Shown here: positions 1 through 46,812 of the stretch, piece after piece
Numbering within the stretch: the stretch's first letter is position 1
Layout of the letters: every line of letters begins with the position of its first letter
Source: Candidatus Komeilibacteria bacterium S5_K13
GTDB taxonomy: Bacteria; Patescibacteriota; Patescibacteriia; UBA1558; S5-K13
DNA length: 46,812 nucleotides
NCBI GenBank assembly: GCA_019248485.1
Contig: JAEHGL010000004.1
Span: forward strand, 1 to 46,812
Direction: 5' to 3'
Made by a program: the position numbers and the translations under genes
The notes under the pieces: model-generated
What the model saw: the letters and a program-made list of their open reading frames with translations, nothing else
Told to the model about the DNA's origin: nothing
Database searches by the model: none

Positions 1-39
1 TTTATAAATGGAGAGGGGAGGATGTTTGCTGATAATAAA
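1..39. repeat. Inverted repeat, left copy (flanks the YkuD gene)
   Basis: This stretch is the reverse complement of 459-497 with one mismatch (base 29). The pair encloses the L,D-transpeptidase gene. The left copy carries a purine-rich GGGGAGGA and the apparent start codons of that gene, so the repeat supplies its translation start region. It is cut by the window edge, so its full length is unknown. Confidence 0.85.
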
Positions 40-376
40 AATAGACTTGAAAAATCAAGAGCTTAGCTATTTTTTAGGAGATAAAAAAATAACAAACTTC
101 AAAATATCAAGTGGAGTAAAAAGTCTTGCAACTCCACGCGGAACTTACAAAATATTAAACAAAATTCCAGTTAAGCTATATAAAGGTGTGGGATATAATT
201 ATCCCAATACAAAATGGAATCTTCGTTTTTCTACTAGTGGATTATATATTCACGGGGCTTATTGGCACAATAAATTTGGGACACCAATGAGTCATGGATG
301 CATTAATGTATCGTATGAAAATATGGAATCACTATACAACATGGCTTCAACAGGAGATAAAATAATTGTTGAATAG
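8..376 (+). CDS. Minimal L,D-transpeptidase (YkuD domain)
   Basis: YkuD-family enzymes make 3-3 cross-links in peptidoglycan or attach proteins to it. The hallmark is clear: His82 in IHGAYWHNKFG, then SHGCIN at 95-100 with catalytic Cys98. The 122-residue protein is little more than the catalytic domain; no signal peptide or LysM domain is seen, so export would need another route or an unannotated start. A stop codon lies at 5-7, so translation cannot begin earlier. The first ten or so codons lie in an inverted repeat, and the conserved fold begins just after (IIKIDLKNQ). The real start may be ATG at 8 or TTG at 26, the latter only 3 bases after a GGGGAGGA Shine-Dalgarno-like run. The family is certain; the start is not. 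Confidence 0.85.
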   Translation: MERGGCLLIIKIDLKNQELSYFLGDKKITNFKISSGVKSLATPRGTYKILNKIPVKLYKGVGYNYPNTKWNLRFSTSGLYIHGAYWHNKFGTPMSHGCINVSYENMESLYNMASTGDKIIVE

Positions 377-415
377 CTTTTTTCACCCTCTAGCAATTAT
401 TTTGATTTCACAATT

Positions 416-519
416 ACCCCTCATCCCTAACCCTTCTCCCAAAGCGGGAGAAGGGCATTTTATTATCAACAAACATCCTCCCCTCTCCATTTATAAATGG
501 AGAGGGGTTGGGGGTGAGG
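416..519. repeat. Compound palindromic repeat element
   Basis: The outer ends are related inverted sequences (CCTCATCCCTAACCC and GGGTTGGGGGTGAGG). Inside are a perfect 10-bp hairpin at 431-455 (CCCTTCTCCC / GGGAGAAGGG) and a perfect 28-bp palindrome at 480-507. Similar CCCTCTCC/GGAGAGGG palindromes recur near 13021-13080 and 42785-42905, so this is a dispersed intergenic repeat family. The part 459-497 is also the right-hand inverted copy of 1-39. Confidence 0.8.
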
Positions 520-533
520 CAAAATTCCTATAA

Positions 534-567
534 TAAAAAACCGCCGAATATAAATCCGACGGTTTTT
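534..567 (-). terminator. Rho-independent terminator of the 579-1607 gene
   Basis: On the minus strand an 8-bp stem (CCGTCGGA / TTCGGCGG, with G-U pairs) is followed by a run of T. It lies 12 bases past the stop codon of the minus-strand gene. Confidence 0.7.
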
Positions 568-578
568 ATAATATAAAA

Positions 579-1607
579 CTATTTCAATTCAAATGATGCA
601 ATAATATCTTTTATAGCGTCAAATTTTGCTTTATCAGCAGTTACTGGAGTTTCGATATTTGAATATGTAAATACATACTTTGCACCTTCTTTTATAACTG
701 TCTCTAAATTAGTGTCTTTGTCTTTTACTTTGTTCCATTGAGCTTTTGTAAATACAGAAATTGTAAATAATGGTTTGTCTGTTCCAAAATTATATGCAAT
801 AGATTCTGTTTTAGTAGTATCTTTTTTGTCTTCTTTTACTGCATAGCCCAACCAAATCTGAGGGAATCTTAAAATAAATCCATATGTCTCATTTTCATAA
901 TTCAAACCACTCACATCATAATCTTTAATCTTTACTGTCTGAAGCATAAGATCGAATAATTGTCCTTGCGCTTGACTATTTATATAATCAGCTTGCTGTG
1001 TTAATTCAGGAGAATATGTCTCATTTATATAAAATCTTCTGATAATCGCAATGTCTTTTGCCTTATTGTCTTTGATACAATAAGTAACAACCCCTCTTCC
1101 CTCTGCACCAACATCATACTTAACACCCTTAACATTTTGAAATACAAACTCCGTGCCAATATCTCCCATATTTTCTTTCAAATAATCACAATTTTGATCT
1201 GTTTCTTGACTAAAAGAAATTTGCATATCTTTTGCAAATTCACTATCCGCACTGTCTTCTGTATTTTTTAACTTGAAAGCTTGCATTTGATGATATAGTT
1301 CATTGTTCTCTGTATCTACCTTAAAAAGCGTATCTGGATACATTATATCCATTGATAGATCCTCATTTGAATAAGTCTTCCAGTCTTGAATGGGTGGTAC
1401 TTGCAATTTACCTTGTTGAGCAGTTTGTGCTTGTTGAAATTGAGTTAATTGAGCTTCAAGTTCAATAACTCTTTGTTTAGCAATCTTTGCCTCTTCTTCT
1501 TTTTGACTCAATATATTTTGTTGACCAAAATATACGATTCCCCCTACAATAAGCGCCGTTGCTATTATTGCTACAGAAAATAACCCTATTATTTTTGATT
1601 GACTCAT
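579..1607 (-). CDS. Membrane-anchored extracytoplasmic protein of unknown function
   Basis: The 342-residue protein has one N-terminal hydrophobic segment (about residues 8-28) and then a short coiled coil rich in Glu, Gln and Lys (about 33-65). A mixed soluble region follows. Two similar stretches occur, one near 80-200 (SNEDLSMDIMYPDTLF) and one near 235-340 (NYENETYGFILRFPQIW). Both have the look of the PsbP/YbbB-like lipoprotein folds found in surface proteins, but I cannot assign a family. It stands alone, with a terminator after it and a perfect 16-bp palindrome just before it. It is probably a cell-surface protein tethered by its N terminus. Confidence 0.75.
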   Translation of the reverse strand: MSQSKIIGLFSVAIIATALIVGGIVYFGQQNILSQKEEEAKIAKQRVIELEAQLTQFQQAQTAQQGKLQVPPIQDWKTYSNEDLSMDIMYPDTLFKVDTENNELYHQMQAFKLKNTEDSADSEFAKDMQISFSQETDQNCDYLKENMGDIGTEFVFQNVKGVKYDVGAEGRGVVTYCIKDNKAKDIAIIRRFYINETYSPELTQQADYINSQAQGQLFDLMLQTVKIKDYDVSGLNYENETYGFILRFPQIWLGYAVKEDKKDTTKTESIAYNFGTDKPLFTISVFTKAQWNKVKDKDTNLETVIKEGAKYVFTYSNIETPVTADKAKFDAIKDIIASFELK

Positions 1608-1620
1608 ATTCTTTTTGTAT

Positions 1621-1636
1621 CCAGTTATATAACTGG
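1621..1636. promoter_or_regulatory. Perfect 16-bp palindrome upstream of 579-1607
   Basis: CCAGTTATATAACTGG is a perfect inverted repeat 14 bases before the start codon of the minus-strand gene. A weak TTGACT box lies further upstream on the same strand, near 1690. The palindrome could be an operator or a hairpin in the 5' untranslated region. Confidence 0.4.
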
Positions 1637-1838
1637 AGTTATTAACTTTTTTATTAAATATTGATTTAGATAATTATTACAAAAATAGTCAAGTCTTATT
1701 AAAAAATGCCTATTTTCATAAATATCATAAGTATTATAGCATAAAGTTATTCTATGTCTACTATTGTCAAATTCAAAAAATCCAGACTTTAAAAATGCAA
1801 AATAGAAGCCTAAAACTATTGCGCAGAAATATTATTTA

Positions 1839-2687
1839 TTATTTTTCCCAAAGATTTACAATCTTCAAATAATTATCCTTAATAATTTCAATTGCCCTAT
1901 TCTTTGAGATTTTTCCATTGTATAAATTAATGATTGCATCAAAAAAAATAGTTCTTCCAACTGCAAATCCATTTATATCGCTAAATTTCTTTGCGACACT
2001 CACCCATTTCTTTATCTGCTTCATATCCTCCCCTCTTCCAAGCATTATAATGGAAACATTTTTTCGTGCTTTTGTATTTTTTATCTGTTTTATAACTATT
2101 TCCCAATCGACCCTCTTATCATATGCTTCTATTTTCCAAATATCTGGATCAATTCCAGCTGCTTGAATTTCAGAAATTATAAAAGTCGTTTCTTTTGCTT
2201 TATTACCTATTTTTGGCGTAAGGAGTTCAATAATAAATTTTTTGTCAATTGTTTTACAAAAGTCATTTAAACTTTTCAATTTTTTTAATTGTTCTTGGTT
2301 TTGTTTTTTGTTTTTCAAGTCGTATCTTATCAAGACTTTTACAAAATCTGGATTAGACTTAGTAATAAATTTACCAAAATTCTTTCCATGTTCAAACTCA
2401 AAAAAATCTTTTCCACTCTTTTCAGTAGAAACTGCAAATAATATTTTTTGATGCCTTGCTAGTTCAATAATATCCAATCCAAATTCTTCATCAATTAAAA
2501 TCGACATTTCTTTTTGATGCCTCGACCCTCTTCTTGCCAACAAAAATCCCTGAAAAATAATAGCCTTGTAATATGATATAATATTTTTATCTGCTTTTGA
2601 AAGAGGCTTTTTCAAAGAAAAGCTCCTAATCAAAAAATCTCTATGATCAAACGGAAGCATATAAATTTTACCTTTATATCCTAACAT
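1839..2687 (-). CDS. DUF2090 / IolC-C-terminal-type class I aldolase-like protein
   Basis: This 282-residue protein resembles the DUF2090 domain at the C terminus of IolC (2-deoxy-5-keto-gluconate 6-phosphate aldolase) and the wider LacD/DhnA class I aldolase group. Visible signatures are MLPFDHRDFL near the N terminus, FGLDIIELAR, an FAVSTEKSG strand, and DIWKIEAY, where the Lys is the expected Schiff-base residue. The C-terminal GFAVGRTIF fits the phosphate-binding strand of a TIM barrel. It stands alone, without a kinase domain. It follows gpmI by 5 bases on the same strand, so the two are probably co-transcribed, which suggests a sugar-phosphate substrate. The true substrate cannot be read from sequence. 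Confidence 0.7.
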   Translation of the reverse strand: MLGYKGKIYMLPFDHRDFLIRSFSLKKPLSKADKNIISYYKAIIFQGFLLARRGSRHQKEMSILIDEEFGLDIIELARHQKILFAVSTEKSGKDFFEFEHGKNFGKFITKSNPDFVKVLIRYDLKNKKQNQEQLKKLKSLNDFCKTIDKKFIIELLTPKIGNKAKETTFIISEIQAAGIDPDIWKIEAYDKRVDWEIVIKQIKNTKARKNVSIIMLGRGEDMKQIKKWVSVAKKFSDINGFAVGRTIFFDAIINLYNGKISKNRAIEIIKDNYLKIVNLWEK

Positions 2688-2692
2688 AAATT

Positions 2693-4285
2693 TTAAAATA
2701 TTTTTGTTATTATTTTTTTTGATAAATCTATTCCCATCATTTGTTTTGGTGGCTTAATATTTAAAAATCCCAAAACCGTTGGCGCAATATCTGACAAAAC
2801 ACCATTTATATCTTTTTGATAAAATTCTTCATTTATTATTTCTTTGCTCATATTTTTAAATTTTTCATTTACAATAATACATGGAATTGGATATAGGCTA
2901 TGCTCTTTATCTATCTCTCCTGTTTTTAAATTTACAACCTCTTCTACATTACCATGATCTGCTGTTATTATAACCGTAGCGTCTTTTGAAAGTAATGCTG
3001 GGATAAGTTCCGACAATACATTATCTAATTCGCTTACCGCTTTCACAGATGCATCCAAATTTCCAGTATGCCCGACCATATCCGCATTTGCAAAATTAAC
3101 TACATAAAAATCAAACTTATCAGCGTTTATATTTGAAAGTAATTCATCTTTTATTAGATGTGCTGACATCTCTGGCTTTAAATCATAAGTTTCAACATCA
3201 GGCGATGGAATAAGAATTCTTTCTTCTTTTTCATGCTTTTCCTCTTTTAACCCATTTAAGAAAAATGTAACATGCGCATATTTTTCTGTCTCAGCAATAT
3301 GGAGTTGAGACAACCCAGCTTCACTTATTGTCTGGGCTAAAGTATTTGCTATCTCTGGCCTTTTGAATGCGATGTCAACTGGCAAATCTTTTTTATATTC
3401 TGTAAAAGTCACAATACACAAATTCTTCAGTTTTTCTCCTCTATCAAATTCTTTGAAGTCTTCTTGAATAAAAGCACTTAGCATTTGTCTTGCTCTATCT
3501 GCTCTAAAATTAAAAAATATTACCGAGTCATTGTCTGATATCTTTGCAATTGCTTCGTCATTATTTGTTATAACAAATGGACGAAACTCCTCATCAAATA
3601 TATTTTTTGCATAAGAAGATTGTATTGCCACAACAGGATCTTCTCCTCTATCTTTTGAAACGGAGCGAACAATGGCATCATAGCTAGACTTGATTCTATC
3701 CCAATTATTATTTCTATCCATACCATAAAATCTTCCTGATATTGTAGCTATTTTCCCACAATTATAAACCTCCATTGTTCGCATCAAATTCTTTATAAAA
3801 ACGACTCCTTTGTCTTTTGGCGTATCTCGACCGTCCAAAAACAAATGAAGATATACTTTTTCTACCTTGTTTTCACAAGCAAGCCTTATCAAAGATTCAA
3901 GATGCGCTTGATGAGAATGCACCCCTCCTGTACCCAACAATCCTATTAGATGAAGTGAGCTATTTTTTTCTTTTGTGTGATTTATTGCGTTTAACAAAAT
4001 CTCATTCTTAAAAAAATTACCATTAAGTATTTCTTTATTTATTCTATTTAAGCTTTGAAGCACTATTTGTCCAGAGCCTATTGTCAAATGCCCCACTTCT
4101 GAATTTCCAACTTCTCCATATGGAAGACCGCTCGCCTCACCACTTGCTTGCAATAAAAAAGACGGATAATTTCTCAAAAGATAATCCCAATATTTTGGCT
4201 TTGCAATTGTTATTGCATTACCAATAGAAGGCTCAGATACCCCCCAGCCATCTAATATAATGAGTGCAACTGGATTAGTAATCAT
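2693..4285 (-). CDS. gpmI: 2,3-bisphosphoglycerate-independent phosphoglycerate mutase
   Basis: The enzyme interconverts 3- and 2-phosphoglycerate in lower glycolysis in the cytosol and depends on manganese. At 530 residues it has the usual iPGM length. It opens with ALIILDGWG, where Asp12 is a metal ligand, and GEVGNSEVGHLTIG carries the phosphoserine nucleophile Ser62. Other alkaline-phosphatase superfamily signatures follow: HLFLDGRDTP, GRFYGMDRN, FFNFRADRARQ, YVVNFANADMVGHTG and ADHGNVEEV. Its start overlaps the end of the preceding small gene by 11 bases, and the aldolase-like gene follows after 5 bases. This three-gene operon suggests coordinated sugar-phosphate metabolism. Confidence 0.97.
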   Translation of the reverse strand: MITNPVALIILDGWGVSEPSIGNAITIAKPKYWDYLLRNYPSFLLQASGEASGLPYGEVGNSEVGHLTIGSGQIVLQSLNRINKEILNGNFFKNEILLNAINHTKEKNSSLHLIGLLGTGGVHSHQAHLESLIRLACENKVEKVYLHLFLDGRDTPKDKGVVFIKNLMRTMEVYNCGKIATISGRFYGMDRNNNWDRIKSSYDAIVRSVSKDRGEDPVVAIQSSYAKNIFDEEFRPFVITNNDEAIAKISDNDSVIFFNFRADRARQMLSAFIQEDFKEFDRGEKLKNLCIVTFTEYKKDLPVDIAFKRPEIANTLAQTISEAGLSQLHIAETEKYAHVTFFLNGLKEEKHEKEERILIPSPDVETYDLKPEMSAHLIKDELLSNINADKFDFYVVNFANADMVGHTGNLDASVKAVSELDNVLSELIPALLSKDATVIITADHGNVEEVVNLKTGEIDKEHSLYPIPCIIVNEKFKNMSKEIINEEFYQKDINGVLSDIAPTVLGFLNIKPPKQMMGIDLSKKIITKIF

Positions 4286-4550
4286 AATTTATTTGGTCTA
4301 TTTTTCCATCAAGAATTTCCTTGATGCTATTTCTTATAAGAGAGTCATTTTCGCTTATTACCTTGATTAGCCCCAATCTCTCTGTCTCGTCTTGTTCTTT
4401 TTCAAGCTTTACAATTTTTTGATTCATTTTATAAACCAAATTAGTAATAATGGCTAGTATTTTCTCTTTTTTATCTTCTGGAATATTAAATTCCAAAAAA
4501 TAGCTTTCTACTGATTTTTGTTTAATTTCTTCCATAGTTTTGTTTACCAC
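4275..4550 (-). CDS. Small coiled-coil protein of unknown function
   Basis: A 91-residue, strongly charged protein, predicted mostly helical with heptad-like spacing around residues 25-60. It has no membrane segment or signal peptide. It is first in an operon with gpmI, whose start codon it overlaps by 11 bases, so the two are probably translationally coupled. Translation may start at ATG 4550 or at the second Met (residue 6). I do not recognise a family. Confidence 0.6.
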   Translation of the reverse strand: MVNKTMEEIKQKSVESYFLEFNIPEDKKEKILAIITNLVYKMNQKIVKLEKEQDETERLGLIKVISENDSLIRNSIKEILDGKIDQINYDY

Positions 4551-4706
4551 CCCATAGGGTGAGATAAAATTTCTTAACTTTATTATAGCATTAATTTGAG
4601 GAGATTAGGAGGATGAGGAAATTGGAAAATCAGGAAATTAGGTTAAATACAATCGTTATTATCATTAATATGCTAATCTTAATAATCCTTCCCAACCTAT
4701 TAGACA

Positions 4707-4734
4707 TTGACAAAGCAGTTTATATGTGATAACG
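4707..4734 (+). promoter_or_regulatory. Candidate sigma-70 promoter for 4776-5333
   Basis: TTGACA at 4707-4712 is followed after 16 bases by GATAAC at 4729-4734. It lies about 40 bases before the gene, which has a strong AAGGAGGA ribosome-binding site. The -35 is consensus; the -10 is weak. Confidence 0.4.
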
Positions 4735-4775
4735 TAAAAATACTACCTAAATAATTGAAATCCTAAGGAGGAATC

Positions 4776-5333
4776 ATGTTAATTATCATTATTTGCGCGC
4801 TGCTTGGTTTGAGAGTTGGAATTTTGTTCAATAAAAAAGCTCTCCCCGAATCAAATATTTGGGAAAAAGGACTTAATTATGGATCGGGAATTTTCGTGGG
4901 TGCCCTCATCGGCATACTTATAGCTATTATGTTTTCTTCTTTTCTCGGACACGAGCAAATTCAACAGGAATACGAAAAGACTGAGATAGTTGCTCTTACC
5001 GATAATAGTCAAATATCTGGATCATTTTTCCTGGCATCTGGTTCTATTGATCAAGAAGACTATTACAAGTTCTATTTCAAAACACCTGATGGCGGAAAAC
5101 AATGGAACTCTCTTCCCGCAAGAAACGTAATCATCTATGAAGAAGATAGGAATGATGCCTATGTATCCAAAATTCAAAAAGTAAACAGTTTTAGGAAGAT
5201 ACGAAAATGGAATTATCTATTTATTCCAAAATTTCTTATTGATGTAAACATTAGGCCAACTGATATGTATGGAATTCACGTGCCAAAAGGGACTATCAAG
5301 GTTGAAAACAATTTTCGTCTTGATATGAAATAA
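4776..5333 (+). CDS. Small membrane protein with a soluble C-terminal domain
   Basis: This 185-residue protein has two N-terminal hydrophobic segments (about 1-16 and 35-56) with a short loop, then about 125 soluble residues. The soluble part reads as mixed beta strands (VALTDNSQISGSF, YYKFYFKTPDGG, NVIIYEEDRNDAYV). A strong AAGGAGGA site sits 6 bases before the ATG, so the start is firm. A single-gene terminator follows. The layout matches small membrane proteins of Gram-positive bacteria and phages whose C-terminal strand domain faces one side of the membrane. I cannot name a family. Confidence 0.75.
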   Translation: MLIIIICALLGLRVGILFNKKALPESNIWEKGLNYGSGIFVGALIGILIAIMFSSFLGHEQIQQEYEKTEIVALTDNSQISGSFFLASGSIDQEDYYKFYFKTPDGGKQWNSLPARNVIIYEEDRNDAYVSKIQKVNSFRKIRKWNYLFIPKFLIDVNIRPTDMYGIHVPKGTIKVENNFRLDMK

Positions 5334-5359
5334 TGCCTCACAAAAATGAATTATATATT

Positions 5360-5398
5360 GACGTGCATCAAAAGTGTACGTCTTTTTATTTTTATTTT
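5360..5398 (+). terminator. Rho-independent terminator
   Basis: An 8-bp stem (GACGTGCA / TGTACGTC with one wobble) with a short loop is followed by TTTTTATTTTTATTTT. It lies 27 bases after the stop codon at 5333. Confidence 0.8.
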
Positions 5399-5549
5399 AT
5401 ACACCTAACGCACTCCTCAATCTAACTCGCGCCCACATTATTCGTATTAATTAGTATTATTAGTAATCATTAGTATATTGGCATTGTGTCTACATTCGTA
5501 TCTTGACTACTGACCAATATTATGATAACTTCTATATAGACACTCGACC

Positions 5550-5571
5550 ATTAAGCTATCGGTGGCTTAAT
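5550..5571 (+). promoter_or_regulatory. Hairpin in the rpsF leader
   Basis: A perfect 7-bp stem (ATTAAGC / GCTTAAT) encloses the loop TATCGGTG, 28 bases before the rpsF start. Many bacteria control rpsF-ssb-rpsR by binding of the S6:S18 complex to an upstream hairpin. This stem-loop is in the right place, but I cannot match the published consensus by eye. Confidence 0.35.
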
Positions 5572-5599
5572 ACTTATAAAACAATTAAATCTGAACAAA

Positions 5600-6199
5600 A
5601 TGACAAAAAACTTTCATTATGAATTGGGTTTTTTAATAGATGGAAACATTCCTGAGAATGAACATCCAAAAGTAATCCAAACAGTCAAAGACCTCCTTTT
5701 AGAAAAGGGTGCAACCTTAATTTCTGAAATAGATTTTGGCAGAAAAAAGCTTAATTATCCAATAAAAAAGTCTCTAAAGGCTAATTTCTTTGTGTTTGAA
5801 TTTACAATCGAAGCATGTGAGATTAAGACAATAGAAAACACCCTAAAACTTGAAAAAGAAATTTTGAGATTTCTAACAACAAAAAAACCTCATAATATCA
5901 TAAACACAAAACCTACTGAAATAGAACCAATTAAAAACAATAGGGACAATGATAATAGAGACAATAAAAGAGAAAGATTTCAAAAACAATCTCCCGTTGT
6001 TCAAAAAGAAATAACAGAAGAAGCAAAAAAAGTTGAAGAAATAAAACTCGCCTCCACTAAAGCTATTGTGGATGAAAAGGTAATAATACCAGAGGAAGTA
6101 ATTGCAGAATCTGAAGAAAAGGCAACAGAAGAAATAAACAAGACTCCGGATGATTTGGATAAAAAATTAGATGAAATTTTAAATGATAATAAATTTTAA
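5600..6199 (+). CDS. rpsF: 30S ribosomal protein S6
   Basis: S6 sits at the platform of the 30S subunit and pairs with S18. The core domain covers about residues 4-95 (HYELGFLIDG, EIDFGRKKLNYPIKKS, NFFVFEFTIE, LKLEKEILRFLTTKK). The protein is 199 residues, about twice the usual S6. The rest (about 100-199) is a low-complexity, highly charged tail rich in Asn, Arg, Lys and Glu, probably disordered. It leads the classic rpsF-ssb-rpsR order, with efp following. Codon use and spacing match its neighbours. Confidence 0.95.
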   Translation: MTKNFHYELGFLIDGNIPENEHPKVIQTVKDLLLEKGATLISEIDFGRKKLNYPIKKSLKANFFVFEFTIEACEIKTIENTLKLEKEILRFLTTKKPHNIINTKPTEIEPIKNNRDNDNRDNKRERFQKQSPVVQKEITEEAKKVEEIKLASTKAIVDEKVIIPEEVIAESEEKATEEINKTPDDLDKKLDEILNDNKF

Positions 6200-6223
6200 A
6201 AAACATCATTAACAATAAATCAT

Positions 6224-6649
6224 ATGGATTTAAACAGAGCAAGTATAATAGGTAGAGTTGTAAACGATATAGAGTCCCGCACAACTCCAACTGGTCAAAC
6301 GGTTGTTTCTTTTAGCGTTGCAACAAACTTCAAATGGACGGATGCAGCAGGTCAAAAACAAGATAAAGCAGAATTTCACAATATTGTTGCTTGGAGAAAA
6401 CTGGCCGAAACAATAGCTCAATATCTAAAAAAAGGGTCTAGAGTATATATTGAGGGCAGATTGCAAACAAGAAGCTGGGATGATCAAAATGGAAACAAAA
6501 AATATCGCACAGAAATAATAGCAGATAGCATGATCATGCTTGACTCAAAAGGTCAAATGCCCACAACAGGACAAGAGGGGGTTGTAAACAATGCAAAAGC
6601 TCCAGAGCCAGAAGAAGAAGAAATAAACATTGAAGATATCCCATTTTAA
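6224..6649 (+). CDS. ssb: Single-stranded DNA-binding protein
   Basis: SSB coats single-stranded DNA in replication and repair. The 141-residue protein has an N-terminal OB fold: LNRASIIGRV, GQTVVSFSVATN, AEFHNIVAWRKLAE, YLKKGSRVYIEGRLQTRSW. The acidic tail ends in DIPF, the usual partner-recruiting tip. The linker between fold and tail is short (about 30 residues). It lies 24 bases after rpsF and 21 before rpsR, the widely conserved operon order. Confidence 0.96.
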   Translation: MDLNRASIIGRVVNDIESRTTPTGQTVVSFSVATNFKWTDAAGQKQDKAEFHNIVAWRKLAETIAQYLKKGSRVYIEGRLQTRSWDDQNGNKKYRTEIIADSMIMLDSKGQMPTTGQEGVVNNAKAPEPEEEEINIEDIPF

Positions 6650-6670
6650 ACAAATTATTAAACAATAAAT

Positions 6671-6895
6671 ATGATAAAAACACAGATTGAAAAAAAGGAT
6701 AGATATTGCTACTTTTGTAACAAAAAAATAGATTTTATTGACTATAAAGATCTACAACTTTTACAAAGATTTATCAGTTCTTATTACAAAATTGTTCCTA
6801 GAAAAAGAAGCGGAGTTTGTAACACTCATCAAAGAAAACTTTCTCAAGCTTTAAAAAGAGCTAGATTCATGGGTTTTCTTCCATTTACAAAATAA
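6671..6895 (+). CDS. rpsR: 30S ribosomal protein S18
   Basis: S18 binds S6 and 16S rRNA on the platform of the small subunit. The 74-residue protein is normal length and has IDFIDYKDLQLLQRFIS and the basic end ALKRARFMGFLPF. It carries Cys13, Cys16, Cys50 and His53 (CYFC and CNTH), so it is the zinc-binding form of S18. It is third in the rpsF operon, 21 bases after ssb. Confidence 0.96.
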   Translation: MIKTQIEKKDRYCYFCNKKIDFIDYKDLQLLQRFISSYYKIVPRKRSGVCNTHQRKLSQALKRARFMGFLPFTK

Positions 6896-6932
6896 GCTTC
6901 TCTGCTCTAAAACAAGTTAACAAAGAAAAATT

Positions 6933-7493
6933 ATGTTGGATTTCAATGAATTAAAATTGGGTAAAATCATTTCTCTTAATGATCAACCATATAAAATAGT
7001 TTTCACTCAACACTCAAAACAAGCAAGAAGCGGAGCTGTACTTCGCACTAAGCTCAAAAACCTTATCAATGGCTCTGTTGTTGAAAAAACTTTTGGTGGT
7101 GGAGACAAAGCAGAAGAAGCAAACTTGGAAAAAACAAAGGCTAGTTTCTTATATACAGAAGGAAATGAATATCATTTTATGGATCCAGAAAGCTTTGAAC
7201 AATTTTCCTTTCCAAAAGAAGAAATAGGTGACCAAGTACAATACTTAGTAGATGGCACTATCATTGATATACTCAAATACAATGGCAAACCAGTAAATAT
7301 AAGTTTACCCACAAAAATGGATTTCAAAGTTATATCTGCTCCTCCTGGAATAAAAGGTGATACAGCTGGATCTGCATCAAAAATAGTTACTATAGAGACA
7401 GGTGCGCAAATCAAATGTCCTCTATTTATAAATGATGGCGATATCATAAAGGTAAATACAGAAACTAATGAATACGTAGAAAGAGCAAAATAA
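6933..7493 (+). CDS. efp: Elongation factor P
   Basis: EF-P relieves ribosome stalling at consecutive prolines. The 186-residue protein has the three-domain EF-P layout; VLRTKLKNLINGSVVEKTF is the domain I signature. The tip of the acceptor-mimicking loop reads HSKQARSGAV, with Arg32 where a modifiable Lys or Arg is expected, and without the usual PGKG turn. The Arg recalls the rhamnosylated EF-P class, but no EarP-like modification enzyme is in this window. It ends the rpsF cluster; the stop codon lies inside the left arm of a 143-bp repeat element. Confidence 0.95.
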   Translation: MLDFNELKLGKIISLNDQPYKIVFTQHSKQARSGAVLRTKLKNLINGSVVEKTFGGGDKAEEANLEKTKASFLYTEGNEYHFMDPESFEQFSFPKEEIGDQVQYLVDGTIIDILKYNGKPVNISLPTKMDFKVISAPPGIKGDTAGSASKIVTIETGAQIKCPLFINDGDIIKVNTETNEYVERAK

Positions 7494-7630
7494 TCCCCCA
7501 CCCAACAATTAATCCCCTACCGTAGAGACGATTCATGAATCGTCTCTATATTTTTATAACAAAAAAACATGGTTTTTGTAATAAATTCCATGTTTTTATA
7601 TTTAACAAATTGTTGGGTGGGGGATTATTT
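7488..7630. mobile_element. 143-bp MITE-like element with perfect 23-bp terminal inverted repeats
   Basis: Bases 7488-7510 and 7608-7630 are perfect reverse complements (core AATCCCCCACCCAACAA). Inside are a perfect 24-bp palindrome at 7524-7547 (halves AGAGACGATTCA / TGAATCGTCTCT) and a 10-bp hairpin with T/A flanks at 7564-7596. It sits between two convergent genes and contains both of their stop codons. It has no ORF, so any movement would need a transposase supplied from elsewhere. Confidence 0.75.
7563..7598. terminator. Bidirectional terminator inside the repeat element
   Basis: A 10-bp stem (AAAAACATGG / CCATGTTTTT) with a 15-base loop is flanked by A and T runs, so it can act in both directions. 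It separates efp from the convergent 607-residue gene. Confidence 0.6.
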
Positions 7631-9448
7631 CAACTTCAATTTCCCAGCTATCTCTACGACATCTCTAAATAAAAACTGTCCTAGATTTATATCACCATAA
7701 ACAATTGGGAAATATTTCTCTTGTCCTGACTTCTTAAATATATTTGCTATATACATTCCATACAAACCCGTTTCTCTTGGAGTAAGTGCAAACCTTGTAA
7801 ACAAAAATTGCAAATATAGACTCACCGTTTCAATACTGTCCAAATTGTTTGAAATGCTTGTAACAATATCTTCATCAAATTTCAAGAGTAGTGATTTTTT
7901 AAATTCAATAAACAAATTTTTATTATTCTTTATAAAAATATTTATAAGCTTATTCTTGACAATAAAGGCAACTGCTGAAATAAGTTTTTGTTTGTCTTTT
8001 GATCTTATCATCTCATCAAATTCACCATAAAACTCATCCAAATTATTTTTGTATTTTTCAAACAATAACAAATCATTTTTTGTATTTGAAATACTCTTCT
8101 CAAAAGATTTGTATTCTACAAGCAGTGCTTCTGCTGGATTTTGTTTCTTGATTACTGGTTCTGGAATTTTGACAGGAGTAGGTTGAACAAATACTTTGTT
8201 AACAGCCTTTTTAGTTTCTATTATCTTAGTAGCGGGAATTATACTCCACTGATCTTCTGGAACATCATCAAAAATTTCTGGAAAAAACTTAATGTTTAAG
8301 TATGTTTTCAAAATCTTATAAAGTAAATCTTTATCTTTTTGATCTAAATTTTTTGCATTCTTAGAATCTATTACAAATTTAGATAGAGCAAGATCGTTAT
8401 ATTTATCAATACCAACCTCTGCAATATAATTTTTTATCCAATTTGCGATACTAGACTTATCCAATCTTCCATTAATAGAAAACTCTTTATCAAATAAAAT
8501 TTTCTCATTTAAATAAATCGCATTTTCAATTTGCTGTTTTGTACTTGAATCTGAAACAAGATCTATCAAATAATCATTTATATCATCCCCATATTCAAAT
8601 AATTTCAATATATCTTCTTTAAATAAACGTATTATATCTTCCTTATCAAACGAAACCCCCTGTCCAGCTTGGACATCCTGAAGTTTTTCACATGGAATGA
8701 TAAACCAATCTCCTACTTTAACATTTTTTACACTCTCTGGAAAAAACTTTATTCTCAAATATATTTCTAATACTCTAGATAACAAATCTTTTTCAATATT
8801 ATTTAATTTTTGACCACCTAAATATTGTTGTTTTTTGAGAGCAGATGATTCATAGCTATCTCCCAAATCATTAGAAAAATCTATTAAATGTTTACTTATA
8901 GCCTTTGACCCTATTAAATCTTTATTTTTTGTAAATGATATCAAAAGATTTTTATTTAAATCTGGATTAAACATAAGCTGTCCATACATCTTATCATCTA
9001 AAACAGACACAATATCGTTATTTGGATTTAAAAGCATTGATTTTATATGAAATTCTAATGCTTTAAAAGTATCATCTAGCGAATCTTTTGAAGAAATGAT
9101 TTCTCCTGTCTGTTCTATAAAAAATGCTCCGAAATCCTCTTTAATATCCTCTAAATATTTTTCGAAATCTAATTTCTCATATAAAAACACACTCTTTATT
9201 TCATTTTGTTTTTCTATTTCCATATTATCAAAAAACAAAGCACATGTAGAAAAAAATAATTTTTTTGCAGTTTCTTCTTTGATTTTCAACATAAAAACAA
9301 TAGCGTCTATAGTACTATTATAATCATAGGTATTATCTACAAAAAAATTAATAGCTTCACAAAATGCTATATCCATATCAAAGTTAATAGAAAATTTTTC
9401 TAATAAAAATGATATCTGTATCGTATTGTTTTCTGAATTAATTCTCAT
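7625..9448 (-). CDS. 607-residue cytosolic protein with an internal duplication, unknown function
   Basis: No signal peptide or membrane segment is seen; the protein is acidic and helical. A segment occurs twice: LEIYLRIKFFPESVKNV followed by GDWFIIPCEKL (about residues 228-262), and LKTYLNIKFFPEIFDDV followed by DQWSIIPATKI (about 378-412). Each copy follows a stretch ending SSIAN/SSALK plus a helical region, which suggests a tandem domain duplication. A proline-rich linker (VFVQPTPVKIPEPVIKK) near 424-440 leads into a helical C-terminal third. It is the last gene of the locus, 27 bases after the VirB6-like gene, so it may be a cytoplasmic partner of that machine. The family is not recognised. 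Confidence 0.7.
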   Translation of the reverse strand: MRINSENNTIQISFLLEKFSINFDMDIAFCEAINFFVDNTYDYNSTIDAIVFMLKIKEETAKKLFFSTCALFFDNMEIEKQNEIKSVFLYEKLDFEKYLEDIKEDFGAFFIEQTGEIISSKDSLDDTFKALEFHIKSMLLNPNNDIVSVLDDKMYGQLMFNPDLNKNLLISFTKNKDLIGSKAISKHLIDFSNDLGDSYESSALKKQQYLGGQKLNNIEKDLLSRVLEIYLRIKFFPESVKNVKVGDWFIIPCEKLQDVQAGQGVSFDKEDIIRLFKEDILKLFEYGDDINDYLIDLVSDSSTKQQIENAIYLNEKILFDKEFSINGRLDKSSIANWIKNYIAEVGIDKYNDLALSKFVIDSKNAKNLDQKDKDLLYKILKTYLNIKFFPEIFDDVPEDQWSIIPATKIIETKKAVNKVFVQPTPVKIPEPVIKKQNPAEALLVEYKSFEKSISNTKNDLLLFEKYKNNLDEFYGEFDEMIRSKDKQKLISAVAFIVKNKLINIFIKNNKNLFIEFKKSLLLKFDEDIVTSISNNLDSIETVSLYLQFLFTRFALTPRETGLYGMYIANIFKKSGQEKYFPIVYGDINLGQFLFRDVVEIAGKLKLK

Positions 9449-9475
9449 TATTTTATTTTTATTGTATTTATATAT

Positions 9476-12400
9476 TTATTTTTGTTTCTTCTTTTTTTTA
9501 CTTTTATTAGCTTTTTGTTGTGATTCTTCTTCTGATTCTTCTTCTGATTCTTCTCCTGGTTTTTTAAAGCGATCTAAGTCATAATTACTTGACAATCTAC
9601 TATTGTTTTTTAATTTGGACAATGCCCTTTCTATTTCAGGTGAAAGCTTAATATCACGATTTCTCAATATATCATTTAACATTTTTTTCTGATCTTCATT
9701 TTGACTATCTAATAATGCATTCATTCCATTTAAGAATGTTCTTGGATCAAGATTTGCAATATATTTTTGAACACTTTCATCTTTCATGTTTGCAAAATTA
9801 AATACCTGGGAGATTGAAGATGATTTACTTATATTCTCTTCAAAGAAACCTGGGACACCAGCATCTTTAGAATCCGAAGCTTTAGTTATTGCCTTCATTA
9901 CTCCATGACCATCAACTCCTTGTTTTGATGTATGAGAATAAACTTCTATTAGTTTTTGTGTAAATTTTAGCTCTCTCTCTTGGGTGGCTTCATTCATTTT
10001 CATAAGTTCTGTCATATTTCCAAGCCTACTTACTATCATTCTACCCACTTGTTCATTTATAGCATCTTTTTGCATATCATTTGTACCACCAATAATAGAC
10101 TTTAGGTGTCCAGAACTTTGGGCAGAATTTATAACCGCCTTAAGCAACTCTGCGTCCATTCCAGATGGAGATGCATTTTGTAATGTTTTTCCTGCACCAT
10201 TCCAGCTCATACCAGACTTAAGCGCAGCGTCTCTGTCTCCATCTGTCAAAACTTTTCCTGAAGCATCTCTTACTATTGCTTGTGATTGATATTTATCCGC
10301 TACTGATTTTTCATATGCATTCATTGTAAACTTGTCTGCACCCAATAATTGTAAATCACTTCTATATTTATCAACTTCATTAGACTTGACACCACCCTTT
10401 TCCATTAATGCTAGTCTTGCCGCTATTTTATCTGTATCAGATAGAGTTGCATCATTTTGAACAATTCCCTTTACTTGACCCATGCTGAGAGAATCAAATT
10501 GCTGTTTTTTTGAATCCATTATTTGCTCATGTGATGCACTATTTGCTCCGGATATCATTTCGTCAGATCTCTTTCCCTGTCCTTTTACTATGTCTGCTCC
10601 AAAAGCAGTTCCATAACCAGCAAATGAACTCATTCCAAGTGGTGCAGCAATAGGCGTAATAGCGGCTGCTACGGCAAGCTTAGAAGCCAGGGATAATAAT
10701 GGGTCTACTGTTATACTAGCTCCATATCCAACATTATTCCAAGCAGCCTCTTTAGATCTAAATCTATTAATAGAAACATCCATTCTATTCTTATTTTGAT
10801 TAACATACTTATCGTGATCATTAATATCATCCCAAATCTTACCACTCCCCATAGGATCTTTACCATCTTTACCCCTTAATGCTTCTTTGTAAGATTCGTT
10901 GATATTATCCTTGTCTGGCTCCTTACCTATACTTGCAAATTTCATTTTCAATGTTGTGCCCCGCGATGCCAAAGGATCCTCTGTTCCTAATTGATTTATA
11001 AATTCTTCTAATGATCCAAAGCTAGATTCAGCAAATCTATCCAATAATTGTTTTTCTTCTCTTAATCCATTTATTATTTCTGGCGAAACCTCCTTTAAAC
11101 TTCCAAAGTCTACATCTCTAACAACATTACCTTCTCCTTCATAAAATTCATTAAAAGCATCAAATCTTTGATCTTTTGTTTTAAAATCCTGTTCAGCCTC
11201 TTTAAGATTAGCTTTTTCTTTTCTTAGTTCATTTATCATAACAATTCTATCATCATCACCTAATTGTTCACCATTTTCATCAACATTTTTTTGTAAATTG
11301 CTCTCTAATTTCTGTATTTTAGATTTTGATGCACTAACCTTTTTTGCAGATTTAGCATAATCTTCTCTTACGCCAACTAAATAATCCTGTGGATTCATAC
11401 CAGAAATTTTATAATTCTCTAAAACACTTGCCTTCATAGCGTTCTTTTGCGCTCGTTTTTCAGCAAAAGCTTTTATAGGCTTACCGCTCAAATATCCTAA
11501 AGCTGTACCCAATCCAGCAAGACCAGTTCCAATAACATTAAGAGTTGCTCCCGTACCCGCTCCCCATGGAGTTGTAGATATTTTTTGTTTCTCTTTTCCA
11601 TAGTCTCTCATTTTTACAACACCTTTTCCAATTCCTCGTGGTATTCCTCTGACAGTTCCTTCTACTTTCGCCATACCCGCTCCAAATCTTATAGCATCTC
11701 TATTAACCCTTTCTTGTCTTTTTGCAGATCTTATTTTGCTATATGCCTTTATTCTATCGCTTACTGCATTATATCCGCTAACTGTTCTTGCCCCTTTCTT
11801 CGCTAAATTCCCCATCTTATTAGTCAAATTTCCAGCTATCTTACTACCAGCAACTCCTGACTCTTGAGTAATTCTCATTGCTGTCATAAGAAGCGCTATT
11901 ACCACAACAAAATCAAAAATATTACTCATATTTCCAATTCCTTTGGCAACATTTGCATCAGCTTGAGCCTGAGTATCGCCAGATTGAACCTGCTCTACTG
12001 TTGATTGTAATGTTGTGGTGGCTACTTCTAAATTCTTAGATTCTGTCATACCCTGCATTATATTACCACCATTAGCTTTTTGTATGGTAAGTAGTGCTAA
12101 ATATAGAAAGAAAGCAAGCACTGGGCCTGTTGTAAGCTGTCTTCCAAGCTCTGTCCACCACTTAGCAGAATATTTGCTTCCAAAAGGCGTTGCTTGAAGA
12201 AAAAATGCAAGTGGAGACAAGATTACAAGAACCCAAAGATATACTATTCTCCACACTATCATTACTATAAACATTGCAAGAACTGCAGAAAGAATTGCGA
12301 GCATAGAAACCGCGAGAGCTGCTATAACTACCAAATTTAGAGCAACCTTATATTCATCCGTGCCCTCAACCTCTGATATTTCACCATAGCTGACCTGAAA

Positions 12401-13006
12401 AACAGAGTCCAAATGAAGCCCGTTTATTATATTTCCCATTGCAATATCTTTAAACGCATTTACAAAGGTAAGCATTATTACCTGAGAAAAATCAATCATA
12501 AGCCCCACTATTGTTTTGGAAAAATTTATGAGAACTGCTGCAATAATTATTTTGCTGAGCCACTTTTTATAAGAATATGCTTCATAATTTAATATCGTAG
12601 AAAATGCAATTACGAGAAGAACAAGTATAAAAAACATATTACAGATATCTCTAGTTATCTTCCAACCCTCCTCTACAGCAGTAACGCCTGTAGTAAAATT
12701 ATTAAATTGAATAAACGAGATAAACAAACTCATCTCTATCTTAATTATCCACTGAAAAATTCCTGCAATAGCTCTTAATAATCCCAATAATATCTTTGCT
12801 ATACCAGCCGCAATAACATTTGCACTTGCAAAAAGAGGCGTTGCCAATACAAAAACAATTACAACAATAGAAGACAAAATAAAAGCCCGCCTCTTCTTAG
12901 ACAACAAATTCCACGATGTCAAAATACCTTGAAACATTTTTTTCAAGCTACGATTCCACGGTGCTAAAATTTGTTTAAATATTTTCGTCTTGTTTATATT
13001 TATCAT
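9476..13006 (-). CDS. VirB6/TrbL-like polytopic membrane protein with a large cytoplasmic tail
   Basis: The 1176-residue protein begins with a basic stretch, then has about six to eight hydrophobic helices in the first 380 residues (for example near 41-60, 64-86, 121-138, 150-172, 222-262, 268-300 and 360-380). Around them are the WKITRDICNMFFILVLL and KWWTELGRQ-type segments typical of VirB6/TrbL channel proteins. The remaining 790 residues are charged and largely helical, with coiled-coil stretches near 540-600. There is a small Gly/Ala hydrophobic patch near 770-800. The C terminus is Lys-rich (SKKKKKQK). VirB6-like proteins form the inner-membrane pore of type IV secretion systems. The assignment rests on topology and context rather than strong motifs. 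Confidence 0.65.
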   Translation of the reverse strand: MININKTKIFKQILAPWNRSLKKMFQGILTSWNLLSKKRRAFILSSIVVIVFVLATPLFASANVIAAGIAKILLGLLRAIAGIFQWIIKIEMSLFISFIQFNNFTTGVTAVEEGWKITRDICNMFFILVLLVIAFSTILNYEAYSYKKWLSKIIIAAVLINFSKTIVGLMIDFSQVIMLTFVNAFKDIAMGNIINGLHLDSVFQVSYGEISEVEGTDEYKVALNLVVIAALAVSMLAILSAVLAMFIVMIVWRIVYLWVLVILSPLAFFLQATPFGSKYSAKWWTELGRQLTTGPVLAFFLYLALLTIQKANGGNIMQGMTESKNLEVATTTLQSTVEQVQSGDTQAQADANVAKGIGNMSNIFDFVVVIALLMTAMRITQESGVAGSKIAGNLTNKMGNLAKKGARTVSGYNAVSDRIKAYSKIRSAKRQERVNRDAIRFGAGMAKVEGTVRGIPRGIGKGVVKMRDYGKEKQKISTTPWGAGTGATLNVIGTGLAGLGTALGYLSGKPIKAFAEKRAQKNAMKASVLENYKISGMNPQDYLVGVREDYAKSAKKVSASKSKIQKLESNLQKNVDENGEQLGDDDRIVMINELRKEKANLKEAEQDFKTKDQRFDAFNEFYEGEGNVVRDVDFGSLKEVSPEIINGLREEKQLLDRFAESSFGSLEEFINQLGTEDPLASRGTTLKMKFASIGKEPDKDNINESYKEALRGKDGKDPMGSGKIWDDINDHDKYVNQNKNRMDVSINRFRSKEAAWNNVGYGASITVDPLLSLASKLAVAAAITPIAAPLGMSSFAGYGTAFGADIVKGQGKRSDEMISGANSASHEQIMDSKKQQFDSLSMGQVKGIVQNDATLSDTDKIAARLALMEKGGVKSNEVDKYRSDLQLLGADKFTMNAYEKSVADKYQSQAIVRDASGKVLTDGDRDAALKSGMSWNGAGKTLQNASPSGMDAELLKAVINSAQSSGHLKSIIGGTNDMQKDAINEQVGRMIVSRLGNMTELMKMNEATQERELKFTQKLIEVYSHTSKQGVDGHGVMKAITKASDSKDAGVPGFFEENISKSSSISQVFNFANMKDESVQKYIANLDPRTFLNGMNALLDSQNEDQKKMLNDILRNRDIKLSPEIERALSKLKNNSRLSSNYDLDRFKKPGEESEEESEEESQQKANKSKKKKKQK

Positions 13007-13020
13007 ATAAATTTACTCTA

Positions 13021-13199
13021 TATCCCCTCACCCCCATCCCCTCTCCAGCGTAACTAAGGAGGGGCGCTAATTTTGATATATGATCTAAACTATTTTCCCC
13101 CTCTCCATCTTGGGCGAAGCCGAAAGATGGGAAGAGGCAAGCTCGCCTTGGCATAGCTGAAGCTATGCTTCTGCGAAGCCGGGGGGTAGGGTAAAATAA
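13021..13199. repeat. Palindromic intergenic repeats
   Basis: The gap between the giant gene and the VirB6-like gene is filled by short inverted sequences. These include CCCCTCTCC...GGAGGGG near 13036-13069 and a CCCTCTCCATCTT / AAGATGGGAAGAGG-like pair near 13099-13136. GCATAGCTGAAGCTATGC lies near 13152-13169. The CCCTCACCCCCATCCCCTCTCC part belongs to the same family as 416-519 and 42785-42905. The repeat may also terminate or attenuate transcription within the operon. Confidence 0.6.
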
Positions 13200-16100
13200 T
13201 TATTGTGGATATACCTTTATTGAACAAGTATCTGTAGAACACATATATCCAGTCGTGCTTTTTCCCCAATTATCGGTAATCGTTAATCTGGGTTTATAAA
13301 TACAACACCCTTTTGTAGAACTTCCTCCACAGTCAGATGACCAATCACTACTTATTGGACTACACACATAGACATTAGAAAATTTGAAATACTGCTTGGA
13401 ATTTTCTGAATCTTCAATACAAGCTTCTTCAGTATCTCCCCAAGTTTTTGCAAAACACTTTTCTCCACTATTACAATCTGCATTTGTACTACAAGGCTTT
13501 AAATTTGTAACCATAATAGCACTTGTATAATTTGACCCACAAAATCTCTGACACTTGTTTTTGCGATTTTTAAATATACCTTTAAAATCAAAACAATCAT
13601 TATCACCATTCCAACAAACCTTTATTTCTCTTATAGGGGTTTGATTTTCATTTGCATATGCATAAAAAGTCATATCAACCACAAAATTACTACTTGAATC
13701 AGAAACCGTAATATCTGAACCATAACTAGAGTTGATAGAAAATCCATTACCGCCCATTCCAGAGTTTGAAACACTTTTTATAGACGGATCTATAGCACCC
13801 ACATCAGTAAAATCCCAAGTACTTCCGCCAGTAGTAGCATTTCCAGAGTCAGGAACATTATAAATATTTTGAGAAGGAATTTTCACTATCCAATTGCGTA
13901 TTCTATTACTATATTGCGCGACCGATAAGGTGCTACTTGATGCATAAAATGTAAAAATACTTGCACCATTAATCGGAGATCCATTTGCTGATACCAAGAT
14001 TGGCTTTCTTCCAATATCAGCTATAGATTCATTTGAGACTGATATAGCAAAATCTGGAGAAAAATCTACAAAATTATAAGAATTAGATTGATTAATAGTC
14101 CAGAGCTTATCTTTTTTGATACGTTTTTCAATATTATAATGTGATTCATTGCCAGAAACCATAAGTGGACAAACCTCCTGAATAGGATTTCCTATTTTAC
14201 AATAATCTCCCCAAACATCAGTACTGCTTGGCGCTGTGTTTGCAATATCTGAGACCGGAATTGATGCTAAATAGATATTGTTTGCTCTAAATATAGTTCT
14301 ATTTTCTCCAGTAGTTTTTATATCTGCAACCGTCTTACAAGACTTAAGACACATATTGGTGCAAGGAGAACCGGTAGTAAAAGAAAGGTTGGAAAAAACA
14401 TTACTATACTCATTTGAATTTGCATAATTATTATTTTGATACAATAATGGCCTATATTGATCCTTATTATCCCCATCATAATGCACATAATAATTATATT
14501 GAAAAGGATTCCATACAGAATCTGCCGCAGACTCACTACTACTTAAACAATTTGATGCAACCTCGTGAGCATTTGGCACATTATTTAATGGAGAATCACC
14601 AAATCTATGACCAGCGTTTGTACATCCTCCAGCATAACCATCCCCCGCTGAAGCAATCGTAGTACATTGACCCTCCCCATTATTAGAATCCGTATAAAAA
14701 GCAGGCACACCTAATGGAATATAATAATTAGACATCTGAATACGCTCCTCATTGTATATGCCCGAACCAGTAAAATCAGCTGCATACCCCGTACTACCAT
14801 AATCGTCCCATTCATACATACCAGCCCCGTAAGTTGCTCCCGAAGGCATAACACCCTCATCATAATAGAAAAAATCTATTGGCCCAGATATAATAGACTT
14901 GAACTGATTAATAAAGTTCTTATAATTACTCGACCCAGAATTAAATTCTGTGCCAGGATAATAATTAAACTCGCTCTCCATAAATTTCTTTTCTTTCTCT
15001 TGCCACCAATTATTAGCTACATAACTATTACACATATATGGATGGGATGAATTATTATAAACCTTATCCTGATACCATTGTGGCCAATCAGCTCCATAAA
15101 TTATCTCATAAGTTTGAGGCAATACGACACCATTTATCGTAGTTATTGTATGATATTCATACTCATTAGAAAGCATATAACTATTTTCTATATAATCAAA
15201 AAACTCTGGCGTAATTGTATCTTTTTTGACTTTTGTGCCAGCGGGAATTCTCACGACAACATTACACCTTGCCTCATCATCTGGCGTTCCCGTGAAGCCA
15301 CCGAGGGGGGATATTGTACCATATAACCAAGATGCCGATTCCCAAGCATTGGGACTCCAATATGCGCAATATACTCTATCCTGTGGAATTGTATAATCAC
15401 CTGCCACCAAACACATTTTTCCATTTTCAGGAATTTGATTGTATGAGACATCTGCCTCTGGCGCATAAGAAGAAGACTCTATTCCTCCACCAATAATATC
15501 CACTGGATACCAAGAAAGACATCTATAATTTAGACTATTTGGATCATTATATGAACTACTATAATTTGTATTTATAAACAAAGATTTATCATATTCCATA
15601 CAAAAACCATTCCAACCCATATTTCTTACTGACCTTTTTAGATTTAATGTGCTTGTTTGGTTGTTATCAGATATAATATTAATTTTCTGAGGAATATTAT
15701 TTGCTTCATATGGAAAGAAAAGTGACTGAGATCCATAATCCGCTCTTGTATAATTGCAGTCACTAGATTGTCCTGGCCCCAATATATCTAAACCATCCTT
15801 CAATACGCCAAACATTGGCTGTGAAATATTTGCATTTTGGAAAGCAGAATCAATTCCAGTTATGATAGCGTATTTAGATTGTGTTGTTGATGAAGTATAA
15901 AAACCAGAATCTAAAACGATCTTATTATTTTTGGTCCAATTAAATGGAGAATCTTTTTCTGGATATAGTCTACAAGAAGCCTCTGTGTTGCTAATAGCAA
16001 TATTATTAGCAGCAAAAGAGTCTGCATTAGTGACAAGTGGATTTGTATAAGTCACACCTTGCTTGTAAAGATATGGGCCCTTCTTTACAAGAAATCCCAA

Positions 16101-19100
16101 TTTATTTATAGAAGTAGAGGCTGATTGTGTATTGTTATAATTAGAAACAGACTCTAGCACACTATAAGCACTAAGATCGTGGGGCGCATAAGCACCTGGC
16201 ATAGAATATCCGCTATAACTCATATTAGACCAAGTACCAAGACCCATATTTGAATAATATTTATCGAGATTAAGTGCTTTTTCATTTGGATCTTTTGGAA
16301 GATAATTTGCACAATCTCCCGACGAAGATAATTTATCACAAGCCATAAGAGCAACACAAGAAGATTTGTCATTTCCCTGATAATCTTTTGTTGTAATTTT
16401 GGAAGAACAAGCATCCCACTCTCCACACTCTCTATCTCTTACAACTTTCAAAAGCTCGTTTGAATCATTAGGATAGCTCGTATTATTCCCAACCAAGGAT
16501 TCAGATTCATAGCTCTTAAAAGAATTATATGACAAATTTCCTTTTGAAATATTGTTAAACAATACACACCCATCTTCAAAATCTGCTTTAGAACAACTTT
16601 TTCTATCTAACTCTGAATTATCTATGTAATAATAATTTCCTGTAACTTCTTCAAATTTAATATCTTTTAATAAAACTAGCTCTAAATTTTTGCCATACAC
16701 ATAAAATGCAACATTACAATATTTTGCTCCTGGCAAAATTTTATAAAGCCCATCAATCTGATGCCAAGACGCATCTTTTTCTTCTACAAAATGATTTGAT
16801 TTTGTAAATGGAAATGCATATGGCATATAGCCATTAACCAAACTACCCTTTACATATCCACTTAAACCGCTATCAGCTGTTGATCTACAGCTTAAGAATG
16901 TACTAATATATTCTTTATCATCTAAATTTAACCCATTAAACTTAACATTAGCGCTCAATTTATATACTGCATTTTCTTTCACAGAAAAAGCAAATGGCGA
17001 TAAAGATGTATTAGGCCCTCTGTATACTATTACATTACTATTATTAGCAGTTGAAATTGGAAAAGAAAGAGATGAGTTTGAAAAAGAAAAACTTCCAGAA
17101 CTAAACAAACTAAATCCTCCTCCATTCCAAGCGCCAAGCAACCAAGAATTCGTAGCAAAATTAATGGACTGATTCGTAATATTAGTAGCCTCAACAGACA
17201 TATCTACAGTATCTGTAGGATCTATAAACATTGAACACTTATCTTGATTTTTGTTACATGCAAGAGAATAACTACTCTTATAATTACCAAACGGCGACCA
17301 ATCATTGTCTACATAACTCATATCGTCAAGCAACGAATTATAATTTTCATTATAAATTTTATTATCGCACGAAACACTTGGATTATTTACTTCATAATAT
17401 CCGGCCAAAGATTCCCCCGACGCTTCTTTATATTCGCAAACTCTATCCCTTGGATGAATCTTGGATATTGTCCCTCCGCCAGATACAGAGAATGCCGTAC
17501 AATCCATAAATTCAGAAAGACACAAAGTTTTATTATTCGAACCATAATAATCCTCTTGAATATAGTTATCTGGATTATCTATTTTATATACATCATTATA
17601 TTTTCCATCATCTCCCTTAAAGCCAAAGGCTCTGCATCCCTTATTTGCTGACGTACACAAATCTTTTCTTTGCTTTACTATATAAACCAATTCATCTTCA
17701 GGAATTATTATTGTGCTACCCACTCTATTGCCTGCATTTACGTCTGAATAATTTTTGTAATAACTACTTCCCAAATCACACGCATCATTGGTGGAGCTAC
17801 TATTACAATAAGCATTAAATGTTTGTTTAAATGGCATTTCTGAATTCTTTGTATCTATCATAGCAGAACATCCAACATTTGCTTCATCACACGTATTTGT
17901 AAATTTATAAAAATACCAAGGATTATTGTCTCTATCAAGATATTTTTGACATCTTAAATAATTTCCATCACTACACACCCTTGGAGTAGCCCAAGAGTCT
18001 TTTATTTTGTAGAAATCACTTGTAACTTCTTTTAGATTAATATTATCTATAAAAAATGTTTTGTAATGACTTGGTAATTTTATATAAAATTTTAATACAA
18101 GCTCTCCATTTGTAGAAATTTCAAAATCACGTGATTCGTATTTATATTGTAACCATTCCTCATTATCTTCCAATCTCGCCGGCTGTTGCGTCGAACCAAA
18201 TTCGAAATCATTTACAGCCAAAGCATGTGCCTTAAATAACTTAATTGGATTAAAATTAAGAGGTCCTTCTGCTCGATTATTTTCTTGTTGAGCGCCACCA
18301 GTAGCACCCTGATGATAATTAGGATTATTATCGTTTGAACTTTTTGCCCAAAAATCAAGAGTATATCTTTTTCCTGGAATAAGTGTATCTCCATTTTGAG
18401 TCAAATTGTATTCTATAGAAACTGTTCGATTAACAGTAGAATAGACTACCATAGAATGTCCATTATAAACAGTAGACTCATTACTTATGTCTGCTTCTCC
18501 TCCTGAGATAGTATTAGACCAAGGCGCAAAACTTGCTGATTCAAAATTTTCAAACAAAACATTTCTTATATTATCTCCTTTATTTCCCTTGTATCTACGA
18601 CATCCAACATTTTTTGCATCACACTTAGTGCTCATTGATAAAACCGCTTTGTAAGTAACGCTACTTCCACCAGACGCTTCCCTTCTTAATTCGACACATT
18701 CATCTGTAATAGGAACCGTTCTTGAAAGAAGTCTTTTATGTTCTGTTCCATTTTTATCATAAAAAATACGACAATCCATATTAAGAGAAGGATCACAATT
18801 AGTTATGAGGGTATTATTACTTGCACTATCTATACAATTATTTGTTCCTATTCGTACGTTTGTACATGGAGCATTGTCAGACAATTGACTCTTCAATAAT
18901 TTCCAAGTCTTTAGTTGGAATCCAGACGTATCAGATCCTTCCCATGTGTAATAAATAGTAGTATCTACATCTGTAGGCTTTACACATTGTCTTAGATAGC
19001 TATAATATTCTTTTCCCTCACCACCTTTGTTTACTTTATCTATATTTGTAAAAAGCTCACAAGACTCATTGGCAGGAGAACAATCCTTTGCCGTTTCAGG

Positions 19101-22100
19101 AATAAAGTTCGTATCAGTCAAAGTTAGAGTTGAATTTTGATTATCTTCAAAATCTTCTATATATTCAAAATAGCTTGGATACTGTGAAAATGTTTGATAA
19201 TTATTACACACAGATGGGCAAGGATCGCTTTGAGAAACTATTGAAAAAACGGTTTGATCTCCATTTGTTGGTCTATATGCCTCACATCCAACATTGTCTT
19301 TTGTACAATACTTAGCATAATTTGAACAATTTTCATTTTCTGGTTGAGTTTTGCAGTTATAATAGTCTGGCGCTTTTTTTAAGAACACATTTGAAGATGC
19401 ACCATACTCAGAATATACACTAGGATTACCCACACCAGCACAATTAAAATTAATAGCAATGTCAGGGGGGGTTGGTGGAATCATTGCGCAATAAGTATTG
19501 GTTGCTGAAAAACTATTTAACTCAAATTGAACGGCATCAATATCAACATTACCAGAAAGATTCGTAATGCTTACATGAGGAGTAATATTGGATAATTTCA
19601 ACATATCTTCTGTAATATATAAATAACCACTTTTTCTTTCCCATTGATCATTTGTATTCCCGCCAAATGTTAATCCAGCATTTTTTATATAATAAGAACT
19701 ATTTAATTTAAAATTGGCAGTTACACTACCAGAGCCTTTTACATAATAGCTCAGCGTATACAAACCAGCATTTGATATTTTCACTGGCATCCAAAAATAA
19801 GGCTTTGGATTCGTGCCTGAAGTATATTTAAAATATTTTGCTCCAGAATAAGCACCTCCGACCTGTAAACCACCCGCATTATTTTGCCATTCGGGTTCAT
19901 GCCACCATCCATCTGGAAAACCATTTTCATCTTCATCTATTTCAAAACCTCCATTTGGAACAAGATTAAGTCCAGGAGCTATTTCTAAAAATTTTGTACA
20001 TCCGTCATTGTTTGACTCACAAGAAGAAACACTGCTATTAAAATACTTAAAAGTTGAAGTTGCCCAAACATAATTTTTAACATCAGTTGTATCAATATCT
20101 ATTTTTGTATTGGCATATTCTTTACATCCCACTTCATCTTGTGGACAAGATTTCAACGTGTCTAATATATAAGATTTTTCTTTGCCAGAATCATCTTTGA
20201 GAGTTGTACATCCAGCAGATTTCTCGTCACATTTTTTTCCTCTAAATTTCCATATATTCTTTTCTTTTAGACAATATCCCCAGCCAAGACAATTTCCATT
20301 GTCGTCTTCTTTGAGACAATTTTTTGTATCTGCACAATCTTTATATCTGCTCGAAGAATCTGAGGATTCAAGACTAGAATAATATCCCTCAGAAACACAC
20401 TGTTGTTTTGGTGCTTTAAGAACCCAATTTGGATCTACAAGCCTACAAAATGGTGATTCGTTCTTTTCTTTTACAACACATCCACCAGGAATCCATTCAT
20501 GATAAAAATCAACACCATAAGAACCAATACAAGGCCCCTCTTGTGTTAATCCTAAATCGATTTCCTTAGAATTCACTACCCCGTCTATTACACTATATTT
20601 AATACATTGACCGTTTGCACCAGCACCACCAATCCATTTTACATCAACAGTAGTTGGATCAACCCCGAGTGTTCCAGCATTGCAATTTGTAGAAGAAGTA
20701 TTCTTAATATTATAAGGAGCAAGACTTACAGACCTATATCCACAATAATTATCTTTAATAATATCAGATCCTCTTCTAAATGTTCCTGTTTTTTCATAAC
20801 CATTTACTATTGCACTTAATTTACAACCTCTACTGTCACATCCTTCTGGATAATCAGACGGATCAAGCTGAGCTACTTTCAAAGCTGCAAATTCCCAACC
20901 AACTGGAACAATTCTATTCTTTCTAAGCTTTTTGATATTATCATAAGAATATCCATCATCAAGGGCTGGCTGATTATTAATTCCTGAAATATTTATATAC
21001 CCAAAATATTTATCTCCGTCAATCAAGCTTTGATCTATTGCTTCTTTTAACGTGACCGGTTCTGTTTCAGATCTTCTTAAAACATCTGCGAATTTTGAAT
21101 CAATTGTTTTATTGTTCATCTTTCCAACAAACTCATCTCCCAAATCCATTTCTAATTCAGATATAAGATTTATTTCTCGAGGATTTATATTAATAGAAAT
21201 TCTATTTATAGTTGAAAAAATTTCGTCAATTACACTCGCCCTATTTCCACTATAAGATCCAGATCCTGACCCTGTTAAATTTGAACTATCACTCAAGTTT
21301 GATTGTGGAGGATTTTGTTTCAATAAATTCTTCATTAGATTATCCAAGCTCTTGCTAACAAGTGTGTTCAAAAATATATTTGCAGTATCAACCATGATGT
21401 CGCCAGTTGTTTTTACATCAGCATTTCTTTTGTTTATCTCTTTAAGATTCTCTGCAGTTATTTCTGCTGGAGTTATTAATTCTCCTGTAATTGCTGTTCT
21501 TATTCCAGTTGCACCTGAATTTGCATTTCTATTTGTAACTGATGAGTCCTCTGCTTTTTTCATGTCTTCTTCTATTTTCTGTGTAGTATCTGTTATGTAA
21601 CTTAAGTCACTATCCTCCATTGAAATAGATCTAGAAAGAAGCTCTGCCTGCATCTCTCTTCTTTCTTGTGAGGTCAGAATTGATTTTTGAGCATCAACAG
21701 ATAGTCCATTTGCTCTCATAAGATCCATTAAAGACGCATCATTAAGACTTATTATAGATGTTGGATTTTTAAGTTGGGTTGCAAAATCTCCCCATTTTTT
21801 TGTCATTTCATCCAAAGTACAACGAGGCTTTAATTCTCCAGCCACCTTTGTTTGCTTTAGACCGATAGCGAGATTGAATTTTAGATTTGCTGTGGGTGGC
21901 TCACAAATATTTATTCCATATCCAGAGGCAAGATTATCCAAGAATTCAGCACCAGCCGCTTCACCCGCTTTTTGAGCCTCTTCACTGGCTAATTTTGTAA
22001 ACCAAGCTACGCCTCCACCCGCTTTACCGGTTGCTATTTGATCCGCTGCTTTATAAGCCAATTGATTTGAAAAAGACCTGAGAGCCCTCTGAAAAGCTAC

Positions 22101-22307
22101 AGATCCACCTCTTTGCCATAAAAATTCAGTAGCAAGCGTTATTTTTTCCCAAATCCACTTAGCCGTATTTAATGCTAAGTTTGAAAAGTCAGTAGTTTGA
22201 GCGTGAACTTGTTTTGGCATACAAACAAAATTGAAGTTCAGAACTAATAAAAAAACGGCGAGTAAAAGTGTTATGCTAAACTTTTTATTTTTTTTATTTA
22301 AATGCAT
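13200..22307 (-). CDS. Giant secreted cysteine-rich multidomain protein (3035 residues)
   Basis: The signal peptide is clear: basic start, hydrophobic core TLLLAVFLLVLNFNF, and a likely cleavage after VHA at about residue 37. Residues 40-360 are helical and Ala-rich. The rest is beta-rich, Asn/Ser/Tyr-rich and full of cysteines. A short motif ending in GC recurs at least eight times between about 690 and 1900 (DEVGCKEY, KDNVGCEAY, KNVGCRRY, EANVGCSAM, ANKGCRAF, FEDGCVLF), implying tandem disulphide-bonded modules. Three stretches look like carbohydrate-binding jelly rolls (around 777, 1246 and 1720; the first begins LVPNGGFEIDEDENGFPDGW). The C terminus has CxxDxDCNSGEKC-like clusters and an Ig-like end. 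It lies just before the VirB6-like gene in transcription order. Likely roles are adhesion or the outer part of a secretion apparatus; neither is proven. Confidence 0.8.
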   Translation of the reverse strand: MHLNKKNKKFSITLLLAVFLLVLNFNFVCMPKQVHAQTTDFSNLALNTAKWIWEKITLATEFLWQRGGSVAFQRALRSFSNQLAYKAADQIATGKAGGGVAWFTKLASEEAQKAGEAAGAEFLDNLASGYGINICEPPTANLKFNLAIGLKQTKVAGELKPRCTLDEMTKKWGDFATQLKNPTSIISLNDASLMDLMRANGLSVDAQKSILTSQERREMQAELLSRSISMEDSDLSYITDTTQKIEEDMKKAEDSSVTNRNANSGATGIRTAITGELITPAEITAENLKEINKRNADVKTTGDIMVDTANIFLNTLVSKSLDNLMKNLLKQNPPQSNLSDSSNLTGSGSGSYSGNRASVIDEIFSTINRISININPREINLISELEMDLGDEFVGKMNNKTIDSKFADVLRRSETEPVTLKEAIDQSLIDGDKYFGYINISGINNQPALDDGYSYDNIKKLRKNRIVPVGWEFAALKVAQLDPSDYPEGCDSRGCKLSAIVNGYEKTGTFRRGSDIIKDNYCGYRSVSLAPYNIKNTSSTNCNAGTLGVDPTTVDVKWIGGAGANGQCIKYSVIDGVVNSKEIDLGLTQEGPCIGSYGVDFYHEWIPGGCVVKEKNESPFCRLVDPNWVLKAPKQQCVSEGYYSSLESSDSSSRYKDCADTKNCLKEDDNGNCLGWGYCLKEKNIWKFRGKKCDEKSAGCTTLKDDSGKEKSYILDTLKSCPQDEVGCKEYANTKIDIDTTDVKNYVWATSTFKYFNSSVSSCESNNDGCTKFLEIAPGLNLVPNGGFEIDEDENGFPDGWWHEPEWQNNAGGLQVGGAYSGAKYFKYTSGTNPKPYFWMPVKISNAGLYTLSYYVKGSGSVTANFKLNSSYYIKNAGLTFGGNTNDQWERKSGYLYITEDMLKLSNITPHVSITNLSGNVDIDAVQFELNSFSATNTYCAMIPPTPPDIAINFNCAGVGNPSVYSEYGASSNVFLKKAPDYYNCKTQPENENCSNYAKYCTKDNVGCEAYRPTNGDQTVFSIVSQSDPCPSVCNNYQTFSQYPSYFEYIEDFEDNQNSTLTLTDTNFIPETAKDCSPANESCELFTNIDKVNKGGEGKEYYSYLRQCVKPTDVDTTIYYTWEGSDTSGFQLKTWKLLKSQLSDNAPCTNVRIGTNNCIDSASNNTLITNCDPSLNMDCRIFYDKNGTEHKRLLSRTVPITDECVELRREASGGSSVTYKAVLSMSTKCDAKNVGCRRYKGNKGDNIRNVLFENFESASFAPWSNTISGGEADISNESTVYNGHSMVVYSTVNRTVSIEYNLTQNGDTLIPGKRYTLDFWAKSSNDNNPNYHQGATGGAQQENNRAEGPLNFNPIKLFKAHALAVNDFEFGSTQQPARLEDNEEWLQYKYESRDFEISTNGELVLKFYIKLPSHYKTFFIDNINLKEVTSDFYKIKDSWATPRVCSDGNYLRCQKYLDRDNNPWYFYKFTNTCDEANVGCSAMIDTKNSEMPFKQTFNAYCNSSSTNDACDLGSSYYKNYSDVNAGNRVGSTIIIPEDELVYIVKQRKDLCTSANKGCRAFGFKGDDGKYNDVYKIDNPDNYIQEDYYGSNNKTLCLSEFMDCTAFSVSGGGTISKIHPRDRVCEYKEASGESLAGYYEVNNPSVSCDNKIYNENYNSLLDDMSYVDNDWSPFGNYKSSYSLACNKNQDKCSMFIDPTDTVDMSVEATNITNQSINFATNSWLLGAWNGGGFSLFSSGSFSFSNSSLSFPISTANNSNVIVYRGPNTSLSPFAFSVKENAVYKLSANVKFNGLNLDDKEYISTFLSCRSTADSGLSGYVKGSLVNGYMPYAFPFTKSNHFVEEKDASWHQIDGLYKILPGAKYCNVAFYVYGKNLELVLLKDIKFEEVTGNYYYIDNSELDRKSCSKADFEDGCVLFNNISKGNLSYNSFKSYESESLVGNNTSYPNDSNELLKVVRDRECGEWDACSSKITTKDYQGNDKSSCVALMACDKLSSSGDCANYLPKDPNEKALNLDKYYSNMGLGTWSNMSYSGYSMPGAYAPHDLSAYSVLESVSNYNNTQSASTSINKLGFLVKKGPYLYKQGVTYTNPLVTNADSFAANNIAISNTEASCRLYPEKDSPFNWTKNNKIVLDSGFYTSSTTQSKYAIITGIDSAFQNANISQPMFGVLKDGLDILGPGQSSDCNYTRADYGSQSLFFPYEANNIPQKINIISDNNQTSTLNLKRSVRNMGWNGFCMEYDKSLFINTNYSSSYNDPNSLNYRCLSWYPVDIIGGGIESSSYAPEADVSYNQIPENGKMCLVAGDYTIPQDRVYCAYWSPNAWESASWLYGTISPLGGFTGTPDDEARCNVVVRIPAGTKVKKDTITPEFFDYIENSYMLSNEYEYHTITTINGVVLPQTYEIIYGADWPQWYQDKVYNNSSHPYMCNSYVANNWWQEKEKKFMESEFNYYPGTEFNSGSSNYKNFINQFKSIISGPIDFFYYDEGVMPSGATYGAGMYEWDDYGSTGYAADFTGSGIYNEERIQMSNYYIPLGVPAFYTDSNNGEGQCTTIASAGDGYAGGCTNAGHRFGDSPLNNVPNAHEVASNCLSSSESAADSVWNPFQYNYYVHYDGDNKDQYRPLLYQNNNYANSNEYSNVFSNLSFTTGSPCTNMCLKSCKTVADIKTTGENRTIFRANNIYLASIPVSDIANTAPSSTDVWGDYCKIGNPIQEVCPLMVSGNESHYNIEKRIKKDKLWTINQSNSYNFVDFSPDFAISVSNESIADIGRKPILVSANGSPINGASIFTFYASSSTLSVAQYSNRIRNWIVKIPSQNIYNVPDSGNATTGGSTWDFTDVGAIDPSIKSVSNSGMGGNGFSINSSYGSDITVSDSSSNFVVDMTFYAYANENQTPIREIKVCWNGDNDCFDFKGIFKNRKNKCQRFCGSNYTSAIMVTNLKPCSTNADCNSGEKCFAKTWGDTEEACIEDSENSKQYFKFSNVYVCSPISSDWSSDCGGSSTKGCCIYKPRLTITDNWGKSTTGYMCSTDTCSIKVYPQ

Positions 22308-22397
22308 TTTATTATATAAAAATTATTGATCATTTTGTTTGCATTTTATTTATACGCACAAAAATCTTTTTTTCAAATTCTTAAAACAATCAAAGGA

Positions 22398-23123
22398 TTA
22401 CTCTTCCTGAGAAGTTTTTTCATTAAGTGATTCTACGTAAAGACTCTGTATTTGTTCATCTGAAAATGGTGACAACTCTTGTTCTGTTGCTCCTTGTTGT
22501 ATTAATAATTCCCTAATCTCTTTAGCTGATAAATTCTTTAATCTTTCCCAATCGCTAGAAGAAGCATTTTGGGACTCCTCTTTTGAAGGAACAAGCTTAT
22601 TTACAATATCTTCTGAATATCCAGCCTCGAGCATTTGTTTTTTGATATCTTCATAATTTATAGCCTCGCCAAAAACGCTTGAACTAGCAGAGACTACAGA
22701 AAGATTAGCAGACGCATTACAAGATAAAAAATCAGTACAGTTGTTTCCCTTTCCCAAAATCACCTCCTCATAATCAGATATACCATTACTATTAGTATCT
22801 GCCAAATAGGGACTTGTTCCATAAATACTTATTTCATCCTGATCAGATATACCATCACCATCCGTATCTTTAAGACTATTAAGACCATCTATTATAGCGC
22901 CCTTATCTCTAAGTGCTATAGAAGACGAGACAAAAGAAGTTTTTATACCGAAAATAATTTTCCAAGAACCTAATATTATTGACAGTATTCCTATTACAAA
23001 AATAGCTCTCACGCCGACAGTATCTCTAGAAAAATATTTCAAAACCTTGATCAAAAAACTATCATTCATTTCTGAATTACCTGAATCATTTTTTTTATAT
23101 TGTTGATCCTTATCAAAGTCCAT
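22398..23123 (-). CDS. Membrane protein with thrombospondin type-3-like calcium-binding repeats
   Basis: The 241-residue protein has a charged cytoplasmic start, one hydrophobic helix (about residues 40-62) and an outer part. Two calcium-loop motifs follow at about 85-125: DTDGDGISDQDE and DTNSNGISDYEE, spaced as in TSP3 repeats. A Ser-rich linker and an acidic, helical C terminus follow (LSAKEIRELLIQQGATEQEL). It is the first gene of the giant-protein locus, 90 bases before it. Calcium-dependent rigidity or docking at the surface is a reasonable inference. Confidence 0.75.
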   Translation of the reverse strand: MDFDKDQQYKKNDSGNSEMNDSFLIKVLKYFSRDTVGVRAIFVIGILSIILGSWKIIFGIKTSFVSSSIALRDKGAIIDGLNSLKDTDGDGISDQDEISIYGTSPYLADTNSNGISDYEEVILGKGNNCTDFLSCNASANLSVVSASSSVFGEAINYEDIKKQMLEAGYSEDIVNKLVPSKEESQNASSSDWERLKNLSAKEIRELLIQQGATEQELSPFSDEQIQSLYVESLNEKTSQEE

Positions 23124-23213
23124 AAATAAAAGATTAGAAGATAAAAAATCTTTATATTAATTATACTAACTTTTAGAATTTTGGTCAAAAAAATAAATCA
23201 CAAAAATGTGTTA

Positions 23214-24041
23214 TTATTTTTTTAAAATAGAAATCGCCTTATCCAATTTATACCAATCATCAATATTTAGCTTTTCCGCCCTAATATTCTTGGAAAATCC
23301 AGAATTTTCAATAATTTTTTCTATTATTCCTTTATCTACTTTTAACCCCGCGCTTAAATTATTAACAAGGGTTCTTCTTTTACTAGAAAAAGCAAAGTTA
23401 ATAAGCCTCCAATCCAAATCTTCTTTGGGCTTTTTTATATCATCAAAAACAATTATAGCTGAATCTACTTTTGGAATAGGATAAAAACTATTTTTTGAAA
23501 CTAAAAATGCTAGCCTAGGACAAGAATAATAATTACACATCAAAGATAACTTTGACCATTTTCCATCTTTCACAATAATTCTCTCTACAACTTCCCTCTG
23601 CAACATCAAAATCATTTGCTTTGGTCTAAAACTAGCTCCCAAAAATATTCTAAGAAAGTGAGAACTAATGTTGTATGGCAAATTTGCAATTATTCTATAA
23701 TCTGAAATAAACTCACCCCCCACTTCTTTTTCTAAATAAATTTTCAATATATCTCCTTTTATAATTTGAAAATCATAAACACTTTGAAGATTTTGGAGAA
23801 TTGGAATTACATTATCATCAAGTTCTACTACTTTCAAATTCGCTCCATTTTCTAAAAGCTCTGTGCTAAGAGTTCCAACACCAGGTCCAATTTCCAAAAC
23901 ATTTTCCCCTTTTTTTATTTTTGCTGTTTCAATGATTTGATCTAATATTTTTTCTGATATCAAAAAATTTTGCCCCTTTGAATGAGAAGGGGAAATTTTG
24001 TATTTTTGTAAAATCAATTTTGTCTTTTCTAATAATTCCAT
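23214..24041 (-). CDS. rsmA: 16S rRNA (adenine1518/1519-N6)-dimethyltransferase
   Basis: RsmA (KsgA) dimethylates two adenosines in helix 45 of 16S rRNA late in 30S assembly. The 275-residue protein has GQNFL at 23-27, the SAM-binding VLEIGPGVGTLSTEL at 48-62 and VELDDN at 72-77. The catalytic NLPYN is at 120-124. The C-terminal helical domain includes FSSKRRTLVNNLS. Length is normal. It lies 90 bases before the TSP3 gene on the same strand but is probably functionally independent. Confidence 0.97.
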   Translation of the reverse strand: MELLEKTKLILQKYKISPSHSKGQNFLISEKILDQIIETAKIKKGENVLEIGPGVGTLSTELLENGANLKVVELDDNVIPILQNLQSVYDFQIIKGDILKIYLEKEVGGEFISDYRIIANLPYNISSHFLRIFLGASFRPKQMILMLQREVVERIIVKDGKWSKLSLMCNYYSCPRLAFLVSKNSFYPIPKVDSAIIVFDDIKKPKEDLDWRLINFAFSSKRRTLVNNLSAGLKVDKGIIEKIIENSGFSKNIRAEKLNIDDWYKLDKAISILKK

Positions 24042-24064
24042 AACAAATTAATAATCAATACACA

Positions 24065-24185
24065 ATAACCAAATAACAAATAACAGATAAGCACCAATAA
24101 ACAATTTACAAATCTCAAATAATGATCGAACTTCAATACTCAAATGATCATTGAATGTTGGTTATTGTAATTTATCTGATTATTG
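24065..24185. repeat. Dispersed repeat, uninterrupted copy
   Basis: This intergenic stretch matches 28576-28770 closely (shared blocks AATAACAAATAACAGATAA, CCAATAAACAATTTACA, CTCAAATGATCATTGAAT, TTATTGTAATTTATCTG). The ends are inverted (CAGATAA / TTATCTG), so it is a palindromic element. Unlike the second copy it lacks the 65-bp insertion, so it represents the empty site. Confidence 0.75.
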
Positions 24186-24205
24186 GAACTTGTTTATTGT
24201 TTATT

Positions 24206-25408
24206 TTACAGGGTTGCATAAAAAAGTGCCATTAAAGCTGAGAACATAAAACCTGCTGCAAAAAAACTATTTAAAGATGTAAATAAAAGTGCAAAAATAA
24301 ACATAACAAAACATGCAAAAATCTTTCCAATTATAAGACCGCCTTCAAAATTAACACAATCCTCCATTATACTATTATCATTTTCATCATTTTTGCCCCT
24401 ATATGATTTTCTTGCATTTTCATATACAAAGGCTCTCATGGAAACATCCACTCCTGATTTTGCAGTTTTTGCAACTGTATCAAATGCAAATATTGGCATA
24501 ATGGTGCGTGCAAATATTTTTGCTATCCAAGTGAAGGCATAAAAAAATGCACTGAGCCTGAGAACAATTTTTTTATCTCTCTTGTCGCATATTTTTCCTA
24601 TATAAAGTGTCGCCAAAAGCATTATCATAGTAGATATTCCAGACAAAATACCAATCTTCTCATAGCTTACTATAGCGATAGACATAAATATTGGCCAAAA
24701 TACCCACAACACAAGTTCCTCTGCATAGCCTAGTGTAGACAATAATTTTCTTAAATTGGTTTTTGCAAATAATTTTTTAAACATTATAGAATACTTGAAA
24801 TTTCTCTTTGTAAACTTTTCTCTTGTAAGAAGCATTGGTATATTTGAAAAGAAAAATAATAGTGATGAAACAAGAAACAAAACATTAAATCCAAAAAAAG
24901 TAATAATAAGTCCTCCGAAAATAGGACCGAATACAAACATCAAAGATGATGAAATAGAAAAGGAGCTTATCTCTCTCCCCTCCTCCTTATTTGTAGAATT
25001 ATGTGCGAAGTCAGCATGATATGCTGGCCAATAAAACATCTTTTGTGCTACATACAACAAAATAGCTACAATAAACATAAAGCTAAATTTGTTTATAAAA
25101 AACAAAGATAAGTAAAACGGAACATAAAGCGAACTTCCTAAAAACATCCCCGTTTCATATCCATGCTTATTTGCAAATTTTGCGCCCAGTGGCAAAGCAA
25201 AAAAATAAAAAACATAAACTAGCAAATAAAAAAATGCTATTTGAGAAATTGAATACCCCAACTTATAAAGATAAATTGGTTCAAAAATTTGAACCATTGC
25301 AAGAGCCAGGTTTATAATAATATTTGAAACAAAAAGTTCTTTTTTTTGCCTTCTCATTCTATATGGCAAAAAGTTACGCAAGAATTTAATAATTTTTTGT
25401 TTTGTCAC
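24206..25408 (-). CDS. MFS-type multidrug or solute permease
   Basis: The 400-residue protein is almost entirely hydrophobic, with about eleven or twelve helices in two halves, as in the major facilitator superfamily. A basic start (RNFLPYRMRRQKKELF) precedes helix 1. The loop near residues 63-75 (GAKFANKHGYETGMFLG) resembles the conserved MFS loop 2-3, and a second copy-like loop is IGKICDKRDKKIVLRLS. A long charged loop lies between helices near 320-360. No substrate can be assigned. It stands apart from ksgA, separated by a dispersed repeat. Confidence 0.75.
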   Translation of the reverse strand: MTKQKIIKFLRNFLPYRMRRQKKELFVSNIIINLALAMVQIFEPIYLYKLGYSISQIAFFYLLVYVFYFFALPLGAKFANKHGYETGMFLGSSLYVPFYLSLFFINKFSFMFIVAILLYVAQKMFYWPAYHADFAHNSTNKEEGREISSFSISSSLMFVFGPIFGGLIITFFGFNVLFLVSSLLFFFSNIPMLLTREKFTKRNFKYSIMFKKLFAKTNLRKLLSTLGYAEELVLWVFWPIFMSIAIVSYEKIGILSGISTMIMLLATLYIGKICDKRDKKIVLRLSAFFYAFTWIAKIFARTIMPIFAFDTVAKTAKSGVDVSMRAFVYENARKSYRGKNDENDNSIMEDCVNFEGGLIIGKIFACFVMFIFALLFTSLNSFFAAGFMFSALMALFYATL

Positions 25409-25493
25409 TTTATTTTTAATTTTAATACTAATTATTTTATACTAATATACTAATAATACTAATTATACGAATTTTATACCAATAATTGATTTA

Positions 25494-25880
25494 TTAAAAA
25501 AGTTCATTCTTCTTTTCTGTATCGATTCTTACTATTCTCTTTGGATATAAACGTCTAACACTAAAATTAATTAAAAGACCTAATTTTATATTTGATGATT
25601 GTAAATATCTCTGTATTTGACGATAATCCTCTCTTACAAGAATTTGTTTCGATTTTAATTCAATTATAATCTTATTATCTATCAAAAAATCTGCTACATT
25701 CCCAGAATCTCCAATTCTATACTCTCTAACATATTCTATATTCTTTTCTTTTAGCTCAAACTCTAGTAAATCCGCATATTGTTTTTCTCTACAATAAGGT
25801 CCTAGCTTATTATGCACATCAAAACATACTCCAGTAATTGTATAGGACAACTCTGGATAAATTAATTTATCGCTTTTCAT
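25494..25880 (-). CDS. GxxExxY-family protein (PD-(D/E)XK nuclease-like)
   Basis: GxxExxY proteins are short stand-alone proteins common in environmental bacteria, with a PD-(D/E)XK nuclease-like core of unknown role. The 128 residues show the opening [16 protein letters not shown], then a variant of the name motif ([13 protein letters not shown]). The nuclease-like strands follow: [16 protein letters not shown] with D, E and K, then [19 protein letters not shown]. It is preceded by no obvious partner and followed by a tandem repeat before leuS. Confidence 0.85.
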
Positions 25881-25941
25881 CGCTTTTCTTTTAATTATTA
25901 AATTACTTTATTTTAAACTAATATTCGTAGCATTCGCATAA

Positions 25942-26125
25942 ACATTAGCATTAGTATTATTCGCATAATTCGTATATTAGTATATACACATTAGCATTAG
26001 TATTATTCGCATCATTCGTATATTAGTATATACACATTAGCATTAGTATTATTCGCATCATTCGTATATTAGTATATACACATTAGCATTAGTATTATTC
26101 GCATCATTCGTATATTAGTATATAA
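25942..26125. repeat. 46-bp tandem repeat, four copies
   Basis: Units start at 25942, 25988, 26034 and 26080, exactly 46 bases apart, and are nearly identical (the first has one difference, CATAATTCG for CATCATTCG). Each opens with ACATTAGCATTAGTATTATT. No spacers separate the units, so it is a minisatellite and not CRISPR. It lies between the end of leuS and the GxxExxY gene. A diverged fragment of similar composition occurs near 5440-5470. Confidence 0.95.
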
Positions 26126-26132
26126 ATTAGTA

Positions 26133-28526
26133 TCACGTTATGATATTACAAATTTTACCTTTCACATAAATAAATTTCGAAACCTCCTTAGTGTCAACAT
26201 ATTTTTTAATCTTTTCTTGAGATAAAACTAGCGCCCTCAAATCGTCTTCGCTTATCTCGACATCAACTTCAATCATATCACGAAATTTTCCATTTACTTG
26301 AATTGGTAAATTAACTTTTTCGTCTTTGGCTAATTTATCATCGTGCTTTGGCCAGCTTTCTTTTTCTATCAAGTCCTTATTTCCCAATTTCTCCCAAAGC
26401 TCTTCAGATATATGCGGAGCAAAACAAGAAAGCATTATCAAAAACGAATCAACATATTCTTTTGATAAATTATTTTGTTTTGAAAGCTCTCTAAAATAAA
26501 TCATTAGTGCGCTTATTGCCGTGTTCAATCTAAAATTTTCTATATCATTTCCAACTTTTTTGATTGTCTTATGAAGCAATGATAAAAGTTCGTCGTTTGA
26601 CTCTTTTCCGTACTTAAAATTTTCAAAATATTGAAATATTTTATCCAAAAATCTACGCTGACCTCTAATTCCGTCTGTATTCCAAGGTTTTGAATCAACA
26701 AGTGGCCCCATAAACATTTCATAAAGCCTAAAGCTATCAGCACCAAATTCATTTATAACATCGTCTGGATTTACTACATTTCCACGACTTTTTGACATCT
26801 TCTGACCATCCGATCCCATTATAAGGCCCTGATTTATAAGCCTTGGAAATGGTTCGTCAAAATCTAAATATTTATTATCTCGGAGCACTTTTGTAAAAAA
26901 CCTTGAATATATCAAATGTCCTACAGCATGTTCTGCACCACCCACATAACAATCAACTGGCATAAAATCTTCTATGTTTTGTTTTGAACAAAACTCGTTT
27001 TCATTTTTTGGATCTAAATATCTATAATAATACCAAGAGTTATCAACAAATCCATCCATTGTATCATATTCTCTTCTTGCATCTTTTCCGCATATTGGAC
27101 ACTTTACACTATGAAAACTGATAGATGATTCAAGTGGTGATTTTCCTGTTGGACGAAAATCTGAAATATCTTCTGGCAAAAGCACTGGCAAATCACCCTC
27201 TGGGACCGGGACCGTTCCACAAACATCACAATAAATAATTGGGATTGGCGCGCCCCAATAACGTTGACGAGAAACCAGCCAGTCACGTATCTTGTATTGT
27301 GTTGTTAATGTGCCACCAACTTTTTTTGTAATCTTTTCTTTTGCTTCATCAGAGCTCATTCCATTAAACTCTTCTGAATTTATCATCACTCCTGATAATT
27401 CCATTGCACCATCGGCATTTTCAATACTTGATTCAATAACTTTTATAATTTCTAGCTTAAACTTCTTTGCAAATTCGAAATCTCTTTCATCGTGAGCAGG
27501 AACACACATTATTGCTCCTGTTCCATAAGTAGATAATACATAATCAGAAATATAAACTGGAATTTCTTTTTGATTTACTGGATTAATAGCATTAATTCCT
27601 TTTAACAAAACTCCTGTTTTATTTTTATTTAGCTCTGTTCTCTCTAATTCCGATTTTTTCTTAGTTTTTTCTATATATAACAAGATTTCATCAAAATTTT
27701 CTATTTTATCTTTTAATTCATTAACTAATTTATGCTCTGGCGCAACTACCATATATGTAGCACCATATAAAGTATCTGGCCTTGTAGTAAACACTTCAAT
27801 TTGACATTTGTCATTTGTGATTTGAAATTTAATTAGTGCTCCCTCTGATTTTCCAATCCAATTTCTCTGCATTGCTTTAAGAGCTTCTGGCCATTTCAAA
27901 TTGTCTAATCCATTTAACAATTCTTCTGCATAAGCAGTCACCTTGAAAAACCATTGCTCTAAATCTTTTTTGACCACTTCACGGGAACATCTTTCACATT
28001 TTCCATCTACAACTTGTTCATTTGCTAAAACCGTTTTACAAGAATCACACCAATTTACTGGCGCCTTTTTCTTGTAAGCCAAACCACTCTTATATAGTAG
28101 TAAAAAAAACCATTGACTCCATTTATAATATTCTGGAGAGGATGTGTTTATTTCTCTATCCCAGTCATATGAAAAACCAAAACTCTTGACCTGTTTTGTA
28201 AAATTTTCTATATTCTTTTTTGTACTATCTTTAGGATGCACACCCATCTTTATAGCGTAATTTTCTGCTGGAAGTCCATATGCATCCCAGCCCATTGGAT
28301 GCATAACGCTAAAATTATTGAATCTAAGATATCTACAATAAATATCGGTAGCAGTATATCCCTCTGGATGACCAACGTGAAGACCTGCGCCACTAGGATA
28401 TGGAAACATATCTAAGACATATTTCTTTTTTTTATCGGCATCAATTTGTGTCTTAAAAATTTGAGACTCGCTCCATTTGTCTTGCCATTTCTTTTCAATT
28501 TCTCGATGATTGTATGATTGATTCAT
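26133..28526 (-). CDS. leuS: Leucyl-tRNA synthetase
   Basis: LeuS charges tRNA-Leu in the cytosol. The HIGH signature is PYPSGAGLHVGHPEGYT (HVGH at 50-53). The editing domain begins around EVFTTRPDTLYGATYMV. KMSKS lies near residue 570 (GQKMSKSRGN). Two zinc-type Cys clusters are present (CDSCK...CERCS near 157-180, and CDVCG...CPICG near 430-470). The C-terminal anticodon-binding domain and the small tail domain follow. At 797 residues it is somewhat shorter than the E. coli enzyme (about 860). Confidence 0.97.
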   Translation of the reverse strand: MNQSYNHREIEKKWQDKWSESQIFKTQIDADKKKKYVLDMFPYPSGAGLHVGHPEGYTATDIYCRYLRFNNFSVMHPMGWDAYGLPAENYAIKMGVHPKDSTKKNIENFTKQVKSFGFSYDWDREINTSSPEYYKWSQWFFLLLYKSGLAYKKKAPVNWCDSCKTVLANEQVVDGKCERCSREVVKKDLEQWFFKVTAYAEELLNGLDNLKWPEALKAMQRNWIGKSEGALIKFQITNDKCQIEVFTTRPDTLYGATYMVVAPEHKLVNELKDKIENFDEILLYIEKTKKKSELERTELNKNKTGVLLKGINAINPVNQKEIPVYISDYVLSTYGTGAIMCVPAHDERDFEFAKKFKLEIIKVIESSIENADGAMELSGVMINSEEFNGMSSDEAKEKITKKVGGTLTTQYKIRDWLVSRQRYWGAPIPIIYCDVCGTVPVPEGDLPVLLPEDISDFRPTGKSPLESSISFHSVKCPICGKDARREYDTMDGFVDNSWYYYRYLDPKNENEFCSKQNIEDFMPVDCYVGGAEHAVGHLIYSRFFTKVLRDNKYLDFDEPFPRLINQGLIMGSDGQKMSKSRGNVVNPDDVINEFGADSFRLYEMFMGPLVDSKPWNTDGIRGQRRFLDKIFQYFENFKYGKESNDELLSLLHKTIKKVGNDIENFRLNTAISALMIYFRELSKQNNLSKEYVDSFLIMLSCFAPHISEELWEKLGNKDLIEKESWPKHDDKLAKDEKVNLPIQVNGKFRDMIEVDVEISEDDLRALVLSQEKIKKYVDTKEVSKFIYVKGKICNIIT

Positions 28527-28575
28527 ATTATTAAATCTTTATAATTGTTATTTTTAATAAACTTAAAAAATAAAT

Positions 28576-28803
28576 TCCAATAATCAAATAACAAATAACA
28601 GATAAACGCCAATAAACAATTTACACCTGCCTACCGGTCTTCGACTCTGAGAGCTGAGCTCTCAAACCCAGACTCGAATGAGCAGGCAGGAATCTCAAAT
28701 AATAATCAAACCTCCGTACTCAAATGATCATTGAATATTGATTATTGTAATTTATCTGTAATTTGATTATTTCCGCCGAAGGCGGATCAGCCTCCGGCTG
28801 AGA
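28576..28803. repeat. Dispersed palindromic repeat, copy with nested insertions
   Basis: The gap between leuS and the M23 gene (28527-29117) is mostly repeat. It matches 24065-24185 but is interrupted at 28626-28690 by a separate palindrome. It ends with two small hairpins (CCGCCGAAGGCGG and CAGCCTCCGGCTG) at 28772-28801. The ends of the outer element are inverted (AATAATCAAAT / ATTTGATTATT). The rest of the gap, 28804-29117, holds a candidate promoter and otherwise nothing I can name. Confidence 0.75.
28626..28690. mobile_element. 65-bp palindromic element inserted in another repeat
   Basis: The sequence begins CCTGCC and ends GGCAGG. Inside are TCGACTCTG / CAGACTCGA and GAGAGC...GCTCTC stems. 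In the related repeat at 24065-24185 the flanks TTTACA and AATCTC are directly joined. This shows a precise insertion without an obvious target-site duplication. Confidence 0.7.
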
Positions 28804-28890
28804 TTATTCTATCATACCCAATATTATCATCTTTAACCCATTAATTCAATGTTAAAATAGTTTGAAAATTTAGAACTCAACATTTGTCAA

Positions 28891-28919
28891 TTGACCAAAG
28901 CGATAATATATTTTATCAT
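28891..28919 (+). promoter_or_regulatory. Candidate sigma-70 promoter for the M23 gene
   Basis: TTGACC at 28891-28896, a 17-base spacer, then TATCAT at 28914-28919. It lies about 200 bases before the M23 gene, so the leader would be long. Confidence 0.45.
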
Positions 28920-29117
28920 AAAATCATACATAAAAATTAAAAAAAATCTATTAACAAGGTTAAAAAATATCTAATCCTTTTCTTTATATATACGGGAAAA
29001 ATACTAAGATACCTAAGCGTTTCTATTTTTAGATCTCTCAAATTTCCATTTTTATTAATATTTTGGATATCAAAAAAAATTCTAAAAGAGCCTATTCTAT
29101 CCATATATCATATTTTA

Positions 29118-30308
29118 TTGAAAATAAAAATTAAGAATAAAAAAGAAAGTGATTTGAATTTTCATCCACTCATAAATAACGGGGGTAGAAAAAGAAATAA
29201 ATTTCATTATACATTGCTTATCATCTTCACATTATTTGTAATAAACAATAACCTTTTTGCAAAAACAATACCTCCGGAAGAATTTGGCCAAAAATCTGTG
29301 CTCTCAAAAATTGTTCCGTCAAAACAAAACGATTTAATAGGTCATGAAGAGCTCATTGAAGAAAAAGGTTCTGCAATAATAAACGCTCCAACAAATAGCG
29401 AGCAACTTGTTTATTATCAAGGATATCAAGGCCAAGGAGATGTAGACACAAATACAAACAATTCAATGTTGGCTAGCACAAACGATGGCACCACTCTTAT
29501 TGCAACAAACATTGCAAATACTCAAACCGGAAACGCTGTAAACAGAAATGAAATTATTCAATACACTATTTTAAATGGAGATACAATAAGCGGAATAGCT
29601 CATAAATTTAATATCTCCGTTGCAACAATTCTTTGGAGCAATAATCTCACAGAGAGAAGCCTCATACAGCCAGGAGCGACTCTAAAAATTTTACCAACAA
29701 CAGGGATATTGCATAGAGTTGTCCGAGGAGAAACAGTCGCAGCAATAGCCAAAAAATATAAAACAGGAGCACAAAAAATATTAGACACAAATAGTTTGGC
29801 TTCTGCAAATCAAATTAAAATAGGGCAAGATCTTATAATTCCAGATGGCATAAGGCCAGCAAATATATCAACCACTGTCACAAAAACAACAACTGCTGGA
29901 AAAACTACACCCTCCAAAACATCTCTTAGCCCTACAAATCCAAATACAGGGACAAAATTATTATGGCCCGCTGGCGTAAGAAAAATATCTCAATATTTTG
30001 GATGGAGACACACTGGGCTAGATATAGCAGGTCCTGTTGGAACGCCAATTTATGCCGCTGAAGATGGAGTTGTTGAAACAGCTGGATGGAATAGTGGTGG
30101 TTATGGAAACTATATTATTATAAATCATGGTGGTGGTCTTAGAACTCTTTATGGTCACGCGTCTAAATTATTTGTCAGTCGCGGAGAAAAGGTAACTCGT
30201 GGACAAGTAATTATGGCAATGGGCTCAACTGGTAGATCTACAGGGCCACATTTACATTTTGAAGTAAGAATAAATGGATTCAAAAATCCTCTTAGCTACA
30301 TAAGATAA
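29118..30308 (+). CDS. LysM-M23 peptidoglycan endopeptidase, secreted
   Basis: M23 (LytM/NlpD-like) zinc peptidases cut peptidoglycan cross-bridges during growth or division. The 396-residue protein starts at TTG and has an N-terminal hydrophobic helix (about 30-48) as signal or anchor. Two LysM domains follow (about 148-192 and 198-243: YTILNGDTISGIAHKF and HRVVRGETVAAIAKKY), then a Thr-rich linker. The M23 domain carries the zinc ligands His298 and Asp302 (HTGLDIAG) and His380 in HLHFEV, with His347 also present. The motif set is complete, so it should be active. No Shine-Dalgarno is evident at the TTG, so the exact start is uncertain. Confidence 0.93.
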   Translation: MKIKIKNKKESDLNFHPLINNGGRKRNKFHYTLLIIFTLFVINNNLFAKTIPPEEFGQKSVLSKIVPSKQNDLIGHEELIEEKGSAIINAPTNSEQLVYYQGYQGQGDVDTNTNNSMLASTNDGTTLIATNIANTQTGNAVNRNEIIQYTILNGDTISGIAHKFNISVATILWSNNLTERSLIQPGATLKILPTTGILHRVVRGETVAAIAKKYKTGAQKILDTNSLASANQIKIGQDLIIPDGIRPANISTTVTKTTTAGKTTPSKTSLSPTNPNTGTKLLWPAGVRKISQYFGWRHTGLDIAGPVGTPIYAAEDGVVETAGWNSGGYGNYIIINHGGGLRTLYGHASKLFVSRGEKVTRGQVIMAMGSTGRSTGPHLHFEVRINGFKNPLSYIR

Positions 30309-30353
30309 TAAAAAATTATTATTATATAGCTCACATTATTTTAAAACAAAAAA

Positions 30354-30377
30354 AGACACTTTTGGTGTCTACTTTTT
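30354..30377 (+). terminator. Rho-independent terminator of the M23 gene
   Basis: A 6-bp stem (AGACAC / GTGTCT) with a short loop is followed by ACTTTTT, 45 bases after the stop codon. The stem is short, so it may be weak. Confidence 0.5.
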
Positions 30378-30428
30378 GGGGTACAGTTCATCTCAGGTAT
30401 TTAAAATTTAACATAATATCGCTTTTAT

Positions 30429-30887
30429 TCAATTTATCTTTATCTTTTTGACGTCTTCCATACAAATCCACGCTGACATATTACCGAATCCTTTTTTATC
30501 TATATTAAAAGGTTTTATCCTTATGGGTTTTTCTAAAGCAATTAATATACAATATTCTTTATCTTTAACTAAATTAAAAAAATTAGGAATATCTTTTATG
30601 CATATTTCATCATTTAAGCTGTATTCATGTAAAATGCTTTTTATTTTATTTGGGGTTAAATTGGAATATTGAATCACTCTTTTTACATACGTTTTTACAG
30701 TGACAGGCTCTCCAGAATTCTTAAAATATACAGTATCTCCAATTTTAATATTATTCCACGGAGACCTTTTTGTCTGATACCAACGAGATTCAATTGTTTT
30801 TTCCCCTAATAATACCCTTTCAACTAGGTTCCACGATTTATTCATTATTGCAACGTGTTCCATATTATTGTGGCTTGTAACCCTCAA
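30429..30887 (-). CDS. ASCH-domain protein
   Basis: ASCH domains resemble PUA folds and bind RNA or modified nucleotides. The 152-residue protein shows the expected parts: AIMNKSWNLVERVLLGEKTIESRW (Lys-Thr-Ile-Glu-Ser-Arg start of the domain), then KIGDTVYFKNSGEPVTVKTYV. It is a one-domain protein. Its start overlaps the end of the MazG-like gene by 23 bases, so the two are co-transcribed and probably translationally coupled. Pairing with a nucleotide pyrophosphatase suggests handling of modified nucleotides or RNA; this is inference. Confidence 0.75.
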   Translation of the reverse strand: MRVTSHNNMEHVAIMNKSWNLVERVLLGEKTIESRWYQTKRSPWNNIKIGDTVYFKNSGEPVTVKTYVKRVIQYSNLTPNKIKSILHEYSLNDEICIKDIPNFFNLVKDKEYCILIALEKPIRIKPFNIDKKGFGNMSAWICMEDVKKIKIN

Positions 30888-31233
30888 GAGGATTTGAATG
30901 AACTGACCTAGCTTTTTCTATTGGATATCTTAATTTATTTTTTTCAAGTTTATTTGAAATTGCATCAAGAAGATCAATATCTGTTTTGTAAGAAATGATT
31001 AATAAATAAATTAGAACATCTGCCATTTCTTCTTCAACCTTTTTCTTCTTTTCTGGATCAGCATGAACCTTTAGGATTTCTTCTTCAGACAACCATCTAT
31101 AACATTCTGCGAGTTCTCCGACTTCAGACGCTAATGCATTTATAAGATCTTTGACATTATGAAATTTATCCCAATCTCTTTCTAAATTGAACTCTTTAAT
31201 TTTATCTCTTAATTCGTTTAAATCTTTGGACAT
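30865..31233 (-). CDS. MazG-like nucleotide pyrophosphohydrolase
   Basis: MazG-type enzymes remove pyrophosphate from nucleoside triphosphates, often dCTP or non-canonical forms. The 122-residue protein has the helical fold signatures LINALASEVGELAECYRWL with Glu37 and Glu40, and EEEMADVLIYLLII with Glu69 and Asp72. These give the E-x2-E...E-x2-D metal-binding set. It resembles the short single-domain dCTPase/RS21-C6-like group more than two-domain MazG. The ASCH gene follows with an overlap. Confidence 0.88.
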   Translation of the reverse strand: MSKDLNELRDKIKEFNLERDWDKFHNVKDLINALASEVGELAECYRWLSEEEILKVHADPEKKKKVEEEMADVLIYLLIISYKTDIDLLDAISNKLEKNKLRYPIEKARSVHSNPLEGYKPQ

Positions 31234-31255
31234 TTTATTTATAGATTAATACTAT

Positions 31256-32619
31256 CTACAACAAATCTTTTTTAGATTTTATTATTTTATCATAAAATAG
31301 AATTATCAGTGTTGATAATACAACTGGAGCAATAAAAGCATTTTTTCCTATTATTGGAAATGAAATAATCAGAATAATAAATCCTATTAAAATTGAATAA
31401 AAGCTGGCATTAGCAGAAATTCTTTCTGAATAAAGAGTAGCAAATATTGCTGGGACAAAAATTAAAGCCATATAAGAAACTAACAAAGAAAGTGATACTA
31501 TGCTTGGTATTGCTAGAACTAAAAGTCCAGCAAAAATTCCAAATAAGGCTATTATACCTCGTGCAAAAAATAGCTTCTTCTTTTCGTCAACTGTATTTTC
31601 ATTAAATATTTGTTTGTAAATTATTGTTGATCCTGCAACAAGAGAACTATCAACAGAAGACATTATTGCAGCAAGAATAGCTGCAAATCCAAGACCAGCA
31701 ATACTGCTTGGCAATAAATGACTCATCAAATTGAAAATCGCAAAATCTTGAGGAATTCCTTTTAACATAACAGACGCTAAAAGACCAAAGAAAACTATCA
31801 CAACTCCAAGAATAAAAAGAATTGGAATTGCTATGAAATAAGATTTTTTTGCAACTTTTGCGTTTTCTGCAGATAATGTTCTTTGCCAATGATAAGCAGT
31901 TCCTAAATAAATAAATCCACTTAAAATGATTGTTCCCAAAAACCAAGCAACCCCTTCAAAACCAAACGGATTCAAGTGTCCTTTTGGCAATTGAGACAAT
32001 AAATTATTTATTCCCCCAATTTCAGAATATCCTATAAAAGCCATAATAATAAATGGAATTAGAATAATCCAAAATTGAATAAAATCAGTTATGATATCAA
32101 TTTTTAATCCACCTATTGTTGAATATAATATAGTGATTAAGATCGCAATACCTATTGCTAGACTATAGTTAACCCCTAATACTATTTGAGATATTGCGGA
32201 TAACCCAGCCAAATTAACAGCTATCCAACCCAACAAAACAAACAATTGTAATACACCAACTAGAGCTTTATTTTTCTTATCAAACCTTCTATAAAATATG
32301 TCTGCTATAGAGTGTGCATCATACTTATCTCCAATATTTTTCATTCTTGATGAAACAATTCCCAAAATAAAAATTCCAACAGTAAATGAAAGAATCAATG
32401 CTAGACCATAAGAAATGCCAGGTTGTAAACTTCTGAAACCACTGAAATCGTAGCAGAAGCCCCTATGATAGTTGATATGGTTGAAAAAGTCATTAACCAC
32501 AAACTCGTTTTTCTTTTATTTATAAAATAACTTTCAAAGGATTCTTTTCTCGAAAAATACCAAGCAATACCAAGCATTAAAATAAAATACACTAACAAAA
32601 TAATTAATGTTGAATTCAT
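31256..32619 (-). pseudogene. Na+/solute symporter (SSS family), broken by a single-base frameshift
   Basis: SSS permeases use a sodium gradient to import a solute. Two reading frames carry one protein. The N-terminal 72-residue frame (start 32619) holds helix 1 and the conserved FSTISTIIGASATISVVSE, then ends at 32401. The other frame runs to 31256 and carries the remaining helices, including SSVDSSLVAG and YHWQRTLSAENAK. The break is at about 32418-32421, just after YNL, where GISYGLAL continues in the other frame. One missing base restores a protein of about 447 residues. It could be a recent pseudogene or a sequencing error. The substrate is unknown. Confidence 0.8.
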
Positions 32620-33000
32620 ATTGATGAATTATTGTTTAATTGATTATTCATATATTACAATTATAACACTACAAATAGGAAAACAAAAAACCTTAAAGAT
32701 AAATTGGGGGATATTGGTGGTATAGAGTGGTGAGTGATGTTGTCACTTATTTTAGAAATACAAATGAATGTATATACATTCCAACTTTTGCTAAATTTGA
32801 AAAAACACGATTTATCTATATTCAGTATTCTTGACAAGTCGCCTATAACGTTGTAAATTTATATATCAAAATAATATCCTATGAAATGAGTGCTTTAGAC
32901 GCTTTATTAAGTAAAGCTTCCAAACCATTCATCTCATTATGAGATAGATCGTAATCTGAACGAATCAGGTAATAAAAATATAGAGTTTTGGGAGGATCAA
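32620..33000 (+). promoter_or_regulatory. Leader region of the 33001 gene: promoter and structured 5' region
   Basis: TTGACA at 32831-32836, a 17-base spacer and TAAATT at 32854-32859 form a candidate promoter about 140 bases before the gene. The region 32881-32939 can fold: ATGAAATGAGTG pairs with CATTCATCTCAT (one mismatch, one wobble), with CTTTA / TAAAG inside. The 32620-32820 part has no recognisable gene. Confidence 0.4.
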
Positions 33001-33540
33001 ATGAACAATCTGATTATTCTGTTGCTAAACTTCGTATATGGATTCATTCCATATGAGAAAAACATGGTGTGTCTTTTTGGTAGAATAAACAAAGGGGGAA
33101 ATGTCTACTCCCTAATTAGTTTATTCACTAAAGCAAAAAATGCCTATTCAATAATCAACATTTTTTCTGTAGTTGAAAACAATTTGTGGACCCTATTCAA
33201 TGTATTAGGATTCGCGAATGGACCAAATGGAAACATTTTATCGTTAATAAGTCTTGCGGCCGATGCAGAAAAGGAAATTAAAATCGCTTTTAGTATCCTT
33301 GCTAGTTCATCTGGAAATTTAAAAGCATTTATTAGCTATGTTGCCATTGCAGATGAAAATATTGATATCTGTGTTTTTTCTTTCTTTGCAATAGCACCAA
33401 AAGTAAAAATCATGTTTTTCAATTTAATTGCTATTGCTGATAATTATGCGGAATCAAAAATAAGCTTCTTTGCAATAGCACCAAAAGTAAAAATCATTGT
33501 TGGAATGTTGAGTTTAGTGGAGGACCCGAACATAGTGTAA
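33001..33540 (+). CDS. Short-repeat protein, possible solenoid, unknown family
   Basis: The 179-residue protein is built from about ten repeats of 13-16 residues. Each has a hydrophobic run ending in a small-residue/Asn turn: VYSLISLFTKAKN, AYSIINIFSVVENN, NILSLISLAADAEKE, LKAFISYVAIADEN. FSFFAIAPKVKI recurs almost exactly in the last third (SFFAIAPKVKI at about 127 and 155). The start has a good GGGAGGATCAAATG ribosome-binding site. No signal peptide is obvious, though the first 15 residues are hydrophobic. Regular repeats like this suggest a beta-solenoid. A promoter and a terminator make it a single-gene unit. I do not recognise the family. Confidence 0.7.
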   Translation: MNNLIILLLNFVYGFIPYEKNMVCLFGRINKGGNVYSLISLFTKAKNAYSIINIFSVVENNLWTLFNVLGFANGPNGNILSLISLAADAEKEIKIAFSILASSSGNLKAFISYVAIADENIDICVFSFFAIAPKVKIMFFNLIAIADNYAESKISFFAIAPKVKIIVGMLSLVEDPNIV

Positions 33541-33560
33541 AATAATCGACCACATTACTT

Positions 33561-33593
33561 AAAAGACTCGTTATAATTATGCGGGTCTTTTTT
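33561..33593 (+). terminator. Rho-independent terminator
   Basis: A 9-bp stem (AAAGACTCG / CGGGTCTTT, one wobble) is followed by a T run, 20 bases after the stop codon at 33540. Confidence 0.85.
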
Positions 33594-33699
33594 AATTTAT
33601 AATCGGTTTAATTTTTGCCAAATAAAAAATATTAAGATTTTGGATAACAAAAAATACCTGTTTTAATAGGTATTTTAGCCCCAAAACATGCTGAGGCAC

Positions 33700-33930
33700 T
33701 GAGGTCTCTTGAACCTCTCAAAGGGTGCCCTTCGACTTCTCGTCCATTCGGCAATCTCAGGACTCGTCGCTCAGGACATTCGAAACGTGCTATTGGATTA
33801 AGAATGGTCGAAGACCATCTCTCGACTTCGCTCGAGACCTTTCGACGAGCTGAATAATATTACTAGATGGTCGTAGACCATGAGTGAGCCCAACCTCATC
33901 ATATAAAATAAAGGGCGAATCGAATGGTAC
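33700..33930. repeat. 231-bp direct repeat, copy 1
   Basis: It matches 34778-35008 over 231 bases with no difference I can see. Internally it has several short palindromes (GGTCTCTTGAACC; TCTCGACTTCGCTCGAGA; GATGGTCG...). The two copies are 1078 bases apart and enclose the 34092-34694 gene. The remaining gap 33931-34091 holds no recognisable gene. Confidence 0.95.
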
Positions 33931-34091
33931 CGTGCCGTGCTCTCGCAACTATGCAGATACGGTGTCCATGGGCTTTTCTAGGATATTTTTAGCATTCTAA
34001 ATTAGGCACATTGGTCGGGGTCTAAAACACAAAATGAGACAAATAAAAAAAATGAAGCACTATTTATTTTATGAATGCAAATATGAACGAA

Positions 34092-34694
34092 TTATAGATC
34101 CTTGTTTAAAATTGGTAATTTTTTTAGATTTATTTTCTTAGAGTTAAAGTTTTTTTTCAACCAACTGCCACTAGTTTTAATAAATAGGGTGTTTTCTAAA
34201 ACTCCACAAAATCCCATTGACATAGAGCTACCCCAACCTCCATAAGAATCCAAGTTATATGAATATTCTGGGTAATTTCCTACGAAATCTTCAGTTAAGT
34301 ATATATTATAGAGTGGAGAAATTGGAGAAGCGCACTCCATTTGAGCAAGTGGATTATCTCTTTGGATAAAACAATATCTGAATTCTAAGTTAAATGGTTC
34401 AGAATTTGGTGTTTGCAATGGAGAGTATGGATTAACTATTCTAACATATTTAAAATATATGCTAAATGGGGTCCAACTTTCAGAAAGAGCATCACCAACA
34501 TAAAGGAAATCCCCGGGTCTTAGAATTGTTACTTCATTTCCATAATCTACCGGATTTAAATTGATACAACGTTGAAATAAGGGCTCTTGATATTCTAAGT
34601 TATCTGCTATTTTTGCGTTAATTGTTGTACAGACAAATAACATCAAAAAAATAGAAATAAAGACCCTTGTTATATTCTTATAAAGAATTGACAT
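34092..34694 (-). CDS. Small secreted protein of unknown function
   Basis: The 200-residue protein has a standard signal peptide (basic start, VFISIFLMLFV core, cleavage after INA at about residue 27). The mature part is beta-rich, with cysteines in QRCINL, FRYCFI, QMECAS and MGFCGV, possibly two disulphides. The C terminus is Lys/Asn-rich. It lies between two identical 231-bp direct repeats and has no neighbouring transposase. No family is recognised; cargo of a repeat-bounded unit is an inference. Confidence 0.7.
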   Translation of the reverse strand: MSILYKNITRVFISIFLMLFVCTTINAKIADNLEYQEPLFQRCINLNPVDYGNEVTILRPGDFLYVGDALSESWTPFSIYFKYVRIVNPYSPLQTPNSEPFNLEFRYCFIQRDNPLAQMECASPISPLYNIYLTEDFVGNYPEYSYNLDSYGGWGSSMSMGFCGVLENTLFIKTSGSWLKKNFNSKKINLKKLPILNKDL

Positions 34695-34777
34695 ATTTTT
34701 GTTAGATCAATAATGATTAATATTTTAATATTGTATCCCAACTCGAGCACTCAGTGTTTCTTAAAGAGGCCAAGCAT

Positions 34778-35008
34778 TGAGGTCTCTTGAACCTCTCAAA
34801 GGGTGCCCTTCGACTTCTCGTCCATTCGGCAATCTCAGGACTCGTCGCTCAGGACATTCGAAACGTGCTATTGGATTAAGAATGGTCGAAGACCATCTCT
34901 CGACTTCGCTCGAGACCTTTCGACGAGCTGAATAATATTACTAGATGGTCGTAGACCATGAGTGAGCCCAACCTCATCATATAAAATAAAGGGCGAATCG
35001 AATGGTAC
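34778..35008. repeat. 231-bp direct repeat, copy 2
   Basis: It matches 33700-33930 over its whole length. Its right end overlaps the CCA, the discriminator and last acceptor bases of tRNA-Lys(CTT), so one boundary of the duplicated segment falls at the 3' end of a tRNA. The copy-1 end has no recognisable tRNA. Confidence 0.95.
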
Positions 35009-35078
35009 GCTGTGCAGGATTCGAACCTGCGACCGTTTGCTTAAGAGGCAACTGCTCTACCAACTGAGCTAACAGCGC
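35003..35078 (-). tRNA. tRNA-Lys (anticodon CTT), CCA encoded
   Basis: The cloverleaf folds: acceptor GCGCTGT / ACAGCGT, D stem GCTC / GAGC, anticodon loop CTCTTAA with CTT, T arm GCAGG-TTCGAAT-CCTGC, discriminator A and encoded CCA. The anticodon stem GTTGC / GCAAA has a G-A mismatch at 27-43. It reads AAG (Lys). A 36-bp block with its 5' end and leader recurs at 35210-35245. Confidence 0.95.
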
Positions 35079-35342
35079 ATATTTGGTTGTTGATTTTCAA
35101 AACATTGTGTTTGGCAAAATCCCAACTGTCGTAGCCTAGCGAAGACCTTGAGCGACAGTCGAAAGGTCGGAGCGAAGCGTAGATCCCGCAGAATGAAATA
35201 ATTGCGGGAAGCTAACAGCGCATATTTGGTTGTTAATTTTCAAAATTTAGTTTTAATAATTTTAAAATAAGCTCCAGTCATCAGGCTATCAGCCGAAGGT
35301 TGAATAAATGACTGGTCCGCCTCTGGCGGAAACAGCGCATAT
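35067..35342. repeat. Broken copies of the tRNA-Lys 5' end with palindromic fillers
   Basis: A 36-bp block (AGCTAACAGCGCATAT onward) at 35067-35102 recurs at 35210-35245 with one difference. AACAGCGCATAT recurs again at 35331-35342. On the minus strand each is a tRNA-Lys leader plus the first tRNA bases. Between them are palindromes such as TCCCGCA / TGCGGGA (35184-35209), ACTGTCG / CGACAGT (35127-35162) and CCGCCTCTGGCGG near 35318-35330. The 35079-35404 gap holds nothing else. Confidence 0.8.
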
Positions 35343-35404
35343 AATAAAACAATAGTATACTAACAATATTAAAGAATAATATCAATAGTAATTTACAAAA
35401 TAAG

Positions 35405-35445
35405 TGGTGCACTCGGCAGGAATTGAACCCACAGTCCCCTGGTCC
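35405..35445 (-). tRNA. Split tRNA-Arg (TCG): 3' half
   Basis: On the minus strand this is GGA CCAGG, a variable loop, T arm GTGGG-TTCAATT-CCTGC, acceptor CGAGTGC, discriminator A and encoded CCA. No matching 5' half lies next to it. The acceptor CGAGTGC pairs over all 7 positions with GCATTCG at 36063-36069 (one T-G wobble), and CCAGG pairs with CCTGG of that distant half. Joined to 36034-36069 it makes a complete 77-nt tRNA with anticodon TCG. Confidence 0.75.
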
Positions 35446-35514
35446 GTCAGGTCATACGCGCGCCATGGTGGCATGCCGTGGACCTGACAGTCGAGTCGAA
35501 TGACTCGACGAAGC
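35439..35514 (-). repeat. 76-bp palindromic repeat inside tRNA-Arg sequence, copy A
   Basis: It is identical to 35963-36038 at 71 of 76 positions. On the minus strand it runs from GCTTCG through two hairpins (GTCGAGTC / GACTCGAC, and GTCAGGTC / GACCTGAC) to GGACCAG. Its ends are therefore the two sides of a tRNA-Arg anticodon arm. Confidence 0.9.
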
Positions 35515-35552
35515 TTAACTAAGCTAGGGCAAGTCTATTGCTAATGTGCGGA

Positions 35553-35629
35553 TGGCGCTCCCTGAAGGATTTGAACCCACAACCTCTTGGTCCGAAGCCA
35601 AGCACTCTATCCAGTTGAGCTAAGGGAGC
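35553..35629 (-). tRNA. tRNA-Arg (anticodon TCG), intact, CCA encoded
   Basis: The cloverleaf is complete: acceptor GCTCCCT / AGGGAGC, D stem GCTC/GAGT-like, anticodon stem CTTGG / CCAAG with loop CTTCGGA (anticodon TCG), T arm GTGGG-TTCAAAT-CCTTC, discriminator G and CCA. Flanking sequences extend the acceptor helix: leader GTGCGGATGG and trailer CCATCCGCAC pair perfectly. It lies inside the segment that splits another tRNA-Arg(TCG). Confidence 0.95.
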
Positions 35630-35659
35630 ACCATCCGCACATAAACATAATAATTATTA

Positions 35660-35923
35660 TCAAATAACCTTTTCTTTAATCAAAACATCTCTAATCTGTT
35701 GTCTTAACAATCTGCTTCCTTCTGTTGTTTTTAGAAATCTTTCTCTTCTCTGTGCATCACTCTTTAAACTATAAACCTCGTAATGAATCAATTTTAAAGG
35801 CCCATTATCTTTTGTAGATTTTACTAGTCCTTTTTTATGATCATTTAAACGAATTTTTAAATTTCCAGAAAACCCCTTATAAAGCTTTTTATTATTCATT
35901 AATAAAACATAAACATAATACAT
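35660..35923 (-). CDS. Single-domain GIY-YIG endonuclease-like protein (UPF0213/YhbQ type)
   Basis: The 87-residue protein is one GIY-YIG domain. The start MYYVYVLLMNNKKLYKGFSG is the GIY...YIG part in the variant common in this subfamily. NLKIRLNDHKKG carries the conserved Arg and His, and KLIHYEVYSLKSDAQRRERFLK holds the catalytic-region Glu and Tyr. Such stand-alone genes are frequent in small environmental genomes. Its position is odd: it lies between the two halves of a split tRNA-Arg, just upstream in transcription order of a spare tRNA-Arg. A homing role is possible but unproven. Confidence 0.9.
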   Translation of the reverse strand: MYYVYVLLMNNKKLYKGFSGNLKIRLNDHKKGLVKSTKDNGPLKLIHYEVYSLKSDAQRRERFLKTTEGSRLLRQQIRDVLIKEKVI

Positions 35924-35962
35924 ATTTTTATCACTTTTCTTTTTTTAAAATATATATAAACT

Positions 35963-36038
35963 CTGGTCCGTCAGGTCATTCGCACGCCATGGCGACATGC
36001 CGTGGACCTGACAGTCGAGTCGGATGACTCGACGAAGC
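35963..36038 (-). repeat. 76-bp palindromic repeat inside tRNA-Arg sequence, copy B
   Basis: Direct repeat of 35439-35514 (5 differences). It interrupts a tRNA-Arg anticodon loop: the 5' half of the tRNA ends at its edge. After the repeat comes GGACCAGAG and then AT-rich DNA without a T arm. Confidence 0.9.
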
Positions 36039-36069
36039 CAGGTGCTTTATCCAATTAAGCTACGAATGC
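36034..36069 (-). tRNA. Split tRNA-Arg (TCG): 5' half
   Basis: On the minus strand this is GCATTCG, TA, D arm GCTT-AATTGGATA-AAGC, A, anticodon-stem CCTGG and loop CTTC. The local sequence after the interruption gives CCAGA (one mismatch) and no T arm or acceptor. Its acceptor and anticodon strands match the half at 35405-35445 perfectly except for one wobble. The halves are 588 nt apart. Confidence 0.75.
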
Positions 36070-36079
36070 GTAATAAATT

Positions 36080-36643
36080 CTAATTATTTAATTCTTTTTC
36101 TATTATGCTTCGTACATCACCAACTGCTTTCTCTAATTTTCCTTGCACATTTATAACCTTATAATCACAAATATCTGCGACTTTCATTTCCTCATCAACC
36201 CTTCTTAATCTTCTTTCGACATCTTCTATCGTTGAACCATCTCTTCCCTCTATTCTTTTTCTTAAATTTTCTAAAGAATCTGGCATTATAAATATAGTAA
36301 CTAAATTATCTATAACTTTTGATAAATTCTTTACACCCTGAGTATCACATACAAAAAGTGGAATGCGTCCCGAATCAAAGATTCGTCTTACTTCTTTTTT
36401 CTCTGATCCATACAAATTTCCATAGACCTCTGCATTTTCAAAAAGCTCATTATTTCTAATCATATTTTCAAACCCAGCTTTATCATAAAAATAATAATCT
36501 TTTCTATTTTCTTCTCCTGGTCTAATACTGCGCGTTGTTGAGGTTATAACCTTCTCTATTTTTGGATTTTTATCTATAAGCTCGTAGGCAATTGTTGTCT
36601 TACCAACACCAGACAACCCTGAGATCAAAAAAACTTTATTCAT
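36080..36643 (-). CDS. gmk: Guanylate kinase
   Basis: GMK phosphorylates GMP to GDP in the cytosol. The 187-residue protein has the P-loop GLSGVGKTT (9-17) and the GMP-binding region STTRSIRPGEENRKDYYF. EVYGNLYGS contacts guanine. The lid RIEGRDGSTIEDVERRLRR follows. Length and motif order are normal. It lies 5 bases from the pseudouridine synthase gene on the same strand, so they form one unit. Confidence 0.95.
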   Translation of the reverse strand: MNKVFLISGLSGVGKTTIAYELIDKNPKIEKVITSTTRSIRPGEENRKDYYFYDKAGFENMIRNNELFENAEVYGNLYGSEKKEVRRIFDSGRIPLFVCDTQGVKNLSKVIDNLVTIFIMPDSLENLRKRIEGRDGSTIEDVERRLRRVDEEMKVADICDYKVINVQGKLEKAVGDVRSIIEKELNN

Positions 36644-36648
36644 AATAA

Positions 36649-37578
36649 TTATATCAAATTATCTATTATTCTTTGCAACTCTTTTGGGAGACGAGAGTTA
36701 AATTTTTTTCTTTTTCCTTCTAAATCAGTAAACTCCAAATAATGCGAATGAAGAAATGTTCTACTAAGATTAAACTTATCCTTATATTTTCTACTTTTGT
36801 ATAAATCATCTCCTATAATAGGGTGATCTATTGCATGCATATGCGCTCTTATTTGATGGCTTCGTCCTGTTTTGATTAATACGTCCAAAAAAGTATAATG
36901 ATTAAATTGATGTTCAACAAAAAAATATGTAAGCGCATCTTTTCCTTCATCTCCTTTTGGCATTGCAACCATTTTTCCACTTCTTTTTGATCTCTTTATT
37001 GGAAAATCTACTACTCCCTCATTTTTATCAAATACACCATAGACAAGGGTATAATATTTCTTGATGGTTTCTCTGTTTTGAAACTGGCTTTTTAGATGCT
37101 TATACATTTTCTCTGATCTTGCTACTACCATAAGCCCTGAAACTGTTTTGTCTAATCTATGAACAATTCCTGGTCTATATCTTTTTTCTTCCCCTATTTT
37201 TTCAATGCCCGGATATTTTGCTTTTAAGAAATCTACAAGTGAATATTCTATTATGTCTTTCGCGCCATGGACAATAAGTCCCACAGGCTTTTCAAGTACT
37301 ATATAATCGTCACACTCACTAACTATTTTTACCTTATCTGCGAGAGCAGACTTATCTATTTTTTCTTCTTTAATTTTTTTGACAACAAGGCTCTTAATCT
37401 CTATTTTATCATTTTTTGAAAGCCAAGAATGCTTAACATCTATTATTTCACCATTTACTTTAATATTTCCATTTTCTATCAAACTCTGAATTTTTGAGCG
37501 CGATAAATCAGACAAATTTTCTACCAAAAATTTATCAAGCCTTGTCTTATTATTTTCACATGTAAGTAATTGTTTCAT
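36649..37578 (-). CDS. 23S rRNA pseudouridine synthase, RluA/RluD family
   Basis: The enzyme isomerises uridines in 23S rRNA. The 309-residue protein has an N-terminal S4 RNA-binding domain (about 12-60: RLDKFLVENLSDLSRSKIQ). The catalytic domain has YIVLEKPVGLIVHG (92-105) and GIVHRLDKTVSGLMVV with catalytic Asp143. RSHQIRAHMHAIDHPIIGD is the C-terminal signature. RluD is the nearest match by layout, but RluC is possible. It is co-directional with gmk. Confidence 0.93.
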   Translation of the reverse strand: MKQLLTCENNKTRLDKFLVENLSDLSRSKIQSLIENGNIKVNGEIIDVKHSWLSKNDKIEIKSLVVKKIKEEKIDKSALADKVKIVSECDDYIVLEKPVGLIVHGAKDIIEYSLVDFLKAKYPGIEKIGEEKRYRPGIVHRLDKTVSGLMVVARSEKMYKHLKSQFQNRETIKKYYTLVYGVFDKNEGVVDFPIKRSKRSGKMVAMPKGDEGKDALTYFFVEHQFNHYTFLDVLIKTGRSHQIRAHMHAIDHPIIGDDLYKSRKYKDKFNLSRTFLHSHYLEFTDLEGKRKKFNSRLPKELQRIIDNLI

Positions 37579-37783
37579 ATACTATAAACTACCATAATAA
37601 TAAGGTTTTAGCAACAAATTACCCCACCCCATCCTCAACTGCACCAAACCATCCAATTCTCTTCAGAGAAGCAGGATGCTGCAAAAAATAATAAACAAAT
37701 ATATAGCGGATTTTATTTCAAAAAAGTGCGCTTAAGCACCTATTATTTATATAAACCTATCAATTTCAACTGTGGATAACTAT

Positions 37784-37812
37784 TTGACAACCTTATCGCA
37801 AGTTCATATAAT
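37784..37812 (+). promoter_or_regulatory. Consensus sigma-70 promoter
   Basis: TTGACA at 37784-37789, exactly 17 bases, then TATAAT at 37807-37812. It is a perfect match to both boxes, the best in the window, and no protein gene follows it on this strand. A TGTGGATAA (perfect DnaA-box-like sequence) lies just upstream at 37771-37779. Confidence 0.8.
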
Positions 37813-37818
37813 GTTACT

Positions 37819-37880
37819 GTAGGTTATAGACCTACCAGATTTTCTTCGAAATTCGTCCTTTTGGACGAGTTTTTGATTTT
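37819..37880 (+). ncRNA. Candidate small RNA
   Basis: The predicted start, 6-7 bases after the -10 box, is the first base of a perfect hairpin GTAGGT-TATAG-ACCTAC (37819-37835). A single-stranded ATTTTCTTCGAAA stretch follows. The RNA ends with a terminator, TCGTCC-TTTT-GGACGA plus a T run (37853-37880). No ORF fits. The RNA would be about 57-60 nt. It runs toward the NYN gene, which is convergent, and ends just before its stop codon. The rest of 37579-37783 has small palindromes (TTCTCTTCAGAGAA near 37657) but no gene. The function is unknown. Confidence 0.65.
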
Positions 37881-37883
37881 AGC

Positions 37884-38489
37884 TTAAATTCTAAAACGAT
37901 TCATGTTCAGTCGATATTCAAAATCCTCAACAAATATTATCTTTTCTATAATTTTATCCCTTTGACAATCAACAAGCTCTTTACCCAAATGATTTCTAGC
38001 GGTAAAAACATATGACGTTTTATTAAATTCTTGTTTTAGATACTTTAAAACATAAGATAAATCTCCATCCCCTGAAAATATAATTATATTATCATAGTTA
38101 TCTTTTTCTTTTATCAAATCAACTGCCATTTCTACATCTAAATCACATTTTTTTACATACCCCTCTTTATAATTTTCATCTTTAATATACTTAACTCTCT
38201 TTGTGATAATTTCAAAGTTATTCATTTTTGCCTTGTTCATTATTCTCTCTGACCATATAGTTAAGATCGGACAATCATCTCTGTGACCAAAATCACTTCC
38301 ATAATAAAATCTCCTTAAAAATCTTTTTGAGGTAAAGTGTTTGATCAAATTTTTTAATTCTTTTATTCCAATATTCCATTTCAAAGAATCTGACCAATGA
38401 ACTAGATTTCCAAAATCAATAATTACTATGTTTCTTTCTTTTCTTGTTTCTAGGGTATCCAAAATCTTTATTGCTTCATTTTTGTTCAT
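37884..38489 (-). CDS. NYN-domain protein (LabA/DUF88-like PIN-type nuclease)
   Basis: NYN domains are PIN-like metal-dependent RNases. The 201-residue protein has the signature acids: NIVIIDFGNLVHW with Asp25, KKCDLDVEMAVDLI with Asp118, and IIIFSGDGDLSYVLKYL with Asp141 and Asp143. It resembles LabA/TIGR00288 proteins. No helper domain is present. Start ATG at 38489. The gene is isolated. RNA targets cannot be predicted. Confidence 0.9.
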   Translation of the reverse strand: MNKNEAIKILDTLETRKERNIVIIDFGNLVHWSDSLKWNIGIKELKNLIKHFTSKRFLRRFYYGSDFGHRDDCPILTIWSERIMNKAKMNNFEIITKRVKYIKDENYKEGYVKKCDLDVEMAVDLIKEKDNYDNIIIFSGDGDLSYVLKYLKQEFNKTSYVFTARNHLGKELVDCQRDKIIEKIIFVEDFEYRLNMNRFRI

Positions 38490-38658
38490 AATACCTTATA
38501 TTATTAAATAATGTTCAAATCTTATAATAATATTATATATTTTTCAATATTCAAAAAATCATTCCTCAAATTAACTACATAACTCAGCAACTAGCTTCTG
38601 ATTTCCTAATTTCCTAATCCTACTAACCCCCTGACTTACTAACTAACTCAATTTATAG

Positions 38659-38664
38659 TATAAT
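38659..38664 (+). promoter_or_regulatory. Candidate -10 box for galU
   Basis: TATAAT lies 30 bases before the galU start. No good -35 is seen at the expected spacing. Confidence 0.4.
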
Positions 38665-38693
38665 AAAATTAGTTATAAACTAAAATTTTATCT

Positions 38694-39569
38694 ATGCAAA
38701 AAATTCAAAAAGTTGTAATACCTGCCGCTGGATATGGAACAAGATTTCTACCAGCTACAAAAGCCCAACCAAAAGAAATGCTCCCAATAGTTGATAAACC
38801 AATTATTCAATACGTTGTTGAAGAAGCTGTTGCATCAGGTATTAAAGATATAGTTATAGTAACTGGGGCTTCAAAACGTGCTATAGAAGATCATTTTGAT
38901 TACAACCACGAACTAATGCACATGCTCAAAAAACAAGGCAAAGAAAAACTTCGTGAAGAAATAAAAAAAATTGCTGATTTGGCAAATTTTGTTTATATAA
39001 GACAAAAGGGTTCTTATGGAAATGGCACCCCAATACTAAATGCAAAAAGTGCTATTGGAAATGAACCATTTGCAGTAATGTGGGGAGATGAATTTATTGA
39101 TGCCAAGCCTGAAAGACTAAAACAAATGATAGACGTATATAATAAATATGGTGGTATAGTAATATCTGGAGTTGAAATAAAAAATAAAGAAGACCTAAAA
39201 AGATATGGGATTGCCGAGCTAGAACCAGTTGAAAACAATATTTTCAAAATAAAAAGAATCGTTGAAAAACCCGAGCCAAACAAAGCTCCTTCAAACATAG
39301 CAACTCATGGCGCATATATCCTTCCTCCTGAAATTTTTGCGGAGCTTGAAAAACAAAAACCTGGAAAAGGTGGTGAAATATGGCTCGTTGATGCAATCAA
39401 CGCTCTCACAAAAAAAGGTGTTCCTCTTTATACCGTTGTTATAAAAAATGGAAAATACTATGACTGCGGGAACAAACTTGAATACCTCAAAACAAATATT
39501 GAATTCGGACTAAAACATCCAGAAGTTTCAAAAGATCTCAAAAAATATCTAAAAAATTTAAAATTTTAA
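38694..39569 (+). CDS. galU: UTP-glucose-1-phosphate uridylyltransferase
   Basis: GalU makes UDP-glucose for glycan synthesis. The 291-residue protein begins VVIPAAGYGTRFLPATKAQPKEMLPI, the nucleotidyl-transferase motif with catalytic Arg and Lys. QYVVEEAVASGIKDIVIVTG and PFAVMWGDEF are also conserved. KGSYGNGTPILNAK replaces the common GLGHAV loop, and GDEF replaces GDD, so the active-site neighbourhood is slightly divergent. Thirteen bases separate it from the lipoprotein gene that follows, so it may share a transcript. Confidence 0.95.
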   Translation: MQKIQKVVIPAAGYGTRFLPATKAQPKEMLPIVDKPIIQYVVEEAVASGIKDIVIVTGASKRAIEDHFDYNHELMHMLKKQGKEKLREEIKKIADLANFVYIRQKGSYGNGTPILNAKSAIGNEPFAVMWGDEFIDAKPERLKQMIDVYNKYGGIVISGVEIKNKEDLKRYGIAELEPVENNIFKIKRIVEKPEPNKAPSNIATHGAYILPPEIFAELEKQKPGKGGEIWLVDAINALTKKGVPLYTVVIKNGKYYDCGNKLEYLKTNIEFGLKHPEVSKDLKKYLKNLKF

Positions 39570-39582
39570 ATATACGTAAAAT

Positions 39583-40974
39583 ATGAAAAAGAAAATATCT
39601 AACAGGTTAAACTTCAAAAAAATTTCTATTTTGCTCATTCTTGCTTTATTCATGACATCTGGAGCTTCTTGTAGCAAACAGGCCTCTATTGACAAATCTC
39701 TTTTTAAAGCAACAAAAATAACAATTTGGACTGTTTATGAAAACGAAGACAGCTTCAAACAATTATTCCAAGAATTTCAAAAACAGCACCCAATGGTAAG
39801 CTTTGAATTTCGTGTATTTGAGTCTGGAGAATACGAAGAACAACTTCTAAATGCTTGGGCAGAAAATCGTGGCCCTGATATTTATTTTATTCCAAACTCA
39901 TCTATTGGAAAATATTTGACCAAGATTACTCCAATGCCTGAGAGTGTCAAGCTTCCATATAGACAAAGTATAAACAGGGGTGCTGGGATGTTCAAAAAAA
40001 CAGAAATCAAAGACTCTATAAAAGAAGAAAAAACAATCACAGCATCTCAAATCAAAGATGCTTACGCAGAAATTGCTTATAATGATGTTGTATTCGATAA
40101 TCAAATATATGGCATTCCTCTTAGCATAGAAACTCTTGCTATGTTTTACAATAGAGACATTACAAATGGCGCAAACATAGCAATGCCACCAGAAAATTGG
40201 AATGACTTTGTAACTAATGTCAAAAAAATAACCCTCTTAGACGAGAAATCTAATTTTATCCAAAATGGCACAGCAATGGGTTCTACTAAAAATATAGACA
40301 ATGGTTCGGATATAGCACTACTTCTTGTAAATCAAAATGGAATAAAAACTCTTCAAAACAACATGTTCAATCTTGGAAAAAGCGAAGAAGACCTACAAAA
40401 AACAATAGAAGCTATTAAATTCTTTAATGATTTTGCTAATCCTGTAATGGAGGTTCATTCATGGGATGAGAATTCAAAACAAGATGCCTTTAGTGCCTTC
40501 ACTTCCAAAAAAATTGCATATTATTTTGGTTATCCACACAAAATAAAAGAAATACCGAAAACATTAAACTATGGAATAGCGAAAGTTCCTCAAATAAATA
40601 AAAACGCGCCCTCTAATTTTGCAAACTACTGGGTTATGACGGTAAGTCATCAAACAAAAAGTAAAGATATTGCTTGGGGATTTATTAACTTTATAAATAA
40701 GTCTGAAAATGCTAAAATTTATTTAGCTAAAAGTGCAAAACCATCATCTCTAAAGTCTCTTATAAATTATCAAAAAGAAAAACAGCCAGAACTTACCCCA
40801 TTCTTAGATCAAATACTTACTGCTAATTCTTGGTACAGGGGCAAAAATCCAACATTTGCAAAACAACAATTAAACAGCCTAATAGAACAACTCAAAATAG
40901 CCAGTGAAACAAAAAAGCAAATGGAGCTTATCAACAAAACGCTAATACAAATAAATCAAGACAAAACAAAATAA
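39583..40974 (+). CDS. Solute-binding lipoprotein (ABC-type family 1-like)
   Basis: The 463-residue protein has a lipoprotein signal ending TSGASC, with Cys30 as the lipid-anchored residue. The mature part has the extracellular solute-binding fold of the sugar-type family 1: KITIWTVYENED, LFQEFQKQHPMVSFEFRVFE, ENRGPDIYFIPNSSIG, YGIPLSIETLAMFYNRDI and PPENWNDFV. The C terminus is helical. No ABC permease or ATPase lies nearby. It is 4 bases before a cysteine-rich pilin fusion gene. It could use transporter parts encoded elsewhere or serve the surface apparatus. Confidence 0.9.
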   Translation: MKKKISNRLNFKKISILLILALFMTSGASCSKQASIDKSLFKATKITIWTVYENEDSFKQLFQEFQKQHPMVSFEFRVFESGEYEEQLLNAWAENRGPDIYFIPNSSIGKYLTKITPMPESVKLPYRQSINRGAGMFKKTEIKDSIKEEKTITASQIKDAYAEIAYNDVVFDNQIYGIPLSIETLAMFYNRDITNGANIAMPPENWNDFVTNVKKITLLDEKSNFIQNGTAMGSTKNIDNGSDIALLLVNQNGIKTLQNNMFNLGKSEEDLQKTIEAIKFFNDFANPVMEVHSWDENSKQDAFSAFTSKKIAYYFGYPHKIKEIPKTLNYGIAKVPQINKNAPSNFANYWVMTVSHQTKSKDIAWGFINFINKSENAKIYLAKSAKPSSLKSLINYQKEKQPELTPFLDQILTANSWYRGKNPTFAKQQLNSLIEQLKIASETKKQMELINKTLIQINQDKTK

Positions 40975-40978
40975 TTAA

Positions 40979-41872
40979 ATGAAAAAACATATCAAACTAT
41001 TTTCTTTTATCATCTTTTTTCTACTAGTATTAAATATCCCCACGAACAAAGCGCAGGCTTGTCAAAGTGACTGGGATTGTCCAACTTGTTCTGGTTGCTT
41101 TCTGTTTGTATGCTTAAATGCTCAATCTGATACAAGATGTTCTACAATGTGTGAAAACGGAAGCTGCGCAAAACAATGCACTGGAGCGTGCAAACAAAGT
41201 TGCGATACAAATAATGGAGAAACGCCTGGAGATCCTTTCGTAGATGGAGAGTGCTTTGAAAATGGAGCGATCTCGTCTTCTTTGCATTGTTGTGTTTCTG
41301 GTGGCGTAACCCAAAATTGCTCAGGAGAATGTCAAACAAATTGCTGGCCAGACACTCAAAGACAAGATGCTAATGGAACGTGTTTTAATTCAAACAAAAT
41401 ATGCTGTGTTCCTTTGGGCGCTTCGCTTGACCCAGTTGATTTAACAGAAGATATTAATATTGATATTGATATACCTCAAGACAACGAAATCACACAATTA
41501 GAAGGTGGCACAAATTCAACAACAAGCGTTTTATTTGAGGGAGTTAATTGCATTGATAGTGGAAACTGTTCTGTAAACGACATAATGACCGTTGGAATAA
41601 ACATAACAAAATTTTTATTAGGCATTATTGGAAGTATTGCTCTTTTCTTTTTTGTATTTGCAGGATTTAAAATGCTTACATCTCGTGGAAACGAACAAGC
41701 AATAACAAGTGCCAAGCAAATGATGACTCAAACAATAATAGGAATATTAATATTTCTAAGTGCTTTTTTAATAGTAGACTTTGTAAGAAAAAGCTTACTA
41801 GAAGAGTCTGTAGAAACTGGCACAAAAATAGACCAAAACTACAATAAAAATTGGGCAAACACAACAAATTAA
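40979..41872 (+). CDS. Cysteine-rich ectodomain fused to a T4SS-type pilin domain
   Basis: The 297-residue protein has a signal peptide (SFIIFFLLVLNIPTNKAQA). An ectodomain of about 125 residues follows, with some 20 cysteines in close clusters (CPTCSGCFLFVC, CSTMCENGSC, LHCCVSGG). Then an acidic linker (DINIDIDIPQDNE) leads to two hydrophobic helices (about 202-230 and 245-268) in pilin style, with GFKMLTSRGNEQAITSAKQMM between. The last part matches the small pilins downstream. This joins a disulphide-rich cap to a pilin membrane module. It follows the lipoprotein gene by 4 bases and leads the pilin array. Confidence 0.8.
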   Translation: MKKHIKLFSFIIFFLLVLNIPTNKAQACQSDWDCPTCSGCFLFVCLNAQSDTRCSTMCENGSCAKQCTGACKQSCDTNNGETPGDPFVDGECFENGAISSSLHCCVSGGVTQNCSGECQTNCWPDTQRQDANGTCFNSNKICCVPLGASLDPVDLTEDINIDIDIPQDNEITQLEGGTNSTTSVLFEGVNCIDSGNCSVNDIMTVGINITKFLLGIIGSIALFFFVFAGFKMLTSRGNEQAITSAKQMMTQTIIGILIFLSAFLIVDFVRKSLLEESVETGTKIDQNYNKNWANTTN

Positions 41873-41896
41873 TAACAAAATAATTAAATAAAGAAT

Positions 41897-42247
41897 ATGT
41901 TGCTTAAAAATAAGAAAAAAATATTTATTAACATTTTTACACTACTAACACTACTTTCAACAAAAATAACTTTCGCACAAGAATCGACTAGTCCATTAAG
42001 CAATCCGCTTAAGGCACAAAGTATTCCTCAATTAATAGGTATCATTATTAACGCCGTCTTAGGGATAGTCGGATCTATCGCTTTGCTTATATTTATTTAT
42101 GGTGGATTTATGTGGCTTACCTCAGGAGGAAATGATACCAAAATAAAAGAAGGGAGAAAAACTCTTATCTGGTCTATTCTAGGATTAGCTCTCATATTTG
42201 CAAGTTATGCTATTTTGAAATTTGTTTTTGCGGCTTTTGCAAAATAG
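41897..42247 (+). CDS. T4SS-type pilin (VirB2/TrbC-like), array member 2
   Basis: A 116-residue protein with a signal-like start (IFINIFTLLTLLSTKITFA), then two helices around the pilin motif GGFMWLTSGGNDTKIKEGR. Members of this family in small-genome bacteria resemble TrbC/VirB2 pilins (PF18895-like). It lies 24 bases after the cysteine-rich fusion gene. It has no long ectodomain. Confidence 0.8.
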   Translation: MLLKNKKKIFINIFTLLTLLSTKITFAQESTSPLSNPLKAQSIPQLIGIIINAVLGIVGSIALLIFIYGGFMWLTSGGNDTKIKEGRKTLIWSILGLALIFASYAILKFVFAAFAK

Positions 42248-42249
42248 AC

Positions 42250-42278
42250 TTTAAAATAATCTTAAAAAATAGTATAAT
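42250..42278 (+). promoter_or_regulatory. Candidate promoter for the pilin at 42343
   Basis: TTTAAA at 42250-42255, a 17-base spacer, then TATAAT at 42273-42278. The -10 is consensus; the -35 is weak. Confidence 0.5.
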
Positions 42279-42307
42279 TCATGTAGATTTTAAAATAAAT
42301 TAATTAA

Positions 42308-42333
42308 TCTCCTTTGATTTAGGAGAAGAAAGG
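42308..42333 (+). promoter_or_regulatory. Hairpin before the pilin ribosome-binding site
   Basis: TCTCCT and AGGAGA form a 6-bp stem with loop TTGATTT, and GAAAGG follows before the ATG at 42343. The stem contains a second Shine-Dalgarno-like AGGAG, so pairing could tune translation. Confidence 0.4.
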
Positions 42334-42342
42334 AATCAACAA

Positions 42343-42741
42343 ATGACAAATTTAACAAAAAAAGTAGTAAGCTTTTCTCTAGTGCTTCTTATCTCTTGTT
42401 TTATGGTTGGGGCAGTAAGTGCTCAAAACGGGGTAGCTAATGGACTAGAATATGCAGGAGATGTTGCTTCAGATGGTGGTCTCGGAGATGCAGATAGCGA
42501 AACCGCAATATCAGCAATAATAAACACTGTTTTAGGATTTTTGGGATTAATAGCTCTTGTAGTTATTCTTCTTGGTGGATTTAAATGGATGACATCAGGT
42601 GGAAATGACGATAAGGTAAAAAAAGCAAAGGCAACTCTTATGGCTGGAATCACTGGACTTATCATAGTTCTTGCAGCATATGTAATAGTTGGATTTGTAG
42701 TTGATACTGCTGGAACAGCAACTGGGGCAGACACGCTATAA
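42343..42741 (+). CDS. T4SS-type pilin, array member 3
   Basis: The 132-residue protein has a signal-like start (VVSFSLVLLISCFMVGAVSA, then Q). Two helices flank GGFKWMTSGGNDDKVKKAKA. The mature part is small and Gly/Ala-rich, as in major pilins. It is the only pilin with its own candidate promoter, a 5' hairpin, a strong hairpin behind it and repeats before the next gene. This suggests the most heavily expressed member. Confidence 0.85.
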   Translation: MTNLTKKVVSFSLVLLISCFMVGAVSAQNGVANGLEYAGDVASDGGLGDADSETAISAIINTVLGFLGLIALVVILLGGFKWMTSGGNDDKVKKAKATLMAGITGLIIVLAAYVIVGFVVDTAGTATGADTL

Positions 42742-42748
42742 TTTAGAT

Positions 42749-42775
42749 ACTCTTATCCTCTCTTTATAGAGGGGG
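42749..42775 (+). terminator. Stem-loop after the pilin at 42343
   Basis: CTTATCCTCTC and GAGGGGGTAAG form an 11-bp stem with two wobbles. The T run is weak, so it may process or partly terminate the transcript. Confidence 0.45.
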
Positions 42776-42784
42776 TAAGTAATT

Positions 42785-42905
42785 TGAATTAATTCGTTCC
42801 CCACCCTTTCCCTCCCCATCGTAGATGGAGAGGGAGAAAAATTTAAGTAGCAATCAAAACAATCCCCCTTCTCCCATATCTAGGAGAAGGGTTGGGGATG
42901 AGGGA
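42785..42905. repeat. Palindromic repeat element between pilin genes
   Basis: Two hairpins, CTCCCCATC-GTA-GATGGAGAG (near 42812) and CCCTTCTCC-CATATCTA-GGAGAAGGG (near 42867), sit between C-rich and G-rich ends (CCCACCCTTTCC and GGGTTGGGGATGAGGG). It belongs to the family at 416-519 and 13021-13080. Confidence 0.75.
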
Positions 42906-42922
42906 TAATAAAATAAACTTAA

Positions 42923-43363
42923 ATGAAAAACAAAAACAACAAAAACGTGCTTAGTATATTTTTTATATCATTGTTATTTTTATTAATAACAATTTTTAAT
43001 TTCCAAATCACCCTTGCTACTGAACCTGAAAATTTTGGTCTAAAAACAACAGCTGATTCCTCTGGATTAATAAGTAACAACAGTGAGAATCAAGACATCG
43101 TAACAATAGTGGGAAATATTGTTGGCTATGCGCTTTATTTTACTGGATCAATATTTTTTATATTAATTATTATTGCTGGATTTACATGGATGACCGCAGG
43201 CGGAGAAGAAAAAAAAGTCAAAGACGCAAAAGACAAAATCAAAGGTGCTATAATGGGAATAATAGTAATACTTTGCGCCTATATAATTACAAATTTTGTG
43301 TTTGACACATTAAAACAAACCATAGAAACAACGCCCGCCGGAACAACGGGAACAACACCATAG
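42923..43363 (+). CDS. T4SS-type pilin, array member 4
   Basis: A 146-residue protein with a hydrophobic start (FFISLLFLLITIFNFQITLA) and two helices around AGFTWMTAGGEEKKVKDAKD. It has a longer acidic loop before the first mature helix (ENFGLKTTADSSGLISNNSENQ region). The C terminus is Thr/Gly-rich. It is followed after 8 bases by the next member, so the last five pilins form one run. Confidence 0.8.
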   Translation: MKNKNNKNVLSIFFISLLFLLITIFNFQITLATEPENFGLKTTADSSGLISNNSENQDIVTIVGNIVGYALYFTGSIFFILIIIAGFTWMTAGGEEKKVKDAKDKIKGAIMGIIVILCAYIITNFVFDTLKQTIETTPAGTTGTTP

Positions 43364-43371
43364 TCAAAGAG

Positions 43372-43761
43372 ATGACAAACAAAACACTCACAATTAAATA
43401 CGCATTAATAATTATTTTAAATTTTTTTATCTTTTCTTATACATATGGAAGCTCCATAGATAACGCATCTCAAGATGCTTATAATCTAGCAATTGATCTC
43501 GGATACAGCGTACATAGTGATCAAAGTATTTTGTTTGTGATTGGAACGGTCATAAGATATGCACTAGGCTTATTTGGAATAATATTCTTAGTTCTTACTA
43601 TAATAAATGGTTTCAAGTGGATGACTGCGGGTGGTAATGAAGAAGATGTAAAAAAGGCCAAAACAGGAATAATGAATACAATAAAAGGGCTTGCCATTAT
43701 TACAATAGCGTATGTGCTTACAACCCTTATTCAAACTACGCTTTCTACAATAACAAAATAA
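43372..43761 (+). CDS. T4SS-type pilin, array member 5
   Basis: A 129-residue protein with signal-like start (LIIILNFFIFSYTYG), then two helices around NGFKWMTAGGNEEDVKKAK. It carries the shared motif almost exactly. It lies 8 bases after member 4 and 19 before member 6. Confidence 0.8.
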   Translation: MTNKTLTIKYALIIILNFFIFSYTYGSSIDNASQDAYNLAIDLGYSVHSDQSILFVIGTVIRYALGLFGIIFLVLTIINGFKWMTAGGNEEDVKKAKTGIMNTIKGLAIITIAYVLTTLIQTTLSTITK

Positions 43762-43780
43762 TCAAATTTAATTATACGCC

Positions 43781-44251
43781 ATGAAATACACAAAAAATAA
43801 ATTAGAGCTCAATAAATTAAACAAGATATTTCTAATATTTTCAATAGTTATAATATCTTTTTTATTTTTATATTCTAACAATTCCACGGCAGAAGAATTA
43901 GCAGTAGGAGAAACATCTCCAGTAGCACCACCTGCATACAATATTAGTAATACCGGAAATAGTATTAATGACATAGCTCAGCCAGCCGGATATCAAACTG
44001 GTGGAAATATAACAGCATATACTGTAGTTGGAAACCTGATAAAAGTAATGCTATCATTTTTAGGAATATTATTTCTAATACTTGTAATAGTAAGCGGGTT
44101 CCAATGGATGACCGCTGAAGGCAATGAAGATGGTGTAAAAAAAGCAAAGGCTAGAATAAAAAATGCAACAATAGGACTTGCGATTGTGGTGCTTGCCTAT
44201 TCTCTCACGTATTTCATACTAGATATTTTATTAACTCAAACAATTAAATAA
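43781..44251 (+). CDS. T4SS-type pilin, array member 6
   Basis: A 156-residue protein with a hydrophobic start (IFLIFSIVIISFLFLYS) and a longer Pro/Ala/Asn-rich N-terminal region in the mature part (PVAPPAYNISNTGN). Two helices flank SGFQWMTAEGNEDGVKKAK. It is closely similar to member 7 (shared SFLGILFLILVIVSGFQWMT), so those two look like recent duplicates. Spacing to member 7 is 4 bases. Confidence 0.8.
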   Translation: MKYTKNKLELNKLNKIFLIFSIVIISFLFLYSNNSTAEELAVGETSPVAPPAYNISNTGNSINDIAQPAGYQTGGNITAYTVVGNLIKVMLSFLGILFLILVIVSGFQWMTAEGNEDGVKKAKARIKNATIGLAIVVLAYSLTYFILDILLTQTIK

Positions 44252-44255
44252 GCTC

Positions 44256-44675
44256 ATGAAAACAAAAAAAATATTTATAACTCTTTCGATAATTGTAATA
44301 TCTTTTTTATTTATTATTCCAAACTTTATTTTTGCAGAAGAAACAACAAATATCTCACCAACAAAGGCAGAGATATTAAACAATACAAAAACTGTTGGAA
44401 ATAGTGCTGGGTATGCTAATGCAGACAAAAATACCATTATCACAACCGCCGCAAATACGGTTAAAATAATTTTATCATTTTTAGGGATAATATTTTTAAT
44501 TCTTGTTATAATAAGCGGGTTTCAATGGATGACAGCCCAAGGAAATGAAGATGCTGTTAAAAAAGCAAGGGCTAGAATAAAAAATGCAATAATAGGAATT
44601 ACAATAATTTTATTTTCTTATTCTTTGGTTGCCTTTATAGAATTTATAGTAATAAAAGGTGCTCAAGGAGAATAA
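44256..44675 (+). CDS. T4SS-type pilin, array member 7
   Basis: A 139-residue protein with hydrophobic start (IFITLSIIVISFLFIIPNFIFA) and two helices around SGFQWMTAQGNEDAVKKAR. It is nearest to member 6. It lies 4 bases after member 6 and 8 before member 8. Confidence 0.8.
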   Translation: MKTKKIFITLSIIVISFLFIIPNFIFAEETTNISPTKAEILNNTKTVGNSAGYANADKNTIITTAANTVKIILSFLGIIFLILVIISGFQWMTAQGNEDAVKKARARIKNAIIGITIILFSYSLVAFIEFIVIKGAQGE

Positions 44676-44683
44676 ACAAACAT

Positions 44684-45112
44684 ATGACAATACTTAAAAA
44701 AATCAAGATCTCTATATTAATAATCATTATAAGCTGTTTTCTTGTAAATTATTCTTTGGCAGAAGAAGGTGTTTCAAACGACACAATACCAACGTATACA
44801 GATAGAGCTGACGATTTCGCTGGACAAGCTGGCCTAATAGCACCATCTCACACAACAATTATCAAAAACTCATTAAACATTGCCTTAGGTTTACTCGGAC
44901 TCATATTTCTTGTATTAATAATTTATTCTGGATTTATGTGGATGACTTCTGCTGGAAATGAAGAAAAGGTAAAAAAAGCAAAATTAGCTCTCAAGAATTC
45001 GATCATTGGTGTTATAATAATTCTCTTTTCTTTTATAATAACTCAATTTGTATTTAATACCATAGATTCAACTACAAAACCCGTAGAAAATAACGGCATC
45101 TTTCAATTATAA
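44684..45112 (+). CDS. T4SS-type pilin, array member 8
   Basis: A 142-residue protein with signal-like start (ISILIIIISCFLVNYSLA) and two helices around SGFMWMTSAGNEEKVKKAK. The C terminus is acidic/polar (STTKPVENNGIFQL). It ends the array. A bidirectional terminator 26 bases later separates it from the convergent isomerase gene. Confidence 0.8.
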   Translation: MTILKKIKISILIIIISCFLVNYSLAEEGVSNDTIPTYTDRADDFAGQAGLIAPSHTTIIKNSLNIALGLLGLIFLVLIIYSGFMWMTSAGNEEKVKKAKLALKNSIIGVIIILFSFIITQFVFNTIDSTTKPVENNGIFQL

Positions 45113-45137
45113 AATCAGTTTAGTATAGATTAAATAT

Positions 45138-45170
45138 AAAAATCAGCTTCTCGAGAAGCTGATTTTTATT
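45138..45170. terminator. Bidirectional rho-independent terminator
   Basis: A long perfect stem around TCTCGAGA (AATCAGCTT / AAGCTGATT) lies between A and T runs. It ends both the pilin array and the convergent isomerase gene. Confidence 0.9.
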
Positions 45171-45203
45171 TATGCATTATAAATAATTTTTCTAATAATT
45201 CAA

Positions 45204-46214
45204 TCACTCGTTCATTCTTTTTTTCAAATAGTCAACAAACGGATTTGGTTGGGGATCAATATTATTAAAATATGCCAAATAAAAAGATGCGTATGATGAT
45301 ATTCCAAGCATACACATTGCCTCTTCATATATATTTTTACCCATTGGCTTTATTTCAATAAACTTAATTTTCTTTTTATTTAGAATTTCTTTCATTATTT
45401 CATATCGTTTTTGATTTCTCTTGTAATAATTATGTGAGTTTATCAAAACATATATAATTTGCTTGTTTATCTCCACTGGATTACTAAGTCCCTCAAATTG
45501 ATGATGGCAAATTTCGGGAATAGAAAAATATGCTGACATATTCTTTCCAGTTTCATTAATTTGATTTTGAAAAATATGAGCATTGGCAATAAGATGTTCT
45601 GATGCAATAATAATAGGCATCTTACCGCTTATGTTTTTTGCAATTTTCTCTGCAACTGCCTTTCCCCTGATAAAGATTTTTACTTCTTTTTCAATTTTTG
45701 AAATACCATACTTCAAAAATCCTAATTGATTTAACAAACAAATAAAAACCGCTATAGAATAACCCGCTGCAAATCTAGGATTTTTTGCATAATTATAAAT
45801 AGGATCATAAACAAATTTGGTAGAGTCTGATTTTGAAAGTTTGCCACCAGTGCAAATTACAAAAGTTTTAAGCCCCTTCTTTTTAGCACTTTTAAAACAA
45901 CTAATAGACTCCTCTGTTGAACCAGAAAAACTTGATATCACAACAAGTGTTTGCTTATCAACCCATGCTGGTAAATCATATTCATTTGAAATAATAAGTG
46001 GAACATTGATACATTTTGCAAAAACACTTCTTACAAAATGTGGCCCCAAAGCTGATCCACCCATTCCACAAACAATAATTTTATTAACCCCTTTAATATT
46101 GCTTAAGTCAACATTTTTAAACTCCTTAAAAATTTGCTCAAACTGTTTATGAGAATTTTCATAAGTTTTGAAAACGAATCCCTTATCAAAATCTTTTATC
46201 TTTTTTTGGTCCAT
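45204..46214 (-). CDS. Bifunctional phosphoglucose/phosphomannose isomerase
   Basis: These SIS-fold enzymes interconvert aldose and ketose phosphates of glucose and mannose. The 336-residue protein has KIIVCGMGGSALGPHF (45-60) and VVISSFSGSTEESISC (91-106), the sugar-phosphate binding Ser/Thr loop. The C-terminal EICHHQFEGLSNP is the family signature. It fits with galU as a source of sugar precursors. Length is normal for this family. It is convergent with the pilin array. Confidence 0.92.
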   Translation of the reverse strand: MDQKKIKDFDKGFVFKTYENSHKQFEQIFKEFKNVDLSNIKGVNKIIVCGMGGSALGPHFVRSVFAKCINVPLIISNEYDLPAWVDKQTLVVISSFSGSTEESISCFKSAKKKGLKTFVICTGGKLSKSDSTKFVYDPIYNYAKNPRFAAGYSIAVFICLLNQLGFLKYGISKIEKEVKIFIRGKAVAEKIAKNISGKMPIIIASEHLIANAHIFQNQINETGKNMSAYFSIPEICHHQFEGLSNPVEINKQIIYVLINSHNYYKRNQKRYEIMKEILNKKKIKFIEIKPMGKNIYEEAMCMLGISSYASFYLAYFNNIDPQPNPFVDYLKKRMNE

Positions 46215-46288
46215 ATTTTTGTTTGTTATTTATATCTTATTTATTATATCTCAATTTTTAACCATTCCCAACTCCTCGTTCCTTATGC

Positions 46289-46812
46289 CTATTTCTTGCT
46301 ATCCACTTCATTCAAATAAATATATTTTATCGGCGACAACAATGTATTTGTCTTGCGCTTATCAATTACTCTATACCCACCAAGCTCTGAAAAAGAAATA
46401 ATATATTTCATCTGATGATTTTTGGATATTTGCTTTACATACCATGGTGCCCAGGTAGGAGTAAATTTTCCCAAAGGCTCGTTTTCCGACAATCTATACA
46501 AATTCCATCCATTCCATTCATATCCAGCTTCAATATCTTTGATATTAGATGTTGATAATAAATCTCTACCCATATCCCACCTTGTCTTATTCCACAACAA
46601 ATAATCTCTTGTTTCAATAAACACAAAAATGATCTGAATCAATAATAAAATGACAAATATTCTTTTTGAAAAGTTCTGTTTTTCTATTATCAGAGCGCAT
46701 AGCAATATCAAAAATGGAAATATAATAAGCAAATATCTATCAAAAGACATTATTGGCCTAAACGGCTGATTTTCTAGTTAAAACAACCCTTATTGTTTTG
46801 ATTAGAATTATT
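46289..46812 (-). pseudogene. C-terminal part of a membrane glycosyltransferase-like protein, probably frameshifted, cut by window edge
   Basis: The open 153-residue frame starts with MSFDRYLLIIFPFLILLCAL. This resembles the last helices and soluble end of GT39-type mannosyltransferases rather than a true N terminus. Upstream in frame are RPI and then a stop at about 46780. Another frame stays open to the window edge (IKTIRVVLTRK). Dropping one A from the AAAA run at 46770-46773 joins them into one protein. It is therefore either a frameshifted gene or a sequencing error. The rest lies outside the window. Confidence 0.5.

Follow-up and report, generated by a model that had tools for sequence, protein, structure and literature searches.

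A tRNA-Arg gene broken around a GIY-YIG nuclease gene and a second tRNA-Arg in a CPR genome, and related loci across its class

A broken tRNA-Arg gene and its contents

The window, by which we mean the whole 46,812-nt stretch analysed (G000:C69), comes from a 1.06-Mb, 133-contig metagenome-assembled CPR (Patescibacteria) genome. Within it a tRNA-Arg(TCG) gene, called A here, is broken in its anticodon loop with a gap of 588 nt between the halves, and the gene order across the locus is rluD, gmk, 5′ relic of A, repeat, GIY-YIG gene, a second tRNA-Arg(TCG) called B, repeat, 3′ relic of A and tRNA-Lys(CTT) (Table 1). The GIY-YIG gene is the only ORF of note between the two halves, where neither an integrase gene nor an att core was found. 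The original prediction, made from the letters of the sequence, had described just such a split gene with no good local partner for either half, and the description held up: when the halves (36 + 41 nt) are joined, ARAGORN calls a 77-nt tRNA-Arg(tcg) in which every arm is present, while neither half gives a hit on its own with ARAGORN or Rfam. Pairing over 7 bp of acceptor stem and 5 bp of anticodon stem arose in 21 of 2,000,000 random pairs of window segments, or about 1 per 100,000. The two direct repeats, the GIY-YIG gene and the intact tRNA that had been placed between the halves are likewise there, all on the minus strand.

Table 1. Positions in the window of the features of the locus and its flanking anchors
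Feature	Position	Strand	Remarks
Remaining 5′ part of tRNA-Arg(TCG) A, the native gene: 5′ strand of the acceptor stem, D arm, and anticodon arm to CTTC	36034..36069	-	G003 and G002 have an intact homologue in synteny
Remaining 3′ part of tRNA-Arg(TCG) A, the native gene: 3′ strand of the anticodon arm, T arm, 3′ strand of the acceptor stem, and CCA	35405..35445	-	
Copy 1 of the direct repeat: double hairpin within the anticodon arm of A	35963..36038	-	insert proper 35970-36033
Direct repeat copy 2: same anticodon arm + double hairpin as copy 1	35439..35514	-	insert proper 35446-35509
Gene for an 87-aa, single-domain, UPF0213-like GIY-YIG endonuclease	35660..35923	-	Pfam PF01541, E=2.5e-13
Intact tRNA-Arg(TCG) B	35553..35629	-	ARAGORN and Rfam
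gmk (guanylate kinase), synteny anchor common to window, G003 and G002	36080..36643	-	
tRNA-Lys(CTT), synteny anchor on the far side of the locus from gmk	35003..35078	-	

The direct repeats are 76 nt long and 93% identical, with five mismatches, and in each the anticodon arm of A (GCTTC...GGACCAG) encloses a double hairpin of 64 nt. In copy 1 the insert reads GTCGAGTC-ATCC-GACTCGAC, T, GTCAGGTC-(23-nt palindrome)-GAATGACCTGAC, such that a 23-nt palindrome breaks the second hairpin; this palindrome is a dispersed one, found in the genome also on contigs G000:C42 and C43. Since this nested palindrome is common to both repeats, the repeat appears to have been duplicated or converted after the palindrome arrived. 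Two further features were considered and rejected. A 25-nt inverted repeat on either side of B lengthens its acceptor stem, a trait that is not special to the element, being found at 10 of 74 nuclease-adjacent tRNAs and 5 of 71 controls. A putative remnant of a second 5′ half of A ahead of repeat copy 2 (CCCTAGCTTAGTTAA) is a weak match that 100 of 2000 shuffles equalled.

Elsewhere in the window, stranded 5′ pieces of tRNA-Lys(CTT), of 12 nt (35210-35221) and 8 nt (35331-35338), lie on the minus strand upstream of the tRNA-Lys(CTT) gene, and a palindrome comes after each. The relic pattern is thus repeated at a second tRNA of the window, here with no nuclease gene. A 235-bp direct repeat, 100% identical (33696-33930 and 34774-35008, 1078 bp apart), encloses a 200-aa ORF (34092-34694, minus strand).

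A comparison with relatives, proposed with the original prediction as a way to find an unsplit gene at this site, turned one up in two genomes of the window's own family. In G003 the order is rluD, gmk, a hydrolase-like gene, an uninterrupted tRNA-Arg(TCG), a second hydrolase-like gene and tRNA-Lys(CTT), and in G002 an uninterrupted tRNA-Arg(TCG) directly follows gmk; the other genome of G003's genus, G001, was uninformative, with no match to an A-type tRNA or to gmk. The acceptor stems of the G003 and G002 tRNAs (GCACTCG/CGAGTGC or CGGGTGC) resemble that of A (GCATTCG/CGAGTGC) and not that of B (GCTCCCT/AGGGAGC), which is the stem of G007, from another family of the order. Both the uninterrupted A-like gene near gmk and this likeness of acceptor stems indicate that A is the native gene, since broken, and B the odd one out. 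B is 88% identical to a tRNA of G037, 82% to that of G003 and 74% to A, and its nearest matches fall outside the window's own family, which, in a comparison over 77 nt, makes B likely to be a diverged tRNA imported into this genome. It is the only intact Arg(TCG) among the tRNAs typed there, and the resident A would be dead and unexpressed, its function taken over by B. In this respect the window is unlike most of the loci described below, as its inner tRNA does not closely match the relics.

Recurrence across the class and the hairpins of the relics

We searched 381 genomes of the class for the GIY-YIG family with a profile (A1) of six proteins and found it in 250. A same-strand tRNA lies within 300 nt at 83 of the 110 best loci, an opposite-strand tRNA at none, and stranded fragments of the same tRNA occur upstream at 37 of these loci, downstream at 20 and on both sides at 9, covering ∼30 anticodons. 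Looking at order, an intact same-strand tRNA lies ≤200 nt downstream of the nuclease gene at 74 of 134 loci, and in 48 of these 74 a stranded upstream copy of the same tRNA was detected by long-insert alignment, above every shuffle; such copies were sought only beside an intact tRNA, and 35 of the 48 are at least 95% identical to it. That independent assemblies share the layout makes an artefact of assembly less likely.

The closest parallel to the window, L208 (the same locus as L171, Falkowbacteria), encodes a GIY-YIG protein 68% identical to that of the window and consists of a 5′ half of tRNA-Arg(TCG), a double hairpin in the anticodon loop, the GIY-YIG gene and an intact tRNA-Arg(TCG). 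On contig C13 of the window's own genome (L014), truncated copies of tRNA-Pro surround a GIY-YIG gene and an intact tRNA-Pro follows; in G033, truncated tRNA-Arg(TCG) copies with hairpins accompany a GIY-YIG gene and an intact tRNA-Arg, and the theme returns at tRNA-Lys in G009 and G063 and at tRNA-Arg(TCT) in G102. Window-like layouts with relics on both sides are found at L217 (Ser(gga), positions 1-69 and 69-88 of the tRNA), L206 (Ser(gct), 1-76 and 76-95) and L207. The two halves of A may not flank a single insertion: at other loci the 5′ relic and the 3′ relic overlap, and each can carry a hairpin-bearing arm, as expected of relics of tandem copies.

Several loci add observations of their own. 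In the window genome, tandem broken copies accompany a GIY-YIG gene at tRNA-Pro(TGG) (L014, G000:C13) and tRNA-Glu(TTC) (L023, G000:C57), and tandem broken tRNA-Lys(TTT) copies with no nuclease left lie at about 1600-1800 of G000:C78 (L010). At L195 (G031:C29, 1370-1840) the tRNA-Arg(TCG) relics on either side of a GIY-YIG gene bear hairpins, and the locus has no intact copy; G031, which is 88% complete, has no tRNA-Arg(TCG) among the matches listed, making this a possible case of a genome lacking an intact isoacceptor, though genome incompleteness may explain it. At L217, L206, L207, L211 and L224 a GC-rich structured stretch of 60-150 nt separates the intact tRNA from the 3′ relic, and in L207 and L211 this stretch starts with the 5′ strand of the tRNA's acceptor stem and includes a T arm, resembling a minihelix-like pseudo-tRNA.

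The stranded tRNA copies carry hairpins inserted in the D, anticodon or T loop. For inserts of at least 18 nt, 43 of 54 fall in tRNA hairpin loops where 18.5 are expected (p=1e-11). The insert nearest the nuclease is mostly a double hairpin of ∼40 nt (exactly 40 nt in 13 of 39), and those farther away are mostly single hairpins of 20–25 nt. At most loci the relic ends a few nucleotides from the 3′ end of the insert-bearing stem and the nuclease gene comes next; in the T-loop class, the insert comes after GTTCG. The double hairpin has the form GTC-ATNC-GAC / GTC-GRAT-GAC with freely covarying outer stems, and across 29 aligned examples TCAT.CGA and TCG.ATGA are constant, the outer stem is variable and 97.2% of cells are paired, against 18–43% in slid controls. 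Changes on both sides of a pair number 81 cells versus 20 in shuffles, with 12 of 16 pairs changed on both sides, a covariation that may stem from an origin as perfect inverted repeats rather than from selection.

A scan for the double motif identified 33 of the 381 genomes. The compact form is present at 21 of 30 loci examined from the scan, and a tRNA or a GIY-YIG gene of the family lies within ∼800 nt of 19 of these 21, versus none of the 9 others. A covariance model built from the 29 sequences, none of them from the window, matched the 46.8-kb window solely at the two repeats (36007-36035, E=8e-5; 35483-35511, E=6.6e-5); the G267 locus scores 69 bits, its sequence being among the model's 29.

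The nuclease and comparable systems

The GIY-YIG ORF of the window lies outside introns and inteins. Its closest solved structures are the UPF0213 proteins 1ZG2 and 1YWL, and it comprises the catalytic domain alone, with no obvious DNA-binding part; typical homing enzymes carry more than the bare catalytic domain. A PHROGs search returned nothing for the window protein and, for that of L208, a weak match to a homing GIY-YIG family at E=0.074. A phage vector for the element was considered and set aside, as IMG/VR gave one weak match only, at 36% identity. In the protein tree, the window protein falls inside a set of 44 rows with 99% support, 37 of which have a downstream tRNA; finer structure is unreliable in a tree from an alignment of just 82 columns. 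The 28 anticodon labels require 49 changes on this tree (shuffled mean 58) and the amino-acid labels 26, versus 42 when shuffled. Related nucleases thus sit at different tRNA isotypes in a way that reads as much hopping with some conservatism, and since isotype is non-random on the tree, part of the spread would be vertical or isotype-bound. Some distant members of the family (L249, L254, L262, L265, L293, L298, L301) lie away from tRNA genes; there the nuclease sits within short terminal inverted repeats, such as CCCGTAGAGAAATTTT...AAAATTCTTCTACGGG or CCCTGTTAAAT...ACAGGG, in the manner of a small transposon.

The nearest functional comparison is SegB of T-even phages, a GIY-YIG homing endonuclease encoded by a free-standing gene in tRNA gene regions; it cuts inside tRNA genes, has the reported motif RAWTSGAAC and drives tandem tRNA-segB duplications by recombination (PMC13096335; Brok-Volchanskaya 2008, cited there). 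The complement of that motif, GTTCSAWTY, looks like the T-loop consensus. The CPR element shares with SegB the GIY-YIG domain and a free-standing gene beside tRNA genes of many isotypes, but it lies on a bacterial chromosome rather than in a phage and encodes a minimal single-domain protein with no significant match to phage families. We know of no hairpin-loaded tRNA relics or double hairpins in SegB systems. Because the protein is nearer to UPF0213 and sequence kinship with SegB is unsupported (E=0.07 at best), we class it as working like SegB and not as a SegB.

Three other systems share single features with the locus. In tRNA-dependent lysogeny of mycobacteriophages, an essential tRNA gene of the host is broken by an element that itself provides a complete tRNA of that isotype (PMC10865867), as B here has the anticodon of A, but that element is a phage with a tyrosine integrase and a short att core, whereas this one spans <600 nt and has a nuclease gene and no integrase. 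GIY-YIG insertions in CPR rRNA genes occur in the same bacteria, are neither group I nor group II introns and mostly lie at the top or base of stem–loops; they differ in residing in rRNA rather than tRNA, and the main text of that paper is silent on tRNA, hairpins and palindromes. Archaeal split or intron-bearing tRNA genes are also in pieces with a break in the anticodon loop, but there the break lies one nucleotide 3′ of the anticodon, whereas A is broken inside it (CTTC/GGA), an intact copy is present and no bulge-helix-bulge is seen in the left-junction fold. Our search of openly available journal papers found no description of this GIY-YIG/tRNA family.

Possible origins of the locus

The layout, its recurrence, the preference of the hairpins for loops and the uninterrupted native site in relatives are observed directly, and given these we think it probable that a widespread CPR mobile element has one of its copies at this locus, a free-standing single-domain GIY-YIG nuclease that lives in tRNA genes and works in a SegB-like manner. 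The nuclease would cut within the anticodon loop or T loop of a tRNA gene, and recombinational repair from a copy with tRNA-derived flanks would leave the nuclease gene between a stranded, hairpin-loaded tRNA piece and a complete tRNA, by which the cell retains a working gene. Repeated rounds would produce tandem broken copies. For the window, the history would start from an uninterrupted A, as in G003 and G002; the nuclease and double hairpin would then enter the anticodon loop with an intact A kept downstream, as in L208, followed by entry of the palindrome into the hairpin and the arrival of B, and finally the downstream copy of A would be lost through spreading of the repeat into it. On such a stepwise history the two relics of A would come from two tandem copies; the alternative is a single insertion of repeat, nuclease, B and repeat.

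If a selfish SegB-like element is the right reading, tRNA genes in a large part of bacterial diversity would be targets of a tiny selfish nuclease, with essential tRNAs being broken and replaced, and this would account for two features of CPR genomes, the relics of tRNAs in tandem and the small GIY-YIG genes found next to tRNA genes. The element would be a cellular counterpart to phage SegB and to tRNA-dependent lysogeny, and its very small (∼85-aa) nuclease may read tRNA-loop or hairpin DNA.

Homing by itself is no explanation for the regular hairpins, for which a guard against re-cutting, a recombination site and a scar are candidate roles. A bolder proposal, which we put forward tentatively, is that these loci form a distinct class of CPR mobile element whose ends are double hairpins that are fixed in their loops and free in their stems, are recognised by their shape and are placed into tRNA loops by the minimal GIY-YIG nuclease. 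The hairpins would then be part of mobility (as site, re-cutting guard or repair scar), and resident tRNAs would be replaced by element-borne ones, so that tRNA genes would be repeatedly exchanged by selfish DNA.

It is also conceivable, though we regard it as unlikely, that the double hairpin is itself a recombination site and that a cassette of GIY-YIG gene and tRNA moves between double hairpins, by target-site-duplicating insertion or site-specific recombination, leaving direct repeats at both ends with the nuclease as passenger or resolvase. The near identity of the two window repeats and the palindrome nested in both would fit such a cassette, as would the conserved loops and variable stems of the hairpins, the double hairpins borne by some 3′ relics (L200, L221, L286) and those at tRNA genes with no GIY-YIG gene nearby. 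In most loci, however, the double hairpin is on one side only, and the element has no recombinase gene.

We give still less credence to passive decay, in which tRNA genes duplicate in tandem in the ordinary way and palindromes and a common small nuclease gene pile up at the neutral dead copies. Stranded copies with hairpins do occur with no GIY-YIG gene (L010, and also L310 and L325), and unrelated palindromes strike these copies too. However, the strand bias of 83 to 0, the fixed order of relic, nuclease and intact tRNA, the loop preference and the near-constant 40-nt double insert adjoining the nuclease are too regular for chance accumulation.

The original prediction had left a choice between an element inserted in the anticodon loop with a replacement tRNA and an RNA that is spliced or trans-assembled, and it is the former that is well supported, given the uninterrupted gene in synteny in relatives and a layout that recurs at many tRNA isotypes. 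It is very improbable that A is instead expressed as one transcript spanning the 588 nt, or as two, from which splicing or assembly makes a working tRNA-Arg: the halves do still pair throughout and join into a good tRNA, the D stem of A has paired changes relative to G003 (GCTT/AAGC versus GCTC/GAGC) and the hairpins, like rRNA intervening sequences, are placed in loops, but an intact gene with the same anticodon lies inside the split, Rfam scans gave only tRNA and rRNA matches with no group I or group II intron or other RNA, many analogous copies are truncated (lacking a 3′ or 5′ part) or hold several hairpins per tRNA, comparable loci elsewhere keep an intact copy beside hairpin-loaded relics, and the predicted minimum-free-energy fold of the left junction is a series of stacked hairpins.
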